Source: Thermodesulfovibrio sp. (GTDB taxonomy: Bacteria > Nitrospirota > Thermodesulfovibrionia > Thermodesulfovibrionales > UBA6898). Taken from it: a stretch of DNA of 64,000 bases. This document shows positions 1 through 64,000 of this stretch, piece by piece. The notes below the pieces were generated by a model. It was not told the origin of the DNA, made no database searches, and worked only from the letters and a program-made list of their open reading frames with translations. The stretch covers positions 1 through 64,000 of the forward strand of contig PNOC01000006.1 of the NCBI GenBank assembly GCA_013824615.1, given 5' to 3'. The first letter of the stretch is position 1; each line of letters begins with the position of its first letter. Both the position numbers and the translations under genes were made by a program.

Positions 1-1145
1 CCGGTCAGGACTTCACGAGGCTCAAAATTATCCTCTCCCTTATCGACATAAATCACCTGTCGGACCCCGGTATCAATGACCGCCTCTTCCGGCACGACAA
101 GTCTTCTGCCAAGGCCCATACTGAAGGCGACATTCGTAAACATTTGGGGCTTTAGCAGGCCTCCCTTATTGGAAAGCGTCAATCTGACCTTGGCGGTTTT
201 GGTTTCAACGGAAAGGGCCGGGTATATATAATCAATCCTGGCTGAAAACTCTTTTCCGGGAAAATAGCTGAGGCTCACACTGGCGACCTGGCCTTCTTTA
301 ATAAACGGCAGGTCATACTCATAAACATCCGCAATCACCCAGACAGAAGAAAGGTCTGCTATGTCGAAAAGCTTTTCACCGGGCATGACTTTCATACCCT
401 GCAGGGCAGTTTTTTGAAGTATATATCCGCTTGCAGGACTGAAGATAACAAACGTCCGCACCGGTTTCCCCGAATCTTCGATGGTTTTTATCTGGGCCTC
501 GCTCAGGTCCCATAATCTCAATCTCTGCCTTGTGGCCTCAATGACAGACTCTGCGTCTTTGACAAGCAAACCGCTTATGTCGTTCCTCAGTCCTGCTCCA
601 CTTCCGGCCCCACGCTCGGATGGGGTCTGGCTATTGCGGGATATGCCTTCTTTCTTCCATTTTATGGCATTGATAAGCTCCTGCTGAGTCGCAAAGAGTT
701 CAGGGCTGTAGATATCAGCAAGGGGTTCACCCTTCTTCACCGGTCTTCCGGTAAAATTGACATACAGCTTTTCTATCCAGCCTTCAAATTTTGTATTGAC
801 CGTCGAAATCCTTCTTTCGTCATATTCAATGCGGCCTACGGTCCGAATGACTTTTGTCACAGGCTTCACCACAGCCTCGGTAGTCCTGACCCCGATCAGC
901 TTCTGACTGTCTGATGAAATCTCGACGGTTGGAGCCTCGGCCTGCGGCTGATCCGGAACTGCAGTCTTCGTTGCAGCATCGCCGCTCCCCGTTGTGTGGC
1001 CCTGATGTCCGGCAGCAGGCTGCGCCTGCTGAACTGCTGTCTCCGGGGCTACAGGCCTCTTTTTGTCGACCACCGTTTTCACAAAATAAAAGAGTGCCCC
1101 AGACGCGATGATCACAGCAACAACAAGCAGTATTTTTTTATTCAC
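1..1145 (-). CDS. RND efflux periplasmic adaptor (CusB/HlyD family), C-terminus cut by the window edge
   Basis: Membrane-fusion subunit that links an inner-membrane RND pump to the outer-membrane channel, probably for copper/silver or other cations. I read it from a GTG at 1145, whose GTGA overlaps the TGA of the TolC-like gene by four bases (translational coupling). It starts with a membrane anchor (about residues 4-20), then a Pro/Gln/Ala-rich linker with a His-containing GHQGH stretch, followed by HlyD-type barrel and hairpin sequence (GRIEYDERRISTV, then VKKGEPLADIYSPEL, then SPASGYILQK). About 381 codons are present; the C-terminal end and the RND pump gene must lie left of the window. 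Family assignment is firm; the metal specificity is inferred from the FixH-like and TolC-like neighbours. Confidence 0.85.
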   Translation of the reverse strand, partial: MNKKILLVVAVIIASGALFYFVKTVVDKKRPVAPETAVQQAQPAAGHQGHTTGSGDAATKTAVPDQPQAEAPTVEISSDSQKLIGVRTTEAVVKPVTKVIRTVGRIEYDERRISTVNTKFEGWIEKLYVNFTGRPVKKGEPLADIYSPELFATQQELINAIKWKKEGISRNSQTPSERGAGSGAGLRNDISGLLVKDAESVIEATRQRLRLWDLSEAQIKTIEDSGKPVRTFVIFSPASGYILQKTALQGMKVMPGEKLFDIADLSSVWVIADVYEYDLPFIKEGQVASVSLSYFPGKEFSARIDYIYPALSVETKTAKVRLTLSNKGGLLKPQMFTNVAFSMGLGRRLVVPEEAVIDTGVRQVIYVDKGEDNFEPREVLT

Positions 1146-2470
1146 GGTATCACTCCTTTGGATCCTGTCACTGTCGCAAGCCGTGCAATCGCCTTTTCGC
1201 GTTCAACAAACTGGCCCCAGTAAAGCGATTCAACATCAACAAGAGCCTTCAATCTGCTGATAACGGTTATCGCCTCCGTCTTGCCCGACGTATAACCGGC
1301 AAGGGCCGCATCAAAGTCCTGCCGGGTCTTTGGTATCAGACCGTCCCGGTAAAGGGACATCAGTCTTTCGGCTGATTTCATCATCGAATAATTGTCCCGT
1401 ACGGTGGAGGACAACATTGCTCTGATTGCCAGGACTTCATGCTCTGCCTCTGCCAATACAGCCTTTGCCTCTAAAACAGCCTGCCGTTGTTTCGTCTTAT
1501 AGAAGATGGGAAGGTTGACAGTTGTCGTGAGGCTCCACATATCCTCAAACTCACGCGTCCGCTTAAAGTAGCCGGCATTTATCGTAAAATCGGGATAGTA
1601 TTCCTTCTCGGCCATCCTGACCTTCACTGCTGCGGCAGCAACCATTTTTTCCTTCTCCAGCACAAAGGGAGACTGCATAATATGGTTGTTCAGGAGGTCC
1701 TCGAGGGTCTCAGGCAGCTCAGTCCCGGACTGATCAACGGGTCTGCCCAGAGCAGCAATCACATCCCTGCCGAGCACCAGATTGAGCATCGCCTCTGATG
1801 ACAGGATCTTCTGCTTCAGCATCTCTTCCTTCTCAAGGAGCATATATTTTTCGGTCTGGGCCATCAGGACTTCCTGCTGCAGGCCCATCCCGGAAGAGTA
1901 CCTGGCGAGCGCCGCATCCTCGATGCGGAAAAAAAGTAATTTTCTGTCCTGTATGAGGTCAATATTCTTATAGTTCAAAAAAAGATCGAAATAGAGTTCT
2001 TTAACTTTCTCTGCTGTCTTCAGTTTCAGCCCCTGATAAGCTGCCCCAAGTCCCTCGGCCTCCTTCGAGGCCATCTGTCCTTTTAATGAGCGTTTTCCGG
2101 GATACGGAAACATCTGAGATCCGGAAAACATCCACTGGGCCCCCTGCATCTCTCCATACGTATATCGTTTCCACCCTTCGTTCTGATATCCGAACATAAA
2201 CATGGGATCAGGCAGGCTCATGGCCTGAGGTATCTTATACCCTGCAACAGCAAGCCTCGCCTCTGCGGCAATTATTTCATGATTGTTCTTCAGAGCCTCA
2301 TCGATCAAGTGATCAAGGACTAATGCGGGACGTAATTCTCCTGCAGCTCCTGCCGGCCAGGCAAGCGCCGGAGTCAGCGCAATAAACAGCACAATAAGAA
2401 CAGCGAAAGGCCTGGCGCCATGCCAGGCACTTCCGCTGTTTCCTGAAAATAATCTCTTACTTGGCATCAA
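1142..2470 (-). CDS. TolC-family outer-membrane efflux protein (CusC-like)
   Basis: Outer-membrane channel of the tripartite efflux system. It is 442 residues with an N-terminal signal peptide (hydrophobic about 20-40, ending near ALAWPAGA), then two repeats of long amphipathic helices typical of outer-membrane efflux proteins (LDHLIDEALKNNHEIIAAEARLAVA at the start of repeat one, LNLVLGRD at its end). The start overlaps the end of the FixH-like gene by 14 bases and the stop overlaps the adaptor GTG, so the three genes form one operon. A start at the second Met (2467) is equally possible. The Met-rich segment around 75-110 (MSLPDPMFMFGYQNEG) is compatible with a copper-type substrate, but similar Met-rich stretches occur in other CusC-like proteins. 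Confidence 0.87.
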   Translation of the reverse strand: MMPSKRLFSGNSGSAWHGARPFAVLIVLFIALTPALAWPAGAAGELRPALVLDHLIDEALKNNHEIIAAEARLAVAGYKIPQAMSLPDPMFMFGYQNEGWKRYTYGEMQGAQWMFSGSQMFPYPGKRSLKGQMASKEAEGLGAAYQGLKLKTAEKVKELYFDLFLNYKNIDLIQDRKLLFFRIEDAALARYSSGMGLQQEVLMAQTEKYMLLEKEEMLKQKILSSEAMLNLVLGRDVIAALGRPVDQSGTELPETLEDLLNNHIMQSPFVLEKEKMVAAAAVKVRMAEKEYYPDFTINAGYFKRTREFEDMWSLTTTVNLPIFYKTKQRQAVLEAKAVLAEAEHEVLAIRAMLSSTVRDNYSMMKSAERLMSLYRDGLIPKTRQDFDAALAGYTSGKTEAITVISRLKALVDVESLYWGQFVEREKAIARLATVTGSKGVIP

Positions 2471-2858
2471 CCGTAAATTTCATCGAGGTAGTCTTCCCTG
2501 ACCGGGAAATCTTCACGACAATATTCCAGGGACCTGACATGGACAGATTCATCTTTGCCCTGTACCCAGACCCCTTCAGCTCGGCCTCGGTCTTGTAGTC
2601 CATGGCCGGCATGCCCGGCATTGCTGACATGCCATAAGCTACCATAATCTTTGCATCAGTAACACTCTTGCCTGCAGCATCCCTGATATCAATATTTACA
2701 TTGTTGTCGCCCACCACCGGAGGGTTCCTGTCAATGCTCACCGCAACGTCATATTCACCGGCCTTCTTCTTAACTTCGTAGTCCTTTGCCGAAGCAATGC
2801 CAGTTCCCATGCATACAATAAGCATCAGGGTCATGCCGAAAATAACCAGTTGTTTCAT
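2457..2858 (-). CDS. FixH/YtkA-like secreted small protein
   Basis: Protein of 133 residues with a clear signal peptide (1-24, ending IASA) and a single beta-sandwich domain resembling the FixH/YtkA-like family. Visible motifs are IDRNPPVVGDNNVNIDIRDA, then VTDAKIMVAYGMSAMPGMPAM and a C-terminal strand GPWNIVVKISRSGK. Such proteins often precede CusCBA-type operons and are thought to sit in the periplasm; the Met-rich centre (MSAMPGMPAM) suggests copper handling, which is inference. It is the first gene of the efflux operon. An AT-rich upstream region with several TATAAT-like boxes (2873-2892) is a plausible promoter. A good Shine-Dalgarno (AAGGAGA) precedes the ATG. Confidence 0.78.
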   Translation of the reverse strand: MKQLVIFGMTLMLIVCMGTGIASAKDYEVKKKAGEYDVAVSIDRNPPVVGDNNVNIDIRDAAGKSVTDAKIMVAYGMSAMPGMPAMDYKTEAELKGSGYRAKMNLSMSGPWNIVVKISRSGKTTSMKFTVDAK

Positions 2859-3086
2859 TTCAAATCTCCTTGATATTATAATTATAGTATACCGCCGAAA
2901 CAGACAGGGATTATCTCCCTGCGTTTGCTCTTTTCTCTGTTTCTCACCTCCCTGTCATAATATCACGTTTACGTTATTACGTTAATAAATAGTTATGAAG
3001 AAAATTTGAACTGCCTGTTTGCGTGCGTTTCTTGACTAATTTTAGTTTGCTCTGATATGTTAAAAGAATTCAGAAAAGGAGATCTT

Positions 3087-3737
3087 ATGGCAACGTTAAA
3101 ACGAACAGTAAAGACCTCTAAAAATAAAAACTCAAAGCCTGCGGCGGCCTCGAAAAAGACCGTAAAGAAGCCGGCTGCAAAAAAAATAGAAAAACCAGGC
3201 AAGAAGGCTCCAGTCAAGGCAGCAACGACTGCCCCGGTTAAGTCGAACAAGAAATCCGCAATAAAATCTGCTACACCAAAGACATCGGGGAAGAAAACAG
3301 TATCCTCAAGGCCGGTTGCAGCACCACGGAGTCCGGAAAAACAGAGTCCGGCAAAACCGAACAAGAAACTTTCCGGGCGCGAAGAGCAGCTGCATAATAT
3401 CAAAATGCACCTGGTAAGGCAGCGGACAGCCCTTCTCAGCGGCGCGGAGCAGGCCCTGAATGAACAGCTTCCCGGCCAGACGATATTCCCTGATCTTGGC
3501 GATCAGGCGACTGCCGAAACCGACAGGAATTTCATGCTGAGACTCCGGGGCAGAGAGCAGCGTCTGCTGAATAAAATTAATGAAGCGATCGAACGAATCG
3601 ACAGCGGGGTCTTCGGCATCTGTGATGACTGCGGAAATGAGATCGATATCAAGAGACTTGAGGTCCGGCCGGTCACTACCATGTGCATCGAATGCAAGAC
3701 TCTGCAGGAAGAAGAAGAAAAGCTCAGGGAAAACTGA
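3087..3737 (+). CDS. TraR/DksA-type zinc-finger protein with histone-H1-like N-terminal tail
   Basis: Protein of 216 residues from the ATG at 3087, chosen because AAAAGGAGATCTT lies directly upstream; the in-frame ATG at 3057 lacks a ribosome site. Residues 1 to about 105 are almost only Lys, Ala, Pro, Ser and Thr (KKPAAKK, KKAPVKAATTAPVK), like eukaryotic H1 tails. The C-terminal half is a DksA/TraR fold: a coiled-coil hairpin with REEQLHNIKMHLVRQR and a four-Cys zinc finger at 179-203 (CDDCGNEID, then CIEC). DksA proteins act in the RNA polymerase secondary channel with ppGpp; the basic tail could bind DNA or RNA. The acidic tip typical of DksA is not obvious, so the polymerase role is uncertain. 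Confidence 0.8.
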   Translation: MATLKRTVKTSKNKNSKPAAASKKTVKKPAAKKIEKPGKKAPVKAATTAPVKSNKKSAIKSATPKTSGKKTVSSRPVAAPRSPEKQSPAKPNKKLSGREEQLHNIKMHLVRQRTALLSGAEQALNEQLPGQTIFPDLGDQATAETDRNFMLRLRGREQRLLNKINEAIERIDSGVFGICDDCGNEIDIKRLEVRPVTTMCIECKTLQEEEEKLREN

Positions 3738-3766
3738 GTCTATTTGTATAAACTCTTTTTTTTGTT

Positions 3767-3845
3767 CGTTATTCCCGAAATCCTTAATCGGGAATCCAGT
3801 GGTTTCAATATGTTCTGGATCCCCGGGTCAAGCCCGAGGATGACA
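3767..3845. repeat. Palindromic intergenic repeat (two-hairpin element)
   Basis: The segment begins CGTTATTCCCGA and ends GAGGATGACAA. It holds two hairpins: ATTCCCGA pairs with TCGGGAAT, and the CTGGATCCCCGGG half pairs with the GCCCGAGGATG half. GAATCCAG and CTGGATCC also form a pair across the centre. This matches the general form of small palindromic repeats whose ends read 'attcccg...gaatccag' in many bacterial genomes. It lies between convergent genes, where such elements collect. I saw no second copy in this window. Confidence 0.5.
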
Positions 3846-3867
3846 ACTCTTACTTTATACACAGACA

Positions 3868-5412
3868 CTATTTAGTGTTTGATAGCTGTCTTATCGCCAG
3901 GACTGTCTGATCGCGCAGTATCCTCAGGTAATTGAAGTATTCTTTTGAAATGTCCCCGAAGCCCTGTTGCTGTCCTTCCAGGCAGAAAAGACCAATATTT
4001 TTTTTGTTTATGCTGATCGGCAACAGAATTATATATACGGCAGCTGGGACAGCGTCTCTGTAACACGCAGGAATAAAGCGCCTTATTTCCGGGGAATGAC
4101 TATCCTTGATGATAAGGTCGCTGTCCTGTGCAATGGCAAGATTGAAAATATCCTTTGATGTGCCGACAGCAAAAACAAGCAGCTTTTTTATCTTCTCAAT
4201 ATCAGCCCCAAAGCCCAGCCGCACCTCAAGAAGTGGTCTCCCGGGATTCCGGACAAAAAAGAGTGCCCTTGTAATTCTGACGTTTTTCATCCCCCGGTAC
4301 ATGGTTTCAAGGGCAATCTGAATAATGTCATTCAGTGAATAGGGCTGCAGCATTGAATTGTTGATATCCTGGATCCCCCGCGAAAAAATGGATTCCGGAT
4401 TTTCCTCGTTGCCGTCCTGCTGAAAAAGAGTATCAATGGTCTTCAGGGCATCCGTCTTGAACTCAAGGACGTCTTCATCGGTCCGTGGGGAGGCCTGCGT
4501 TTCTGACAAATCCTCAAGGTTTCTGCAGAACCGCGATTTATTGACATCAAGGTTAAGGCTGCCGGCCAGGTCACTCAGACTCTCAGCCGAGGTTTTCAGC
4601 ATATCACCGAGAGAGTCTTTCACCTTCAGGTGCGTCTTACCGGAGCCCAACAGCTGTTTAATCTTCGCCGTCTTTTCCTCCCTGCCCATATCTGCGGCAA
4701 GAGCATTCGACACGTCATTGGAGAGGGTCGCCACCAAACTGAGTTTTTCATGCAGACCGGCACCGGCCACCCCCAGCTCATCACAGTGTGTATTACGCAT
4801 GCTTTGAACAATTGCCTGAGGATAATTCCATTCAGCAGCGATGGTCGTCCCGATCTCTTCGAAAGAGATTTCCAGAATCGAAACTGCCGCCTGTTCTTCA
4901 GTCACCCCCTGCTGTATGCTGAGCTCTTTGATTTCAGCTATCGTTTCCGGCATCGAATACGCAACGAGTATCTTGCCGAGCGGGTGCAGAAGGGCACAGA
5001 TAAAAGCCTCTTCCTCCTCTACAAAATTAAGGTCGCGCACGAGCTTCTGGGCAATGATGCCGCTCCACAATGCCTGCACAATGACATCGACAACCGTTGC
5101 ATAGGCACTGTTTTTCTTAAGGTTATCGAAGAGCATCAGGGTCAGGGCAATGTTCTTGACATGTTCGATCCCCATGAGGAATATGGCACGTGACACGGTG
5201 GTGACCTCACCGGACTGTGAATAGTGTACGCTGTTGACGACCTTCAGCAGTTTGGTAGTCAGCGAGTAGTCCTTCAGAATTATGTTCGTCAGCTCAGAAA
5301 TCGTGGAGTCTTCGACGGTCTTCAGCTTGTTGATGAGATCTATGGTATCCGCCATAGTAGGCAGGTCGCTTATGCGGCGAATCTTCAGCAGTACATCATT
5401 TTTACGGCTCAC
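3868..5412 (-). CDS. HDOD-domain signalling protein with C-terminal GAF domain
   Basis: Cytoplasmic regulatory protein of 514 residues. The N-terminal part (about 8-210) is an HDOD domain: IRRISDLPTMADTIDLINKL, ILKDYSLTTKLLKVVNSVHY and a degenerate HD site (CALLHPLGKILVAY). The middle is a variable linker and about 340-510 is a GAF-like domain (NDIIQIALETMYRGMKNVRITRALFF). HDOD proteins lack the catalytic residues of true HD phosphohydrolases and act as signalling scaffolds in motility, quorum or c-di-GMP networks. It stands alone between the DksA-like gene and the PAS gene, so no partner can be named. Confidence 0.82.
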   Translation of the reverse strand: MSRKNDVLLKIRRISDLPTMADTIDLINKLKTVEDSTISELTNIILKDYSLTTKLLKVVNSVHYSQSGEVTTVSRAIFLMGIEHVKNIALTLMLFDNLKKNSAYATVVDVIVQALWSGIIAQKLVRDLNFVEEEEAFICALLHPLGKILVAYSMPETIAEIKELSIQQGVTEEQAAVSILEISFEEIGTTIAAEWNYPQAIVQSMRNTHCDELGVAGAGLHEKLSLVATLSNDVSNALAADMGREEKTAKIKQLLGSGKTHLKVKDSLGDMLKTSAESLSDLAGSLNLDVNKSRFCRNLEDLSETQASPRTDEDVLEFKTDALKTIDTLFQQDGNEENPESIFSRGIQDINNSMLQPYSLNDIIQIALETMYRGMKNVRITRALFFVRNPGRPLLEVRLGFGADIEKIKKLLVFAVGTSKDIFNLAIAQDSDLIIKDSHSPEIRRFIPACYRDAVPAAVYIILLPISINKKNIGLFCLEGQQQGFGDISKEYFNYLRILRDQTVLAIRQLSNTK

Positions 5413-5470
5413 GGTGTATTTTATCCGCCTGGCGCTCTAAAAATCATGAAACCGAAGGGAGGCCCCTTCT

Positions 5471-6223
5471 CTATTGCTCCGGGCACCCTTCACCAGCCCC
5501 ATCACCTTTAGCAGCCAGGCTCCGGGCATAGTACTCCGGATACAGTTTTTTTGCGCAGTCGGGGCAGAGCCCGTGGCTCACTTCTGCGTTGGAGTGCTGA
5601 TGCAGATACAGCTCAATCTGGGTCCAGTATCCCGTATCTTCTCGAACATTCTTGCAGTTGGCACAGATCGGAAGCAACCCGCTCAAGAGCTTAACCTTTG
5701 CCAGGGCAGCCTGAAGCTCGGCAATCAGAGTTTCCCGTTCCGATTCCACCTGTTTCCTGGCAGTAATGTCCCGGATCAGTCCGTTATATGACAGCAAAGA
5801 ACCGCGCTGGTCGAACTGAAGCACCGGCGTATTGCTGACCCAGCGGACCTCGCCATCCTTCTTCCGGATGCGGTGCTCGATAGGACCAGGGTCCTCTCCG
5901 GCCAGGATTCTACCCGCCTGCTGAAGGACCATGCTCCGGTCCGCTTCAAGAACCATCCAGTACCAGAGCTGGGGATCCACAGAAAACTCATCCGCAGTAT
6001 AACCGGTTACCGCGACACAAGCTGCTCCGTGTTCCGTATGCACCGGCCGTCCCTGATCCACGGTTACCGTAAAAATATAATCCGTGACCGCCAGAGTAAT
6101 CCGCCGATACCGCTCTTCACTCTCCTGAAGTGCATGCCGCAGTTGCCTGCATTCCTCCTCCAGGGCGAGATTGCAGAAGCGCAGACGCTCAACATCACTG
6201 TTCAGGCGGTTTTCCACGGTCAC
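5471..6223 (-). CDS. PAS-domain signalling protein with C-terminal Cys-pair motif
   Basis: Protein of 250 residues. A short coiled coil (10-38) is followed by a PAS domain (about 35-160; SEERYRRITLAVTDYIF, GPIEHRIRKKDGEVRWVSNTPV, LIRDITARKQVE) and a second coil. The tail has two Cys pairs (CANC at 187-190, CPDC at 220-223) around GYWTQIELYLHQHS. This tail recurs at the C-terminus of many PAS proteins of anaerobes and is usually read as an output or zinc-binding adaptor of unknown function. No kinase, GGDEF or HTH domain is present. The ATG overlaps the recO stop (ATGA), placing it as last gene of the aspC-era-bfn-recO operon. Confidence 0.82.
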   Translation of the reverse strand: MTVENRLNSDVERLRFCNLALEEECRQLRHALQESEERYRRITLAVTDYIFTVTVDQGRPVHTEHGAACVAVTGYTADEFSVDPQLWYWMVLEADRSMVLQQAGRILAGEDPGPIEHRIRKKDGEVRWVSNTPVLQFDQRGSLLSYNGLIRDITARKQVESERETLIAELQAALAKVKLLSGLLPICANCKNVREDTGYWTQIELYLHQHSNAEVSHGLCPDCAKKLYPEYYARSLAAKGDGAGEGCPEQ

Positions 6224-6948
6224 AGGATCCTGAAGGCCGCAGTCCGCGGATTCCGATCAGTCACCTGCCTTACATGCTCGTCAATCAGACGTGACAATTC
6301 AAGCAGCTGCCGCTCAGAAGGCCTGATCCGGGCGATCTTCGAGCTGGTCCACTCCATCAGGTTCGTAAAAAGGCTGATAGCTCCATACGAAAGCAGAAAG
6401 GAGCCTCCGCTGCCGGCTGAACAACGCTCGCAGAGGACGGTCCCGTGAGACAGATAAAAGGCCGCTCCAACACCTCCACAACGGCCGCAGCCGTCAATCT
6501 TTGGCAGATATCCGGCGATTTTCAGAAGCCTGATTTTATAAAAGAGGATAAGCAGCTGGTTCCCACATTCATGCTCAAGCGACTGCAGCAGCGCCATAAG
6601 AAGACGGTACGCATTCCGGCTGGTGTCACGTTCAGGCAGGAGATGCAGAATGAGCTCAATGACCTCGCAGGCACGAAGAAAACCATGCAGGCTGGACCTG
6701 ACCGCATCAAAGGAATGAATAATGTCCGACTGCGTAAGCCGGGGGAGCGCAGCATCCTCCTTTCCCCAGAATGCAATTCGGGAACAGGTCAGCGGCTCCA
6801 GACTGCTGCCAAATCTGCTTTTGATCTTGCGGGGACTTTTTGCAAAGGTCTTGACAATGCCGTGATCAGACGTCAGATAGGTAACAATGAGATCAGCTTC
6901 TCCAAAAGTACTCGTTCTTAGAACAATGCCCTCTGTGCGCTGGAGCAT
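6220..6948 (-). CDS. recO: DNA repair protein RecO
   Basis: RecO promotes RecA loading on SSB-coated single-stranded DNA in the RecFOR pathway. I use the ATG at 6948, which overlaps the stop of the upstream gene as TAATG; this gives 242 residues, normal for RecO, with the family start MLQRTEGIVLRTSTFGEADL (OB fold). The C-terminal helical domain contains a four-Cys zinc site at residues 154-176 (CGRC, then CERC). A longer reading from 6993 would run into the coding sequence of the upstream gene and lacks a ribosome site. Translational coupling on both sides shows it is co-expressed with era and the bifunctional nuclease gene. Confidence 0.93.
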   Translation of the reverse strand: MLQRTEGIVLRTSTFGEADLIVTYLTSDHGIVKTFAKSPRKIKSRFGSSLEPLTCSRIAFWGKEDAALPRLTQSDIIHSFDAVRSSLHGFLRACEVIELILHLLPERDTSRNAYRLLMALLQSLEHECGNQLLILFYKIRLLKIAGYLPKIDGCGRCGGVGAAFYLSHGTVLCERCSAGSGGSFLLSYGAISLFTNLMEWTSSKIARIRPSERQLLELSRLIDEHVRQVTDRNPRTAAFRIL

Positions 6949-7400
6949 TACATAATGTTGCCGAAGTCCTCTGGCTTGAGGTTCTTCAGCCACTCATCGA
7001 GTTCGTCGGCGGTGCGTGCCCCCATAACGCTTTCCTCAACATATATCGGCACCTGGCTCCGGAGGGCTACCGCCACTGCATCGCTCGGCCGGGAATCAAT
7101 CAGCGTCTCTTTTTTTCCATCACTGAGGTGAATAAGTGCGTAATAAGTGTTGTCGATAATTTCGGTAATCACAATCTTCGTTATCCGCATACCAAGTCCG
7201 TCAACGATATTCTTGACAAGGTCATGCGTCAGCGGCCGGGGCGTAGCAACTTTGCCGAGAGCAAGGGCAATAGAATCCGCCTCAGGCTTCCCGATCCATA
7301 TCGGCAGCGTACCCGCTACGTCAACCGCTTTCAGCAGCAGGATATACATGTTCGACCGGGGATCAAACAGCAGACCCTCGACCTTCATCTCAGCCAGCAT
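6948..7400 (-). CDS. Bifunctional nuclease (BFN/DUF151) family protein
   Basis: Protein of 150 residues with the whole DUF151 domain: MKVEGLLFDPRSNMYILLLK, then PIWIGKPEADSIALALGKV and the signature LIDSRPSDAVAVALRSQVPI. The family is named after a plant protein with DNase and RNase activity, and the Thermotoga structure is known; its bacterial role is not settled. The UVR domain found in some relatives is absent. Its ATG overlaps the era stop by one base (TGATG) and its stop overlaps the recO start (TAATG), suggesting a shared DNA/RNA maintenance role. Confidence 0.88.
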   Translation of the reverse strand: MLAEMKVEGLLFDPRSNMYILLLKAVDVAGTLPIWIGKPEADSIALALGKVATPRPLTHDLVKNIVDGLGMRITKIVITEIIDNTYYALIHLSDGKKETLIDSRPSDAVAVALRSQVPIYVEESVMGARTADELDEWLKNLKPEDFGNIM

Positions 7401-8287
7401 CAGGGATACCCCAATTCCTGCAGGGCACGGTTATCATCGCGCCACCCGCTGCGGACCTTGACCCAGAGCTGGAGAAAGACCTTTGTGCCGAGCAGTTGTT
7501 CGATATCATGCCGTGCATTTGTTCCGATCATCTTGAGCAAAGCTCCGTTTTTTCCTATTATAATACCTTTCTGCCCTTCCCTTTCAACATAAATATTGGC
7601 ACTGATAGCAACCAGACCGTCTTTCCGTTCCTGCCACTGCAGCACCTCGACCGCAACAGAATGGGGTATCTCCTCGGAGGTCTTCAGCATGATCTTCTCC
7701 CGGATGATCTCGGTCGCCATGAACCGCTCCATCTGATCGGTCAGCATATCCTCCGGATAATATTGGGGGCCAGGGGGCAATGTCTCCTTGATTTTTTCGA
7801 TAACCGCATCAACGCCCTCCCCGCTCTGCGCTGATATTGGAAGGATCTCCCGGAAAGCAAACAGCCTGCTGTAGGTTTCTATAAGCGGCAGCAATTCATT
7901 CTTCTTTATGCTGTCAATCTTGTTAATGAGCAGAAAAACCGGACTGCCGGAATTCTTGAGCAGTGCAAGAATTTCCTTGTCCTTGGCAACAGCCTGCCCG
8001 GGATCGATCATGAAAAGAACCAGATCAATCTCCTTCAGCACATCCTGGGCCGCCTTTACCATCCGTCTGCCCAGAAGATGCTTCGGGTCATGAATACCAG
8101 GCGTATCAATAAAGACGATCTGGGCATCAGGCAGCGTCCGAATGCCGACCAGTCTGTTCCTGGTCGTCTGGGGCCGCTCGGTCACAATAGCAATCTTCTG
8201 ACCGAGGATATTGTTTAGCAGAGTTGACTTACCGACATTGGGCCTGCCGATAATCGAGACATACCCCGAACGGAATGCATCATCCAT
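7400..8287 (-). CDS. era: GTPase Era
   Basis: Ribosome-assembly GTPase that binds the 3' end of 16S rRNA. It has 295 residues, the usual length. The G domain shows G1 GRPNVGKST (14-22), G3 DTPGIH and G4 NKID; the C-terminal KH domain carries GIIIGKNGALLKMIGTNAR. It starts two bases after the aspC stop and its own stop overlaps the next start, so it is inside the aspC-era-bfn-recO-PAS operon. Nothing is missing from the motifs. Confidence 0.97.
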   Translation of the reverse strand: MDDAFRSGYVSIIGRPNVGKSTLLNNILGQKIAIVTERPQTTRNRLVGIRTLPDAQIVFIDTPGIHDPKHLLGRRMVKAAQDVLKEIDLVLFMIDPGQAVAKDKEILALLKNSGSPVFLLINKIDSIKKNELLPLIETYSRLFAFREILPISAQSGEGVDAVIEKIKETLPPGPQYYPEDMLTDQMERFMATEIIREKIMLKTSEEIPHSVAVEVLQWQERKDGLVAISANIYVEREGQKGIIIGKNGALLKMIGTNARHDIEQLLGTKVFLQLWVKVRSGWRDDNRALQELGYP

Positions 8288-8289
8288 AA

Positions 8290-9489
8290 TTAACTGCCGT
8301 CTTTCAGGTTGCCGAGGGCTTCCCGGATCCGTTCTACGCCCCGCTTGAGGTCCTCCAGCGAAGTCGCATAGGAAAGTCTCAGGTACTTGTCATCGCCAAA
8401 TGCCGCACCGTGTACAACCGCCACCTTTGCCTCCTCCAGGAGATAAAGGGCCAGATCAGTGGAGTTGGCGATAATCCTGTCCCCGAATTTCCTGCCATAG
8501 ATGGCTGCGGTATTCGGGAATGCATAAAAAGCCCCGGCAGGCATCCTGCAGGTCATCCCCGGAATCGTGTTAAGCTGTCCGACCAGGAACTTTCTCCGTT
8601 TGTCGAACTCACCGTGCATCATCACGACGAAGTCCTGAGGTCCGGTCAGCGCAGCCACCGCGGCCTTCTGGGCAATGGAATTCGGGTTGGACGTCGATTG
8701 GCTCTGAATATTCGTCATTGCCTTGAGAATATCAGAGGGGCCGGCCGCATAGCCGATACGCCAGCCGGTCATGGCATGTGATTTGGAAAGACCGTTCACC
8801 ACGATCGAGCGAGCCTTAATCTCATCGTTGAATGAAGCGATGCTGACATGCACAGCGCCGTCATAGACCAGTTTTTCATAGATTTCATCGGAAATTACAT
8901 AAAAATTATGCTTCACCGCAAGCTCGGCAATCTTTTCGAGCGATGCACGGTCATAAAGCATACCGGTCGGGTTCGACGGGGAATTCAGAATAAGGGCCTT
9001 CGTTTTTTTGGTAACAGCGGCCTCCAGGGCCTCCGGCCTTACCATGAATGAATCTGACTCAAATGTCTTTACAAAGACCGGGGTCGCATCGTTCAGCAGG
9101 ACCTGGTCAGGATAGGAAACCCAGTAGGGCGCAGGAATGATAACCTCATCACCCGGACCATAAAGGGCCTGGGCAATATTATAGAGGCTGTGTTTTGCAC
9201 CACAGGAAACGAGAATTTCCTCACGTTTGAAGGTAAGACCATTGTCCTGTTTCAATTTTTCTATAATCGCATCTTTCAGCGGATCAATGCCGCCTACTGC
9301 CGTATACTTGGTAAACCCGTCCTTCATGGCTTTTATGGCTGCCTCTTTGATATGCTCAGGTGTATCAAAATCCGGCTCGCCTACACCAAAACTGATGACA
9401 TCAATACCCGACGCCTTCATCGCTTTTGCCTTTGAGTCTATGGCAAGTGTCGGAGACGGCTTAATCTTTTTTACTCTCTCAGCAAGCAT
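8290..9489 (-). CDS. aspC: Class I/II aminotransferase, probably aspartate aminotransferase
   Basis: PLP enzyme of 399 residues, fold type I. It has the family start SFGVGEPDFDTPEHIKEAA, the SNPTGMLY loop, the DEIYEKLVYDG strand and the PLP lysine in VNGLSKSHAMTGWRIGYAAG (near residue 235), with the C-terminal arginine region YLRLSYATS. It most likely transfers the amino group between aspartate and 2-oxoglutarate; related class Ib enzymes also take prephenate or aromatic acids, so the substrate is not fixed by sequence alone. It leads the operon with era. ATG at 9489 is preceded by GTGAGGTAGGTACC as ribosome site. Confidence 0.88.
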   Translation of the reverse strand: MLAERVKKIKPSPTLAIDSKAKAMKASGIDVISFGVGEPDFDTPEHIKEAAIKAMKDGFTKYTAVGGIDPLKDAIIEKLKQDNGLTFKREEILVSCGAKHSLYNIAQALYGPGDEVIIPAPYWVSYPDQVLLNDATPVFVKTFESDSFMVRPEALEAAVTKKTKALILNSPSNPTGMLYDRASLEKIAELAVKHNFYVISDEIYEKLVYDGAVHVSIASFNDEIKARSIVVNGLSKSHAMTGWRIGYAAGPSDILKAMTNIQSQSTSNPNSIAQKAAVAALTGPQDFVVMMHGEFDKRRKFLVGQLNTIPGMTCRMPAGAFYAFPNTAAIYGRKFGDRIIANSTDLALYLLEEAKVAVVHGAAFGDDKYLRLSYATSLEDLKRGVERIREALGNLKDGS

Positions 9490-9616
9490 GGTACCTACCT
9501 CACAGATTATTTTTGCTATTGTATAACATTTTGTCCGGTTTATAAAAGTAGCGCAATGGCCCTCCGGAATTACGGATATTCACTTTCCGGAAAAATCGGT
9601 TATACTACGTCTTATC

Positions 9617-11239
9617 ATGTACATTGACCTGAACCGCAAGAAAATACTCATCATCGATGACTTTAGGGACTTTCGCAAGGGCCTGAAAAATATGATGGAA
9701 TCTCTCGGGGCCACGGGTATTGATGAAGCAGCCTCCGGTGATGCAGCCATTGAAAAAATTGCAGCTGTCTCTTACGACATCATCCTCTGCGACTACAACC
9801 TCGGTGACAGCAAAAAAGACGGGCAGCAGGTACTTGAGGATGCAAAGCACCGCGGTCTCATTAAATACAGCTGCACCTTCATCATGTGCACGGCAGAAAA
9901 TACCATGAATATGGTGATGGGAGCCATTGAATACCAGCCTGACGAATATCTTGTCAAACCCTTTTCCAAAGAAATGCTCCTGAACCGTCTCGAAAAAGTA
10001 GTGAAAAAAAAGATGGACTTCGGAGACATAGAGCAGGCGATGCAGCGCAAGGATTACCTGCAGGCCATTGCAGTTTGTGACCGGCGCCTGGCAGAAGACA
10101 ACCGCAACAGGTTCGAGTACCTCAGGCTGAAAGGAGACCTGCTGCTGAAGGTCGGCACATACGCTGAGGCAGTTTCTTTGTATGCCGATGTCATGGCGAT
10201 ACGGGATCTTCCCTGGGCCCGGGCCGGACTGGGAAAGGCCTATTATCTCTCCGGCAACCTCAACGATGCAAAAGAGATGTTCCAGTCGGTGGTTGATGAT
10301 AATGTCACCTATATGGAGGCCTATGACTGGCTGGCCCGCTCTCTTGAGGAGCTTGGGCAACTGAAAGAGGCCCAGGAAATCCTGATGACAGCTGCGCAGA
10401 TATCTCCAAAATCTATCCTCAGGCAGAAGGCAATAGGCGAGATCTCCTACCGTAACCAGGACTATGATACTTCGGAGAAATCATACAAAAATGCCGTCAG
10501 CCTCGGAAAAAACTCCTATCTCAAAAGCCCGTCTATTTACACAGGCCTGGCCAAGGCCCTGGTCGAAAAACAGTCCGGCGATGAGGCACTGAGCGTCCTG
10601 GGCAGCATCAAGTCCGAATTCCGGGACGACGAAGGTGCTGCACTTCAGGCCGCTATCGGCCAGGGGATCGTCTACCAGAAAATGGGGCGTGAGGAGGAAA
10701 GCAAAAAGGCAGTTGCTGAGGCAGCACTGCTGTTTGAATCTCTCCCTGCTCAGGTGCCTGCTGAGGTGGTTATGGACCTTGCCACTGCCTGTTTCAGCAT
10801 CGGCGATACAGACAAAGGGACCCAACTGATGAAAGAGCTCGTTAGAAATCATCATGAAGACGAAAAGGTGATCAGCAAGATTCAGGGAATATTCACTGAC
10901 ATGAAACTGTCCGAGGAGGGGGCAAAGATTATCAACAGCACACGCCAGGAAATTGTCAGGATCAATAACCAGGGCGTCCGCATGGTTGAAGAAGGCCGGC
11001 TGAAGGAAGCGATCGATCACTTTGAAAATGCGGCCGCGGGGCTGCCCGACAATAAGATTATCATTGCCAATGCCGCCCAATCCGTGCTCCTTTATCTGCA
11101 GAAAAACGGCCGGGACGACCACTATCTGTCTCTGGCAGGGCAGTATCTCGCCCAGATCAGAAGAATTGATCCTGCATATCAGAAACTCCCGAAGCTTCTG
11201 GAGTTATTCCGGTCAGTGGCAGAGGCAGCAAAACAATGA
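9617..11239 (+). CDS. Response-regulator receiver protein with TPR repeats
   Basis: Protein of 540 residues. Residues 8-130 are a CheY-like receiver (KKILIIDDFRDFRKGL, phospho-Asp in DIILCDYNLG, switch Thr in FIMCTAENTM, Lys in YLVKPFSKEM). The remainder is a chain of tetratricopeptide repeats (ARAGLGKAYYLSGNLNDAKEMF, AYDWLARSLEELGQLKEAQE and weaker units), so output is by protein contact, not DNA binding. It is followed 19 bases downstream by a HATPase gene, an apparent kinase-like partner. Similar receiver-TPR proteins occur in Pseudomonas and other Proteobacteria, with no settled role. Confidence 0.85.
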   Translation: MYIDLNRKKILIIDDFRDFRKGLKNMMESLGATGIDEAASGDAAIEKIAAVSYDIILCDYNLGDSKKDGQQVLEDAKHRGLIKYSCTFIMCTAENTMNMVMGAIEYQPDEYLVKPFSKEMLLNRLEKVVKKKMDFGDIEQAMQRKDYLQAIAVCDRRLAEDNRNRFEYLRLKGDLLLKVGTYAEAVSLYADVMAIRDLPWARAGLGKAYYLSGNLNDAKEMFQSVVDDNVTYMEAYDWLARSLEELGQLKEAQEILMTAAQISPKSILRQKAIGEISYRNQDYDTSEKSYKNAVSLGKNSYLKSPSIYTGLAKALVEKQSGDEALSVLGSIKSEFRDDEGAALQAAIGQGIVYQKMGREEESKKAVAEAALLFESLPAQVPAEVVMDLATACFSIGDTDKGTQLMKELVRNHHEDEKVISKIQGIFTDMKLSEEGAKIINSTRQEIVRINNQGVRMVEEGRLKEAIDHFENAAAGLPDNKIIIANAAQSVLLYLQKNGRDDHYLSLAGQYLAQIRRIDPAYQKLPKLLELFRSVAEAAKQ

Positions 11240-11258
11240 AGGAAAGGGGATATCAGCA

Positions 11259-11951
11259 GTGACCGCTCCCGGAGAAGGAATTGCTTTCCCGGAATTTCTT
11301 GCATCCATTGTCCATGATATGAAAAATTCCCTGGGGATGATCCTGACTTCAGCAGAGGAGACCGTGGGGGCCTGCAGTTCCCTGGGCTGCCCCTCATCAA
11401 AGCGGCTCTCGCAGATGCAGTATGAGACCAAGAGGCTCAACAATAACCTGGTGCAGCTGCTGACTATCTATAAAATGGACCAGGCCCAGTACACGGTACA
11501 TATTACCGACAATGCTGTCAGTGATTTTATTGCTGAAACCATCCTGCAGAACAGGCCGCTGCTGGACTACCGGGGAATCGACGTGGTCACCGTCTGCCCG
11601 GATGACCTCTGCTGGTTCTTCGATAACAACCTCATCTCGGGCGTGATCAACAATATACTCAACAACGCCTACCGCTATGCCCAAGACCGGCTCAGAATCG
11701 CTGCAGAGGAGCAGAACGGATTTATGGTCCTGACCGTCCAGGACAACGGCAGCGGGTATCCAGAATCGATGCTTCGTTCCACGGAGCACGATCTCAAAGG
11801 AACCAGCTTCAGAACAGGCAGCACCGGACTTGGTCTCTATTTTGCTGCTCTTGTGGCCGGCCTGCATAAGAACAAAGGCAGGAGCGGTTATATAGATATC
11901 AGTAACGGCGGAGAATTGGGCGGGGGCTGCTTCTCGATCTATCTCCCGTAG
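11259..11951 (+). CDS. Small histidine-kinase-like protein (HisKA-like helix plus HATPase)
   Basis: I read this from the GTG at 11259, preceded by GGAAAGGGGA, giving 230 residues; the longer frame from 11022 overlaps the upstream gene and has no similarity to a domain. It has a short phosphoacceptor helix with His in IVHDMKNSLGMILTSAEE and an ATPase domain (N box INNILNNAYRYA, G1 VQDNGSGYP, G2 GSTGLGLYFAALVAGLH). No sensor or membrane segment is present, so it probably reads its signal through the receiver-TPR protein encoded just upstream. Its end lies 12 bases from the convergent PilZ-receiver gene. Confidence 0.8.
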   Translation: MTAPGEGIAFPEFLASIVHDMKNSLGMILTSAEETVGACSSLGCPSSKRLSQMQYETKRLNNNLVQLLTIYKMDQAQYTVHITDNAVSDFIAETILQNRPLLDYRGIDVVTVCPDDLCWFFDNNLISGVINNILNNAYRYAQDRLRIAAEEQNGFMVLTVQDNGSGYPESMLRSTEHDLKGTSFRTGSTGLGLYFAALVAGLHKNKGRSGYIDISNGGELGGGCFSIYLP

Positions 11952-11963
11952 TACGCCCCGGGT

Positions 11964-13085
11964 TCAGCTTCCCATAAGAATACTCTGTATCCTCTCGACG
12001 ACAAACTTGGCATCCATGGTCTTGACGATATAATCCTTGACGCCGAATTTGAGCGCCTTGACCACCGCTTCCTGGTCGCCCTCGCTGGTAAACATACAGA
12101 TCGGAATATGGCGGGTACTGGCTTGACTCTTGATAACCCGGGTACATTCCAGCCCATTCATCTTCGGCATATTGACGTCCATCAGGACCAGGTCGGGAAG
12201 GCTCTCCATCGCCTTTTTAATACCTTCGAGCCCGTCAAAGGCCTGCAACACTTCGAAGTTGGCAGAAAAAGCCTGCTTGTACTTTTCATGCACCGCCATT
12301 GAATCATCAACTATCAGAATTTTATGTCTTTTTTCAGACTCAAACTGCAGACCCTTTTCAAGCTCACTCGTGGAACGGTAGGTCTTTTTATGGACATTGT
12401 CTATCATCTTAAGCCGGCTGACATACTGCGAAATTCTTGACAGGTCGTGGCGCTCATCTCGCAAAAACTGCAGGCCGCAGCGATCTTCGCAGGAATACCG
12501 GACCATGCCTGCAACCGGGACCGCCACAGCAGCACCTTCGCCAGGAAGGATAACCTCCATCAGTTCGATCATATCCCCCACCCTGAACGTCGACTCTGCG
12601 TCATAAACCCTGATGCCGAGGCCACCCTCGCTGAGATCAACGACCTTGACCAGAGGGGAAATCCCGCGCAGGGTACCCGACTGAAAGCGGACTTTTACCG
12701 GATGGCCCTCTGAAGGTTCTATCCGAAAATGCTTGCGCGCATAATGGATGCGCATCGTTACCGGCAACCTGAAGCCACAGGTTCCATCGGGCTGGTCGTA
12801 TACGGCAAGCCGTTCAGCCGTAAAGTCAATGAAGCTTGCATAAATCGACGTGCGCAGCGCAACAGCATCTTTGTCCACGAGCCCGGCCTGAGGAGATGCC
12901 TTCAGCAGAAAATGCCCCGAGTCATCAAGAGTAACGGCGGAAATAAAGGCGCCCTCAAGAGGAAAATCAAATCCGCCCCTCCTGACCGCAACAGCGGCTT
13001 TGAAGGCTGCTGCAGCCTGGATGCGGGCAAATATCTCTTTCGGGTTCTCTACGATTTCAGTGCGTTTAGTCTCGTCGTCGTGCAT
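11964..13085 (-). CDS. PilZ-domain protein with C-terminal receiver domain
   Basis: Protein of 373 residues. The first 125 resemble the YcgR-type N-domain, followed by PilZ (about 130-240) with both c-di-GMP contacts: an Arg-rich RKHFR motif and DLSEGGLGI (D/N-x-S-x-x-G). A receiver follows at about 258-373 (KILIVDDSMAVHEKYKQAF, phospho-Asp in LVLMDVNMPKMNG, switch region CMFTSEGD, Lys in DYIVKT). It therefore couples c-di-GMP binding to phosphorelay control. Its gene faces the receiver-TPR/HATPase pair; whether that kinase phosphorylates it is not shown by the sequence. Confidence 0.85.
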   Translation of the reverse strand: MHDDETKRTEIVENPKEIFARIQAAAAFKAAVAVRRGGFDFPLEGAFISAVTLDDSGHFLLKASPQAGLVDKDAVALRTSIYASFIDFTAERLAVYDQPDGTCGFRLPVTMRIHYARKHFRIEPSEGHPVKVRFQSGTLRGISPLVKVVDLSEGGLGIRVYDAESTFRVGDMIELMEVILPGEGAAVAVPVAGMVRYSCEDRCGLQFLRDERHDLSRISQYVSRLKMIDNVHKKTYRSTSELEKGLQFESEKRHKILIVDDSMAVHEKYKQAFSANFEVLQAFDGLEGIKKAMESLPDLVLMDVNMPKMNGLECTRVIKSQASTRHIPICMFTSEGDQEAVVKALKFGVKDYIVKTMDAKFVVERIQSILMGS

Positions 13086-13220
13086 AGTCCCTTAATCAAT
13101 AAACAAAAATATCATTTGTTTAGTATAACTTCTTTTTCATTCTTTGGGATAGCGGCTTTTTTTGTGAGCAGAAGGCGATCCGGCAATGAAAGTACACTGC
13201 GGACTTGAGGAGGGAGAATA

Positions 13221-13242
13221 CGCCCCGCCTTGCAGCGGGGCG
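13221..13242 (-). terminator. GC-rich hairpin after the rubrerythrin gene
   Basis: CGCCCCGC pairs perfectly with GCGGGGCG around a six-base loop, seven bases past the rubrerythrin stop. Only a weak T-rich tract (TATTCTCCCT) follows on the minus strand, so termination efficiency is uncertain. Confidence 0.4.
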
Positions 13243-13248
13243 TCAACA

Positions 13249-13740
13249 TCAATCGACCTTGGTAAACATCTTTTTTGCCTTGCAGATCGGGCACTCGTCA
13301 GGTGCCTCATTCTCTACCGTGTTGCCGCAGACCTGACAGACATAGTAGTCAGTGTCCTGATTCTTCCCGATGGCGTCGAGTGCCTTCTGGTAGAGATCGG
13401 CATGGATCTTCTCGACCTCATTGGCATAACTAAAGCTTCTGAGCGCACCTTTATTGCCTTCGGCCTCTGCATCCGCAATCATCTGGGGATACATGCTCTG
13501 GAACTCATGGGTTTCCCCGCCAATCGCCTCAGCAAGATTCTCCTTTGTGCCTTTTATCCCACCAAGTTCACGCAGATGGCTATGAGCATGAACTGTTTCG
13601 GCTTCTGCGGCTGCCCTGAAGAGTTTTGCTATCTGCTTAAACCCCTCTTCTTCAGCTTTTTTGGCAAATGCCAGATACTTTCTGTTTGCCTGGGATTCCC
13701 CGGCAAACGCTTCCTGCAGGTTCTTTTCCGATTTTGACAT
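13249..13740 (-). CDS. rbr: Rubrerythrin
   Basis: NADH-linked peroxide reductase of anaerobes, 163 residues. The N-terminal ferritin-like diiron domain shows LQEAFAGESQANRKYLAFAKKAEEEG and AAAEAETVHAHSHLRELGG, with later helices containing ETHEFQSMYPQMIADAEAEG and SYANEVEKIHADLY, which supply the usual Glu/His ligands. The C-terminal rubredoxin-like domain has CQVCG and CPICKAKK. It lies 47 bases after the selenocysteine peroxiredoxin and appears to be the last gene of the PerR operon. The domain order (diiron first) is classical. Confidence 0.95.
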   Translation of the reverse strand: MSKSEKNLQEAFAGESQANRKYLAFAKKAEEEGFKQIAKLFRAAAEAETVHAHSHLRELGGIKGTKENLAEAIGGETHEFQSMYPQMIADAEAEGNKGALRSFSYANEVEKIHADLYQKALDAIGKNQDTDYYVCQVCGNTVENEAPDECPICKAKKMFTKVD

Positions 13741-13787
13741 CCGTATGCAAGACCTCCGATTATGTAGTATGCATTGAACAGCTTGTA

Positions 13788-14414
13788 TTACTTGACTGCG
13801 TCGTATACCTTGCCGACCAGCTTGGCTGACGGCTTCAGCGTCGTGTCACCCTTCTGCTGCCAGTTGACGGGACAGGCCTCATCACCATGCGCCGCAAGAT
13901 AGACATTGGCCTTCACCTTGCGCAGAATTTCATCCATACTCCTGCCAAGATTGTAGTAATTCACCTCTATGTTGAAAAGCTTCCCATCAGGACTGATGAT
14001 AAAAGTTCCGCGCAGAGCGAGCCCGGTGGACTCATCCTGAACCCCGAACATCCGTGCTATATTCCCTGTGGGATCTGACCCCATTGAATACTTAACCTTT
14101 TCGAGCAGCTTCTCTTCCCGCTGCCATGCCAGATGGACAAACTTGGTATCGTTGCTGATCGTTATGATCTCAGCGCCTGCCTTCTTGAATTCACCGTGCA
14201 GCTCTGCCAGAGCCGCAAATTCGGTTGCTCAGACAAAGGTGAAATCGGCGGGGTAAAAGAAAAGCACCGCCCATTTCTTTTTTTGCTTCAGGGCAGCGAG
14301 ACTGAACTCTCCAAAATCACCCTTGGACGGCTCATACGTATCAATTTTGAAATCCGGCACCGTCTGCCCTACCCCAAGACAACAGCAATGCTCACTCATA
14401 CAATCATCACTCAT
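13788..14414 (-). CDS. Selenocysteine-containing peroxiredoxin (AhpC/TSA family), UGA read as Sec
   Basis: Thiol/selenol peroxidase that reduces H2O2 and organic peroxides. The frame is open from the ATG at 14414 (ideal AGGAGG eight bases before) to 13788 except for one TGA at 14229-14231, codon 62. That codon stands exactly where the peroxidatic Cys of the DFTFVCPTE motif belongs: upstream reads FYPADFTFV, downstream ATEFAALAELHGEFKKAG, so the site is FTFV-Sec-ATE. The second half contains the resolving-Cys region GDEACPVNW. Total 208 residues with Sec, normal for 2-Cys peroxiredoxin. A SECIS-like hairpin starts 13 bases after the TGA. The N-terminus is also Cys-rich (CMSEHCCC). A conventional gene caller would split this into two false fragments. 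Confidence 0.9.
14198..14216 (-). promoter_or_regulatory. Putative bacterial SECIS hairpin of the peroxiredoxin mRNA
   Basis: Starting 13 nucleotides after the UGA, GCGGCTCT pairs with AGAGCTGC (eight pairs, one G-U) around a three-base GGC loop. Bacterial SECIS elements lie immediately downstream of UGA and carry a G within the first two loop bases; both hold here. It overlaps coding sequence for FAALAELH. Confidence 0.65.
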
Positions 14415-14499
14415 TCTGAAATTCCTCCTTTTTTATTTAAAATCTTACTATGAAATTAGACCACTGTAAAGTGATCAGGTCCCGCGGTAAGCGATCAGG

Positions 14500-14703
14500 T
14501 CAATGAACCGTTGACTCACCATAAAACAACCTCTGACCGCAGAAAAAACATCTGGTTACCTCGGCCACTGTCCAGAACTCAATATCCAGACCGCAGTTTG
14601 GACAGGTCAGATACTCCGGCACCGGTTCACAGGTAACGGTAAAACAACCACTGCTTTTACTCTCTATATCTCCATTTTTCATGTAGTATCTCTCTTTCTG
14701 CAT
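14500..14703 (-). CDS. Small four-Cys zinc-ribbon protein in the PerR operon
   Basis: Protein of 67 residues with two Cys pairs, CPNCG and CFFCGQRLF, about 18 residues apart, plus an isolated Cys pair region near SSGCFTVTC. A GGGGG ribosome site precedes the ATG at 14703; the in-frame Met at 14682 is a second option. It sits 24 bases after perR and before the peroxiredoxin gene. I do not recognise a named family. The spacing is that of a zinc ribbon, but a small iron-binding electron carrier serving rubrerythrin or the peroxiredoxin cannot be excluded. Confidence 0.65.
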   Translation of the reverse strand: MQKERYYMKNGDIESKSSGCFTVTCEPVPEYLTCPNCGLDIEFWTVAEVTRCFFCGQRLFYGESTVH

Positions 14704-14726
14704 CGTAACCCCCTATGCTGCAGATC

Positions 14727-15131
14727 CTATTTTTTGCAGGATGGGCAGATGCCGTAAAACTCTATATGATGCCCAGTAATATCAAAATCTGCGTTACTGC
14801 CCTTCGCAACCTCGATGCTGAAATCCTCAAAGATATCCGCAATGCTGCGACAACTTCTGCAGATCAGGTGATGATGAGGCGTTGTGTCAGGGTCAAACCT
14901 CTTTTTTCCCACATCAATCGTAAGTTCCATCACTTTCCCTTTGCTGACCAGCATTTCGAGCGTGTTATACACTGTGGCAAACGACATAGTCGGAAATCTC
15001 ACACTGACCGACCGGTATATCTCCTCTGCAGACGGATGCTGCCTGTTGCCGTCGAGATACTCAAGAATAGCCATACGTTGAGGCGTCATCTTGAAATTTG
15101 AATTCTTATACTTTTCCAGCATGCTCTTCAT
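14727..15131 (-). CDS. perR: PerR-type Fur family peroxide-responsive repressor
   Basis: Metal-dependent repressor; 134 residues from the ATG at 15131. A longer reading from 15167 would start inside the promoter and is rejected. The winged helix shows KMTPQRMAILEYLDGNRQHPSAEEIYRSV and TVYNTLEMLVSKGKVMEL; the metal-binding half has TTPHHHLICRSC and a C-terminal CPSC, the two Cys pairs that hold structural zinc in PerR. The genes behind it (peroxiredoxin, rubrerythrin) and a PerR-like box in its own promoter support peroxide sensing over iron uptake control. ATG 15122 (MLEKYKN) is an alternative start. Confidence 0.88.
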   Translation of the reverse strand: MKSMLEKYKNSNFKMTPQRMAILEYLDGNRQHPSAEEIYRSVSVRFPTMSFATVYNTLEMLVSKGKVMELTIDVGKKRFDPDTTPHHHLICRSCRSIADIFEDFSIEVAKGSNADFDITGHHIEFYGICPSCKK

Positions 15132-15138
15132 AATGTTA

Positions 15139-15167
15139 ACTATATAGTTTATAATTATTATTGTCAA
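15139..15167 (-). promoter_or_regulatory. perR operon promoter with overlapping PerR-like box
   Basis: On the minus strand TTGACA (15167-15162, perfect -35) is followed by 17 bases and TATAGT (15144-15139, five of six matches to -10). Between them 15149-15163 reads TTATAATTATTATTG, matching 12 of the 14 specified bases of the Bacillus PerR box TTATAATNATTATAA, so a bound repressor would cover the promoter: autoregulation. The start ATG is only seven bases past the -10 box, so the mRNA may be leaderless or begin at the second ATG. Confidence 0.7.
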
Positions 15168-15236
15168 GTAATTTTTCTAATCTAATTTGCTGCTGAATAC
15201 AGAATCTCAGCCCCAATCAAAGATAATTCTAACAGC

Positions 15237-15266
15237 TTGACACATACCAACTCATACTGGTTAAAT
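15237..15266 (+). promoter_or_regulatory. Candidate ilvE promoter
   Basis: TTGACA at 15237-15242 and TTAAAT at 15261-15266 are 18 bases apart, directly before the ATG at 15273. The -10 box matches four of six positions. As on the perR side, a start about seven bases downstream would give a leaderless message. Confidence 0.35.
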
Positions 15267-15272
15267 AACGGC

Positions 15273-16187
15273 ATGCTCGCTAAAACAGAAAAAATATGGA
15301 TGGACGGAGAGTTTGTATCCTGGGATGAAGCCAAGGTGCATGTCCTGACGCATACGCTGCATTACGGACTTGGGGTTTTTGAAGGAATCCGCTGCTATAA
15401 GACTGCTCAGGGCCCTGCCATCTTCAGGCTGGACGAGCATGTGGACCGCCTCTTCAACTCAGCGCATATTTTCATGGTTGAGATTCCCTTTTCACGAAAA
15501 GAGATCCGAGACGCGATCATACAAACCGTCAAGATAAATAAAGTCAAGGAGTGCTACATCAGGCCTCTGGTTTACATCGGTTACGGCGCAATGGGTGTCT
15601 ATCCAAAAGGCAACCCGGTCAGCGTTGCCATAGCAGTCTGGCCCTGGGGAGCATACCTGGGCGAGGAGGGTCTGGCCAAAGGCATCAGGGTCAAAGTCTC
15701 CTCCTTTACGCGGCACCATGTTAACTCGGCCATGACCAAAGGCAAGGTCTGCGGTTACTACGTCAACTCTCAGATCGCAAAAAAAGAAGCAATACTCGAT
15801 GGCTATGATGAGGCACTGCTGCTGGATACGGAAGGCTATGTGTCAGAGGCCAGCGGCGAAAATATCTTTATTGTCAGGGGCAAGACCATTAAAACAACCC
15901 CCCTTACCTCTGTCCTTGAGGGTATCACCCGGGACAGCCTCATGCAGCTTGCACACGATAATAAGCTCAAAGTTTCAGAAGAACGGTTCACCAGGGATGA
16001 ACTTTATATTGCAGACGAGGCCTTCTTCAGCGGGACTGCAGCTGAAGTGACTCCCATCAGAGAAGTTGACGGCCGGACGATTGGTTGTGGAGAACGGGGA
16101 AAGATCACGAAAAAACTGCAGACGCTCTTTTTTGATATTGTTAAAGGAAAGAACAAGAAATACGAACACTGGCTGACCCGTATCTGA
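15273..16187 (+). CDS. ilvE: Branched-chain-amino-acid aminotransferase
   Basis: PLP enzyme (fold type IV) for the last step of valine, leucine and isoleucine synthesis. From ATG 15273 it has 304 residues, the family norm; the TTG at 15237 is part of the promoter. Visible motifs: [33 protein letters not shown], the PLP lysine in [20 protein letters not shown] (Lys in the first part) and [12 protein letters not shown], plus [12 protein letters not shown]. It is divergent from perR and ends 25 bases before a strong shared terminator. Confidence 0.95.
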
Positions 16188-16211
16188 CAGCACGAAACAG
16201 TTGCCGCAATA

Positions 16212-16246
16212 AAAAAAGCCCCGGATTAATCCGGGGCTTTTTTTAT
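16212..16246. terminator. Bidirectional rho-independent terminator between ilvE and the cytochrome gene
   Basis: AAAGCCCCGGATTAATCCGGGGCTTT is a perfect palindrome flanked by an A-run on the left and a T-run on the right, so it works for ilvE (+) and for the cytochrome gene (-), which end on either side. Confidence 0.85.
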
Positions 16247-16263
16247 TGTTAAAAGCCGAAAGC

Positions 16264-16584
16264 TTACTTCTTATGGCACTTGGCGCAGTTGCCCTCTACT
16301 GCAAAGGACTCCTTGCCGTTATGGCACTTGAAGCAGAACTCACCAGCCTTGTGCGGAGCAGTGATTTTAGCTGCACCTTCTGCACCTGGTTTTTTCATCG
16401 GGAATGCGCCCTCGCCCTTATGGCACTTGCCGCAGTCCTTGATCTTTTCACCATGAGCCTTGCCATCAAAAGTTACCTTGCCCAGGCTACCGCCTGCAAA
16501 CTCCAGCACGTTCTTGGAAGCAAATGCACTGCCGACGAAGGCAATAGCGAGAATCAGTGTTACCAGTAATACTGTCTTTTTCAT
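16264..16584 (-). CDS. Periplasmic trihaem cytochrome c7-type protein
   Basis: Protein of 106 residues with signal peptide (1-22, ending AFAS) and three CXXCH haem sites (CGKCH, CFKCH, CAKCH) plus additional His for bis-His ligation (TAPHKAGEF, KAHGEKIKD). The layout is that of cytochrome c7/c3-like electron shuttles of Desulfuromonas, Geobacter and relatives, where they carry electrons through the periplasm. It is monocistronic, between a terminator and a 290-base AT-rich upstream region. Redox partners cannot be told from sequence; the octahaem nitrite reductase and the periplasmic formate dehydrogenase in this window are candidates. Confidence 0.88.
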   Translation of the reverse strand: MKKTVLLVTLILAIAFVGSAFASKNVLEFAGGSLGKVTFDGKAHGEKIKDCGKCHKGEGAFPMKKPGAEGAAKITAPHKAGEFCFKCHNGKESFAVEGNCAKCHKK

Positions 16585-16853
16585 TTCTTCACCCCCTTTC
16601 AGTTTAAAAATTTTGTTTATCCTGATAAACAGGTATCAAATATAGTGCCAGAAATATGTTGAACAATATCAAATAGTTTCGTTAAATATCTATTCCTTAA
16701 ATTGTCAAACCCCTGCTTTTTTGGGAAGCAGACATCTCTCAACTATAAATAAAAGCAGGAGGATGTGTCAAGGGCTGTGACACGGTACTCAGTGCCCGGG
16801 GCACCCTGAACAATCGGGTAATCTTAGATATTGAATTTTATTTAATTTTTTGG

Positions 16854-16870
16854 TAAGCTTATTGAGCTTA
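16854..16870 (+). promoter_or_regulatory. Small inverted repeat just before scpB
   Basis: TAAGCT-TATTG-AGCTTA ends three bases before the scpB ATG (16874), where a ribosome site would normally lie. It could fold in the mRNA leader. The rest of 16585-16849 is AT-rich with no ORF or recognisable RNA. Confidence 0.3.
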
Positions 16871-16873
16871 CTT

Positions 16874-17404
16874 ATGGAAACAAATGAGAAAAAAGCCCTG
16901 GTCGAGTCGTTGCTTTTTGTGTCAGGTGACCCGGTAACATTACAGACGCTGAAAAGCGTTGCCGAAATGCCGGAGACTGAGCTGAAACAACTCCTCGACG
17001 AACTCATCGCTGAATACCGCGATAAAAACGGGGGCATGCATATCATCGAGGTAGCGACCGGATATCAGATGGTCACCAATCCTCAGTACATCTCCTGGAT
17101 ACGGAAAATGATGAATAGCGGTACTCCGAACAAGCTTTCGCTTCCGGCGCTGGAGACTTTGGCAATCATCGCGTATAATCAACCTATTATAAAGGCTGAA
17201 CTGGAGCAGATCAGGGGCGTCAATGCTGATGGGATGGTCAAGAGCCTGCTTGACAAAAGGCTCATTAAAATCATGGGACGCAAGGAAGTCCCGGGCAAGC
17301 CATTGTTGTATGGAACAACAAAAGAGTTCCTGGAGTACTTCGGGCTGAAAGATTTGACAGAGCTTCCCACACTGAAAGAACTGACAAGAGATGAGGCTGC
17401 ATAA
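16874..17404 (+). CDS. scpB: Segregation and condensation protein ScpB
   Basis: Winged-helix partner of the SMC-ScpA condensin that organises and segregates the chromosome. From ATG 16874 it has 176 residues; motifs are EKKALVESLLFVSGDPV, MHIIEVATGYQMVTNP, LSLPALETLAIIAYNQPI and GKPLLYGTTKEFLEYFGL. A TTG at 16850 would add eight residues. The usual neighbour scpA is not in this window. The downstream peptidase gene starts one base after its stop, so the two are co-transcribed. Confidence 0.92.
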   Translation: METNEKKALVESLLFVSGDPVTLQTLKSVAEMPETELKQLLDELIAEYRDKNGGMHIIEVATGYQMVTNPQYISWIRKMMNSGTPNKLSLPALETLAIIAYNQPIIKAELEQIRGVNADGMVKSLLDKRLIKIMGRKEVPGKPLLYGTTKEFLEYFGLKDLTELPTLKELTRDEAA

Positions 17405-17405
17405 T

Positions 17406-18560
17406 ATGAAATTTATTAACGATATCTTTAAACTTGTTGTCTTTACAGTCTTCAGTCTTGCCCTCACTGCGTCCTGGTCTTCAGCAGCAACTGCGTACGT
17501 GATAAAGAAAGGCGACAACCCATCCTCCATTGCCAAAAAACATAAGATACCGCTCCAGTCACTATTAAGCGCTAACAAGGTATCTCCCACCAATATGAAA
17601 GTCGGCACCAGAATTGTTATACCGACAAAAGAGGTCTCGGCCAAGGGCGGGAAAAAACTTCGTTCCACCCAAAAGATGGCAGCTGTCAAGAACAAGGGGC
17701 GCAAGGCGGAATTAAAAACAGAAGAAACAGCCCCGGCAGTCGTTTCCGCTTCTGCAGCAGTTCAGGACAACACGTATCATACCGTAAGGAAGGGTGACAC
17801 AATCGTCTCTATTTCGAATAAATATGCGCTCACTGCAACGGAACTTAAGGAACTTAACCATCTCAAATCGAAGAAGTTGAAAAGCGGTCAGCGCCTGCTC
17901 GTCAAGCGCATTGGACCGAAGACTTATGTGGTCAAAAAAGGCGACACTATCTGGAAAATTGCCCGGAAGTTTGACATGGATGCAGAAGATCTCATAACAC
18001 TGAATGAACTTGATACCCGTGAGGTCCAGGTCGGGCAAAAACTGTATCTTGAAAAAAAGGTCGATGTAACTGAGGCAGAAAATTATAAGCATATTCTCGG
18101 CAGAAATGTTGAGGAGGAACTGAAAAAAGTTGCCCAGTCTGATGAATTCGCAGAGCAGAAGACCCAGGATAAGGTAACGATTTTTGCTAAAAAAATGCTG
18201 AATATACCTTACAAGTTCGGCGGCACCAGCATCCTCGGTATAGACTGTTCCGGTTACGTAAAGAAAGTCTACGGTCTGCTTGGCATGAATCTTCCCAGAA
18301 CAGCCCGGGAACAGTTTAAGGAGGGCGAGGCCATAGACCGGGACGAACTCTCGATCGGCGACCTCGTTTTTTTCAAGACCTACGCCTCTTTTCCGTCCCA
18401 TGTCGGAATATATCTCGGCAACAACCTTTTTATCCACGCTTCTTCCAAGGGGAAAAAAGTAACCATAGACAGCCTGGAGACCCCGTATTATTTCAAACGC
18501 TTTATCGGGGGAAAACGCCTCCTCACCGAAGCTGACCAGGAAACAGACCCCAAAGGCTAA
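17406..18560 (+). CDS. Secreted cell-wall peptidase: three LysM domains and NlpC/P60
   Basis: Peptidoglycan endopeptidase of 384 residues. The ATG at 17406 gives a signal peptide (to about residue 28, SSAATA). LysM domains follow: YVIKKGDNPSSIAKKHKIP, YHTVRKGDTIVSISNKYAL and YVVKKGDTIWKIARKFDMD. The NlpC/P60 domain (about 255-370) holds the catalytic Cys in GIDCSGYVKKVYG, His in FPSHVGIYLG and the third polar residue in LFIHASSKG. Between LysM 1 and 2 is a Lys-rich linker. It probably cleaves stem peptides during growth or division. Confidence 0.92.
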   Translation: MKFINDIFKLVVFTVFSLALTASWSSAATAYVIKKGDNPSSIAKKHKIPLQSLLSANKVSPTNMKVGTRIVIPTKEVSAKGGKKLRSTQKMAAVKNKGRKAELKTEETAPAVVSASAAVQDNTYHTVRKGDTIVSISNKYALTATELKELNHLKSKKLKSGQRLLVKRIGPKTYVVKKGDTIWKIARKFDMDAEDLITLNELDTREVQVGQKLYLEKKVDVTEAENYKHILGRNVEEELKKVAQSDEFAEQKTQDKVTIFAKKMLNIPYKFGGTSILGIDCSGYVKKVYGLLGMNLPRTAREQFKEGEAIDRDELSIGDLVFFKTYASFPSHVGIYLGNNLFIHASSKGKKVTIDSLETPYYFKRFIGGKRLLTEADQETDPKG

Positions 18561-18620
18561 GAGTCGCCGGTTACACCCGCCCGCATTGATTTAACCCGCA
18601 AAATACATTATTCTTTCACT

Positions 18621-18995
18621 ATGCAGAGCGTTCTCATTGTTGGTGTCGGTGGCTTTCTTGGTGCAATAGCGCGTTATGTTCTGGCTCTCTGGATAGGCCA
18701 GAAATGGGGCAGAATATTTCCTCTGGGAACGTTTGTGATCAATATCAGCGGAAGTTTTCTGATCGGCCTGATTATGCCTCTTTTCACTGAACGGTTCATG
18801 GTCAACCCTCAGTGGCGACTTTTCTTTGCTGTGGGTTTTCTCGGGGCATACACAACTTTTTCAACCTTCGAATTTGAGACCAACGGGCTTATAAGGGATG
18901 GGGAGTGGACCCTCGCCGCACTGAATGCGGCGGGAAGTGTTCTGGCCGGCTTTGTCGCGTTGAAACTTGGCGATGTTATCGCTAAAAGCATATAG
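18621..18995 (+). CDS. crcB: Fluoride channel CrcB/Fluc
   Basis: Membrane protein of 124 residues, four transmembrane helices, that exports fluoride as a dual-topology dimer. Visible motifs are GGFLGAIARYVLALW, the GTFVINISGSFLIGL signature (Asn and Phe-box region) and FLGAYTTFSTFEFET. No fluoride riboswitch could be recognised in the 60 bases before the ATG. It is followed eight bases on by a DUF190 gene, a pairing common in bacteria. Confidence 0.93.
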   Translation: MQSVLIVGVGGFLGAIARYVLALWIGQKWGRIFPLGTFVINISGSFLIGLIMPLFTERFMVNPQWRLFFAVGFLGAYTTFSTFEFETNGLIRDGEWTLAALNAAGSVLAGFVALKLGDVIAKSI

Positions 18996-19003
18996 GAGAT
19001 ACC

Positions 19004-19324
19004 ATGACCCGGACCCCTGCAAAGAAACTGACAGTCTATCTTGATGAGACAGACCGCCATGGAGGAGCACCGCTCTATGAGGTGCTGCTCGAGCTTTTTT
19101 ACCGGAATAAACTTTCCGGAGCCAGCGTCTTCAGAGGTGTCGCCGGTTATGGCGGAGACGGTGTTTTTCATACGGCCAAAATACTTGAACTGTCGACCAG
19201 CCTGCCCATCAGGATTGATGTGGTCGATACTGAGGCCAGGATCAGTGCAGTGCTTCCCGAAATCAGACAGCTGGTCAGCAAGGGCCTTATCGAACTCACT
19301 GATACAGAGATCATAGTCGCATAG
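19004..19324 (+). CDS. DUF190 family protein
   Basis: Soluble protein of 106 residues resembling the PII-like DUF190 fold: [23 protein letters not shown], then [20 protein letters not shown] and [14 protein letters not shown]. The family often lies beside crcB and may modulate or accompany the fluoride channel, but its ligand is not settled. TAGGAGATACC precedes the ATG. Co-transcription with crcB is very likely. Confidence 0.9.
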
Positions 19325-19395
19325 GCACAAACTTTACTTATACCCCGCTATATCTGATAATAGTAAGAAGTGATATTTTAATTCAGGAGGAAAAT

Positions 19396-19986
19396 ATGAA
19401 AAAATTTATTCTGTATGGTTTGATGCTTATGCTGCTCTTCAGTGTTTCCGGCTGCGGATATAACCAGATGCAGGCGAACGAAGAAGCGGTCAAAGCTGCA
19501 TGGGGAGATGTCGAAGCTGCTTATCAGAGAAGAAATGACCTTATCCCGAATCTGGTAGAAGTAGTCAAGGGGTATGCCAAGCATGAAAAGGAAACGCTGA
19601 CCGCAGTCACCGAGGCCAGGGCAAAGGTAGGCTCGATACAGATGAGCAAAGATATGATTAATGATCCCAAGGCACTGTCGCAGTTCCAGCAGGCCCAGGG
19701 CGGCCTGAGCAGCGCACTTTCGCGGCTGATGGTGGTTGTCGAAAAGTATCCTGACCTCAAGGCAAACCAGAACTTCCAGGACCTGCAGCATCAGCTCGAA
19801 GGCACCGAAAACAGGATCAATGTTGCGCGGACGAGATTCAACAAGACCGTCGAAACCTTTAACGTCTCGATCAGGACCTTCCCCAACAGCATGACCAACA
19901 GCCTGCTGCTCCACCTGAAGCTGAAGGAGCCTTTCAAGGCAGAGGCGGGTTCTGAAAAGGCACCCAAGGTCGATTTTACCAAATAG
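19396..19986 (+). CDS. lemA: LemA family lipoprotein
   Basis: Protein of 196 residues with a lipobox (FSVSGC, Cys near 20) and the LemA helical bundle ([69 protein letters not shown]). It is a membrane-anchored protein of unclear function that is very often encoded next to TPM-domain proteins, as here. GGAGG lies six bases before the ATG. Confidence 0.9.
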
Positions 19987-20001
19987 AAGGTTTCCTGAAG
20001 A

Positions 20002-21039
20002 ATGATGCAGAGGACTTTCCTTCGCTTTAGACGTGACTTTTCGACCGTTCTAAGCTCACTACGCCGCAGTCCCGGAACTCGCCCCGAAAATCTTCGGGAC
20101 TCAGACATCCGGGACTGCGGACACTTCATTTCGCTAAGAACAGTTGCCGAATATTCTCTGAACTCGCTCAGGCCAATCCTGCTCATCACCGCACTCTTTT
20201 TAATTATTGCTTCTCAGTCGTTTGCGCTTGATGTTCCGCCGTTGTCCGGCTATGTCAACGACTACGGCGGCATGCTATCCCCGCAGATAAAATCCCAGAT
20301 TGAGAGTGAACTGAGCGCCTTTGAAAAAACAGACTCCACACAGATAGTCATTCTCACCATACCTTCTCTGGAAGGAGCAGTACTCGAGGAATTTGCCATC
20401 AAGGCTGGTGAGACCTGGAAGATAGGCCAGAAAGGCAAGGACAATGGCGTTATCATTGTTGTTTCCAAGGGAGACAGGAAGATCAGGATAGAAGTAGGCC
20501 GCGGCCTTGAAGGAAAACTGACCGACCTTATGGCAGGCAGGATCATTGACCTTGTCGTCAAGCCTCGTTTCAAGCGCGGTGATTACGACGGCGGGCTTCA
20601 TGCCGGGGTCGCGGCTGTCATCGACGCTACCCGGGGAGAGTTTAAAGCCGAACCCTCCCGTCGCCAGCAGAAGCGTGGGGCATCATCCCTTGTCACGTTT
20701 CTTATTTTTGCGGCTGTCGGTATTGTTGTACTCGGAAGCATAAACCGTCCACTGGGCGCGGTAGGCGGGGCCGTGGGCCTGCCGCTGAGCGTCCTGCTAT
20801 CCTCCCTGTCTGTTGGTGTCATGTGGTTGGCCATTCTTGGCGTCATAGGGCTGGTTCTGGGACTCCTCCTGCCGATGCTTTTTGGCGGTGGCAGAGGTGG
20901 CGGTGGCGGCTTTTTCCCGGGTGGGGGTTACTATGGCGGTGGTGGCGGTTTTTCTGGTGGTGGCAGTTCCGGAGGGAGTGACTTTGGCGGCGGTGGCGGC
21001 GGTGATTTTGGCGGCGGCGGCTCATCAGGAGACTGGTAA
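20002..21039 (+). CDS. TPM-domain (YgcG-type) membrane protein with palindrome-derived leader
   Basis: Protein of 345 residues from the ATG at 20002 (or 20005). Residues about 75-220 are the TPM domain (PPLSGYVNDYGGMLSPQIKSQIE, TQIVILTIPSLEGAVLEEFAIK, DNGVIIVVSKGDRKIRIEVGRGLEG), then two membrane segments and a C-terminal Gly/Ser-rich tail (GGGGGDFGGGGSSG). The normal signal peptide (RPILLITALFLIIASQSFA) is not at the start: about 55 extra residues precede it, and their codons coincide with a palindromic element at 20047-20141. No ATG lies nearer the signal peptide; CTG codons do. Either the element supplied a new N-terminus or a non-ATG start is used. Confidence 0.8.
   Translation: MMQRTFLRFRRDFSTVLSSLRRSPGTRPENLRDSDIRDCGHFISLRTVAEYSLNSLRPILLITALFLIIASQSFALDVPPLSGYVNDYGGMLSPQIKSQIESELSAFEKTDSTQIVILTIPSLEGAVLEEFAIKAGETWKIGQKGKDNGVIIVVSKGDRKIRIEVGRGLEGKLTDLMAGRIIDLVVKPRFKRGDYDGGLHAGVAAVIDATRGEFKAEPSRRQQKRGASSLVTFLIFAAVGIVVLGSINRPLGAVGGAVGLPLSVLLSSLSVGVMWLAILGVIGLVLGLLLPMLFGGGRGGGGGFFPGGGYYGGGGGFSGGGSSGGSDFGGGGGGDFGGGGSSGDW
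20047..20141. repeat. Palindromic element inside the 5' end of the TPM gene
   Basis: Three nested inverted repeats: GTTCTAAGC (20047) with GCTAAGAAC (20133), one mismatch; CCGCAGTCCCGGA (20064-20076) with its exact complement at 20108-20120; and CCCGAA (20083) with TTCGGG (20093) around AATC. The 95-base unit has the look of a miniature palindromic repeat. It is open in the reading frame of the TPM gene. Confidence 0.65.
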
Positions 21040-21675
21040 ATGAAAAAATCAGCAGCCACTTTTTTCAGTGACGAAGAAAAGAAGAACATAACCGAGGCAA
21101 CCCGGCAGGTTGAGTTACAGACATCGGGCGAGGTGGCGGTGATGCTTGTAGACAGCAGCGATCAATACCGCGACGCTGAGATAATTGGCGGTGCTGTTTT
21201 CGGAAGCATTGCAGCCTTTGCCCTTACAGAGATCTTCTTTCATGCCCTGATCTGGTACTATATTCCACTGAGTATCCTGTTTTTCTTCCCCTTTAAGCGT
21301 TTGACAGGGCTCATTTCTGAGCTTAAGGCGATTTTTATCGGAGTCGGGAGGAAAAACGAGGCGGTGCGCCGCAGGGCCCTGATGGCCTTCTATGAAAAAG
21401 GGCTTTACAAGACCTGCGACAATACGGGCGTCCTTTTTTTCATATCACTCCTTGAGCATAAGGTTTGGGTCCTCGCGGACAAGGGAATATATGAAAAAAT
21501 CCATCAGGATACGCTGAACCACTTTGCTTCAATCGTGACGCAGGGTATAAAAGAAGACCGCGCCTCCGATGCCCTCTGTCAGGCGATCAAAGAAGTCGGT
21601 CAGATTCTTGCCGAGCATTTCCCCGTGAGGCATGACGACACGAATGAACTGTCTGATGAGGTAATAACCGGATAA
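21040..21675 (+). CDS. Second TPM-domain membrane protein
   Basis: Protein of 211 residues that starts at the base after the upstream stop. Its TPM-like domain is split by a hydrophobic hairpin: TEATRQVELQTSGEVAVMLVDSSD, then two membrane segments (GGAVFGSIAAFALTEIFF, LIWYYIPLSILFFFPF), then RRRALMAFYEKGLYKTCDNTGVLFF and VWVLADKGIYEKIHQD. Together with the LemA lipoprotein and the YgcG-like protein this is the common lemA-TPM-TPM cluster, thought to act in membrane or envelope quality control, without a proven reaction. Confidence 0.85.
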   Translation: MKKSAATFFSDEEKKNITEATRQVELQTSGEVAVMLVDSSDQYRDAEIIGGAVFGSIAAFALTEIFFHALIWYYIPLSILFFFPFKRLTGLISELKAIFIGVGRKNEAVRRRALMAFYEKGLYKTCDNTGVLFFISLLEHKVWVLADKGIYEKIHQDTLNHFASIVTQGIKEDRASDALCQAIKEVGQILAEHFPVRHDDTNELSDEVITG

Positions 21676-21677
21676 TT

Positions 21678-22316
21678 TTATAAAGCCGCCGGGCCGAATT
21701 GATAATTATCGCATCGAATAACCCTGCGGTCCGTTACGATAATGCTAACCTTAATATCATGTGTTTCTGCAGGAACGGCATCGACGAGCTGTTCCTCGTA
21801 TGCGGGGGCAATGACCGGAATTGATTTCGTAAGTCCGGAAAGAAGGCGGTCGTAATACCCACCGCCGTACCCTACCCTGTTTCCCTTTTCATCAAAACAG
21901 GCCCCGGGAATGATCACGGCGTCAATGTCGTTAATATCAAAGGGCTTCCTGTCAGCGGTCTCCGATGGTTCAGGAATACCCATATATCCAGGCACCAGCT
22001 CATCCGGACTGCTTATTTCGAACAGCTGAAGCATCCCGGTGGCGACATCGACTTTCGGAAGAACCACCCGCTTTGCGGATGCGAGGGTGCTGGTGATCAT
22101 GCCGGCCATAGAAACTTCAGACCTGAACGAGGCAAAGAGCAGAACGGTCCCGGCATTCTTAATTTCGTCAAGCATTGCAAGGGTAGATTGAATTGTACTG
22201 CTTTTGACTTTTCTTACTTCAGGCGGAATGCTGTTGCGTCTCTGTAGAAATTCTTTACGTAGTGCAGCTTTAGCATGCCCCGCACCAGACCCTGCACCGG
22301 CACTCGTGTCAGGCAT
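21678..22316 (-). CDS. 5-formyltetrahydrofolate cyclo-ligase
   Basis: ATP-dependent enzyme (MTHFS/YgfA) that turns 5-formyl-THF into 5,10-methenyl-THF. It has 212 residues with KAALRKEFLQRRNSIPPEV, VLLFASFRSEVSM and the signature PGACFDEKGNRVGYGGGYYD. It overlaps the cooC end by eight bases, an unusual pairing: it would recycle a folate by-product into the methyl branch of the Wood-Ljungdahl pathway, so joint expression with CODH maturation is sensible (inference). Confidence 0.92.
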   Translation of the reverse strand: MPDTSAGAGSGAGHAKAALRKEFLQRRNSIPPEVRKVKSSTIQSTLAMLDEIKNAGTVLLFASFRSEVSMAGMITSTLASAKRVVLPKVDVATGMLQLFEISSPDELVPGYMGIPEPSETADRKPFDINDIDAVIIPGACFDEKGNRVGYGGGYYDRLLSGLTKSIPVIAPAYEEQLVDAVPAETHDIKVSIIVTDRRVIRCDNYQFGPAAL

Positions 22317-23088
22317 TCAGGCTTTTTTCGATCACTGCCTTAATCTTGCGAATCTCTTCAACCGTTTTCGGAGAATGCCCATACGGTGCAGCTCCATTGA
22401 TGTCAGCTTCCATCACGTCATTGTTGAAAGAAATAAAGCCTGCCAGCTCCATGTCACCAATGCCATTTTTTATGAACGCAAGGTCTTCTTCTCCCCTTAC
22501 CTTATTGGCAACAACAAAAACGTTTTTCACCCCAAGACCCTTTGCCATCTCCTTCACAACGCCTGCAGTCTGCATACTCCGCTGACCCGGCTCCACCACA
22601 ACGATAAAGGCGTCGACCGAATCAGCCGTCCCCCTGGTAAAATGCTCAATCCCGGCCTCCATATCCACGATCACCACCTCATCGCGCTCTACCACGAGAT
22701 GCCGCAGCAACTGCCTGAGCAGCACATTTTCAGGACAGTAGCAGCCTGATGAAGCAGTCTTTGCCCTGCCCATGATCATGAGCGTTATGCCGTTGATCTT
22801 ATAGCCAATGCCCTCGGGCAGGTCATCCACCTTCGGGTTCAGTTTGAAGACCCCTCCCATGCTTCCGGGCTTTGTCCCCATCCGTTCCTCGACAAGCTCC
22901 CCCATCTCTGCAATCGGCCTGATCTTTGCTGCCTCATCACGAGAAACCCCAAGGGCGGAAGCCAGATTTGCATCAGGATCAGCATCAACCGCGATGACCG
23001 TCCGTCCTTCAGCCGCATAAAGGTGACTCAGTACAGACGAAAGTGTTGTTTTTCCAACGCCGCCTTTTCCGGTAACCGCAATTTTCAT
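22309..23088 (-). CDS. cooC: CooC/AcsF-type ATPase for nickel insertion into CO dehydrogenase / acetyl-CoA synthase
   Basis: MinD-like P-loop ATPase, 259 residues. It has a deviant Walker A (VTGKGGVGKTTLSSVLSHLY, residues 5-24), VDADPDANLASALG and VIVDMEAGIEHFTRGT, which fit the CooC type; the nickel-binding Cys pair of this family is probably represented by SSGCYCPENVLL (CxC). It matures the Ni-Fe-S C-cluster or A-cluster. It lies 11 kb from the acs operon, divergent from argD. Confidence 0.9.
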   Translation of the reverse strand: MKIAVTGKGGVGKTTLSSVLSHLYAAEGRTVIAVDADPDANLASALGVSRDEAAKIRPIAEMGELVEERMGTKPGSMGGVFKLNPKVDDLPEGIGYKINGITLMIMGRAKTASSGCYCPENVLLRQLLRHLVVERDEVVIVDMEAGIEHFTRGTADSVDAFIVVVEPGQRSMQTAGVVKEMAKGLGVKNVFVVANKVRGEEDLAFIKNGIGDMELAGFISFNNDVMEADINGAAPYGHSPKTVEEIRKIKAVIEKSLNA

Positions 23089-23174
23089 GTTTACATTTTA
23101 GCATGGAAACACGCCATAAGTCAAAGTCTATCTAGTTGATTTTTATATGATTTTCGGGTTATAATGCAAGTCTT

Positions 23175-24374
23175 ATGGAAAGTAGAAGATTGCTCGAGGA
23201 ATCTGCACATTACCTGATGCATACCTATAACCGGTTTCCCATTATCCTGAGAAAAGGACGGGGGATGAAGGTCTGGGGTGCCGATGGCAAGGAATATCTT
23301 GATTTCGTCGGCGGTATTGCCGTTAACTGCCTCGGACACTGTCATCCCAAGGTGGTCATCGCCGTCCAGAAACAGGTGCAGAGACTTATCCATGTCTCAA
23401 ACTATTACCATATAGAGCCACAGATCAAGCTCGCAAAAATTCTGGTCGAGAATTCGTTTGCAGACAAGGTATTCTTCTGCAACTCAGGCGCTGAGGCCAA
23501 TGAAGCCGCCATCAAACTTGCCCGGAGATATTGCAGAGAAGTACTGGGCCAGAACCGTTTTGAAGTCATCACCGCAATAAACTCATTTCATGGCAGAACG
23601 TTTGCAGCGCTTACAGCAACCGGCCAGGAAAAATTCCATAAGGGGTTTGAGCCGCTCGTACCCGGATTCAACTATGTGCCTTTCAATGATATCGATGCCC
23701 TGGAAGCGGCGATCACAAAACATACCTGCGCAATATTGCTGGAGCCCATACAGGGAGAAGGCGGCGTGAAGATCCCTGACCCCGACTATCTGCGGGATGT
23801 CAGAAAGCTCTGTGACAAGCACGGCATCCTTCTGATTTTTGACGAAGTCCAGACCGGCATCGGAAGGACCGGCACGCTCTTCGCCTATGAACATTTCAGC
23901 GTAACACCCGATATCATGACCCTTGCCAAAGGCCTTGGCGGCGGCCTGCCGATCGGGGCGATGCTGGCAACCGATAAAGTAGCTGCGGGGTTTGAACCGG
24001 GGTCCCATGCTTCGACCTTTGGGGGCAATCCTCTTGTCTGTGCTGCTGCCGCGACGACACTCGATGTCCTGCTCGAAGACGGCTTTATCCTCGACCAATG
24101 CAGAAGGATGGGCAAACATATCAGACTGAAACTTGAAGAGTTGAAAAAAGAATTCCCCAGTATTATCAGTGAGGTGAGAAACATGGGACTGCTGGTCGGT
24201 ATGGAGTTGACCAGAGAGGGTGCCTCCACGGTAAAGGCCTGCATGGAGCGTGGCGTTCTTATTAACTGTACCGCCGGCAATGTGTTGAGGTTTATGCCTC
24301 CCCTTATCGTCACTGAGAAGGAGATCGACCACCTGGCGGATATACTCGGGCAGATATTCGACCACCGCGCATAG
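23175..24374 (+). CDS. argD: Acetylornithine aminotransferase
   Basis: Arginine-biosynthesis enzyme, 399 residues: N-acetylglutamate semialdehyde to N-acetylornithine. It shows YNRFPIILRKGRGMKVWGAD, FCNSGAEANEAAIKLARRY, FHGRTFAALTATGQ, LIFDEVQTGIGRTG, the PLP lysine in MTLAKGLGGGLPIGAM and STFGGNPLVCAAA. It precedes argF by eight bases in the same direction. No strong ribosome site is visible before the ATG. Confidence 0.94.
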   Translation: MESRRLLEESAHYLMHTYNRFPIILRKGRGMKVWGADGKEYLDFVGGIAVNCLGHCHPKVVIAVQKQVQRLIHVSNYYHIEPQIKLAKILVENSFADKVFFCNSGAEANEAAIKLARRYCREVLGQNRFEVITAINSFHGRTFAALTATGQEKFHKGFEPLVPGFNYVPFNDIDALEAAITKHTCAILLEPIQGEGGVKIPDPDYLRDVRKLCDKHGILLIFDEVQTGIGRTGTLFAYEHFSVTPDIMTLAKGLGGGLPIGAMLATDKVAAGFEPGSHASTFGGNPLVCAAAATTLDVLLEDGFILDQCRRMGKHIRLKLEELKKEFPSIISEVRNMGLLVGMELTREGASTVKACMERGVLINCTAGNVLRFMPPLIVTEKEIDHLADILGQIFDHRA

Positions 24375-24382
24375 GAGAGCAG

Positions 24383-25288
24383 ATGAAGAGAGACTTTCTT
24401 ACCTTATGGGATATATCGCCGGAAGAACTGGAACAGCTTATGGAACGGGCCCTCAGTATGAAAGCCGGCCGTGAGCGCACCACGGCACCGCTGACCGGAA
24501 AAAGCATAGGCCTTCTCTTTGAAAAGCCCTCGACCCGCACCCGCGTCTCGTTCGAAGTCGGCATTTACCAGCTGGGCGGTCAGGCCGTCTGCATGAGTCC
24601 CGCTGACCTGCAGCTCGGCCGCGGGGAAACGATCCCTGACACAGCCCGGACACTATCACGTTATCTCAGTGCGGTTGTAATCAGGACCTCGGCCCACGAC
24701 CGCCTGGAGGCCTTTGCCCAGGAGGCATCGATTCCGGTGATCAATGGTCTGAGCGATACGCATCATCCCTGTCAGGCTCTCGCAGACCTGATGACGATCC
24801 GGGAAAAAAAGGGCCAGCTCAAGGGGCTGAAGGTCGCCTTTGTGGGCGATGGAAATAACGTCTGCAATTCGCTCATTGAAGCTGCCTCCCGGATGCAGTT
24901 CAGCCTGGCCATCGCCTGTCCTGAGGGCTTTGACCCTGCCCCTGACATACTCGCAAGGGCACGAGCTTCCAGCCGGAGCGAGATTGCCGTCATGAGAGAC
25001 CCTATGGCAGCTGCTGCTGCGGCCGATGTCATCTACACGGATGTATGGGTAAGTATGGGACAGGAACAGAGCGCGGCAGAGAAGAAAGCCAGTTTCAAAA
25101 ACTACCAGATCAACCACAACCTGTTGACAAATGCAAAAAACGATGTAATTGTCCTGCATTGCCTTCCTGCCCATCGAGGCGAAGAGATCACGGATGATGT
25201 TCTGGACGGTCCCCACAGTGCGGTCTTTGACCAGGCGGAAAACCGGCTGCATGCACAAAAGGCCCTGCTTGAAATGCTCGTCACGTAA
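24383..25288 (+). CDS. argF: Ornithine carbamoyltransferase
   Basis: Forms citrulline from ornithine and carbamoyl phosphate; 301 residues. The carbamoyl-phosphate site EKPSTRTRVSFEVG, the HHPCQALADLMTI motif, FVGDGNNVCNSLIEA and the ornithine-site loop HCLPAHRGEEIT are all intact. It is preceded by TAGGAGAGCAG and co-transcribed with argD. The signalling gene that follows starts nine bases later and may share the transcript. Confidence 0.96.
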   Translation: MKRDFLTLWDISPEELEQLMERALSMKAGRERTTAPLTGKSIGLLFEKPSTRTRVSFEVGIYQLGGQAVCMSPADLQLGRGETIPDTARTLSRYLSAVVIRTSAHDRLEAFAQEASIPVINGLSDTHHPCQALADLMTIREKKGQLKGLKVAFVGDGNNVCNSLIEAASRMQFSLAIACPEGFDPAPDILARARASSRSEIAVMRDPMAAAAAADVIYTDVWVSMGQEQSAAEKKASFKNYQINHNLLTNAKNDVIVLHCLPAHRGEEITDDVLDGPHSAVFDQAENRLHAQKALLEMLVT

Positions 25289-25297
25289 ACTTGCCCC

Positions 25298-26290
25298 ATG
25301 ATAATCCCTCAGGGAATACCGGAAGATAAAAAACCTTCGATTCTGGTCGTGGATGACCTGCCGATGAATCTGGAGGTTATGGAAGGTCTCCTGTATAAGG
25401 AGGGATACCGGGTCACTACAGCACTCAGTGCTGTTGAAGCCCTTGATGTCATGTCCCGCAACCAGATGGATATGGCAATACTCGATGTCATGATGCCGGG
25501 CATGAATGGCTTTGAACTCTGCCAGAAAATCAAGACGCAGTGCGGCAACACTTTTTTCCCGGTAATACTGGTAACGGCTCTTGATGAACTCAAGGACAAG
25601 ATCACCGGGCTTGAGGCAGGAGCTGATGACTTCCTGACAAAGCCTTTCCATACGATTGAACTGACAACAAAAATCCGTTCGCTGCTGAGACTACGCAAAC
25701 TCCAGGGAGAACTGGACCACTCTGAAGACATTATCCTGACCCTGGCAATCGCCATTGAGGCAAAGGATCTGTATACCAAGGGACATTCTGAACGGGTCGG
25801 TACGCTTTCGATGGAATTTGCTTCCTTTCTGGGGCTGCCTGAAGACGACCGGCACCTGCTCTTTAAGGCAGGCGTGCTGCACGATATCGGAAAAATCGGG
25901 GTAGACAATCAACTGCTGCATAAAACAGGAGACCTGCTCACCAGCGAACTGAAGACGATCAAGGAGCATGTCCTGATAGGGGAGACCATCTGTTTTCCGC
26001 TCAATTCTGCACGGCTCATGCTGCCGGTGATACGCCATCATCATGAACGGTGGGACGGAAGAGGTTTTCCGGACGGCCTGAAAGGCGAAGAAATACCGTT
26101 TTTCGCCCGGATTATAGCAATCACCGACACCTTTGATGCCATGGTATCCGTGCGGCCTTACCGGGCGCCGTATACCGTAGCTGAAGCCGTCTCAATTATG
26201 GGCCGGGAGCGGAACGACGGACAATGGGACCCGTGGCTGATAGACCGCTTCGTCGAGCTGATGAAGGACCACAGGGAATTTATTCTATGA
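25298..26290 (+). CDS. HD-GYP response regulator (c-di-GMP phosphodiesterase type)
   Basis: Protein of 330 residues: receiver (15-130; ILVVDDLPMNLEVMEGLLY, phospho-Asp in MAILDVMMPGMNG, Lys in DFLTKPFHTIEL) followed by an HD-GYP domain (about 145-325). The catalytic signature is complete: AGVLHDIGKIGVDNQLL (HD), LPVIRHHHERWDGRGFPDGLKG (HHE then GxGYP-like GRGFP) and IIAITDTFDAMVS. The GYP triad is GFP here, a common variant. Its stop overlaps the ATG of the large hybrid kinase (ATGA), so both act together. Confidence 0.9.
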   Translation: MIIPQGIPEDKKPSILVVDDLPMNLEVMEGLLYKEGYRVTTALSAVEALDVMSRNQMDMAILDVMMPGMNGFELCQKIKTQCGNTFFPVILVTALDELKDKITGLEAGADDFLTKPFHTIELTTKIRSLLRLRKLQGELDHSEDIILTLAIAIEAKDLYTKGHSERVGTLSMEFASFLGLPEDDRHLLFKAGVLHDIGKIGVDNQLLHKTGDLLTSELKTIKEHVLIGETICFPLNSARLMLPVIRHHHERWDGRGFPDGLKGEEIPFFARIIAITDTFDAMVSVRPYRAPYTVAEAVSIMGRERNDGQWDPWLIDRFVELMKDHREFIL

Positions 26291-29200
26291 CCGTAACGAA
26301 AAAAGATCTTTGGAATATTTACCAGAACGGCCTCTCGCTTACTTCGGCGAAATCGCTGCAGAGCGTGCTGGCCGCAACCCTCGAAAAAGCCCTGCTCCTT
26401 ACTGAGGTGCCGGCCGGCAGTATCGCCCTGAGGGAGCGCAACGAAATGATTATGGCAGCGGCAGCCGGCTTCAGTTCCTCGATCAATGATCTCACGCGCT
26501 GGAAATTGCGCGACGGCGGTCTTACCGCCCATATCATGTCCTGCAGGGAGATCGTCGAGATACCGGACCTTTCAAAAGAGACACGGTTTGACGGAAGGCC
26601 TCTGCTGGATGCAGGGGTGCGCGCCCTGCTGGCCTGTCCGCTGAGATTGAACGGGGATATCGTCGGCATTCTCTATCTGGATGACTTCAGACCGCGCAAG
26701 TTCGCTGAGCGACACAAGGACCTCATCCTCCTTTTCGCCATGCAGGCTGCACAGGCGATTGATAAGTTCAGAATTCTCGATGAGCTCTACCGGGTCATCG
26801 GGGATCTCGACGAAAAAACAGCTTATCTGAAAAACGTGCTGGACGATTCTCAGGACATGATCATGACCACAGACTCAGACGGCACTATTGTAGAGATTTC
26901 CCGCGGCGGAGAACGCATCCTCGGCTATCACCGGGACGAAATTATCGGCCTGCAGGCCGCCGGCTTCTATCTCGACCCGGAGGAGCGGTCAAGAATTGTT
27001 GAAGTCCTGAAAAACAGGAATGCAGTTTACAATTATGAAACCAGGCTTCTCAGGAAAGACGGCTCTCCGGTTGATATCAACCTGACCATTTCCCAGCTCA
27101 GGAACACGACTGGCAGGGTTATCGGGACCGTCGGTGTCAGCAAGGACATCACGGAGGCGAAAAAGCTCAGGGACGAGCTCAGGATCATGAACAATGAACT
27201 CAAGGAACTGAATATGCGTCTTGAGGACAAAGTCATCGAACGGACCCGTGATCTTGAGAAAAGCAATACTGAGCTGATCAAGTCCAACCAGATTAAGGCC
27301 CGCTTCATTTCAAATATGAGCCATGAACTCAGGACTCCGTTAAACTCGATCCTCGGGTTTTCGGAGATACTTCTTGAAAAAACCTTCGGAGACCTTAATG
27401 ATAAGCAGAGCCGGCATGTGACCAACATCTCCTCGTCGGGCAAACATCTTCTCCAGCTGGTCAATAATATTCTGGATCTTGCAAAAATAGAGGCCGGAAA
27501 GATTGACCTCTTTTATGAAGACTTCGATGTGCAGCAGGCTTTAAGTGAAGTATCCATGATCATGAACTCGCTTGCCGCAAGGAAAAACATTCAGATACAG
27601 ACCGACATCTCTGCGGAGACGGGGACTTTTCATGCAGACAAGGTGAAGTTCAAGCAGATTCTCTACAACCTGATTTCAAACGCCATCAAGTTTACCCCGG
27701 CCGGTGGAGAACTCGGAATCACGGTAGCCTCGCTCGAAAACAGGGCTTCCCTCCTCCCCTGGGCACTGGAAGGTCAGCAGTTTCTGCAGGTTACCGTCTG
27801 GGACAAGGGAATCGGCATAAAGCCGGAGGACACTGAGCGGATATTCGAAGAGTTTGAACAGGCAGATTCCACGATGGCGCGTAATTTTGAAGGGACCGGA
27901 CTCGGGCTGGCGCTGACAAAAAAACTGATAGACCTGCACGGGGGGCAGATAACGCTCCGGAGTGTCTACGGGGAAGGCAGTGAGTTCACCTTTTATCTCC
28001 CCCGGATCAACGCTGACGAAACAAATATGGAGACGGAGGAATTCATGCCCTTGCGGGACGCGTTCCCCTGGCTGACGGAGGAGGCCCCCCTTGTCCTGGT
28101 AGTCGAAGATGATCTGCCGACCTCGGAAATTCTCACCATACATATCACAAAGGCCGGATACCGCGTTGTCCATGCCTATGACGGCGTTGAAGCCATAGCC
28201 AAGGCAAAGGAATTGAGGCCTTTTCTTATCACCCTGGATGTAATGCTCCCCCGGAAAGACGGATGGGAAGTCCTGCAGACCCTCAAGGCAGACCCGGAGA
28301 CAGGCACCATACCGGTCATTATTCATTCTATGATAGACAACAAGGACCTCGCCTTTGCTCTCGGGGCCTCGGATTACCTTCTGAAACCGATCGACAAAAC
28401 AGCGCTGCTCAGCAAGATGAGTGAACTGGCTTTGTCTACCCGCAGAAGCAATCTGCCCACCTCCATCCTCCTGATATCCTCTGATGCGGAAATGCAGGAG
28501 CAGATACATAAAATGTCTATCACGAACGGCTTTCTCTTTGATACGGCACACGGGCAGGCCGAAGGGCTTGAACGTGCTGCAGTCACCAAGCCGCACATTA
28601 TTATGATCGATCTCAGCACAAGCGGCTTCGGAGCAATCAATGCGATCAGGAACAATGCGGCAACCATGGACATCCCCGTTTTTGCGCTTACCAATAAAGA
28701 CCTCTCCATTACCGAACGTCAGGATCTGACCGGGCAGATAGAACGGATACTGAAAAAAGACGCTCTGACCGAAAATGACCTGGTCAGACACCTGAAAGAC
28801 CTTGAAGTGCTTCACCCGAGGCGGGCCGGGCTGGTCGATGAACTCACCGGGCTCTTCAACCACCGATATCTGCAACTCAGGCTGGCCCAGGAGGTGAGCA
28901 GAGCGCTCCGTTACAGGAATCCGTTGACACTGCTGCTGCTGGATGTGGACAACTTCGGCCACTATGTCCAGCACAAAGGTCAGTATCACGGGAATCTGGT
29001 ATTGAAAAAAATTGCAGACCTGATACAGCGGAGCATCCGGGGCTCTGACGTCCTGGTCAGAAACGGCGGGGACGCCTTCAGCGTCATTTTGTCGAACACA
29101 TCACTCGCATCAGGAATCACGCTGGGGAAGCGTTTTAATGCTATCATTGCAGACTATCCTTTTCTCTTTGAAGAGATACAGAGCAGGGGCAAAATAACCG

Positions 29201-29331
29201 TAAGTGTCGGGATTGCATCTCTGCAGGACCAGTCGACAGAGGAACTGATGCGCTGTGCCGAGACCGCACTGTCGGTGGCGTTACAGAAAGGCGGCAACAT
29301 GGTTGAGGTATTCGAAAATGCTGGACAATAA
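26287..29331 (+). CDS. Multidomain hybrid histidine kinase: GAF-PAS-HisKA-HATPase-REC-(REC)-GGDEF-like
   Basis: Protein of 1014 residues from ATG 26287. Domains in order: GAF (about 20-170; SVLAATLEKALLLTEVPAGS), PAS (about 185-300; DDSQDMIMTTDSDGTIVEISR), coiled coil, HisKA (FISNMSHELRTPLNSILGFSE), HATPase (NLISNAIKFTPAGGE, GTGLGLALTKKLIDLHGG), receiver (VLVVEDDLPTSEILTIHITK, LITLDVMLPRKDG), a weak second receiver (ILLISSDAEMQEQ) and a GGDEF domain (DELTGLFNHRYLQLRL). The signature is GGDAF at 927-931: the second acidic residue is Ala, so cyclase activity is doubtful. It is coupled to the HD-GYP gene upstream; together they look like a c-di-GMP control module. Confidence 0.87.
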   Translation: MTVTKKDLWNIYQNGLSLTSAKSLQSVLAATLEKALLLTEVPAGSIALRERNEMIMAAAAGFSSSINDLTRWKLRDGGLTAHIMSCREIVEIPDLSKETRFDGRPLLDAGVRALLACPLRLNGDIVGILYLDDFRPRKFAERHKDLILLFAMQAAQAIDKFRILDELYRVIGDLDEKTAYLKNVLDDSQDMIMTTDSDGTIVEISRGGERILGYHRDEIIGLQAAGFYLDPEERSRIVEVLKNRNAVYNYETRLLRKDGSPVDINLTISQLRNTTGRVIGTVGVSKDITEAKKLRDELRIMNNELKELNMRLEDKVIERTRDLEKSNTELIKSNQIKARFISNMSHELRTPLNSILGFSEILLEKTFGDLNDKQSRHVTNISSSGKHLLQLVNNILDLAKIEAGKIDLFYEDFDVQQALSEVSMIMNSLAARKNIQIQTDISAETGTFHADKVKFKQILYNLISNAIKFTPAGGELGITVASLENRASLLPWALEGQQFLQVTVWDKGIGIKPEDTERIFEEFEQADSTMARNFEGTGLGLALTKKLIDLHGGQITLRSVYGEGSEFTFYLPRINADETNMETEEFMPLRDAFPWLTEEAPLVLVVEDDLPTSEILTIHITKAGYRVVHAYDGVEAIAKAKELRPFLITLDVMLPRKDGWEVLQTLKADPETGTIPVIIHSMIDNKDLAFALGASDYLLKPIDKTALLSKMSELALSTRRSNLPTSILLISSDAEMQEQIHKMSITNGFLFDTAHGQAEGLERAAVTKPHIIMIDLSTSGFGAINAIRNNAATMDIPVFALTNKDLSITERQDLTGQIERILKKDALTENDLVRHLKDLEVLHPRRAGLVDELTGLFNHRYLQLRLAQEVSRALRYRNPLTLLLLDVDNFGHYVQHKGQYHGNLVLKKIADLIQRSIRGSDVLVRNGGDAFSVILSNTSLASGITLGKRFNAIIADYPFLFEEIQSRGKITVSVGIASLQDQSTEELMRCAETALSVALQKGGNMVEVFENAGQ

Positions 29332-30994
29332 TAATAGTATGAATAATGCACTCTCCGTCATTCCTCTGGGCGGGCTCGAAGAAATCGGGCTCAATATGAC
29401 TGTTCTCGAATACGGCGAGGATATGATCGTCATTGACGCCGGCCTCATGTTCCCCGAAGAGGGCATGCTCGGTATTGACTACGTAATACCCGACTTCACC
29501 TACATTCTCGAAAACAGGGAGAAACTCAGAGGTATTTTTCTGACACATGGGCATGAAGATCACACCGGAGCCCTCCCCTTTCTCCTGAAGGAGCTGACCG
29601 TACCGGTCTACGGCACACCGCTCACTATCGGACTCGTCAGGGAAAAGCTCGTTGAACACAATCTCCAGAACGTGGAACTCGTTTCGGTGCGGCCGAGGGA
29701 AATTGTGACCCTCGGGGCCTTTATTGTTGAATTTCTCCGCGTAACACACAGCATTGTGGACGGCGTTGGGTTCGGGATAACGACCCCCGAGGGCCGCATA
29801 GTCCATACCGGCGATTTCAAGATCGACCCCACCCCGGTTGACGGCCAGCTGATGGACTTCCATAAATTCACCGAATACGGGGAGAAGGGGACGATTCTTC
29901 TCATGTCCGACAGCACCAATGCTGAGAAGGGCGGTTTCACTTTTTCGGAAAAAGAGGTCAGACGCGCCTTCGAACGGATATTTTCACAGGCAGAAGGGAG
30001 AATTATCATTGCCACGTTCGCCTCGAATATCCACCGGATACAGCAGGCGATCGACGTTGCAGCTATGTTCAACCGGAAGGTCATCCTCTCGGGCAGGAGT
30101 CTCATTTCGAACACGCAGATCGCCCTGGATCTCGGGTATCTCAGGATCCCTGAAAATCTCTGGCTGAGGCTTGAGGATCTTAAGAAGCTCAATGACAATG
30201 AAGCGGTGATCATCACAACGGGGAGCCAGGGAGAACCGATGAGCGCCCTCTCCCGCATTGCCGTAGGCGAACATAAGCAGATCAAGGTCAAGGAAGGCGA
30301 TGTCGTCATCCTGTCGGCCAAGATGATTCCGGGCAATGAACGGGCGATCGGCAGAATTATCAATCACCTGTTCCGGCGTGGTGCAGACGTAATCTATGAT
30401 AAGGTTTCGGAAATTCATGTCTCGGGCCATGCCTCGAAGGAGGAATTAAAGCTGATGCTGAATCTGGTACGGCCAAAATACTTCATGCCGATACACGGCG
30501 AATACCGCCACAAGGTCTACCATGCACGCCTGGCCGAAAAAACCGGTATTGAGAAGTCTGATATCTTTCTGCTCGAAAACGGCGAGGTACTGGAGATCGC
30601 CGGGGGTGTCGCTGCAAAAAACGGAAAGGTATCGTCCGGCCGAATCTATGTCGATGGAAAGGGTGTGGGAGATGTCGAAGAAATGGTGCTGCGTGACCGG
30701 CGGCGGCTTGCCCATGACGGCATCGTCCTGATCATTATCGGCATCGAGAAGATCACCGGAGATATTGTCTCGGGCCCTGATATTATCTCCCGTGGCTTTG
30801 TTTTTGAAGATGCCTCCCAGGACGTGATTAACGATGTCAGGGAACTGGTCTATGTAAGCATCAAGAAGCTCGACAATGAAATCATAGCCGACCGGGAACT
30901 GCTTCAGGCAAAGATCAGGTCCATACTTAAAAAATATCTGCGCAATACCATGGACAGAATGCCGATGATCCTGCCGATCATTTTTGAAATATAG
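29318..30994 (+). CDS. rnj: Ribonuclease J
   Basis: Metallo-beta-lactamase/beta-CASP endo- and 5'-exoribonuclease for mRNA decay and rRNA processing. From ATG 29318 (GAGG nine bases before) it has 558 residues, the family length; 29339 is a later candidate start. Zinc motifs HGHEDHTGALPF and VHTGDFKID, the beta-CASP motifs (SDSTNAEKGGF, TGSQGEPMSALSRIA) and HVSGHASKEELK with PIHGEYRHK are intact. The start overlaps the kinase end by 14 bases, although the functions are unrelated. Confidence 0.95.
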   Translation: MLDNNNSMNNALSVIPLGGLEEIGLNMTVLEYGEDMIVIDAGLMFPEEGMLGIDYVIPDFTYILENREKLRGIFLTHGHEDHTGALPFLLKELTVPVYGTPLTIGLVREKLVEHNLQNVELVSVRPREIVTLGAFIVEFLRVTHSIVDGVGFGITTPEGRIVHTGDFKIDPTPVDGQLMDFHKFTEYGEKGTILLMSDSTNAEKGGFTFSEKEVRRAFERIFSQAEGRIIIATFASNIHRIQQAIDVAAMFNRKVILSGRSLISNTQIALDLGYLRIPENLWLRLEDLKKLNDNEAVIITTGSQGEPMSALSRIAVGEHKQIKVKEGDVVILSAKMIPGNERAIGRIINHLFRRGADVIYDKVSEIHVSGHASKEELKLMLNLVRPKYFMPIHGEYRHKVYHARLAEKTGIEKSDIFLLENGEVLEIAGGVAAKNGKVSSGRIYVDGKGVGDVEEMVLRDRRRLAHDGIVLIIIGIEKITGDIVSGPDIISRGFVFEDASQDVINDVRELVYVSIKKLDNEIIADRELLQAKIRSILKKYLRNTMDRMPMILPIIFEI

Positions 30995-31200
30995 AATCGG
31001 TTTAGTTCAAAGCAGCACCGCCACTGTCCAATAATTATGCCTGTACTGCAACTGCATAAAAGCATATAATACAAGGCATATACCGTTATGGGAATACGGA
31101 TCATTAATAAGTTTATTGACGTTGTGCTGCATCCCGGGGAAAAGATGCTATTCGGGGATTCGGGCAACCCTTTGGGAAGGAAGCCGGTAATACGTCTGCA

Positions 31201-33210
31201 ATGCCTCTGAGAAAGAACCTCACCAGGGTTATAAGCATTCTTGCCGGGATGGTCCTTGCGCTTATTGTGATCATCTTTCCCATAGGCTATTTCCTGAACT
31301 CTTCACGCTATTTTGCCGGCAGCCTTGAGACCGCTGTAGACGGCATGGCCAACAGCATGACGCAGCTTATCATCGAAAACCCTGAGTTATGGCAGTATGA
31401 ACAGTTGCGGATCGAGGCCCTGCTGCAGGCCCCTTCCCAGAGAGACTATCAGGAAGAGAGACGGGTGGTCAATCTGAAGAATGAACTGCTGGCCGAAGTC
31501 TCCGATCGTCCGGCGGTGCCGGTAATGGTTCGGTCTGCGAAACTCTATGATGCGGGAGTCGTTGTCGGCAGGGTTGAAATATCCCGCTCTCTCCGTCCTC
31601 TGGTCATGCGAAGCGGGCAGATTGGACTGTTCATGCTGCCACTCGGGATTATTGCCTTTCTGGTCCTGCATACGCTGCCGATCCGGGCCATGGCCAGGGC
31701 TGAACAGGCCTTGCGCCAGTCTGAGGAAAAATACCGTGATCTTTTCGAAAATGCCAATGATGCCATATTTATTGTCGACGCGGATCTTTGCTACCGAGAG
31801 GTAAATAATAAAGGGATTGAACTCCTGGGCTATTCAAAACAGGAACTGCTCACCATGCGGATCCCGGACCTGATACCGCCTGAACAGCTTTCCCGGTCCG
31901 CAGGTGAGTTCAACAAGTTGCTGGACAGCGGCAGCTATGAGAAATTTACAGGACACGTGATCAGAAAAGACAGGAGCATCCTTAATGTGGAAGTGAGTTC
32001 CTCAGCCATTATTGAAAATGGCTCCGTGGTGGGTTCACGGGACATTATGAGAGACATTACCGAACGGCTGAAGATGGAAGATGAACTCCTGAAATCCCAG
32101 AAGCTGGAATCACTCGGCATATTGGCGGGTGGGATAGCACATGATTTCAACAATCTCCTGACCGGCATTCTGGGCAATATCTCGATTGCACTGCTGCACG
32201 TTGACAGGCAGGACAAAGCCTACGTTCGGCTGGCAGAAGCAGAGAAAGCTTCCCTGCGAGCGAAAAATCTGGCCCAGCAGCTTCTCACCTTCTCGGTCGG
32301 TGGCGAGCCTATTAAGAAAACCGTGCTGATCAACAACCTCATCAGTGAGTCTGCACTGTTTTCACTCCGGGGAGCACCGGTGAAATGCACGTTTTCCATT
32401 CCGGATGACCTCCTGCCTGTTGAAGTCGATGAAGGCCAGATCAACCAGGTCATTAACAATCTGGTCATTAACGCCGTGCAGGCATCACCGGCAGGAGGGA
32501 CAATACATATCACTGCTAAAAATGTCTTTCCGGATAGGACCAGTGAACTCTCTCTTAACTCCGGACAATACGTCCGCATTGATGTGCAGGATTCCGGTAT
32601 GGGAATTCTGAAAGAACACCTCACCAGAATATTCGATCCGTTCTTTTCGACAAAGCAGCACGGCAGCGGGCTGGGACTGGCAACCGCTTATTCAATAGTC
32701 AAAAAGCACGGAGGCCTCATAACCGTTGAATCGGAACTGGCTGCCGGCGCAACGTTTCACGTCTATCTGCCGGTCTCAGATAAAGAGCTTTCGGTCACCA
32801 GCATCGAAGACGGGCAGCTGCTGCACGGAAAGGGGAACATTCTGGTAATGGATGATGAGGAAATCATCAGGGATGTAGCCGGGGAGATGCTGAAAGAGAT
32901 GGGTTATGACGTTGAGGTTGCCTGCGACGGGATGCAGGCCATCGAGGCCTTTACCCTGGCCAGAAAATCGGGAATGCCGTTTGGCGTGGTAATCCTCGAT
33001 ATTACTGTTCCCGGAGGACTCGGCGGGCAACAAACGCTGGAGAGGCTTATTGAAATTGACCCACACGTCAGGGCAATTGTTTCGAGCGGCTATTCCCACG
33101 ATCCGATTATGTCGGACTACCGGAAGTATGGGTTCAAAGGTGTTGCTGCGAAGCCGTACCGGATTAAGGAACTCGGCGATACCATCGCTGCGGTAATGCA
33201 GAACGTTTAA
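31201..33210 (+). CDS. Membrane PAS hybrid histidine kinase with C-terminal receiver
   Basis: Protein of 669 residues. An N-terminal membrane helix (9-31), a short extracytoplasmic part (about 32-140) and a second helix (about 141-160) are followed by PAS (175-295; EEKYRDLFENANDAIFIVD), a DHp helix of the NtrB type (GGIAHDFNNLLTGILGNIS), HATPase (NNLVINAVQASPAGGTIHI, GSGLGLATAYSIVKKHGG) and a receiver (NILVMDDEEIIRDVAGEML, VVILDITVPGGLGG, Lys in VAAKPYRIKEL). The sensor part is unrecognised. A 41-codon reading frame (31088-31210) overlaps its start, with no support as a gene. Confidence 0.9.
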   Translation: MPLRKNLTRVISILAGMVLALIVIIFPIGYFLNSSRYFAGSLETAVDGMANSMTQLIIENPELWQYEQLRIEALLQAPSQRDYQEERRVVNLKNELLAEVSDRPAVPVMVRSAKLYDAGVVVGRVEISRSLRPLVMRSGQIGLFMLPLGIIAFLVLHTLPIRAMARAEQALRQSEEKYRDLFENANDAIFIVDADLCYREVNNKGIELLGYSKQELLTMRIPDLIPPEQLSRSAGEFNKLLDSGSYEKFTGHVIRKDRSILNVEVSSSAIIENGSVVGSRDIMRDITERLKMEDELLKSQKLESLGILAGGIAHDFNNLLTGILGNISIALLHVDRQDKAYVRLAEAEKASLRAKNLAQQLLTFSVGGEPIKKTVLINNLISESALFSLRGAPVKCTFSIPDDLLPVEVDEGQINQVINNLVINAVQASPAGGTIHITAKNVFPDRTSELSLNSGQYVRIDVQDSGMGILKEHLTRIFDPFFSTKQHGSGLGLATAYSIVKKHGGLITVESELAAGATFHVYLPVSDKELSVTSIEDGQLLHGKGNILVMDDEEIIRDVAGEMLKEMGYDVEVACDGMQAIEAFTLARKSGMPFGVVILDITVPGGLGGQQTLERLIEIDPHVRAIVSSGYSHDPIMSDYRKYGFKGVAAKPYRIKELGDTIAAVMQNV

Positions 33211-33211
33211 T

Positions 33212-33739
33212 ATGACCGGGTTTGATATAGTAGTTCTTTCGGTCATCGGGATAACCGTGGCCCTGGGACTCTGGAAAGGACTTGTGATCCAGATCTTCGG
33301 CCTGGCCGGACTGATTTCAGGCTATATACTATCGGTCAGATATTACCTGAGCGTTGCAAGGCTGCTGCCGGATATAAGTCAGGGGACCGCCAAAATTGCG
33401 GGATTTCTCGTCATCTTTATAGCCAGCATCATTGCTGCCTTTATCCTCGGCAGACTGCTTGAGAAGCTTATGAAACTTGCCGGACTCGGCTGGGCAAACA
33501 GGCTGTTAGGAGGAGTGCTTGGACTGCTAAAGGGAACGTTGATCGTCTCGGTAATTCTGGTCGTCCTGGTGGCCTTCCTTCCTTCCGATTCCGGCATATT
33601 GAAACAGTCGGTCACCGTACCATATCTCGTCTCGGTCACGAGGCTGCTTGGCGCAGCCATCCCCGAGGATATCAAGGCAAAATATAAAAGCAGGATGGAG
33701 CTGTTCAGGCTGATGAAAAAGACCGGGGAAGAAGAGTAA
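33212..33739 (+). CDS. CvpA family membrane protein
   Basis: Protein of 175 residues with four hydrophobic segments (DIVVLSVIGITVALGLWKG, IFGLAGLISGYILSV, IAGFLVIFIASIIAAFILG, LLKGTLIVSVILVVLVAF), the CvpA/colicin V production fold. Family members take part in envelope homeostasis; the exact role is unknown. Its ATG begins one base after the kinase stop, so they share a transcript, which ends at the strong terminator at 33781. Confidence 0.86.
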   Translation: MTGFDIVVLSVIGITVALGLWKGLVIQIFGLAGLISGYILSVRYYLSVARLLPDISQGTAKIAGFLVIFIASIIAAFILGRLLEKLMKLAGLGWANRLLGGVLGLLKGTLIVSVILVVLVAFLPSDSGILKQSVTVPYLVSVTRLLGAAIPEDIKAKYKSRMELFRLMKKTGEEE

Positions 33740-33774
33740 GTTAGGGCTATCCGGGGACACGCTACCTGTCCACA

Positions 33775-33812
33775 TAAAAAAAGCCCCTGCTCATCGGAGC
33801 AGGGGCTTTTGC
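33775..33812. terminator. Bidirectional terminator between cvpA and the acs operon
   Basis: AAGCCCCTGCTC-ATCG-GAGCAGGGGCTT is a perfect 12-base stem at 33781-33808 with an A-run before and T-run after. It closes the cvpA transcript (+) and the acs operon (-), whose last stop is at 33832. Confidence 0.88.
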
Positions 33813-33831
33813 ATACTTACTGCAGTTTCTG

Positions 33832-35814
33832 TTACAGCCCGATATGTGCGCGGCTTGTTTTTTCTATCTCACGGCGGGCAGCCATGTCCATGAGGACCTT
33901 TTCTGTACCGAACTTGCCCGGCTCGTACTTCTTCAGCTTGAGCGCCTCACGCGCCTTATCAATAAACTCCAGGGCCTTCGCGAGCATCTGTTCAGGATCC
34001 GGCTCAAAGACAAAGGCGCCCTTGTATCTCTCGAACCAGACCTCTGTCAGAATACGGGTTACTTCCTTTGAGGCGCTGACAGGAGACTCGCCGCCGAAAA
34101 TAACAGGAACCCCCGACGCCGCAAAATAGACACCGATTGAAACAGCCTTTTCGGTTATCCATTCCGGAGCTATGCCAACAGCAGGCATGCCGCCAATCTC
34201 GTCAGAAAGTCCTCCTTCTGCAGCCATGGCAGCGGCAATGGTCAGGATCCTTGAGTTATCGACACAGGCCCCCAGATGGAGGATTGGAGGAATACCGATC
34301 GCCTCGCAGACCTCCCTGAGACCAGGGCCGGCATTCTCAAGTGCATTCTCAGGAGTGAGATAACCGGCTCCGCCGCACGCAGCAGAAGAGCATCCGGTCG
34401 ACACGATGAGAACATCATTCTTTATAAGTTCTGTCGCCAGGAATTTATGAACACCCGTGGAAGGCCACCTCGGATTGTCACACCCGGCCAGGCCGACAAC
34501 TCCCCGGACCCTGCCTGCAGCAATTGCATCGTTGAGCGGCCGGAAAGATCCTCTCCAGCTGCCTCCCTGCATATACTCGATATACTCGTGAGAGAAACCG
34601 CCGATCATAGGAAATTTCTCGGTAACATGGCTTCCCTTCTTCGTCCTGTTCGGGTAATTATCTATAGCCATGCGGACAATCTGTCGTGCCTGATCCTTGG
34701 CAATGTTTTCATCAAAGGAAATATGTATTGCTCCCGGGATCTTCACCTTGTCAGAAGAGGTGATGATCTTTGTGTGGAAGTGCTTGGCAACATCGACAAT
34801 AGCCGGGATGATGCACTGAACATCAACGGTGAAGACGTCGATGAGTCCGGTCATAATTGCGGGCTCCTGGTTTGTAAAGCCGCCGGCAGTAGGAATACCA
34901 TGCCGCATCAGGACCTCGTTTGCCGTACAGCACATCCCGCCGAGGTTAATCCCCTTGGCGCCCTTGGTCTTGGCATACGCAATCAGCTCCGGCTCCTGGA
35001 CCGCCTCAACAATCATCTCGGCCAGCGAGGGTTCGTGGCCATGCACGATGATGTTTACCTCATCGTCTTTAAAAATGCCGAGGCTTGCCTCAGCCTTGAT
35101 CGGCATAGGGGTCCCGAAGAGAATATCAGTGAAATCGGTTGATATCATGCTGCCTCCCCAACCGTTGGCAAGCGCACAACGGATGGCAGAATCAAGGATC
35201 GAGTCAGGGTCCGCATCCATGCCCATCGTCGTCCTGTCCATGACCTCGACCACCTCGCGGTCCATGCCGCGGGGGACGACCCCATACTTCTTCCACCGCT
35301 CCTGGGTTTTCTTCGGCGCGCGCTTCAGGAAGTTCATCTCCCCCCGCTGTCTGCCGAAGTCCTCAAGCATCTTTGAAGCAACGTCCTTCGCGACATCCAG
35401 AACGGGTCTGCCTTCAAACTCAATCCCAAGGATATCAGCCGTCCGGTATAACTTCTTAACGTCCTTAACCTTGAAATCCTTTGCGTGGCCCTCGCCCACT
35501 GCAAGCAGCGTAAAGGCCATGTCCCGGCCATGGTCCCCGTGGGCAGCAGTCCCTCCGGCAACCATGCGTGCAAAATACCTGGCCGCAATAACCGGAAGTG
35601 TTGCACCACAAACACCCTTGGCAGTTGTTTCAGCATCCTTGCCGACCAGACGGCAAGGTCCCATATAACAGTTCTTGCAGCAGGCGCCCTCGTGACCAAT
35701 CGGACAGGGCTTCATCTTATCGGCCCGGTCAAAACAGGTCTCAATAGAGGGCTGATCCAGTATTATCAGCTCTGCAGCATGTTGTGATGTTCTTGCTTGT
35801 TTTTCCTTTGCCAT
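33832..35814 (-). CDS. acsA: Anaerobic carbon-monoxide dehydrogenase catalytic subunit (CooS/AcsA)
   Basis: Ni-Fe-S enzyme that interconverts CO and CO2 and channels CO to acetyl-CoA synthase. I use ATG 35814, seven bases after AGGAGG, giving 660 residues; ATG 35820 is too close to the ribosome site. The N-terminal cluster ligands are in CPIGHEGACCKNCYMGPCR; C-cluster residues appear in VSTGCSSAACGGAGY, HLGACVDNSRI and NLGGMCCTANEVLMRHG. It is the last gene of the acs operon, 13 bases after acsB. Confidence 0.95.
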   Translation of the reverse strand: MAKEKQARTSQHAAELIILDQPSIETCFDRADKMKPCPIGHEGACCKNCYMGPCRLVGKDAETTAKGVCGATLPVIAARYFARMVAGGTAAHGDHGRDMAFTLLAVGEGHAKDFKVKDVKKLYRTADILGIEFEGRPVLDVAKDVASKMLEDFGRQRGEMNFLKRAPKKTQERWKKYGVVPRGMDREVVEVMDRTTMGMDADPDSILDSAIRCALANGWGGSMISTDFTDILFGTPMPIKAEASLGIFKDDEVNIIVHGHEPSLAEMIVEAVQEPELIAYAKTKGAKGINLGGMCCTANEVLMRHGIPTAGGFTNQEPAIMTGLIDVFTVDVQCIIPAIVDVAKHFHTKIITSSDKVKIPGAIHISFDENIAKDQARQIVRMAIDNYPNRTKKGSHVTEKFPMIGGFSHEYIEYMQGGSWRGSFRPLNDAIAAGRVRGVVGLAGCDNPRWPSTGVHKFLATELIKNDVLIVSTGCSSAACGGAGYLTPENALENAGPGLREVCEAIGIPPILHLGACVDNSRILTIAAAMAAEGGLSDEIGGMPAVGIAPEWITEKAVSIGVYFAASGVPVIFGGESPVSASKEVTRILTEVWFERYKGAFVFEPDPEQMLAKALEFIDKAREALKLKKYEPGKFGTEKVLMDMAARREIEKTSRAHIGL

Positions 35815-35827
35815 ACTCATACCTCCT

Positions 35828-38026
35828 TTAAATTATCGAATCCATCTCGAGCGCAGGATGTCCCTGCGCCGTAAGAAACTCCAGCAGTTTTTCAGAATCC
35901 TCACAGATGGACTCATCAGCGATCTTATCGAGAAGATCTGGTACCCCGACCTCCTCACACCGCTTCCTGAATTCATCCCCGATCCTCTCCTTGAGGTTCT
36001 TCGGCATCCAGACGATCCTCTTGATACCGCCGTCGCCATAGAGGAATTTTTTGCTGTTAATAAAGTTCACCCCAACACCCATAAAGCCGGGAGTCTGAGC
36101 CCCGCCGCCAACGGTGCCGGCAAGTGTCGAGAATTTCATGCCTACCGGTGTCATGCCGATGTGCCCCCGATTGACAATCATGACCCCGTTTGCCTCAGGT
36201 ACTATCGCTATGATACATTCAAAACACCCACATGAGGTCATCGGGTTTTCCATGAGCGTATAAAGATTCATGGTCTCAACAGCTCCGCCTGTAGCTTTTT
36301 TCAGGTATTCATCAGAGCCGGTGTACCGCCCATACCGTTCATCAACACACTCTCCCTTCGTAATAGGCTGATTGCCTCCGGTCGGATCAATCTCGTAGGC
36401 GGCCTTGCCATCCAGCCAGTTATAGGCACCACAGAGACCAAGACGCTCAGGCGTGATAACACAGACGTGGGCAGGAGCAAAGGACTGGCAGAGCAGACAG
36501 GAATAGAATACATCCACCGCCTCGTCAGTCATGTTGCCAAGCCGATGGTCGCGCTCCTTGTAGGCAGCACGCGCCTCTTCAAGCTTCTCTTTGACATCCT
36601 TTTCATCAATAAACAATGTCACTTGGACCTTGTCGACAATCGATTTGAAGCGGTGGTGCGCCATGGCAGCATTCACCACGCCGAGATGCTCCAGCGTAAA
36701 ACCGTCCTTCTTGGCATTATTGCTTATTCTGACCCAGTTGATGTCACGCTGCCCCATATGCCAGATGCCCTGGGCCTCGTTGATATTGGCGTGAATCTTT
36801 CTTTCGATAACAGACTCGAAGTCCTTCTGCATCTTCCGGCCTGCCACTTCGATCAGAATTCCGAGCGGCAACTGGCCTCCTTTTTCATAGCGCTCCTGCC
36901 AGTTATCACCGACAATAATTACTTTATTGTCCTCAATCTCATCCAGTTCGCGCATCCTGACCCATTCAAAGGCCGCAGTGCGCTGTCCGCCAAACTCGAT
37001 AAAGGTGTCTTCCTTCCTGATACGCTCGCCCTCAAACGCAGGCCCGAAGGCAACAGGAATCGGAGGTTTTTCAACAGTGATTTTGAGGCCTCTGAGCTCG
37101 ATGGCACGCTGCACAATCTTGGAGTGGTCAAACTCTTTGTCCACCTCCTCATAGGTGCAGACACCGGTAGGATGGATAACGGGAATGTCGCTGTCGGCTA
37201 TGGCAGGAAAGCCCATATTAATTGCCCCGGCTCCGGTGCTCCATATGATATCGTCCAGAGGCCCGAGGACTATGGCAAAGGCAAAGACCCTGTCTTTCTG
37301 ATACTTGAGATGTTCCTTGAAATCGCCCGGTTTCTTACCGCCGAAAATCAGTGATGCGCGAATAGCCCAGTCAAGTGCATACAGGGTATGCTCAGTATCC
37401 GGACCAAGCGGAACAATTCTGGCATCCCACCCAAGTTCCACACCCTTTCTGAGCAGCTGTTTGGTCACGCTGTTACCATCAACGTTGCCGGAGAGGAAGG
37501 TCAGAATATTTTTTTCCTGGAGTCCCCTGACAATCTCGACCGCTATCTCATCCGTCGGGGCGGCTCCAATGATGGCGGCAAAACCCGGCATCGATCCGTC
37601 GACGAGCTGAACGCCAAGGTTTCTCTGGATCGTGTCAGAGATATACCCGTTGTAGACATATCCGGTTTCAGCATCCTTGCAGGGTTCGAGACCCTGAATA
37701 TACCTCAGGGCAAGCAGGATCTCTTCTGCAAAGAGCGTCGCCATACCAGAGTCCAGGGCCTCACCAAGGTACGGCTTCCAGACATGGTCTTCCGGCAGAT
37801 CATGGAGCAGTTCCTTAGCAAAGCCGAGCCCCTTCTCCATGTCAGCAAGGGTCTTCACCTGAAACCCGGTCATTGCATAGATCATGGGAAGGTAAAATGC
37901 AGTGTCGGGAAATTCAAAAACAAAGTCCCGGCCCTTCTCTGCAATCGTCTTCTGAAGCAACTCATCCGCCTGCTTAAACAGTGTCTGCGCACCCCTAATG
38001 GCTGCTGTTGCAATTAACTTTGACAT
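35828..38026 (-). CDS. acsB: Acetyl-CoA synthase subunit (AcsB; CODH/ACS beta, CdhC-like)
   Basis: Joins CO, a methyl group and CoA on the Ni-Ni-4Fe4S A-cluster. ATG 38026 follows GGAGAAGGAGGTC, giving 732 residues, matching AcsB of acetogens (about 730); the longer frame from 38074 is rejected. The N-terminal CO-tunnel domain is present, unlike the short archaeal CdhC. A-cluster ligands are visible in SCLLCQSFAPAHVC, ERLGLCGAYNW and the Cys-Gly-Cys motif MTSCGCFECIIAI. It sits between acsC and acsA, 100 bases after acsC. Confidence 0.96.
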   Translation of the reverse strand: MSKLIATAAIRGAQTLFKQADELLQKTIAEKGRDFVFEFPDTAFYLPMIYAMTGFQVKTLADMEKGLGFAKELLHDLPEDHVWKPYLGEALDSGMATLFAEEILLALRYIQGLEPCKDAETGYVYNGYISDTIQRNLGVQLVDGSMPGFAAIIGAAPTDEIAVEIVRGLQEKNILTFLSGNVDGNSVTKQLLRKGVELGWDARIVPLGPDTEHTLYALDWAIRASLIFGGKKPGDFKEHLKYQKDRVFAFAIVLGPLDDIIWSTGAGAINMGFPAIADSDIPVIHPTGVCTYEEVDKEFDHSKIVQRAIELRGLKITVEKPPIPVAFGPAFEGERIRKEDTFIEFGGQRTAAFEWVRMRELDEIEDNKVIIVGDNWQERYEKGGQLPLGILIEVAGRKMQKDFESVIERKIHANINEAQGIWHMGQRDINWVRISNNAKKDGFTLEHLGVVNAAMAHHRFKSIVDKVQVTLFIDEKDVKEKLEEARAAYKERDHRLGNMTDEAVDVFYSCLLCQSFAPAHVCVITPERLGLCGAYNWLDGKAAYEIDPTGGNQPITKGECVDERYGRYTGSDEYLKKATGGAVETMNLYTLMENPMTSCGCFECIIAIVPEANGVMIVNRGHIGMTPVGMKFSTLAGTVGGGAQTPGFMGVGVNFINSKKFLYGDGGIKRIVWMPKNLKERIGDEFRKRCEEVGVPDLLDKIADESICEDSEKLLEFLTAQGHPALEMDSII

Positions 38027-38126
38027 CTGACCTCCTTCTCCTGGCTGAGGATCGATTACTCTTTCCCCAGACACAGCTGTATTGATATATTTTTATACTA
38101 ATTACTATAAATATTCAAGTAGTTAT

Positions 38127-39467
38127 TTATGCCCTCGATTTCAGGAACGCAGGAATAGCATTTGCTTCACGCGGACCTACCGTTATCTTCCATCCCGGGA
38201 GCTTCTCTTCAATGGAACCGCTCAGGATCGCAACATACCCCGGAATGATCAGTTCCTTGGTCGCCATTTCCTTGTCGATGCCGCTCTCCTGTATAAACGC
38301 GGCGATCTTCGTTGCAGTGAACTTGCCGGCTGCCCAGGCAGTAAGCACGGAAAGTCCCTCTGAATCCATGACCGCAAGTCTGCAGGAGACCTTGCTGTTT
38401 TCTATCTCACCTGAAACAATAAAGTACGTAAGGGAAAAATTGGTCGTCACAAAAAGAGGAGCGTCTGCCTTCGGATCTCCAATATTGTAGATCTTCTGCT
38501 CCACCTGCATCGGCACCTGAGGATCTGTGTAGATATTCTGTCTCAGGGTGAAGAGCGCAAGATTTTTCCACTTCTCAATGCTGCTGAGAACCACGATTGA
38601 CGAATACTTTGCTATGCAGACAGATGCCACCAGCGCCTCCAGCAAGCTGTCGCCGCGCTGCGCAAAACTGATGACCGGGAACCCGAGGGGCTTGAAGTTC
38701 TTCTTGATAGCTGCCCGTCTCACCAGGGTATTATGCTCAATCATGTCCTTTGCCTTCCGGGCCCCTGAGTCGAGGACCAGATCCTCAACACCGAACCCCT
38801 TGGCCTTCTCGGTAAGCTCAGAGAGTTCCTCCAGACTCGCAGCTGATATGCCAAGGGAGGCCTTATTGCTCTTTGCAACAGCAGCCATGGCCTCCAGATT
38901 CGAGGCATTTGCGCCAAAGAGAAGAGGTTTCTTATCGGCAAACAGCTTGACCGCGGTCTCCGCAGCCTGAGCGTTTGTCGTATTGATGATGACCGGGACG
39001 CCGGCAGCCTTTGCCGCCACAGTCTTGGCTGCTGCCTCAAGCTTTGCCGCATCTCCAGACTCATTGGAGATCATGATCGCATTGACCCGCAGCTTCTGCC
39101 CGACGCGGTCCATCTCTGAGTCGACCACCTGATTACAAAAGGCTGCAATGTCAGCCTCTGAAAGGGTATCCTTCACTTCCAGAGCGAAGACGCAGGGATT
39201 AACGAACTTCTTGTCATGTCTGAAGAGAACCGTCTCCTCACCCATCTTTACTGCCTTGTCGCCCGAACCCAGAGTTATTGGACGGACAGGCGGGGCAGAG
39301 GCCTCACCCAGTTTCTGCTTCGCCTCCTCAGAAACGTCGGGGCAGAGGTCCAGGGTAGCCTGCCGCTGGGCTAGCTTCATAGCAAAGGCCAGACAGGTAG
39401 GCTGGCCGCATTTCTTACAATTGGTCTTCGGTAATAGTTTAAATATTTCAACGCCGGATAGTGCCAT
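38127..39467 (-). CDS. acsC: Corrinoid iron-sulfur protein large subunit
   Basis: Carries the methyl group on cobalamin from methyl-THF to acetyl-CoA synthase; 446 residues. The N-terminal 4Fe-4S motif uses Cys17, Cys20, Cys25 and Cys42 (NCKKCGQPTCLAFAMKLAQ, then DLCPD) and reduces Co(II) to Co(I). The rest is a TIM barrel and a C-terminal corrinoid-binding region (MATKELIIPGYVAILSG). A Shine-Dalgarno precedes the ATG (AAGGAGGAATAATGG). It follows acsD by 13 bases. Confidence 0.95.
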   Translation of the reverse strand: MALSGVEIFKLLPKTNCKKCGQPTCLAFAMKLAQRQATLDLCPDVSEEAKQKLGEASAPPVRPITLGSGDKAVKMGEETVLFRHDKKFVNPCVFALEVKDTLSEADIAAFCNQVVDSEMDRVGQKLRVNAIMISNESGDAAKLEAAAKTVAAKAAGVPVIINTTNAQAAETAVKLFADKKPLLFGANASNLEAMAAVAKSNKASLGISAASLEELSELTEKAKGFGVEDLVLDSGARKAKDMIEHNTLVRRAAIKKNFKPLGFPVISFAQRGDSLLEALVASVCIAKYSSIVVLSSIEKWKNLALFTLRQNIYTDPQVPMQVEQKIYNIGDPKADAPLFVTTNFSLTYFIVSGEIENSKVSCRLAVMDSEGLSVLTAWAAGKFTATKIAAFIQESGIDKEMATKELIIPGYVAILSGSIEEKLPGWKITVGPREANAIPAFLKSRA

Positions 39468-39480
39468 TATTCATTCCTCC

Positions 39481-40422
39481 TTATACAAGTTCTTCGATGA
39501 CGGACTCGACTGCCGCAGCAGCCCTCGGATGACGCATGATCAGCAGTTCTGCCCCGGCAATCAAAAGCGCCGTTGCAGTCTCTGCCTCCCAAAGGATACC
39601 CCGCTCTTCGGCCGCTCCCCACTGCGGGAGGTCCGACTCCGGGGCCTGCGATTCCTTCACCTTCCAGACATACATCCCGACGTCCGCAAGCAGCGGCTGC
39701 TGCATCGTCTGATCGTTCTGGGTCAGGGCTGCAAGCCTGATGCGCTCCATAACAGAATACGTATACTCAAGGCCATAGCCCAGCGCAGAACACATCGGAT
39801 CGGTGATGATCCTTTCCTTATCAAAGCCCATCTGGGTGATCAGGATATTCAACTGCTTTGAAAGGTTGATATCAAGCTCTGACATGGCAATGAGCTTATG
39901 GTTGTTTGCCATGGCTGCCGCAGCAATAGTCTTGTAGTTTGCTTCCTGTGCCTTGCCGATTATGCAGTTTTTATCTTTAGCAGCTTCGGCAGCAGCAATA
40001 AGCACGGAGGAATCCTTCTCCGCGTGATTGCTGCCAAGTATAATGAGCGGGACAGAAATGGCAGCCAGGACCTCCCTGACTGTTTTTGCCGCATCCTCAG
40101 CAGAACGGTTTTCACGGTCAGGATGGGTTCCGACCAGTCTCAGGGCAATAGCCTTGGCCTTCAGCTCGTCCTGACAGTATTTCGCCCACTTGACCGGGTC
40201 ATCAGATACCCCATCAAAAACTTTCCGGACATTCTCCGGCCAGTCGGTCGGCGGCACGTCCTGAATTTCAAAGGCCACCAAAGGACGATTCGGTGTTTCT
40301 CCCTCAAAGGAATGGAAAGACAATACGTTTTCACCGCCGATCGTCGCTGCCTTGTCGCCGGTCCCTATTGTTACTGAATATACTTTGCCTGCATATGATT
40401 CTTTAGGTGCTGTAAAAGCCAT
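39481..40422 (-). CDS. acsD: Corrinoid iron-sulfur protein small subunit
   Basis: Partner of AcsC in the methyl-transfer protein, 313 residues, a TIM barrel resembling methyltransferases. Visible family stretches are GGENVLSFHSFEGETPNRP, KCI-like CIIGKAQEANYKTIAAAAM and DPMCSALGYGLEYTYSVMER. It is preceded by AGGAGGATATA. Gap to acsE upstream is 101 bases, without a hairpin that would clearly split the operon. Confidence 0.94.
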   Translation of the reverse strand: MAFTAPKESYAGKVYSVTIGTGDKAATIGGENVLSFHSFEGETPNRPLVAFEIQDVPPTDWPENVRKVFDGVSDDPVKWAKYCQDELKAKAIALRLVGTHPDRENRSAEDAAKTVREVLAAISVPLIILGSNHAEKDSSVLIAAAEAAKDKNCIIGKAQEANYKTIAAAAMANNHKLIAMSELDINLSKQLNILITQMGFDKERIITDPMCSALGYGLEYTYSVMERIRLAALTQNDQTMQQPLLADVGMYVWKVKESQAPESDLPQWGAAEERGILWEAETATALLIAGAELLIMRHPRAAAAVESVIEELV

Positions 40423-40523
40423 TATATCCTCCTGTTAACGGTAAAAGTGGACTGAACTAATGAGATAAGGACCGAACTACTCTGCCAAACTCATTAATCT
40501 CAGAAATACCCTATAGATTTTAA

Positions 40524-41381
40524 TTACATTTCAAGATAAGAGTGGGCATACAGTGTATTACCCAAAATAACATCGAGCGTCTTTTTGATCTCGCTCATCT
40601 TCTGTTTGTCCTCAATCTCTTTGCCGTGGTATACATCCAGAATGAGCTGCTTTTCCTCCATAACCTCAGCCATTTCCTTGGCATCAGCAATGGCAGCCGT
40701 CAGTCCGGCATCCATGAGTAAGACAAATAAATGCTTGTTCAGTATAGGCCTCAGTGCCTTGGGACAACCGTTTGAAATGTTGCTCAAACCAACCACCGTC
40801 TTCATGGGAGGCTCATTGATATGCTGGAAAAGCTTGACTGCTTCAATGACGTGGCGGGCCTGGTCCTGCGTCGTGGCGATCTGGAGGACCAGGGGATCAA
40901 GATAGAGATTCTCGAGCGGCAGACCGTACTCCATGGCACGCCCCATGATTTCCGCAGCAATGGCAGCCCGCTCGTCGGCATCGGCAGGCAGACCGCGGTT
41001 CCCCACGGTGAGTCCTATAACATCACAGTTATATTTCGCACCGAGTTCGAGGATCGGAAAACGCTCGGGATCATTTGAGGTAGAGTTTATGAGAGCCTTG
41101 CCCCACTGATTGTTATGTACCTTAAGTCCAGCCTCAATAGCACTGAAATTAGTGGTATCAAGACATACGGGAAGAGGAACAACCTCCTGGATGGTGGTAA
41201 CCATCCACTGCATCAGGTCCTCCCCGCCGTCTTCTGCAGGGCCGATATTCGCGTCGATAATTCCCGACCCCTCTTTCCACTGCCGGGTCGCAATCTCCTG
41301 GATTGGACCCTTGTCCTTTGCCATCATGGCCTCACGGACCCGTTTGGCGATGATACTTAACTTCTCACCAATAATAAGCAT
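40524..41381 (-). CDS. acsE: 5-methyltetrahydrofolate:corrinoid iron-sulfur protein methyltransferase
   Basis: First gene of the acs operon; moves the methyl group from methyl-THF to the corrinoid protein. It has 285 residues, a little longer than the Moorella enzyme (about 262). The pterin-binding TIM barrel shows MLIIGEKLSI at the start, IIDANIGPAEDGGEDLMQWM, LPVCLDTTNFSAIEAGL, ALINSTSNDPERF and VVGLSNISNGCP. AAAGGAGTACAGCAG precedes the ATG. The extra length is in the C-terminal helices. Confidence 0.94.
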   Translation of the reverse strand: MLIIGEKLSIIAKRVREAMMAKDKGPIQEIATRQWKEGSGIIDANIGPAEDGGEDLMQWMVTTIQEVVPLPVCLDTTNFSAIEAGLKVHNNQWGKALINSTSNDPERFPILELGAKYNCDVIGLTVGNRGLPADADERAAIAAEIMGRAMEYGLPLENLYLDPLVLQIATTQDQARHVIEAVKLFQHINEPPMKTVVGLSNISNGCPKALRPILNKHLFVLLMDAGLTAAIADAKEMAEVMEEKQLILDVYHGKEIEDKQKMSEIKKTLDVILGNTLYAHSYLEM

Positions 41382-41713
41382 CTGCTGTACTCCTTTCTGA
41401 AAAAAAATTGTTAAATTATTCCAACCGGACAGTAAAACAGCATCGGACCCGTGAGCTATAACTATTTCTTATAAAACTATAGGACTATAGCATAACTTTA
41501 TGAGTCCATAAAAATTTATTATTTTTATAAAGTTAATAATATTTTTTTATAATGTAAGAAAAATAACATATCCCTGCCCTGAAATAAAAGAAAAGTCCGA
41601 TTGTTTTAACTTATAGCGTCATAAGATACGTCCGCGACAGGAGCAGCGGATCAGGCCCCGGACATCACCGGCCGGGGTACCAGGAGGTATCCAGCCGGCA
41701 GGCCCCGAAAAGG
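41382..41713 (-). promoter_or_regulatory. Leader and promoter region of the acs operon
   Basis: No gene fits here. Towards acsE the sequence is very AT-rich. The dyad TTTATG-AGTC-CATAAA (41497-41512) is a perfect operator-like palindrome, followed on the acsE side by CTATAG-GA-CTATAG (41477-41490, plus-strand coordinates), which includes a -10-like TATAGT on the minus strand. At 41652-41707 is a separate GC-rich hairpin. No riboswitch class was recognised. Confidence 0.4.
41652..41707. repeat. GC-rich hairpin bracketed by nine-base direct repeats
   Basis: CAGGCCCCG occurs at 41652-41660 and 41699-41707. Between them 41668-41698 folds into a twelve-pair hairpin (CCGGC with GCCGG, then GGGTACC with GGTATCC, one mismatch and one bulge) around an AGGA loop. 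It lies between the nitrite reductase terminator and the acs promoter region and matches no RNA family I know. Confidence 0.45.
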
Positions 41714-41749
41714 ACAAAAAAAAGCGGGGCTCTGCGCCCCGCTTTTTTT
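41714..41749. terminator. Terminator of the octahaem cytochrome gene
   Basis: AAGCGGGGC and GCCCCGCTT (41722-41744) form a nine-base stem around TCTGC, with A-run and T-run on the two sides, 13 bases past the stop at 41757. Confidence 0.87.
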
Positions 41750-41756
41750 CGCTTCC

Positions 41757-43439
41757 CTATTTTGCGGCAGTTTTTGCAGCCAGGGCGTCATTGATAATCT
41801 TGATCCCCTTTTGAGACTCGTCCACCGACTTGGTCAAAGACTCACGGGCCATTTCCGGATTATGGAACCCGTCTGAATTCTCAGCGGTCCAGTACTCCCA
41901 CAGAATATGCGCACGCAGGTGCTGGTCCTGCGCCTTTTTGATCACTTCCTCCGAAAGACCGGCCTTCTTGCCTTCGACGATCTTGTCGATGACTGCTGAA
42001 AGGTGGAATTCGGCCTTCCTCATCTTGCCTCTGATATGGGCCTTTACCGAATCGATGGAGTAACGGGCCATTTCTTCGGTCCACTTTGGATGGCACTTCA
42101 GGCAAGTCTCCTTAAGCTGAACTTTCGGAGTTACCGCGTAGTGCGACGTATAAACCTTGCCTGCCTTGCTTTTCAGCTTCGGCGTATGACAACTGTCACA
42201 GCCGACCCCTGCCCTGGCATGCTTAGAATCATAGTAGGACTCTGATTCCGGATGCTGAGCCTTCCAGAGAAGACCACCGGTAATGCCGTGTTTGAAGTCA
42301 AGGAAATTGATCTGGTTCACATAATGCTCGTACAGACCGAATACATCTTTATAAGGGAAATGATTTGTCCTCTGGTCGGTCATCTTTACCGGCTCACCAG
42401 TCTTGGTGTCCGTCCCGGGATTACAGTTGTACTCAACATGACACTGGCCGCACTGAAGCCGGGTGTCATACTTATCGAGTATCGCAATCTTGCGGTTAAA
42501 GCCCCTGACGCCCATATCAATGACCTTGAAATTCGTGCGCTTCGGATCCTTGTGCCAGAGCGTATCTGCCTCTTTACGGGTCAGCGCCTGGATAAGACCG
42601 TCACGTACAATCCTGGGCTTGGCTGCATGAGGGTCGTGACAGGTGAAGCAGTTGAGACCGTGCTGCAGGTCCTTTACATATTCAACAACGTTTGACGTCC
42701 GCGACCAGGTTGCACCCTTGACCGGGTCTCCCATATAGGCCCATTTCAGAATCTGGTCCTGGGTCTTGCACTGCATACATACCGGGTTGGCTGCTGCTGC
42801 AGACTGAGGAATAAAGGTCTTATGCTCCTTGCTCTCCGGATACTTGTCAACCAGTACGTCCCAAACCTTGCCTTTGTCAAAGATATAGTTCCAGCCGTTC
42901 TTCCCCTGAAACCGTCCGCCAAAGGCGCGGTCAACCGCAAACTGGTCGACGAGCATGTTGATGTGGCTTCTCGTCGTGTTATGCTCCTTGGTAAACCCAT
43001 GACCTGCCATAAGTTTGTCCCAGTAAGGGTTTGGAGACCTGCCGGCGAGCTGAGATTTCTCGTCCCTTGCAGGCCGGTGATAGGCCTCCTGCATAAAGCT
43101 TTCGAACTGCTCCTTATGACATTGTCCGCAGGCCTGCCATGACATGTCCGTCGTTGGCCTCGTATCAGGCCCGGGATTATTGAGATGCTTATCGAGACCT
43201 TTGTGGCACTGCACACAGTTGAGTTTGGCGTGTTTTCCCATCTTGTGGAGTTCTTTCACCGGTGCATGACATCCGTAACACACCTCTGCTTTGACCGATT
43301 TTTCCTGCTGCGATGCCTCTTTCTCCGGTTTTGCCCCTGCCTCACCCTTTGGCTTTGCATCAGCGGATGACAGATACAGCCCTGACACAAAGACACTGCT
43401 TACAAACAAAGCAGCTACAGCAAACATTTTCCCTTTCAT
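41757..43439 (-). CDS. Octahaem cytochrome c nitrite reductase (ONR; NrfA-like)
   Basis: Periplasmic enzyme reducing nitrite (and possibly hydroxylamine) to ammonia. It has 560 residues, a signal peptide (1-28) and eight haem sites: CXXCH at 54, 75, 104, 264, 330, 414 and 446, and the catalytic CXXCK (CMQCK) at 221-225, where Lys replaces His as in NrfA. The last five haems follow the pentahaem NrfA order; the first three are the ONR extension known from Thioalkalivibrio. Active-site landmarks are CGQCHVEYNC (Tyr near the Ca site) and KAQHPESE (His). Single gene with its own terminator; an FNR-like box lies 150 bases upstream. Confidence 0.9.
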   Translation of the reverse strand: MKGKMFAVAALFVSSVFVSGLYLSSADAKPKGEAGAKPEKEASQQEKSVKAEVCYGCHAPVKELHKMGKHAKLNCVQCHKGLDKHLNNPGPDTRPTTDMSWQACGQCHKEQFESFMQEAYHRPARDEKSQLAGRSPNPYWDKLMAGHGFTKEHNTTRSHINMLVDQFAVDRAFGGRFQGKNGWNYIFDKGKVWDVLVDKYPESKEHKTFIPQSAAAANPVCMQCKTQDQILKWAYMGDPVKGATWSRTSNVVEYVKDLQHGLNCFTCHDPHAAKPRIVRDGLIQALTRKEADTLWHKDPKRTNFKVIDMGVRGFNRKIAILDKYDTRLQCGQCHVEYNCNPGTDTKTGEPVKMTDQRTNHFPYKDVFGLYEHYVNQINFLDFKHGITGGLLWKAQHPESESYYDSKHARAGVGCDSCHTPKLKSKAGKVYTSHYAVTPKVQLKETCLKCHPKWTEEMARYSIDSVKAHIRGKMRKAEFHLSAVIDKIVEGKKAGLSEEVIKKAQDQHLRAHILWEYWTAENSDGFHNPEMARESLTKSVDESQKGIKIINDALAAKTAAK

Positions 43440-43588
43440 AAAAGCTCCTCCTTTGTTGTGTTAACTTTCATCTCTGCCCGCAAACATGTCCACAGCATGA
43501 TCATGCTCCTCCTTGGGGAAGCAGGCCCACAGGCCCGTTCAATGAATTTTATTACACATATTAAAGTAGAGTGTCCGGGGTTAATATT

Positions 43589-43606
43589 CTATGATTAATA
43601 TCATAG
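43589..43606. promoter_or_regulatory. FNR/CRP-family-like operator upstream of the nitrite reductase
   Basis: CTATGAT-TAAT-ATCATAG is a perfect dyad whose core TGAT-N4-ATCA is the half-site arrangement of FNR/DNR regulators (TTGAT-N4-ATCAA). It lies 150 bases before the start codon, suiting activation under anoxic or nitrogen-oxide conditions. No regulator of that family is in the window. Confidence 0.5.
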
Positions 43607-43719
43607 TTAGACCTTCTGCACGCAATATTAAAAATATAAGGAAATTTGATATCTATAACTTCAGTATAGCGTGAGCAGTTGTAAAGTCAACAAATGAAGT
43701 GTGGAAATTCTGCAGGAAA

Positions 43720-43764
43720 TCGGTTGTGCCCGAAAAAAAAAGTTTCTTCCCGAAGCACAACCGA
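43720..43764. repeat. Long inverted repeat downstream of gpmA
   Basis: TCGGTTGTGC and GCACAACCGA form a perfect ten-base stem around a 25-base loop that contains nine consecutive A on the plus strand. It may end gpmA transcription (-) or be a small palindromic element. Confidence 0.45.
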
Positions 43765-43857
43765 CTAGATAATATTATATATATGTTTTAATTCAATATG
43801 TTGAACATAATAACTTAAAGTTATAGATTATACTCCTGTCGTTACAGACCCCGAAAT

Positions 43858-44607
43858 CTACTTCCCTGCCTTCCCCTGATCTGCTACTTTCTGTGCAGCT
43901 TTCTTGATCTCTTCAGGATCGCCGAGATAATAACTTTTAATAGGCTTGAGATCATCACTGAGTTCATAGACCAGGGGGACGCCTGTAGGGATATTCAGCT
44001 TGACGATCTCAGCATCAGGAATGTTATCAAGATGCTTCACCAGCGCCCTCAGGGAATTTCCATGTGCCGTTATCAGAACCCTTTTGCCTGATTGCAGCAT
44101 CGGGACGATATTTGCATTCCAATACGGAATACAGCGTGCAATCGTCTCTTTAAGACTCTCGGTAAGAGGCAGCTGATCCTCTCTGAGTCCTCTGTAGCGC
44201 TTATCGTGGCCCGGATACCGCTCATCGCTCTTTTCGAGCGGAGGCGGTGGAATGTCAAAACTCCTTCTCCAGATCAGCACCTGGTCATCGCCATATTTTG
44301 CCGAAGTCTCAGCCTTGTTAAGCCCCTGGAGAGCGCCATAGTGACGCTCGTTGAGCTCCCAGGCACGTATAACCGGGACCCAGAGAAGGTCCATGGCATC
44401 AGTCGCCAGCCAGAGGGTCCGGATCGCCCTCTTCAGCAGTGACGTAAAGGCCACATCAAATTCATACCCCTCGTCTTGCAGCAGCCGGCCGGCCTTCGTC
44501 GCCTCTTCGATCCCTTTTTCAGACAGGTCGACATCAGTCCATCCGGTAAATCTGTTCTCCTTGTTCCAGGTACTCTCCCCATGCCTGAGCAGTACGAGCT
44601 TGATCAT
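43858..44607 (-). CDS. gpmA: 2,3-bisphosphoglycerate-dependent phosphoglycerate mutase
   Basis: Glycolysis/gluconeogenesis enzyme, 249 residues. It has the phosphohistidine motif [29 protein letters not shown] (first His at residue 8), [14 protein letters not shown] and the second catalytic His in [18 protein letters not shown]. The ATG follows AAAGGGAATAAACG. It stands alone. The hydrophilic C-terminus ([20 protein letters not shown]) is usual. Confidence 0.96.
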
Positions 44608-44722
44608 CGTTTATTCCCTTTCATGAATTGGTTTATGTATCTCCGGGACAGCAACGTCCCTGTAATTTTAAAGAAAACAGGCCTCGGTTGTACAGAAGCC
44701 GCACAATTAAATTGAAAATATC

Positions 44723-44861
44723 AGGACGGGTTTGTAAAAAGTTCGGAGACAAGGCGCGCAAGAAATGAGGAATGAGGCGTACTTACTGGTACGTCGCCCC
44801 ATATATGGCAATGAGCGTTTTGAAGCGCAACGCAGTATACGGACTTTTTACGAACCCGTCC
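44723..44861. mobile_element. MITE-like inverted-repeat element abutting the sensor-kinase stop codon
   Basis: The ends AGGACGGGTTTGTAAAAAGTC/T (44723) and its complement ACTTTTTACGAACCCGTCCT (to 44861) match over about 20 bases with one mismatch. The 139-base unit has no coding capacity; inside are GGCGTAC...GTACGTCGCC, further inverted segments. Its right end supplies part of the TAG stop of the neighbouring kinase gene. Such 'GTAAAAAGT' elements are widespread non-autonomous repeats in some bacterial genomes. Confidence 0.65.
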
Positions 44862-46342
44862 TATTTCGAAAGCTCCTGCTCCGTCCAGCGCACGGGGAAA
44901 GTCAGGGTGAAGGCCGTCCCCTTTCCCGGCTCACTCTTCACCTCAATTTCTCCCTTATGCTCCCCGACGATCTGCTTGGCCAGCGGCAGCCCCATACCAA
45001 GGCGGTTTTTCTTGGAACTGAAGAAGAGGCTGAAGATCTTTGACTGGTCCTCCGGTGGTATGCCGACGCCGTTATCAGTTACCACAAGCCTCACATGGTC
45101 CTCGTCTGCATCGGTGGCAACCGAAACCTCCCCCTCTTCAGAGGCCGATTCCAAAGCGTTCTTCAGAATATGAAGAATTGCCACCCGGAGAAGCTGCCGG
45201 TTGGCCATGCACCGCTTCGGCTCGGCAGCAAGGTTCAGCAGAAGGCGTATGCCCCTGGCCTTGCGGTCCTTTTCAACAAGCGGCAGGATGCTCGTGACGA
45301 TCTCATTGAGGTCTTCAAGTTTGAACATCGTCTGCTTCTTCTTAAGAACAGCCTCGTAATCCTTAACAATGGCATCCAGCTTCTGCGCCTCGATCAGCAT
45401 GTCCGTCATCCGGCCCCTGAGCGGTTCTGAAAGCTCTTCCTTCTTTAATATGCGATTAAACGTTGCAGCTATTGTTGTTGCCGGATTGCGGACACGGTCA
45501 GCAACACTAAGAGCTATGAGATTCATCGTCCGCTCGGTGATGATCGTCTCCATGTCATGGTTCAGGTTCATCAACTCAAGATTGACATCCTCTATCCGCT
45601 GCCTGTCCTCATCGGTTCTATTGTAGAGAGCTGAAAAACGCCTGAGGACAATTGACAGAATGACCGTCCCGAACAGCAGGTAGATGCCGGCAAAGACCAG
45701 GACGACCTTTCTCGCGTCAGCCAGAGGTACGCCGATCGGAATATAGACGAATGTGGCGTCAATAAGGTCTCCAGCCCTGACATTATATCCCCTCTTTGTT
45801 CCGTATCTCTCTCTGAACTCAGCCGGGGCATCCTCCGGATTACCGTGGCACTTCAGGCAATCCTCAGCAAACGGCTCTCCGGCAACCGCCATGCTGTAAA
45901 ACTGGGAACTGCCCCGGGACCTGAACCCGCTCCATTCCTTTACATTCCGGTTGGCGGCAAACCGGGCAATGATATTTTTTTCAAACTCATCAGCATCATT
46001 AAGAGGATTGGTAGCGTTTAAGGAGGCATTCTTGTACTGGTAGTTTGGCAGGTCTCTCTGGACCCTCATCGCTACATGTGAGGCAGCAAAAGACCGTGAC
46101 ATGCCCTGCACGATAAATCTTCCCGGAAGTTCCGTGTAAAAGAGCGGCCGCAGATCTTCCGCAATATAATGCTTGATCGCACTGAATGTAGTCAGGTACA
46201 GTCTTCCGGCCATTGCTGCATCTCTGATGGCATTCTCCCTGACAACAAGATAAGTCACGATTGTCATCAGTGAAAGAGAGACCACATAAATAGCTATCAG
46301 AAGCACGGTAAATCTCTTTTTCGGGCTCATGTCCTTTGCCAC
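44861..46342 (-). CDS. Membrane sensor kinase with haem-binding DUF3365 (Tll0287-like) domain
   Basis: Protein of 493 residues. Helix 11-33, a periplasmic DUF3365 domain (about 40-205) with a c-type haem site CLKCHGNP at 162-166, a second helix (212-234), a coiled linker, then a transmitter. The HATPase is complete (LLRVAILHILKNALESASEEG, VTDNGVGIPPED, MGLPLAKQIVGEHKGE). The phosphoacceptor region reads VADRVRNPATTI with Asp282 where His is expected, so ordinary autophosphorylation is doubtful. It probably senses redox state or a gas at the haem. Divergent from rluD; no response regulator alongside. Confidence 0.85.
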   Translation of the reverse strand: MAKDMSPKKRFTVLLIAIYVVSLSLMTIVTYLVVRENAIRDAAMAGRLYLTTFSAIKHYIAEDLRPLFYTELPGRFIVQGMSRSFAASHVAMRVQRDLPNYQYKNASLNATNPLNDADEFEKNIIARFAANRNVKEWSGFRSRGSSQFYSMAVAGEPFAEDCLKCHGNPEDAPAEFRERYGTKRGYNVRAGDLIDATFVYIPIGVPLADARKVVLVFAGIYLLFGTVILSIVLRRFSALYNRTDEDRQRIEDVNLELMNLNHDMETIITERTMNLIALSVADRVRNPATTIAATFNRILKKEELSEPLRGRMTDMLIEAQKLDAIVKDYEAVLKKKQTMFKLEDLNEIVTSILPLVEKDRKARGIRLLLNLAAEPKRCMANRQLLRVAILHILKNALESASEEGEVSVATDADEDHVRLVVTDNGVGIPPEDQSKIFSLFFSSKKNRLGMGLPLAKQIVGEHKGEIEVKSEPGKGTAFTLTFPVRWTEQELSK

Positions 46343-46420
46343 AGAAAGGCCTATAGTATTAAGACGTATGCAGCTTTGCTCATATCTACGTTATTATATA
46401 CCAGATTGGAGCATATACCT

Positions 46421-47368
46421 ATGGCAACAGATGACAGCAGGTCTTTACATTTCGTGGTCAGTCCTGACACGGACGATCAACGAATAGACGTACAGGCTTC
46501 CGGGTTGTCGGGGCTGACCCGTTCACGCATCCATAACCTTATTGAAGAGGGATTGCTGAAGGTAAACGGGGCGGCCACAAAACCCAACTACCGGACCCGG
46601 GCCGATGATACTATTGAGATAACACTGCCGGAGGAGTCGGGAGAACTGATCGCCGAGGATATTCCTTTGGATATCCTGTTTATGGATGAATCGATAATCG
46701 TGGTGAACAAGCCGCCGGGCATGGTCGTCTACCCCTCGACGGGACATGCCGGCGGAACACTGATGAATGCCGTTGCCTTTCATGCCCCGAGACTCGCAAC
46801 GATCGGGGGGCCCCTACGGCCGGGAACAGTGCACCGCATCGACAAAGACACCTCAGGCGTCATGATCATCGCCCTTGATGACACTGCCTACTACAACCTC
46901 GTGGCGCAGTTCAAGGAGCGTTCCATCTTCAGGAAATATCTGACGATCATTTACGGAGACATGAAGACGAACAGCGGAGAAATCAGCCTGAAGATAGGAA
47001 GGTCAGAAACCGACCGGAAGAAAATGTCTACCATGACCAGAAATGCAAAGGAAGCGCTCACCCGCTGGGTCGTGGTCGAGCGGTATCCTGGAGCCACGCT
47101 GATCGAGGCAAAACTCGGCACCGGCAGGACCCATCAGATCAGGGTGCATTTTTCTGCGGTCGGTCATCCGGTGATGGGAGATACCACGTATGGAAAGAAG
47201 ACCGTGCTCATGATAAAAGGCCGGAAGATCAGCTTCCCGCGCCAGATGCTGCATGCAGAAGTACTCGGGTTTGTCCATCCTATAACCAACGAGTACCTGG
47301 AGTTCAGGCGCGATATGCCGGAGGACATGAAAGAGATAATCAGACAGCTCAGGAATAGGGAGGAATAA
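46421..47368 (+). CDS. rluD: RluD-type 23S rRNA pseudouridine synthase
   Basis: From ATG 46421 (TTGGAG ribosome site) it has 315 residues: N-terminal S4 RNA-binding domain ([30 protein letters not shown]) and catalytic domain with the Asp motif [19 protein letters not shown] and [20 protein letters not shown]. It modifies uridines in helix 69 or related sites; RluA-class specificity within the family cannot be fixed by reading. The nitroreductase gene starts four bases after its stop. Confidence 0.92.
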
Positions 47369-47372
47369 AGGA

Positions 47373-47933
47373 ATGGATCTGTCAGAAGCAGTAAAAACAC
47401 GCAGAAGCGTCAGGAGATTCAGCAATCAGCCGGTTGAAGAGGAGAAGCTGCAGACCCTGCTGGAGGCGGTCCGCATGTCGCCCTCCTGGGCAAACAGGCA
47501 GTGCTGGCGGTTTGTGGTGGTCAGGGATCAAAAGACGCGTGAGGCCGTCAGTGAACTTTCTTATGTCGAAGCTTTTTTTGCACCGAAGGGGTACAAAGTG
47601 AACCCCGCAAAGAAGGGACTTGCCGAGGCACCGGTTGTTGTCGTTGCCTGTGCAGACCCGACTGAGTCCGGGGTACTCTGGGACCAGCCCTATTACATGA
47701 CAGACATAGGCATAGCCTCTCAGACGCTCATGCTGACTGCGCACAGCCTGGGGTTGGGGTCGGTCTTTGTCGGAGTTTTTGATGATAAAAAAATGCGAGA
47801 GCTTCTCGGCATACCTGAGGCAATAAAGATAGTCGGCCTCTTTCCCGTAGGATATCCCCAGGACAATACAGTAAAAGAAGGGCCGCCTAGAAAGCAGCTC
47901 AATGAGATCGTTCATTACGAGAAGTGGAAATAG
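47373..47933 (+). CDS. Nitroreductase family protein (FMN)
   Basis: Protein of 186 residues with the NADH/flavin-dependent nitroreductase fold: [56 protein letters not shown] and the C-terminal VGLFPVGYP. Substrate unknown; members act on nitroaromatics, quinones or flavins. GGGAGGAATAAAGG precedes the ATG and it is coupled to rluD. Confidence 0.88.
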
Positions 47934-48134
47934 CAGGGGATTAAGGAAACAGAGGAGAGGGCAGACATCTCATAAACAGACTGAATCGACAGGATAATTA
48001 ATATGGCACCAGTATAACGGACGGCGACTGATTGATTGAGCTGGGATTCGGCTTGTTGCCTGGTATATGTTATTTTATAAGGTGTCGGCATTCTGTTTAT
48101 TCAGCATCCGCCCTCGCCTCTGCTATTTCCATAT

Positions 48135-48854
48135 ATGAATTTGCTGATGAATCTTATTCTGCTATTTCAAGAAGACTTCGTAGATACCGGACGGGTACTG
48201 CTCCGCGGCAGGCGTGCGGAGCATATACGCAAGGTCCATCGCGCCAAAGTCGGGGACGAACTGACTGTCGGGATTGCCGGTGGAAGTATCGGCAAGGGGA
48301 CGTTACGTTCGCTCGATAAGGACACTGCATTGATGGAGATATCACTTACGCAGAACCCACCACCTCCACTGCCGGTCACCCTTGTTCTTGCATTGCCGCG
48401 TCCGAAGGTACTCAGAAGGGTTTTACAGACTGTGACATCGATGGGGGTGAAAAAGATCTATCTGGTTAACGCATACCGTGTCGAAAAGAGTTACTGGCAG
48501 AGCCCGTTTCTGACAGATGACGCTATACGTCAGCAACTGATACTGGGGCTTGAGCAGGCAAGGGACACGATAATGCCGGAAATACTGCTGCGCCCATTAT
48601 TCAAACCGTTTGTCGAAGATGAACTGCCCGGGATTATGGCCGGAACAACAGCCCTTCTTGCAGATCCGGGAGCAGGGAATGAATGCCCGAGAAATCTGCG
48701 CGGGAGCATTACGCTGGCGATAGGTCCGGAGGGAGGGTTTATTCAGTACGAGCTTGATAAACTAGTTGAAAGCAGGTTCGAACCTGTCAGTATGGGGGAG
48801 AGAATACTGAGGGTAGAAGCGGCTGTGCCAGCCCTGCTGGCAAGATTGCTTTAA
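48135..48854 (+). CDS. rsmE: 16S rRNA m3U1498 methyltransferase RsmE
   Basis: SPOUT-class methyltransferase of 239 residues. N-terminal PUA-like domain (RVLLRGRRAEHIRKVHRAKVGD), then the knotted SAM-binding part with VTLVLALPRPKVLRRVLQTV, SMGVKKIYLVNAYRVEKSYW and the signature LAIGPEGGFIQYE, plus MGERILRVEAAVPALLAR. No clear ribosome site; the Met at 48147 (MNLILLFQEDF) is as likely. The 200 bases before it hold nothing I can name. Confidence 0.93.
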   Translation: MNLLMNLILLFQEDFVDTGRVLLRGRRAEHIRKVHRAKVGDELTVGIAGGSIGKGTLRSLDKDTALMEISLTQNPPPPLPVTLVLALPRPKVLRRVLQTVTSMGVKKIYLVNAYRVEKSYWQSPFLTDDAIRQQLILGLEQARDTIMPEILLRPLFKPFVEDELPGIMAGTTALLADPGAGNECPRNLRGSITLAIGPEGGFIQYELDKLVESRFEPVSMGERILRVEAAVPALLARLL

Positions 48855-48879
48855 TCCGTATAACCTGAGTCAAAACCAT

Positions 48880-48909
48880 TACATCCCCCTCCGGGGAGAA
48901 GGGGATGTA
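48880..48909. terminator. Hairpin between convergent rsmE and iscU
   Basis: ACATCCCC pairs with GGGGATGT around a GC-rich loop that can extend the stem. T-runs are weak on both sides, so the terminator role is inferred from position. Confidence 0.45.
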
Positions 48910-48927
48910 TGAGTACTTCAAAATAAA

Positions 48928-49299
48928 CTATTCTTTGTGCCTGCTCTTGTAGTCTTCAATCGCCTTTCTCAAGGCATCGGCCCCGAGGTTTGAGCAGTGC
49001 ATCTTCTGCGGAGGCAGGCCGCCGAGTTCCGCGGCAACAGCTTCTTTTGACATGGCATACGCCTCGTCGAGCGTCTTGCCTTTGACCATCTCGGTCACCA
49101 TGCTGCTGACCGCAATCGCCGCCCCGCAGCCGAAGGTCTTGAACTTGGCATCCGTAATAATGCCATCCTTGACCTTGATATAGATCTTCATGGCGTCGCC
49201 GCAGGTCGGATTGCCTTCCTGGCCAACACCGTCGGCGTCAGGCATATCGCCGACATTTCTCGGATTCGTAAAATGGTCCATCACTTTATCGCTGTACAT
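48928..49299 (-). CDS. iscU: Iron-sulfur cluster scaffold IscU/NifU-N
   Basis: Protein of 123 residues on which Fe-S clusters are built. All three ligand Cys and the Asp are present: GNPTCGDAMKIYI, TFGCGAAIAVSSMVTE and PPQKMHCSNLGADALR (here KMHC instead of KIHC; LPPVK motif as LPPQK). It follows fdhE by 77 bases and is not next to a cysteine desulfurase; the desulfurase-like gene is 10 kb away. A hairpin lies in its leader. Confidence 0.93.
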   Translation of the reverse strand: MYSDKVMDHFTNPRNVGDMPDADGVGQEGNPTCGDAMKIYIKVKDGIITDAKFKTFGCGAAIAVSSMVTEMVKGKTLDEAYAMSKEAVAAELGGLPPQKMHCSNLGADALRKAIEDYKSRHKE

Positions 49300-49309
49300 A
49301 ACGTCGTAT

Positions 49310-49342
49310 CATGCCGGAGCTTTAAATATGTCTGCCGGCATG
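49310..49342 (-). promoter_or_regulatory. Inverted repeat in the iscU leader
   Basis: CATGCCGG (49310-49317) and CCGGCATG (49335-49342) are perfect complements around 17 bases, 10 bases before the iscU start. It could be a leader hairpin or an operator. Confidence 0.35.
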
Positions 49343-49376
49343 CTCCTTTCCAGAATAAATAATATTAAAACGCTGT

Positions 49377-50306
49377 TTACTGTTTTATATTAGCATTTTT
49401 CAGCAGAGACCGGGAATAGCCACGGTCCTGTGCTATATAGTCAAGGTGCAGCGTTGCAAGATCTTCAACCGGAAGCATCTCCACAGGAGTCGCCTCAAAG
49501 GCTGTAATAACTTTGAGATAACCATGACACCTGTCGCAGACCTCCACTTTCATTCTTTCATTTTGATCTTCTGTGTAAAGCAGCCCGAGGGTATTGTGGT
49601 CTTCATTGCCGCAATACAGACACTGCAGCCGCCGAAAGGGCCAGTCAGCCCCGCATGTACCGCACCGCAGATGCTTAGCCTGGTTGTTCCCCTGAAGCTC
49701 GGCGAGAGTCGCTGCAGCGCCGCAGACAGGGCACTGCCCGCTGTCCCAGGGAACTCCCTCAATAAGAGGGGCCGCCTGCCTGCACAACTGCCGGAGGTAA
49801 GGTTCCATCGCATCGGACAACAGGGACCTGAGCAGGTCAGGGTCAAGGACAAGGTTCTCTGCTGCGCTAACAATACCTTCGGTGGCTCCGGAAGCAATAT
49901 CCGGCAATAGGCTGCCGACATCCAGCCTCTCCCCCTCAAGCGCCACGCGGATAGAACCAGCCTCGGCAGCATGAATCTTATTCAGACCCGTCGTCTCTTC
50001 CAGGGCTGACGCAAGACGCATCATTAAGCTGCAGACTTCGCGCTCGTCAATTTCAAGAGAAAGATCATGGAGAAGCGGCACTCCCTTCTCCAGTTTGGCA
50101 CGTGCCTCCTCCGGAGCTATGTCCACAGGTCTTGTAGAGATTTCGGCATCACGCAGGACCGGCAGTACTACCTCGTAGTAGCGGGCCGCTTCGCTCAGAT
50201 CAGGATTGTCCTTAACCACGCTCTGCAGGCGCTGCAATATCGGATCTTCAGGCGAATCTTCAGTATCGGCGGGATTTTTCAGGTCAGTCCTCCCCGCATG
50301 GCTCAT
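49377..50306 (-). CDS. fdhE: Formate dehydrogenase accessory protein FdhE
   Basis: Rubredoxin-like maturation factor of 309 residues for exported formate dehydrogenases. The C-terminal half has four Cys pairs (CPVCG, CGTCG, CLYCG, CDRCHG) as in FdhE, which keeps the enzyme competent before Tat export. The helical N-terminal part is more variable. Its ATG overlaps the fdhB stop (ATGA), so it is made with the enzyme. Confidence 0.9.
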   Translation of the reverse strand: MSHAGRTDLKNPADTEDSPEDPILQRLQSVVKDNPDLSEAARYYEVVLPVLRDAEISTRPVDIAPEEARAKLEKGVPLLHDLSLEIDEREVCSLMMRLASALEETTGLNKIHAAEAGSIRVALEGERLDVGSLLPDIASGATEGIVSAAENLVLDPDLLRSLLSDAMEPYLRQLCRQAAPLIEGVPWDSGQCPVCGAAATLAELQGNNQAKHLRCGTCGADWPFRRLQCLYCGNEDHNTLGLLYTEDQNERMKVEVCDRCHGYLKVITAFEATPVEMLPVEDLATLHLDYIAQDRGYSRSLLKNANIKQ

Positions 50307-51139
50307 TCCCCGGCCCCGGGTTCAGCTCCGGGTTCCTTCCTGCCTCCCCGCTCCCGAAACCTGATCAGTGCCACCATACCCATCAGAAAAGCAGAGAGTT
50401 GTGCCCCGCCCTTGTTGATAAGTGAGAGCTTTCTGCGCTGCTGCACAACCGGGTTCTCAGGCAGACCATAGACAGCAGGATTTTCCATCAGCAGATAAAA
50501 TACCTTTAGCCCGCCGGCTTCGCTATACCCGTAAAGATTAGCCTTGTTTTCACCGAGTTTTCTGAGCTGAGCAAGGCGGGAGTCGGCCTTTGTCTTCAGC
50601 TCGGAAACCTCGCCGAACTGTATCGAACCGGTCGGACAGGACTTGGAACAGGCTGTCCCCATGTTGTTATGGATGCGGTCATTACAGAGCGTACATTTAT
50701 GAGAGGTGCGGGTCTTCTCGCTGTATCGCACCACCCCGTACGGGCAGGCCTTGTTGCATAATTTGGTGCCGACACATTTGTCCTGCCGCACGATGACATT
50801 ACCGAGGTCAGTACGTTCTATGGCCTCCACCGGGCAGACGTTTAAACAGGCCGCGTCCGTACAGTGCTTACATGAATCGCTCATGAAAAGCCAGCGCGAT
50901 GCCGTGCGGCGTGAATTGATCTGCTCGATGAACAGAACGTGCCGCCAGTCCCTCGCACTCAGCTTTCCGGTGTTGTCATATGAGTTGCCGGTAAAATTGC
51001 TGGCCACCGGATAGGGAGCTCCCGGCCCTTGAGTAAAGTGGTCAGGTTCGGCCTCAAGCCCATTCCACTCCTTGCAGGCCACCTGGCATGCCTTGCAGCC
51101 TGTGCATATAGAGGTATCAACAAACATTCCCTTTGCCAT
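50303..51139 (-). CDS. fdhB: Formate dehydrogenase iron-sulfur subunit FdhB
   Basis: Electron-transfer subunit of 278 residues from ATG 51139, which overlaps the fdhA stop (TGATG). It carries four 4Fe-4S motifs: CTGCKACQVACKEW, CKHCTDAACLNVCP, CVGTKLCNKACPYG and CTLCNDRIHNNMGTACSKSCPTG. One C-terminal hydrophobic segment (LSAFLMGMVALIRF) may anchor it to the membrane, as in FdnH. A cytochrome b subunit is not encoded next to it, so the quinone or cytochrome partner is unknown. Confidence 0.92.
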   Translation of the reverse strand: MAKGMFVDTSICTGCKACQVACKEWNGLEAEPDHFTQGPGAPYPVASNFTGNSYDNTGKLSARDWRHVLFIEQINSRRTASRWLFMSDSCKHCTDAACLNVCPVEAIERTDLGNVIVRQDKCVGTKLCNKACPYGVVRYSEKTRTSHKCTLCNDRIHNNMGTACSKSCPTGSIQFGEVSELKTKADSRLAQLRKLGENKANLYGYSEAGGLKVFYLLMENPAVYGLPENPVVQQRRKLSLINKGGAQLSAFLMGMVALIRFRERGGRKEPGAEPGAGE

Positions 51140-54100
51140 CAGACCGTACCTCCTTTCCTGCCCGCACGTACATTGCACGTAAAGACCTTCCCTTCATGGA
51201 TAGAGACGTTGGGATCAGCCACAAGCGCACTGAGGTTGTTCACCACGTCGCCCTGTGCCGTGCCCTGCCAGCCCCAGTGCCACGGCATACCAATCTGATG
51301 CACGGTTTTCCCGTTAATCACGAAAGGCTTCATGCGGCGGGTCACCAGCGCCCGTGCCTGGATCTCCCCCCGCGCCGTCCAGATGGTCATATACTCACCG
51401 TTCATGATGCCCTTATCGACTGCCAGTTCCGGTGAGATCTCGCAGAACAGTTCAGGCATCAACTCCGCCAGCCACGGCAGCCATCTGCTCATGACCCCGC
51501 TCAGGTAATGCTCGGTAAGCCGGTACGTCGATATGACGATCGGATAATCAGGATCGGCCACCTTATGATACGGGTTGCCCGCAATCTTCCAGACCTTTGC
51601 AACAGGGTTGGATTCCTGTTTATAAAGAACATTGTTAACAGGTGATTCATATGGCTCATAATGGGTCGGCAAAGGACCATCGACCAGACCTGCGGGTGCA
51701 AAGAGCCAGGCCTTGCCGTCAGCGCGCATGATGAAGGGATCGTTGCCCCCCAGCCAGTCAAAGCCGATGCCGGCGTCTTTGCCGGCAGAACCCGGGGCCT
51801 TCGTAAGCGCAAAGTCTATACCATCTCCGGACGGCGTAAGCCATTTACTGCTAACGGCATCCCAGTAGACAAGCTTCTTTTTTTCCGACCAGGGATTGCC
51901 CTTCGTGTCAGCAGAGGCCCGATTATACATGATATGACGGTTTGCCGGCCACGCGAATCCCCAGTTTGGCGAGATCCAGTTATCGCCCTGACGACGCGCC
52001 GACTGGTTCTTGCCCTCCTCAGGAATAACGCCGGTGTAAATCCAGGCGCCGCAGACGGTAGAGCCGTCTTCCGCAAGGTTCGCAAATGAGGGAACAGGCT
52101 TTTTATCTTTCCAGATATAGCCGTTAATCTCCTTGAGCGCCTTATAGGCAGAGGGCTCGTCCTTGATACGCCAGTTCGCCACTTCCGCCGGCTCAGGCTC
52201 ATAGTCCCACGTCAGGTTCCTGATCGCCCAGTCCCGCTCGCGGGTAGAATCCTTGTAGAGCGCCTTGATTTTCTTGCCCAGGTGGTACGTAAACCAGAGA
52301 TTGCTGCGGGAATCGTCGGGTGGATCGGCGGCTTTTTCATGATATTGCAGCAGCCGCTGGGTATTGGTAAAAGAACCCTCCATTTCCGGCACACACGCAG
52401 AAGGCAGATAAAATATCTCTGTCTTTATGTCCGCTGTCTTGAGCTCTCCCGACTTGATCTCGGGCGAGTTGCGCCAGAAGGAGGCGGTCTCGGTCTCATA
52501 GAAATCCCTCACCACCATCCAGTCCAGCTTTGCAAGCGCTTTTCGCTGGAACCTGGCGTTCTGACCGCCGACAGCAGGGTTCTGCCCCACGCAGAGAAAC
52601 CCTTTGATCTTTCCGTCCATCATGTCCACAAACATCGGCAAATGGGAATGATCACCGGTAATCTTGGGATGGTAATGATACCCATAATCGTTCTCCCTGG
52701 TTGCCGCGTCGCCGAACTGGGCCTTAAAGTATGAGACGGCAAATTTGGGATAGTTGCCCCAGTAACTCGTCGAAACCGGGACCGCCTCGGTCAGGATAAA
52801 ATCTTTCAGAGAGTCGTGATTCCGGCGGGCATCGGGCATATTCAGGTAACCAGGAAGGGAATGATACAGCGTGGCGATGTCGGTTGATCCCTGAATAGTT
52901 GAATGACCACGCAGGGCCAGGATTCCGCCCCCCGGCCTTCCGATGTTGCCAAGCAGCGCCTGGAGCATGCCTGCGCAGCGGATGATCTGTACCCCGACCG
53001 TGTGCTGGGTCCAGCCGACAGCGTAGGTTATGTTCGATGTCTTGTCTCGTCCCGAATTATTCAGCAGCGTTTCGGCAACGCGGAGAAAGGTTTCCTTCGG
53101 GCATCCGCAGACGCGCTCGACCATCTCAGGCGTATAGCGGGCATAGTGCTTTTTGACGATCTGGAATACGGTCTGGGGATCCTGAAGCGTCATATCGGTC
53201 TTCGGTCTGCCGGGTACACGCTGCAGCAGGAGATCCGTAAAGGTTTTGGCCTCGCTTACCGTAGACGCAGGCGCCGGGTTGCGCTGATATGACCAACTGG
53301 CATTTGAATACGTCTTGCCGTCGCCGGAAAGTCCTGAGAAGACGCCGTCGAGATCGTCAGGATCCTTGAAGTCGGCATTTACCAGCGTTGCGGCATTCGT
53401 ATAATTGATCACATATTCCTTGAAAAACGGGTCTGAATTCCAGCGGCTGCTGTTGATGACGTACGTAATAAGTGCACCGAGAAAGACAATGTCACTGCCT
53501 GCCCGGATCTGCGCGTGAATGTCGCAGAGGGCCGAGGTCCGCGTAAAACGCGGATCAACATGCATCAGGACCGCACCATGCTCTGTTTTTGCCTTGAGCG
53601 GCCAACGGAACGCCACAGGATGGCACTCTGCCATGTTAGAACCCATGATCATAACTGCGTCGGAATTGACGAGATCACGGGGAAACGTTGTCGAACCACC
53701 CCGTCCAAACGTGACCCCCAGCCCGGGGACCGTGGAGGAGTGTCATATTCGGGCCTGGTTCTCTACATAGACAACGCCCAGGCCGTGCATAAGCTTCTGC
53801 TGTGCATAATTCCATTCGTTATCGATCGTCGCACCGCCGAGTGAAGCCAGGGCATAGGTGTTCATCACCCGTTTTTTCGCCTTGCCTCCCTTGCCATCCG
53901 GGAGCTCCTCGAACTCATTAAAGTTTGCATCGCGGGTCTCTTTGACCAGTTTGGCGATACGGTCCATGGCCCAGTCCAGTGGCTTCTCTTCCCAGTGATC
54001 ACTGCCCGGTGCGCGGTACTTGACCTTTGTCCAGCGATGCTCGTTCATGACAAGCTGATAGGTTGCCGCACCTTTCGGACAGAGGGTGCCTTCGCTTATT

Positions 54101-54348
54101 GGCGAATCAGGGTTTCCCTCGATGCCGATGATCTTGCCGGCATCGTTGACCATAACAATCTGACCGCAGCCAACAGAGCAGAACGGACAGATGCTCGGCA
54201 CCTGCTTCCCTGTCTTAATCGGGACACTGAGCGCACGGCCCTGCACCGCCGCAGTATCCACCCCCAGAGCCGCTGTTTCTGTGGCAACAACGGCACCAAT
54301 AGCACCTGCTGAAATCTTAATAAATTGTCGACGGGTGACGTTCATCAT
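51139..54348 (-). CDS. fdhA: Tat-exported formate dehydrogenase catalytic subunit, selenocysteine at UGA
   Basis: Molybdo- or tungstopterin enzyme oxidising formate to CO2, 1069 residues. The twin-arginine signal is TRRQFIK (5-11). The 4Fe-4S motif uses Cys54, 57, 61 and 90 (CPFCSVGCG, then LCPKGA). An in-frame TGA at 53743-53745 (codon 202) lies in NQARI-Sec-HSSTVPGLGVTFGRG, the position of Sec in E. coli FdnG (NQARV-Sec-HGPT). Downstream MIMGSNMAECHPVAFRWPLK and the C-terminal molybdopterin-dinucleotide domain (TYRLTEHYLSGVMSRW) are intact. AAGGAGG precedes the ATG pair. Orthodox callers would report two fragments. Confidence 0.95.
53713..53730 (-). promoter_or_regulatory. Putative SECIS hairpin of the fdhA mRNA
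   Basis: Starting 13 nucleotides after the UGA, GTCCCC pairs with GGGGGTC (includes G-U pairs) around a loop beginning GGG. Distance and G-first loop agree with bacterial SECIS elements and with the hairpin after the peroxiredoxin UGA. Confidence 0.6.
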
Positions 54349-54454
54349 GGGATCGTATCCTCCTTCTTAACACCAGAATATCAAAATCTCATAGATACTT
54401 AAAGCATTATATTATACGGCGGGCCTGTTCTGTGTAGGCTTATGTAAAAATCGA

Positions 54455-54474
54455 TTGTCAGTTTTTGCTGACAA
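54455..54474. promoter_or_regulatory. Dyad operator between fdhA and the cytochrome P460 gene
   Basis: TTGTCAG-TTTTTG-CTGACAA is a perfect 7+7 inverted repeat with a six-base centre, the geometry of CRP/HcpR-type sites. It is 80 bases before the P460 start and 107 bases before fdhA, so it could control both divergent genes. Confidence 0.45.
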
Positions 54475-54553
54475 AGAGTTTCTTTTGATGGACATGAAAT
54501 CATTTTAGCGGTAAAGTGTAGATATTGTTACCGCAGACAAGGAGGATAATAAG

Positions 54554-55102
54554 ATGAAGAGTATCAGGATGTTCGTTTTTGCCGGAGTTGTTGGTATCGG
54601 CCTCATGCTTGCCGGGAGTGATCTGTTTTCAGCCCAGGACAGGTATGCGCTGAAGGCCCCCAATGGACTCTCCTTCGAAGATATACGGGGCTATGAGACC
54701 TGGCAGGTAATCGCACCAAGTTATCGGACCGATAAAAAAGAAGTCCGGTACATACTCGGGAATACCACGCTTGTGGATGCCTACAAAAAAGGCGCGTCCA
54801 ATAAAGGTATTGCCTTTCCTGACGGCGCCGTTCTTGTGAAAATTGCCTATTCCGAGATGAAGAACCCTGTGTTCCCGGCAGCTCTTGAGCCGGATGTTCT
54901 TCAGAGGATTGAGTTCATGGTGAAGGATTCAAAAAAATTCAGCGCTACCGGCGGTTGGGGATATGCACGTTTCGTCTATAACCCGGCCTCAAACACCTAT
55001 ACTCCCTACGGAAAAGATGCCGCCTTTGCAGACGAGTGCTACCAGTGCCATACACTTGTAAAAGACCGTGACTATGTGTTTACGAAATATCCGGTCCGTT
55101 GA
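54554..55102 (+). CDS. Cytochrome P460 family protein
   Basis: Periplasmic monohaem protein of 182 residues: signal peptide (1-27), a P460-type domain (GLSFEDIRGYETWQVIAPSY, FPDGAVLVKIAYSE, WGYARFVYNPASNT) and haem site CYQCH (near 164-168). Cytochromes P460 oxidise hydroxylamine or bind NO; related c'-beta proteins are NO-binding. AAGGAGGATAATAAG precedes the ATG. Placement divergent from formate dehydrogenase and in a genome with nitrite reductase suggests defence against nitrite-reduction by-products (inference). Whether the haem-lysine cross-link exists cannot be read. Confidence 0.85.
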   Translation: MKSIRMFVFAGVVGIGLMLAGSDLFSAQDRYALKAPNGLSFEDIRGYETWQVIAPSYRTDKKEVRYILGNTTLVDAYKKGASNKGIAFPDGAVLVKIAYSEMKNPVFPAALEPDVLQRIEFMVKDSKKFSATGGWGYARFVYNPASNTYTPYGKDAAFADECYQCHTLVKDRDYVFTKYPVR

Positions 55103-55116
55103 TTCTCTGAAATACC

Positions 55117-56502
55117 ATGACTGACTTCCGTATTGAGCATGATGCCCTCGGTGAGGTGAGCATACCCGCAGATGCGCTTTATGGGGCCCAGACCCAGCGC
55201 GCGATCGATAACTTTCCTCTCAGCGGGACAGCCTTTCCGCGGGTTTTTATCCGTTCTCTCGGCCTGATAAAAAAAGCCGCAGCCATGGCAAATGAGGATC
55301 TGGGTATGCTCGATGCCGCGAAAGCAGCGGCAATCACGGCCGCTGCAGACGAGGTGATAGCAGGCAGATGGGACACTCAGTTTCCTGTCGACATATTCCA
55401 GTCAGGGTCGGGCACCTCAACAAATATGAATGCAAACGAAGTCATCGCAAACAGGGCCATCCAACTGTCGGGAGGGGCCCCTGGGGCCAAGACGATCCAT
55501 CCCAATGACCATGTCAACCGGGGCCAATCGACGAATGACGTTATCCCGACTGCTATCCATGTCAGCGCCTTTATACTGGCAAGCGAGTCCCTTCTGCCGG
55601 CATTACGCCATCTCCATGGCGCGTTGATCAAGCGCATGCAGGAACTCGATGACGTTGTTAAGACCGGCCGCACGCACCTGATGGATGCAGTGCCGATCAG
55701 GATGAGCCAGGAGATTAGCGGATGGGCCCATCAGATCAGGCAGGCTATCGAGCGGATCGAATCCTGTCTGCCGAGACTGGCCATGCTGGCCATCGGGGGA
55801 ACAGCAGTCGGAACCGGCATCAATGCCCATCCGGAGTTCGGGAAACGGGTGGCTGCCTTGCTAGCCGCTGAAACGGGATTACCCTTTGAGGAAACAGGTA
55901 ACCACTTTACCTCTCAGGCAGCCGTTGATACGGCGGCTGAACTGAGCGGCCACGTGAAGACAGCGGCCCTGTCCCTCATAAAGATATGCAATGACCTGCG
56001 CCTTATGAACAGCGGCCCGGTTGCCGGTCTGTCAGAGATATCGCTTCCTGCAGTCCAGCTCGGTTCGAGCATCATGCCCGGAAAGACCAACCCGGTCATC
56101 TGCGAGGCAGTGACCATGGTCTGCGTGCAGGTGATCGGCAATGATACCGCGATCACGATCGGAAGCCAGTGCGGCAATTTTGAGGTGAACATCATGCTGC
56201 CGCTCATAGCGCACACTCTGCTTCAGTCTGTCTCGATTCTCGCTCATGCCGCACGCCTGCTTGCAGACAAGGCTGTTGCGGGGTTTACCGTAAACCGGGA
56301 ACATATTGCAGAGCTCGTCGGTCGGAATCCCATCCTCGTCACTGCGCTGTCGCCAATAATCGGATATGACAAGGCCGCGATGATTGCCCGTAAGGCCTTT
56401 GCTGAAAAGCGCAGTATAAAAGATGTTGCAGCTGAAATGACGGAGTTGACCTCAGAAGAACTCGACCGCCTGCTGGACCCGCGTTCGATGACCGGGAAAT
56501 AA
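55117..56502 (+). CDS. fumC: Class II fumarate hydratase
   Basis: Iron-free fumarase, 461 residues. Landmarks: FRIEHDALGEVSIPADALYGAQTQRA, SGSGTSTNMNANEVIANRA, HPNDHVNRGQSTNDVIPTA, GRTHLMDAVPI and the signature GSSIMPGKTNPVICEA. It connects malate and fumarate in the TCA cycle. It begins 14 bases after the P460 gene, probably co-transcribed. Assignment over aspartate ammonia-lyase rests on the length and the fumarase-type C-terminus. Confidence 0.93.
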   Translation: MTDFRIEHDALGEVSIPADALYGAQTQRAIDNFPLSGTAFPRVFIRSLGLIKKAAAMANEDLGMLDAAKAAAITAAADEVIAGRWDTQFPVDIFQSGSGTSTNMNANEVIANRAIQLSGGAPGAKTIHPNDHVNRGQSTNDVIPTAIHVSAFILASESLLPALRHLHGALIKRMQELDDVVKTGRTHLMDAVPIRMSQEISGWAHQIRQAIERIESCLPRLAMLAIGGTAVGTGINAHPEFGKRVAALLAAETGLPFEETGNHFTSQAAVDTAAELSGHVKTAALSLIKICNDLRLMNSGPVAGLSEISLPAVQLGSSIMPGKTNPVICEAVTMVCVQVIGNDTAITIGSQCGNFEVNIMLPLIAHTLLQSVSILAHAARLLADKAVAGFTVNREHIAELVGRNPILVTALSPIIGYDKAAMIARKAFAEKRSIKDVAAEMTELTSEELDRLLDPRSMTGK

Positions 56503-56681
56503 CCGCAGGCATCGAGCCGGCACATACATCACGCTTGCACTGAACACTCCCCTACCGGCCGGTTGAGGTCATCATTTTGCATGCAGACTTTGGCATTGAC
56601 AACCCGCCTTCCCGGAATCATTATATGACATGGAACAAAGCCGTGCTTCGCGGCTGCAATGGATTACGCGGGGAGGCAGTT

Positions 56682-57347
56682 ATGTCTGGGAAGAAATTGG
56701 TGCTGATCGTATTTTCATTGATGTTGGTACTTGCAAGTGCAGCATATGCCGCACCTGGGGTTGAGGTGAGCGGTAATCTGCATTTATCAGGAACGGGGAC
56801 AATCAGTTTCCCGGATGGCAAATCGCAAACGACGGCAGCAACCGACTGCACAGGGAGATATGAATTTAACAGTAATGTTAACTATCCGAATGGCGATGGA
56901 ACAGTGACGGATTGCAGGACAGGGGTAATATGGTTGAAAAACGCAAACTGCACAGATACCAGCAACGGCATTGCAAAAGCAGAAAACAATGGTACACTTG
57001 CCTGGGCGGATGCCAACGCGTGGGTCGCAGGTCTGGGCAATGGTATATGCGGGCTGCATGACGGTTCTTCAGCCGGAGACTGGAGACTGCCGACGAAAAC
57101 GGAATGGATGGCTATGGTTCAGAGTGCGCGAAAGCATGGCTACGCAAACCCTGCTCTAACAGATGCGGCAGGGAACGGACAGTGGACAGAGGGAGATATT
57201 TTTGACAGCGTCAAGGGCATCTACTGGTCCGGCAGCAGCTTCGATGCCGACGGCGCCTGGTGTGTCGCCCTGAGCATTGATGGCGGCATTGCCGTCGACA
57301 TTAAGAGCAACAGCGACTATGTATGGCCGGTACGTATCGGGAAGTAG
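56682..57347 (+). CDS. Secreted DUF1566 (Lcl C-terminal) domain protein
   Basis: Protein of 221 residues from ATG 56682 (GGGGAGG seven bases before). Signal peptide (1-23), a short strand region ending in DGKSQTTAA that resembles tail-fibre-like linkers, then DUF1566 (RLPTKTEWMAMV, IYWSGSSFDADG, YVWPVRIGK). Cys residues (TDCTGRY, TDCRTG, NANCTD) may pair. The family has a C-type-lectin-like fold on the cell surface; the ligand is unknown. It is convergent with the DUF4139 gene. An upstream ATG at 56577 gives no signal peptide and is rejected. Confidence 0.82.
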   Translation: MSGKKLVLIVFSLMLVLASAAYAAPGVEVSGNLHLSGTGTISFPDGKSQTTAATDCTGRYEFNSNVNYPNGDGTVTDCRTGVIWLKNANCTDTSNGIAKAENNGTLAWADANAWVAGLGNGICGLHDGSSAGDWRLPTKTEWMAMVQSARKHGYANPALTDAAGNGQWTEGDIFDSVKGIYWSGSSFDADGAWCVALSIDGGIAVDIKSNSDYVWPVRIGK

Positions 57348-57386
57348 ATTGTTTAATATAGGCCACCCGATCAACAGAACAGCCTC

Positions 57387-59090
57387 TCACTCCAATCCGC
57401 TTACCTGTCTGTCCGGAGGGTATTCTACGGAAAAGACGAACGGGATCTTGATCATCTCGCCCGGCTTGACCTTGAAATACCACTCAAAAAAGTTCAGTTC
57501 GTTCTTTTTCAGCACCGGTGAGTCCTTCTCGTATTGAGGCTCCACCAGCTTAACCACGATGTCCTGGTGGGATGCAATCGGCAGCTGGTCCCAGACAACC
57601 AGTTCCTCTTCGGTTTTCTTGTTGTTCGTAATCTCCGTCAGATACTCGTAAACCATTTTGGTCTTCTTTTCGAATAGCCCTTCCTGCTTCTGGTGTTTCT
57701 TCAGAAACTTCCGCTCGACCTTGATCGCCCCATCAACCCCGAGGAACGTCCAGAACTCCTCACCAGGGGCAACCTGTTTCATGGAGGCATTCGCAACGAA
57801 GCTGCTGTCCAGAAATACATTGGTATTGCCCGGCAGGAGGGGAAATTCACTCGCATTCTTCACCTTCGTTTTCAGATATGCATTGGGTGAAAGTTTTGGA
57901 ACCGTGGAATAACGGAAATCAGCCGGGAAATCCTGAATAAGAACCGTAACCTTGTGCGGCAGATTGTCGCTGGCTATGGTATTTCTGCCTCTGATCTGAA
58001 AAACAACGGAAGTAGCATTCGTCTGAACATTGGCAGCCGGTTTATCCATTACACTGGCCGCCTTTTGTTCCTCCAGGCTATCCATCTCTGCAGCTGCGGC
58101 AGGCATCATCTGCCTTGCCATCTGCGGTGCAGGAGCTGCCGGATAGGCAACTGCCTTCTTGTCTAAACGGGGGCGCGGCTCGATAAAACTGACACGCCAG
58201 GGATAAAGCTCAGGCTGCTGACCGCCGATCCGGGGCTGGGCAGTCGAGAGCTCCACCGCCACATCGTCCCAGGCTTCAGAGGTGTTCTGCCGTATGACCG
58301 CATTATAGGTCAGGTTCATCTTTTTTTCGCGGGTCGAGACACGAAGGTCATATAACGGCTGCCAACTTGGACCGCGCACTATGTAAGAGAGCGAGAGGGA
58401 GAGTTCCCCTGCCTCCTTCATCCTCACCAGCACCTCCACATGGTACCTGGTCTTCTGTTCAGCGCTGCCAAGGTCCGCAATCTGCCTGGTGACCTTGCTC
58501 AGCCTGGCCTTCTGGTCACGTTTGGCAATCTCCGTTTCACGAATTTCCTTGTCAAGCGCCGCATTCCTGACGCGGTAGAGATCCACCATTTTGACCCATT
58601 TTTCAGGGTCCAGTTCTCCTGCAGGGGTCTTGTCCGTGACGCCTGTCAGCTTCCTGGTTATATTCTCAAGAAATCCCTTCTCATTATTTGCCAGGCTGAT
58701 CTTTCCATCCAGCTCTGCAATCCGGTCTTCAATATTTGTCTTTTCGTCCAGAAGGGCCTTTCTGTCCTTGTCCGGGGTTTCAGTATAGCGTTCTATGTCC
58801 GTCTTCACATCACTCAGTTCAGCGCTGCCTGTGCCGTTCACCTGAATGCTGCCAGGCTCCAGCCCGGCCGGCAGATTATCGAATACAAGCCGCTGCTCGC
58901 CTGCAGGAAGTTTCTCTGAGGCAGTTCGCGTCACCTGCGCACGGTCTGAATATACAGTTACGGCCGAGATGCGCGATTTAAGTATCTTGACTGCAGGGTC
59001 ATTGGCTTTGGCAAAGGCAGTACTTGATCCGGCAAGAAAAATCCCCAATGCACAGACGGTCAACAGGACAACACGGATTACAGGTTTCAT
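57387..59090 (-). CDS. DUF4139 / mucoidy-inhibitor (MuiA) family exported protein
   Basis: Protein of 567 residues with signal peptide (1-27), N-terminal DUF4140-like strand region (ISAVTVYSDRAQVTRTASEKLP), a coiled coil (EKTNIEDRIAELDGKISLANN) and the long DUF4139 domain (LSLSYIVRGPSWQPLYDLRV, DVAVELSTAQPRIGGQQPEL, VKLVEPQYEKDSPVLKKNEL). The family is secreted or envelope-bound, of unknown biochemistry. Single gene; upstream ribosome site AAGAGGAGAGG. Confidence 0.87.
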   Translation of the reverse strand: MKPVIRVVLLTVCALGIFLAGSSTAFAKANDPAVKILKSRISAVTVYSDRAQVTRTASEKLPAGEQRLVFDNLPAGLEPGSIQVNGTGSAELSDVKTDIERYTETPDKDRKALLDEKTNIEDRIAELDGKISLANNEKGFLENITRKLTGVTDKTPAGELDPEKWVKMVDLYRVRNAALDKEIRETEIAKRDQKARLSKVTRQIADLGSAEQKTRYHVEVLVRMKEAGELSLSLSYIVRGPSWQPLYDLRVSTREKKMNLTYNAVIRQNTSEAWDDVAVELSTAQPRIGGQQPELYPWRVSFIEPRPRLDKKAVAYPAAPAPQMARQMMPAAAAEMDSLEEQKAASVMDKPAANVQTNATSVVFQIRGRNTIASDNLPHKVTVLIQDFPADFRYSTVPKLSPNAYLKTKVKNASEFPLLPGNTNVFLDSSFVANASMKQVAPGEEFWTFLGVDGAIKVERKFLKKHQKQEGLFEKKTKMVYEYLTEITNNKKTEEELVVWDQLPIASHQDIVVKLVEPQYEKDSPVLKKNELNFFEWYFKVKPGEMIKIPFVFSVEYPPDRQVSGLE

Positions 59091-59139
59091 GGCCTCTCCT
59101 CTTACCTTGAAGTTAAACGCGACAGCCTTCTATACATGC

Positions 59140-60336
59140 TCAGCCGGTTACGCAGGTACCGCCCTCCTGCGAGTCTCCCCAGCCCTGCGCAAAGGGGGAT
59201 ATCTCCCTGAGCCTCCTAATCACGGCAGGGAATTCAGTCACCAGGTGGTCCACATCTTCAATCGCATTCCCCATACCCAGGGTAAAAACAATAGAGCCCT
59301 GCGCCAGTCCGGTCGGTACGCCCATCGCCAGAAGCACGGGAGAGGACTTCAAAGCCTTTGATGAACAGGCTGATCCGCTCGCGGATAAAATACCCTTGGC
59401 TGCCATCAGCATCAGCATCGCCTCGCCCTCGATAAATTCAACACAGAAACTGGCATGCCCCGGCAGACGGTTCTGACGGTCGCCAGTCAAAATAGCATTT
59501 GGAATCCCTGCCACACTGTCGATGATCCTGTCCCTCAGCGGCCTGAGATATTCCATCCTCTTGCCCAGCTCAGCCTTTGCAAGCTCTGCAGCCTTGCCCA
59601 TGCCGACGATCGCAGGGACATTCTCTGTTCCTGCCCGCCTGCCTGACTCCTGTATGCCGCCGTATATAAGCGGAACGATCCGCAGACCCTGCTTCACATA
59701 AAGGGCCCCCGCACCTTTGGGGCCATAGAACTGATGTGCAGCCATCGTCAGCAGGTCAACTCCCAGGTCCTGCACATCAACCGGAATATTGCCGGTGGAA
59801 GCAACAGCATCGGTATGCACGATAATATTATGTTCTTTCGCGATCCGGGCAATCTCCTTGATCGGTTCAATCGTCCCGACCTCGCTGCTGGCATGGGTCA
59901 CTGATATCAGAGTTGTCTCCTTGATGATCGCCTTCCTGACGGTCTCAGGATCAACAACCCCCTGTTTGTCAACCGGAAGATACGTGACCGTAAACCCGCT
60001 TTTTTCGAGGAAACGGGCAGCGTTCAATATGGAATGGTGCTCCATGCGGGAGACGATAATATGCTTGCCCTCATTCTGCCGGGCAAGGGCAATACCCCTC
60101 AGGGCAAAGTTGTTCGCCTCGGCGCCGCTGGCCGTAAAAGTGATTTCAGAGGGCTTTGCATTGACAAGGCCGGCAACCTTTTCCCGAGCCTCTTCAATGG
60201 CGTTCTTGGCCGTCATACCATAGGCATGAACACTCAGAGGGTTGCCGAACTCCTCTTTGAAATACGGCATCATCGCCTCAAGCACTACCGGGTCGAGCGG
60301 GTTCGTGGCCACGTGATCAAAATAATATTTCTTCAT
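59140..60336 (-). CDS. NifS/IscS-like cysteine desulfurase homologue lacking the PLP lysine
   Basis: Fold-type-I protein of 398 residues from ATG 60336 (GAGG six bases before; the GTG at 60342 is the other option). It keeps the sulfur-carrying Cys in SGSACSSKALKSS, the His in RMEHHSIL and the Asp in HTDAVAS. The PLP-lysine motif SSHKxYGPKG instead reads AAHQFYGPKG: Gln202 (codon CAG, 59731-59733) replaces Lys, and the Q of DATQS is Ala. The start YFDHVATNPLDP also differs from the common DNAATTP. The archaeal Archaeoglobus IscS is known to lack this lysine too. Without it, normal desulfuration is unlikely; a scaffold or sulfur-transfer role is inferred. Confidence 0.85.
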   Translation of the reverse strand: MKKYYFDHVATNPLDPVVLEAMMPYFKEEFGNPLSVHAYGMTAKNAIEEAREKVAGLVNAKPSEITFTASGAEANNFALRGIALARQNEGKHIIVSRMEHHSILNAARFLEKSGFTVTYLPVDKQGVVDPETVRKAIIKETTLISVTHASSEVGTIEPIKEIARIAKEHNIIVHTDAVASTGNIPVDVQDLGVDLLTMAAHQFYGPKGAGALYVKQGLRIVPLIYGGIQESGRRAGTENVPAIVGMGKAAELAKAELGKRMEYLRPLRDRIIDSVAGIPNAILTGDRQNRLPGHASFCVEFIEGEAMLMLMAAKGILSASGSACSSKALKSSPVLLAMGVPTGLAQGSIVFTLGMGNAIEDVDHLVTEFPAVIRRLREISPFAQGWGDSQEGGTCVTG

Positions 60337-60338
60337 AC

Positions 60339-60590
60339 TCACCTCGCATGCTTCTTGATATAGAATTTAAAAAAATCCGGGGTCTCATCTATCCCGAGGA
60401 ACTCGTTACCTGTCTTGTCGCACCAGGCCGGGATATCCTCAAGCGCCCCGTCGTAGTCGGTCATGATCTCAAGTATCTGCCCGGGCTCAAGCTCCTTCAT
60501 CTGCTCCTCAAGCTTCAGAAGATGCATCGGGCACATCATATAGACGATATCGGTCGTGACATCCGGCTTGACATTCTCGACAAACTTCAT
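60339..60590 (-). CDS. TusA-like sulfur-carrier protein
   Basis: Protein of 83 residues with the TusA (SirA/YeeD) pattern: active Cys20 in MMCPMHLLKLEEQMKELEPG, followed by EIMTDYDGALEDIPAWCDKTG and the edge strand KFYIKKH. TusA proteins accept persulfide sulfur from a desulfurase for tRNA thiolation, molybdopterin enzymes or sulfur oxidation. It overlaps the Rrf2 stop (ATGA) and ends three bases before the desulfurase-like ATG, so the three genes form an operon. Confidence 0.86.
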   Translation of the reverse strand: MKFVENVKPDVTTDIVYMMCPMHLLKLEEQMKELEPGQILEIMTDYDGALEDIPAWCDKTGNEFLGIDETPDFFKFYIKKHAR

Positions 60591-61084
60591 GATGCCAGCC
60601 GCGCCTTTGTCTTATCCGGAACCTTGGCCATAATATTGCCAGGAACCTGGCCAGGCCTCTGCTTCAGAGAAATAAACTCATTGCCTTCGAGCAGGTCCTT
60701 CAGCGTCATGCTGTTCAGAAAGGCCTCGATATTTTCACCAAGTGATTTCCAGAGCAGATGCGTAACACACCCTTCAACCCGCATGCAGCCCTCTTTCGGG
60801 TCAAGACAGGAGGTTATCGCCACCGGCCCCTCGAGCTCCCGCAGGATCTCACCGATGCTCACCTTGCCCGGGTCCCGGCTCAGGACATACCCGCCGCCCG
60901 GCCCCCTGACGCTCTTGATGATGCCTGACTTGCGGAGCTGGTTGAGGATCTGCTCCAGATAGGCGACCGAAACATCCTGCCGCTCTGATATCTCCCTGAT
61001 CGTGACAGGACCGTGATTGCAGCTCCGGGCAATTTCAAACATCGCCCGCACACCATACTGCCCCTTTGTCGATAATCTCAGCAT
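60587..61084 (-). CDS. Rrf2 family (IscR/CymR-like) regulator
   Basis: Winged-helix regulator, 165 residues: MLRLSTKGQYGVRAMFEIA, VSVAYLEQILNQLRKSGII and VRGPGGGYVLSRDPGKVS. Three Cys in SCLDPKEGCMRVEGCVTHLLW can bind a 2Fe-2S cluster as in IscR. It begins the operon with the TusA-like and desulfurase-like genes, so it likely adjusts them to iron-sulfur or cysteine status. The 80 bases before it are AT-rich (promoter not resolved). Confidence 0.9.
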   Translation of the reverse strand: MLRLSTKGQYGVRAMFEIARSCNHGPVTIREISERQDVSVAYLEQILNQLRKSGIIKSVRGPGGGYVLSRDPGKVSIGEILRELEGPVAITSCLDPKEGCMRVEGCVTHLLWKSLGENIEAFLNSMTLKDLLEGNEFISLKQRPGQVPGNIMAKVPDKTKARLAS

Positions 61085-61192
61085 ATATAAATTTAATAAT
61101 AGTCTAGTGATTCTGTCAAGTATTAAGATTGAGGGCAGATAGCGGCCTCGGGTAAAGAAAAGAAGGTGTCTGCCCTGGCAAAGTTACCAGGC

Positions 61193-62734
61193 CTACCAAT
61201 CTATGGGGAAATAGTCTTTCAGAAACTTTCCGGACCAGTGTTTGCCGGTCAGGATTCCATCAAAAAAAGGATCACAGACCCTGGCAGCTCCATCGACAAT
61301 ATCCAGCGGCGGTTGAAAATCATGGACATCCTGTTTCATCTGCGAAAGCTCAAGGGGATCTTCATCCGTGACCCAGCCGGTATCAACCGCGTTCATATAG
61401 ATGCCATCCCGGGCAAGCTCTTCGGCAGAGGTATGAGTCAGCATATTCAGAGCTGCTTTAGCCATATTGGTATGCGGGTGCCTGGCATCTTTCTTAAACC
61501 TGAAGAACTTGCCTTCCATGGCAGTAACATTGACGATATGCTTCTGCCCGGTGTAATCGCGCTTCATGAGAGCCGCCAGGCGGTTGCACAATACAAAGGG
61601 CGCTACCGAATTCACCAGCTGCACCTCCAGCATTTCGGTAACCGGAACCTCTCCGAGACGCAGCCGCCAGCTGTTGGTCTTTCTCAGGTCTACCTGCTGG
61701 AGATCGGCATCCAGCCGGCCTTCCGGAAAAATCTCTTCAGAAACCAAAGAAGCATCATGCCTGTAGGGGATCTGGGAAAGTCTGGCAGATTCGCGCAGCC
61801 CGATGCCGGCCACCTGGTTATGCCACGCAACAGGGAGTGCGGTTTCATTCTCCTGGATATCATGGCAGAGCGACGCAAGCAGCTGCTTGCAGGCCGCATG
61901 GTCTGCAAGCAGCTGCTGCGCCTCGGCGGACAAGACGCTGCAGCCCTTATTTTCGTTTTCCATAAGATGAGCATAAAAACCCGCAGGCCTGCGCACAGTC
62001 TGGGCAGCGTTGTTTATTAATATATCGAGACGCCCGAACCGCTTTTCCAGATAACCGGCAAAGATCTCGACGCTCGGAATATGCCTCAGGTCAAGGCCAT
62101 GGATATGCAATCTGTCGCCCCAGACCTCGAAGTCCTCTTCCTTGAAATATCTGGCTGCTGCATCCACCGGGAACCTGGTCGTCGCAATGACCGTAGCTCC
62201 GGCACGCAGCATCTGCAGCGTGGCCTGATACCCGATCTTTACCCGCGCGCCCGTAATAAGGGCAACCTGGCCCTGGAGCGACACTGTCTGGAACCGCTTG
62301 CGGTAGTTCAGGTCGCCGCATCTGCTGCAGAGCATGTCATAGAAAAAGTGAAGACGGGTAAACTCTTCTTTACATATGTAGCAATTTCTGGGGGAATTCA
62401 GGATTTTCGTGCTGCGATCGGAATTGCGTCCTGCATCGGCTGCATCAAAATCTATCTGCAGCGGGGCAACAAAGGTTTCCTTGGTGCGGGCCTGACGGAT
62501 ACCGGTAGCATTTCTGCTGGTCCGGTCTTTTTCGAGCGCAGACCTGCGCCTGAGCTGACCTGCAGCCCTATTTCTTTTTTTTATTTCTTCTCTGTCGGGA
62601 CGGGAAATCCTTCCCGTTGCTTTCAGAAGTGCAATCTTCTGCTCTTCCGGCAGGCCTGCGAACTGGCCCGGGTCAGCGGCAAGGGCCTCAAGCATGGCAA
62701 TACAGTTGTCAATTTCCTCTGAAACATATTTCAT
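61193..62734 (-). CDS. Zinc-ribbon SDR-fold protein with altered catalytic residues
   Basis: Protein of 513 residues. The N-terminal 110 residues are charged and helical; a four-Cys ribbon follows (Cys118, 121, 136, 139: [17 protein letters not shown]). Residues about 152-460 are a short-chain dehydrogenase fold: [22 protein letters not shown] (cofactor loop TGARVKIG), [17 protein letters not shown] and [18 protein letters not shown]. The catalytic Ser is Ala405 (NVTAMEG) and the Tyr of YxxxK is Thr422 with Lys426 kept. A 100-residue insertion sits between strands 4 and 5. Classical oxidoreductase chemistry is therefore doubtful. It precedes nothing on the same strand before the operon ends near 61150. 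Confidence 0.8.
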
Positions 62735-62746
62735 ATCAAGGCCTGC

Positions 62747-63559
62747 TCATCCCCGGGTTATCATGACCGAAACCGGGTCCCCGATAGCAATTTTATTTTG
62801 ATCAGCCGCCCTGCCCTGAAACATGAAAAACTCAAGATGGCCTGAACTGTTGATCAGCGAGCAGAGTCTGCTGTCTTCGCCCTGCGCATAGAACTCCTGC
62901 AGAGGGACTTCCTGCTCCTTCAGCAGAATACGCAGAGGGCTGCGATTTTCAAAATCCGGAAGCATAGTGAGTTCTGTTGTCGTGATATTGGTGATCGCGT
63001 TGCCGAATCTGTCGATATGGATCACTTCCCCCACCAGCAGACCCTCCGCGGACAGCTTCGGAACTGACATCGGTATTATCTGATAGTCGCTAACCGGTTC
63101 TCCGAAGCGTTCCATCGGCAGCCCGCGCGAAAACCAGGCAGCAACCGGGGCAAAGATATCACGGCCCTGGAAGGTCGGGCTGACTGACGACAGAAAATAA
63201 TGCGCCGACGTGATATGGACTATCTGCATAATATGAGGACACATGCGGTAGATATATGAAAAGACGCCGTTGTCCGGTCCGATGAAATAGTGATGGTCCG
63301 CCTCCACCAGGAGCGGTCTTCTGCCAGAGCCCACCCCGGGATCTACCACCACCAGGTGGATAGTGTTGGAGGGAAAGTACTGGAAGTTCATGCCGATCGT
63401 ATAGGCAGCCTCCCTGATGTCATGCGGCCTGATTCCGTGGGAAATATCGACGATTGTTGCTGCCGGATTAATCTTCAGGATGACACCTTTCATCACACCG
63501 GCAAAGGGATCATCATACCCGAAATCGGTCGTCAGGGTTAGGACCGGATCAGCCCGCAT
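62747..63559 (-). CDS. S-adenosyl-L-methionine hydrolase (adenosine-forming), DUF62/SAM hydroxide adenosyltransferase
   Basis: Protein of 270 residues related to the SAM-dependent fluorinase/chlorinase; most members use hydroxide to split SAM into adenosine and methionine. Motifs: [63 protein letters not shown] and [14 protein letters not shown] choose ATG 63559 inside the last codons of pyrD; TTG 63571 and GTG 63568 are alternatives. Linked to pyrD by overlap. It lies 12 bases before the SDR gene. Confidence 0.88.
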
Positions 63560-64000
63560 GTGCTGCACCAATAAGTGAGCGTATCTCCTGTATCTTTCCG
63601 CGTTCCATAAAAGCAGTCATGCCGTCGATGATCTCAACTGTCACCGACGGGTTTACAAAATTTGCAGTCCCCACGGCAACCGCCGCAGCACCTGCCATCA
63701 TGAATTCCAGGGCATCTTCGGCATTCATGATCCCCCCCATGCCTATCAGCGGAATCTTTACCGCCTTATACACGTCATAGACCATCCTTATCGCAACCGG
63801 CTTTATCGCCGGCCCTGACAGCCCTCCTCTGATATTTGCGAGCTTCGGCCTCCGCGTCCGTATATCAATAGCCATGCCGGTCAGCGTATTGATAAGCGAA
63901 AGCGCATCTGCTCCGGAATCCTCCGCGACCCTCGCCATCAGGGCAATATCCGTAACATTGGGTGAGAGCTTGACGATCAGCGGCAGCTTTGTCTTTTTGC
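63549..64000 (-). CDS. pyrD: Dihydroorotate dehydrogenase, C-terminal part (N-terminus beyond the window)
   Basis: Only the last 150 residues are present; the reading is open to the edge. It shows [38 protein letters not shown], the FMN-phosphate loop [20 protein letters not shown] and [13 protein letters not shown], all as in class 1B (PyrDB) enzymes, which pass electrons to PyrK. The start at 63938 that a gene finder may choose is internal. The stop overlaps the next gene. Confidence 0.93.

Follow-up and report, generated by a model that had tools for sequence, protein, structure and literature searches.

Selenocysteine (Sec) peroxiredoxins are an established family that includes PrxU of Eubacterium acidaminophilum (Sohling 2001, cited in PMC13188914; NCBIfam NF040737). 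Zhang et al. 2006 reported 12 cases of Sec peroxiredoxins, and for this family the table of that paper gives five Cys-to-Sec events and zero Sec-to-Cys events (PMC1794560). The change from Sec to Cys is described as the rarer direction and has been seen mainly in FdhA and SelD (PMC1794560, PMC13188914). The passages on Sec peroxiredoxins in Zhang et al. and in the 2026 review (PMC13188914) make no mention of Nitrospirota, and a search of the literature outside subscription journals found no paper on a Sec peroxiredoxin in this phylum.

The gene considered here, prx, lies in a 64-kb window (the whole stretch of DNA that was analysed) from a 3.6 Mb Nitrospirota MAG, and is an AhpC-type member of the family with a resolving Cys. 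It resembles the bacterial Sec peroxiredoxins of Zhang et al. 2006 and the 2026 review in its TxxU motif and in a SECIS element immediately downstream (PMC1794560, PMC13188914). With PrxU it has in common the AhpC/TSA peroxiredoxin domain, the peroxidatic Sec in the TxxU motif and UGA decoding with a SECIS. Unlike PrxU, however, the protein reaches 176.6 bits (about 177) with the NCBIfam PrxU model, below its 270-bit curated cut-off, and scores higher with the AhpC model (TIGR03137; 192.9 bits, best of all models, below the 272-bit curated cut-off). Since the equivalog cut-offs of both AhpC and PrxU are missed, the subfamily label is a loose one. Compared with the Salmonella-type AhpC (PDB 1yf1; aligned residues 33-203), the fold, the peroxidatic position and the resolving Cys in EACPxxW are alike, but the window protein has Sec for Cys and Ala for the Pro that follows (UATE versus CPTE).

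The prx gene and its active site

The prx gene occupies 13788..14414 on the minus strand, and its ATG is preceded by a GGAGG ribosome-binding site (14424..14428, minus strand). When TGA is translated as U, this interval gives 208 residues with U62 and zero other stops. The preliminary description had joined two reading frames, 14229-14414 and 13788-14084, into one gene broken by a TGA in place of the peroxidatic Cys codon. The coordinates and frames given there are exact, and both halves belong to one protein with an AhpC/TSA domain (Pfam, E 1.4e-36). The alignment to AhpC and PrxU proteins that it proposed as a check gives homology to both, AhpC scoring higher. No second copy of prx was found in the source genome.

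The TGA at 14231-14229 (14229..14231, minus strand), predicted to be read as Sec, lies within the active-site motif YPADFTFVUATEF. The best PDB match is to AhpC chains (E 7e-46), whose peroxidatic Cys aligns with U62 and whose resolving Cys aligns with C181. The PxxxTxxU pattern of Sec peroxiredoxins is present as PADFTFVU, together with the AhpC/TSA domain and the in-frame TGA. The predicted resolving Cys181 lies in EACPVNW, which corresponds to the C-terminal xCPxxW context of the typical 2-Cys (AhpC/Prx1) peroxiredoxins. This residue is retained in 94 of 96 readable Sec orthologues. The other two (L154 and L170, from genomes G213 and G179) have Val at the position, which suggests that they are of a one-Sec type. 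These comparisons support the core interpretation offered at first, that a Sec occupies the peroxidatic position of an AhpC-type peroxiredoxin.

UGA recoding and the SECIS hairpin

The bacterial SECIS (bSECIS) is a hairpin at 14197..14217 on the minus strand, formed by UGCGGCUCU-GGC-AGAGCUGCA, with 9 perfect pairs and the GGC loop at 14208-14206. The hairpin and its G-first loop had been described correctly. Its start had been placed 13 bases after the TGA; the actual distance is 11 nt, and the loop begins 20 nt after the TGA. In the bSECIS model the apical loop has 3-9 nt, the upper stem has 4-16 bp, a G stands in the first two loop positions, and the distance from the UGA is 16-37 nt (PMC13188914). 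The prx hairpin agrees with all of these (loop GGC, 9 bp, 20 nt). A scan of the 64-kb window against Rfam at gathering thresholds gave zero matches, so the bSECIS was judged by conservation. The local fold of the hairpin region as a single sequence has a z-score of -2.25, a value reached by 5 of 200 shuffles, which is modest evidence when taken alone. Because a single-sequence z-score is too weak, a null model of redrawn synonymous codons and the contrast between Sec and Cys orthologues were used.

Orthologues were collected from the order, where 135 of 176 genomes gave a match, and from the phylum (395 genomes). These searches replaced a single-protein scan of genome contigs, which gave one relative, its peptide patterns being too specific. 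The set examined comprised about 150 loci, including that of the window gene, and 140 orthologues have a readable active site, with TGA in 97 and TGC or TGT in 43. In all 97 TGA orthologues the loop starts with GG, and no fewer than 7 of the 9 stem pairs form. A GG loop with at least 5 unbroken inner pairs occurs in 87 of the 97, against 2.5 expected under the synonymous codon redraw, and in none of the 43 TGC/TGT orthologues. The stem also shows compensated pairs among orthologues, with GC/AT/CG swaps at +15/+29, +17/+27 and +18/+26 and paired changes such as GCTCT/AGAGC, GATCT/AGATC and GACCT/AGGTC. The hairpin can thus be taken as certain because it is conserved across orthologues, and the contrast between Sec and Cys genes settles, in our assessment, the recoding and its signal, excluding both a pseudogene and a sequencing error.

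The TGA could be a real stop, leaving a decayed pseudogene or two fragments. In favour of this, table 11 lists TGA as a stop, and ORF calling gives the two halves separately. Against this, the 97 orthologues, which come from many families, keep TGA at the exact codon with frames that are otherwise open, and the hairpin is more strongly conserved than the protein sequence alone would demand. We consider a real stop very improbable and, on these genomic comparisons, already refuted by conservation.

The genome is also equipped for Sec insertion. The preliminary description had proposed a search for selA, selB, selC and selD, and all four are present. The tRNA-Sec scores 69.5 bits and has the anticodon UCA; selB (369 bits) adjoins selA (613 bits) on contig 20 of the source genome; and selD has an in-frame TGA of its own (CAGUAAK, U11 of the matched stretch). 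A second RF01852 match above the cut-off was rejected as a second tRNA-Sec, being a tRNA-Cys with a GCA anticodon. The second selenoprotein gene noticed in the window, fdhA (51139..54348, minus strand), is confirmed by an in-frame TGA at 53745-53743 in the motif ARIUHSS and is given here as context only. Near-cognate tRNAs might instead insert Cys or Trp at the UGA, and the replacement of Sec by Cys in sister genes indicates that Cys would function at the site. We give this very little credence, however, as the genome has all of selA, selB, selC and selD and the gene has a canonical SECIS, plain read-through would not need a hairpin, and the tRNA-Cys just mentioned has the ordinary GCA anticodon and is not one that reads UGA.

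An error in sequencing or assembly of a TGC or TGT codon is scarcely conceivable: the nearest relative (L021/L022; 88% identical protein) does have TGC, but it encodes near-identical amino acids through a loop that reads TGC and a broken stem, whereas the hairpin of the window gene is perfect, the next relatives (G153 and G154) have TGA and the hairpin, and 97 orthologues with TGA at the same codon exclude it.

The gene is thus, with very high probability on the evidence of its sequence and its relatives, an AhpC/Prx1-type 2-Cys peroxiredoxin gene in an operon probably controlled by PerR, with Sec in place of the peroxidatic Cys and a UGA decoded through SelB and the SECIS.

Gene order, probable regulation and proposed catalytic cycle

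On the minus strand the gene order is perR, a 67-aa Cys-rich ORF, prx and rubrerythrin. The perR gene (14727..15131) encodes a Fur-family peroxide regulator of 134 aa (FUR, 2e-28), for which the PerR model is the best match. The rubrerythrin gene (13249..13740; 163 aa) lies directly downstream of prx. Both neighbours agree with the PerR / rubrerythrin operon first proposed for prx. The small protein encoded between perR and prx (14500..14703) is conserved there and zinc-ribbon-like with two CxxC pairs, and it has no match in Pfam or NCBIfam. This CxxC ORF is conserved ahead of prx in 19 loci of the Sec form and 2 of the Cys form.

A sigma-70-like promoter of the perR operon, TTGACA-17-TATAGT, is predicted at 15139..15167 on the minus strand (11/12 match), and a PerR-box-like palindrome lies within it at 15149..15163. 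The Bacillus PerR box has the consensus TTATAATNATTATAA. The palindrome, CAATAATAATTATAA, has 12 of the 14 bases of this consensus, the reference being that of Bacillus. Matches at the 12/14 level number two in the whole window, against 0.12 expected. The second (2 mismatches) is found at 41516-41530, near a multi-CxxCH cytochrome-like ORF (41757-43439). Among the 41 orthologue loci that have perR upstream of prx, 20 have PerR boxes of 12-13/14 upstream of perR (13/25 Sec, 3/5 Cys-Ala and 4/11 Cys-Pro). The perR-prx-rubrerythrin order occurs in part of the family only, with PerR upstream in 27 and rubrerythrin downstream in 16 of the 97 Sec loci. It is likely that prx belongs to a peroxide-derepressed operon. 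It would be transcribed with perR and rubrerythrin from the promoter covered by the PerR box and, as the promoter is covered in this way, peroxide or oxygen would be expected to induce it.

In the proposed mechanism, SelB carrying Sec-tRNA-Sec would bind the hairpin just 3' of the UGA, and Sec would be inserted at residue 62 without termination. The U62 selenolate would then attack H2O2 or organic peroxides, and the resulting selenenic acid would react with the resolving Cys181 from the partner subunit to give an intersubunit selenenylsulfide. This bond could be reduced by thioredoxin and thioredoxin reductase or by an AhpF-like partner; genes of the thioredoxin-reductase family are present elsewhere in the source genome. 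The retention of the resolving Cys in nearly all Sec orthologues makes such a selenenic acid/selenenylsulfide/thioredoxin cycle likely, the cycle being taken from the family. Sec insertion in vivo is inferred, as are the catalytic activity, the route of resolution, the source of electrons and the induction by peroxide.

Distribution and history of the Sec form in Nitrospirota

The preliminary description regarded Sec peroxiredoxins as known in a few anaerobes, which was an overstatement, as the form is widespread in Nitrospirota. It also saw an unusual feature in the CCC-containing N-terminus. CC is in fact common there, as 66 of the 97 Sec orthologues have it and so do 23 of the 24 with Cys(Ala), and a functional novelty of this N-terminus was rejected, the segment being variable and occurring also in Cys forms. 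In one genome, G420, prx is present twice, both times with Sec (L143, L144). A second group of Sec peroxiredoxins in the same order (L122-L130) is about 42% identical, with a longer N-terminus, no resolving Cys and a different hairpin, and genome G160 has both kinds. A search of plasmids for relatives gave ordinary AhpC only, at less than 60% identity.

When the columns for the active site and the SECIS are left out of the trees, the Sec orthologues all fall within one clade (support 99/96), which is itself surrounded by Cys genes that have CPTE. Five groups of Cys genes lie inside this clade: the sister species (G152/L021), G009 with G010, family f9 with G022/G023, G315, and G196. Forcing these five groups into one clade is rejected (p-AU 0.001). 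The residue after the active site, encoded at 14228-14226 in the window gene, is Ala in 97 of 97 Sec genes (UATE) and in all nested Cys genes (CATE), and Pro in the basal Cys genes (CPTE). The shortest history by parsimony is one gain and five losses, with 6 changes. A genome of the window's genus, G155, has TGT at the active-site codon, in a gene that lies on two contig ends.

From these trees and alignments, the AhpC-type peroxiredoxins of Nitrospirota probably gained Sec once, together with a change from Pro to Ala, and then reverted to Cys at least about five times, mostly in genomes that make selenoproteins. In the simplest history the reversions went with loss of the SECIS, and the Ala was retained. 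The nested Cys forms might instead not be reversions, Sec having been gained many times from Cys(Ala) ancestors, and parsimony counts alone give no direction. We regard this as unlikely, however, given the position of the Sec clade within Cys-Pro sequences, its five separate Cys(Ala) groups, the rejection of their single origin, the distribution of Ala and Pro, and the shorter count of changes for a single gain. The gene selB is retained in G152, G155, G009, G010, G023 and most of f9, and therefore in these genomes reversion, if the single-gain history is correct, cannot be put down to a lost Sec system. As the literature holds reversions to be rarer and to occur mainly in FdhA and SelD, the reversion series in peroxiredoxin is the new part.

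Because standard ORF calling splits the gene in two, annotations of many Nitrospirota probably misrepresent a main peroxide defence. Natural Sec/Cys pairs occur in the family, such as the window gene and its 88%-identical sister, both from genomes with selB. Such pairs would allow a direct test of the benefit of selenium to a peroxidase, in rate or in resistance to over-oxidation, and of what drives its loss. If one gain was indeed followed by repeated losses, peroxiredoxin would join FdhA and SelD among the families in which Sec often gives way to Cys again. The Ala that stays behind would then permanently label proteins that once contained Sec, and its presence in place of Pro beside the active site could serve as a sequence test for them.

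Follow-up and report, generated by a model that had tools for sequence, protein, structure and literature searches.

The window analysed here is the whole stretch of 64,000 nucleotides from Thermodesulfovibrio sp., whose genome is 100% complete. Three minus-strand genes, rrf2, a tusA-like gene and an iscS/nifS-like gene, follow one another with ends that overlap or abut, as a preliminary description of this DNA had reported. The first (60587..61084) encodes an IscR-like Rrf2 regulator of 165 aa (Rrf2, 140 bits), the second (60339..60590) a TusA-like sulfur carrier of 83 aa (Pfam TusA, 74.3 bits, above the cut-off), and the third (59140..60342) a 400-aa IscS/NifS homologue without the PLP lysine (Pfam Aminotran_5, 261.8 bits). 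The palindromic operator AATACTTGACAGAATCACTAGACTATT, on the same strand at 61098..61124, overlaps a TTGACA −35 box. Also on the minus strand, at 48928..49299, is the gene for a 123-aa IscU scaffold (NifU_N, 174.5 bits), the displaced partner of the Lys-less IscS. Between a SAM-adenosyltransferase-like gene and rrf2, window 61193-62734 encodes a short-chain dehydrogenase-like protein of 513 aa that contains a zinc-ribbon-like CxxC stretch; in close relatives such as L011 and L013 the SAM-adenosyltransferase-like gene directly adjoins rrf2, without the 513-aa gene between them.

Homologous loci were fetched from 84,980 genomes, yielding 80. Their IscS proteins, together with the window protein and Archaeoglobus fulgidus IscS (82 Lys-less proteins), were aligned with 19 Lys-containing comparison proteins, and IscS residue numbers such as Lys206, Gln183 and Arg354 refer to the E. 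coli protein. At the position of Lys206 the window protein has Gln204, encoded by CAG (59731..59733, minus strand) in the motif AAHQ204FYGPKG. None of the 80 fetched homologues has lysine there (71 Gln, 8 Glu, 1 Ile); across the 82 Lys-less proteins the residue is Gln in 72, Glu in 8, Asp in 1 and Ile in 1, against Lys in 19/19 of the Lys-type set. The identification of a NifS/IscS homologue with a Cys loop and Gln for the Schiff-base lysine is therefore upheld, and a sequencing error at this codon is ruled out because all 80 homologues also lack the lysine. All 19 Lys-type proteins have Gln183, whereas 80 of the 82 Lys-less ones have Ala (Ala181 in the window protein, within DAVA). This Ala had been described as replacing a Gln that stacks near PLP; the Ala is present, but the description of the Gln was imprecise, since in E. 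coli IscS the residue lying above the PLP ring is His104, whereas Gln183 forms a hydrogen bond with the phenolate oxygen (PMC9978102).

Further losses had been overlooked. The position of Arg354 holds Val (66) or Leu (16) in the 82 Lys-less proteins and Arg in 19/19 Lys-type proteins; the window protein has Val352 (codon 59287..59289, minus strand), and A. fulgidus IscS has Leu in the same alignment. The equivalent of Arg354 binds the cysteine carboxylate in homologue structures; the number 354 for this residue is supported by its distance of 26 residues from Cys328. Asn155, kept by all 19 Lys-type proteins, has mostly given way to Ser, Pro or Gly in the Lys-less ones (Ser in the window protein), and Thr76 is lost in those of the Nitrospirota (Ala in the window protein). 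Three positions, His104, Asp180 and Cys328, are fixed in both sets. The last of these, the persulfide or ligand Cys of the mobile loop, is kept in 82/82 Lys-less proteins and is Cys326 of the window protein (59365..59367, minus strand), where the loop SASGSAC326SS is intact. The window protein scores below the NCBIfam cut-offs for both NifS (485.6 against 530.75) and IscS (374.3 against 643.2), and its AF2 model (pLDDT 87) matches the fold of A. fulgidus IscS (4eb5/4hvk) with a TM score of 0.95.

In E. coli IscS, changes at Lys206, Asp180, Gln183 or His104 abolish desulfurase activity (PMC9978102). The alignment shows a protein that, judged by its residues, can neither form a PLP Schiff base nor hold cysteine in the usual way. 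The proposed loss of desulfurase chemistry is thus borne out at the level of sequence and is more thorough than had been claimed, Arg354 having gone as well. We consider it improbable that PLP is kept non-covalently and used for a different reaction or for desulfuration at a low rate. His104, Asp180 and Thr243 vary little or not at all in the Lys-less proteins, and E. coli IscS still binds some PLP as K206A and stays active as R354K (PMC9978102), so that residual PLP binding by the Lys-less protein is possible. However, the loss of Arg354, Gln183 and Asn155, and of Thr76 in the Nitrospirota, removes contacts to both substrate and cofactor.

A series of PDB entries (9wep, 9wer, 9wew, 9wf8, 9wfb, 9wfe and 9wfy) contains one IscS with stepwise changes at Thr76, the Asn155 region, the Gln183 region, Lys206 and Arg354, the positions that are lost naturally here; we found no paper matching the series. 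This IscS is probably from Aquifex, as the IscU chain of 9wfy resembles A. aeolicus IscU (2z7e).

The Lys-less IscS-IscU pair is already known from archaea. A. fulgidus IscS was reported to be inactive, yet a ligand donor to the IscU cluster, in a passage of PMC7585200 that cites Marinoni 2012, Yamanaka 2013 and Pagnier 2014. The suggested likeness to this protein is supported, and extends to the same triple loss of Lys206, Gln183 and Arg354. Like A. fulgidus IscS2-IscU (4eb5, 4eb7, 4hvk, 4r5f), the pair described here combines an absent PLP lysine, Ala for Gln183, an aliphatic residue for Arg354, a retained loop Cys and the same IscS fold with a cognate IscU bearing the HCSNL-ADALR signature. 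It differs in having Gln or Glu where A. fulgidus IscS2 has Asp, in being bacterial, and in its co-encoded TusA and IscR-like regulator. For Methanosarcina acetivorans IscS1-IscU1, compared here by description, absence of the catalytic lysine was likewise reported and an A. fulgidus-like action suggested; that genome additionally has an active IscS2 and SufBC (PMC7585200).

A tree of 64 proteins places the bacterial Lys-less proteins in a single clade of their own (support 96/95), which splits into a Nitrospirota branch (100/100) and one for the other phyla (96/86). A. fulgidus IscS, on a long branch, lies outside this clade, separated from it by one Lys-type protein (99/96) that we take to be from Aquifex. 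Grouping A. fulgidus IscS with the bacterial clade was not rejected (AU p 0.063), and the sequences are compatible with either one or two origins of the lysine loss. On these comparisons the bacterial clade is best read as a variant of the A. fulgidus-type IscS-IscU pair. The motif (Gln/Glu)FYGPKG was found in 52/148 Nitrospirota genomes, and the Gln form in 26/27 genomes of the family to which this genome belongs; none was found in the large f22 family, which is probably the aerobic Nitrospira.

The three genes had been regarded as a complete module. This did not hold, as IscU, displaced here to 48928-49299, belongs to the unit as well: it occurs at 78/80 related loci, in nearly every case immediately after the Lys-less iscS and often overlapping or abutting its end. 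The best PDB match of IscU is A. fulgidus IscU (4eb5_C), and the cluster-site residues Cys33, Asp35, Cys58, His101 and Cys102 are nearly invariant. HCSN is found in 76/79 of the IscU proteins and in A. fulgidus IscU; the partner of the Lys-type IscS in locus L070 has HCSI. In L051 (4998-8806), the Lys-less iscS and iscU stand apart, with two genes of about 350-390 aa between them.

In relatives L011 and L010 iscS-iscU is followed by genes for RsmE and a nitroreductase. These genes (48135-48854 and 47373-47933, respectively) lie beside iscU in the window, which points to the insertion of a block (49377..59090) between iscS and iscU. This block of about 9.7 kb, running from FdhE and the formate dehydrogenase genes to a DUF4139 gene, appears to have displaced iscU from the operon in this genome. 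Among the genomes of the family, iscS and iscU are split in G000 and probably in G010, while in G026 the contig ends at this point. The displaced iscU sits 77 bp behind fdhE, at the end of the formate dehydrogenase cluster (window 48928-53652), and no copy of the iscR-like operator was found at it; given this position and the missing operator copy, control of iscU has probably changed in this genome. Within the cluster, an FdhA-like reading frame (window 51139-53652) apparently lacks its N-terminal part, and a selenocysteine TGA just upstream is possible.

TusA is found in 76/80 loci. In the Nitrospirota, where the gene order is rrf2-tusA-iscS-iscU, tusA precedes iscS at every one of the 61 loci, with some copies truncated at contig ends. 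TusA is also present in 15/19 loci from other groups: in Chloroflexota, Aminicenantes and two 'Deltaproteobacteria' MAGs, genes for a zinc-ribbon protein, DsrE2 and TusA often come after iscS-iscU. Constant adjacency of TusA and Rrf2 to the iscS with the His-Gln motif, proposed earlier as a check, is strict within the Nitrospirota loci. Among 49 Lys-type paralogues in the 27 genomes of the family, none has TusA or Rrf2 within about 1 kb. Cys20 of TusA is kept in 76/76 relatives and Cys57 in 72/77; around the invariant Cys20, the acceptor motif is CPMH in the Nitrospirota, instead of CPxP, and mostly CPMP in other phyla. The Thermodesulfovibrio genome encodes eight proteins of the TusA family (loci L165-L172). 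One of them (C46) adjoins ThiF/MoeB-like and JAB-like genes, and two (C43, C95) are longer and YedF-like.

For the Rrf2 protein the best NCBIfam model is IscR (149.6 bits, under the model's cut-off). Cys93, Cys100 and Cys106 are present in 58/58 of these proteins, in keeping with the earlier prediction of an Fe-S-type, and more precisely IscR-like, regulator; His109 is present in the window protein and in 34/58 overall. A palindrome lies 39-41 nt upstream of rrf2 in 56/56 testable loci, 53 of them having the strict form. It reads AATACTTGACA-N5-ASTARRSTATT with a somewhat variable right half. The left half, AATASTTGAC, is exact in 53/56 testable loci, and the other three have ATATACTTGACA at the same place. 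Allowing up to two mismatches, the operator is the sole such site in the genome, the chance expectation within the window being 0.02. It closely resembles an IscR type-1 site. A single operator in the genome makes the regulator look dedicated to the operon, and counts against Rrf2 as a global regulator. The ancestral unit of the Nitrospirota is iscR-like/tusA/Lys-less iscS/iscU under one conserved operator.

We give almost no credence to the idea that the Lys-less gene is a decaying duplicate without function. Its catalytic residues are lost and Lys-type paralogues occur in the genome, but against close relatives dN is 0.08-0.12 and dS >1; a dN/dS far below 1 indicates purifying selection on the protein. 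Furthermore, the loop Cys is 100% conserved, the operator is kept at all 56 loci, and the operon is found in 26/27 genomes. The low dN, the invariant loop Cys and the conserved operator led us to reject this idea.

The Thermodesulfovibrio genome had also been proposed as a place to look for a second, Lys-containing IscS or SufS. Two Lys-type NifS-like proteins were found, one in a free-standing NifU-NifS pair (C28) and one elsewhere (C70), which rules out a genome devoid of Lys-type desulfurases and means that sulfur may still start from cysteine. No SUF core was found in this genome, which encodes DsrA. Scaffolds were surveyed in 22 further Nitrospirota genomes. In nine near-complete ones (G030, G055, G093, G095, G097, G109, G114, G120 and G134) the operon IscU is the only NifU_N protein, and no SUF core was found in these nine. 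Each has at least one further type-I-like desulfurase match elsewhere, with Lys in the eight that were read (that of G114 not being among them). SUFBD-core proteins of about 320 aa (63-77 bits), possibly SmsB-like, were seen in G040, G060, G103, G144 and others.

The explanation that we favour, and judge rather probable, is an ISC-type Fe-S unit with an IscS that has turned into a non-catalytic partner of IscU, a sulfur supply from TusA or sulfide, and IscR-like control. A non-catalytic platform is suggested by the disappearance of Lys206, Gln183 and Arg354 together from all, or almost all, of the 82 proteins while His104, Asp180 and Cys328 are kept, and by A. fulgidus IscS, which has the same losses and is an inactive ligand donor in the account quoted from PMC7585200. 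Pairing with IscU is indicated by its presence in 78/80 loci, usually overlapping or abutting iscS, by its intact ligands and by the HCSN shared with A. fulgidus IscU. The link to TusA comes from its presence in 76/80 loci and beside 0/49 Lys-type paralogues. The sole scaffold in nine genomes, purifying selection, the ability of H2S to feed IscU in E. coli without IscS (PMC13015791) and the DsrA of this genome also argue for this explanation; the position of iscU outside the operon in this genome counts against it, as do the Lys-type NifS-like proteins of this genome and of most relatives, from which cysteine sulfur might still be drawn.

The Lys-less IscS probably serves as a docking partner of IscU, with sulfur arriving another way. 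By analogy with the A. fulgidus (IscS-IscU)2 complex, it would dock IscU and might lend loop Cys326 as a cluster ligand or sulfur relay. IscU would receive its sulfur either from the TusA-like protein of the operon, which would carry it as a persulfide, or from free sulfide, rather than from cysteine on the Lys-less IscS. A donor role of TusA would be a reversal of the E. coli route, in which IscS passes sulfur to TusA. Once clusters suffice, the IscR-like Fe-S sensor would repress the operon through its one dedicated operator, as the conserved operator and the three invariant Cys suggest.

A variant that differs only in the sulfur source is a division of labour: persulfide would be produced from cysteine by a separate Lys-type NifS and delivered by TusA to the Lys-less IscS and IscU, where clusters are assembled. 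This is plausible, at somewhat below an even chance. C28, with its NifU, and C70 could supply such an activity here, most genomes examined outside the family hold at least one Lys-type protein beyond the operon, often without a scaffold of its own, and TusA is an established sulfur acceptor of IscS (PMC2854127). However, the Lys-type genes are linked neither to TusA nor to the operon (0/49), and in G103 (98% complete, 160 contigs) no Lys-type desulfurase was found, where an assembly gap is possible.

Alternatively, IscU and the Lys-less IscS might build clusters from Fe(II) with H2S used directly, in the manner proposed for SMS, leaving TusA a side role, for instance in tRNA thiolation or sulfur homeostasis. 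The occurrence of the unit in anaerobic lineages and its absence from the f22 family are consistent with this, as are DsrA in this genome and the precedents of SMS (PMC12192291) and of IscU in E. coli without IscS (PMC13015791). We nevertheless think it rather unlikely, as it leaves unexplained the conservation of TusA beside iscS in two gene orders, in one of them with DsrE2.

In ISC, NIF, SUF and MIS, sulfur is held to enter through cysteine desulfurase, with SMS discussed as the exception (PMC12192291). Like SMS (SmsCB), for which Fe-S assembly without a desulfurase and with sulfide as the source was proposed, the favoured explanation dispenses with cysteine desulfuration; SMS, however, is built on SufB/SufC and the present unit on IscU. 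It shares with MIS (MisS-MisU) the pairing of an IscS homologue with an IscU homologue, but has lost the desulfurase site, whereas MIS, compared here by description, is presented as having a cysteine desulfurase in the part of PMC12192291 that deals with it. With E. coli ISC (IscR-IscS-IscU) and TusA it has in common the IscR-like regulator, the type-1-like operator, the IscS fold and IscU; unlike that system, it lacks an active desulfurase site and has TusA inside the operon. HscAB, ferredoxin and IscA were not recognised among the conserved neighbours looked at.

Nothing was found on a Lys-less IscS in Nitrospirota or Chloroflexota, nor on the biochemistry of any bacterial member, in the open-access literature, outside which most subscription papers fall. 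The same holds for the bacterial clade, its TusA and IscR-like genes, the Arg354 loss and the sole-scaffold status, for which earlier notice in subscription papers is possible. The clade suggests that the IscU lineage, too, has a natural desulfurase-free branch, in bacteria and with a candidate carrier (TusA) and regulator, and through it what had been a lone archaeal curiosity, A. fulgidus IscS, would become a system under selection and encoded in an operon. Its importance lies in the near-complete genomes of those bacteria in which the Lys-less IscS accompanies the only recognisable cluster scaffold. Much more tentatively, and with the balance against it, a widespread bacterial ISC-type machine could be envisaged in Nitrospirota, Chloroflexota, Aminicenantes and others, which would build clusters on IscU without cysteine desulfuration, be fed by TusA/DsrE2 persulfide or sulfide, have a dead IscS as obligatory docking and ligand subunit, and be the main Fe-S system of the cells.

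In two Chloroflexota loci, L070 (2442-3614 and 5001-6185) and L083 (3010-4221 and 4950-6191), a Lys-type iscS neighbours a Lys-less one. The iscS copies of L070 each have an iscU of their own, providing a natural pair for comparing partner specificity.
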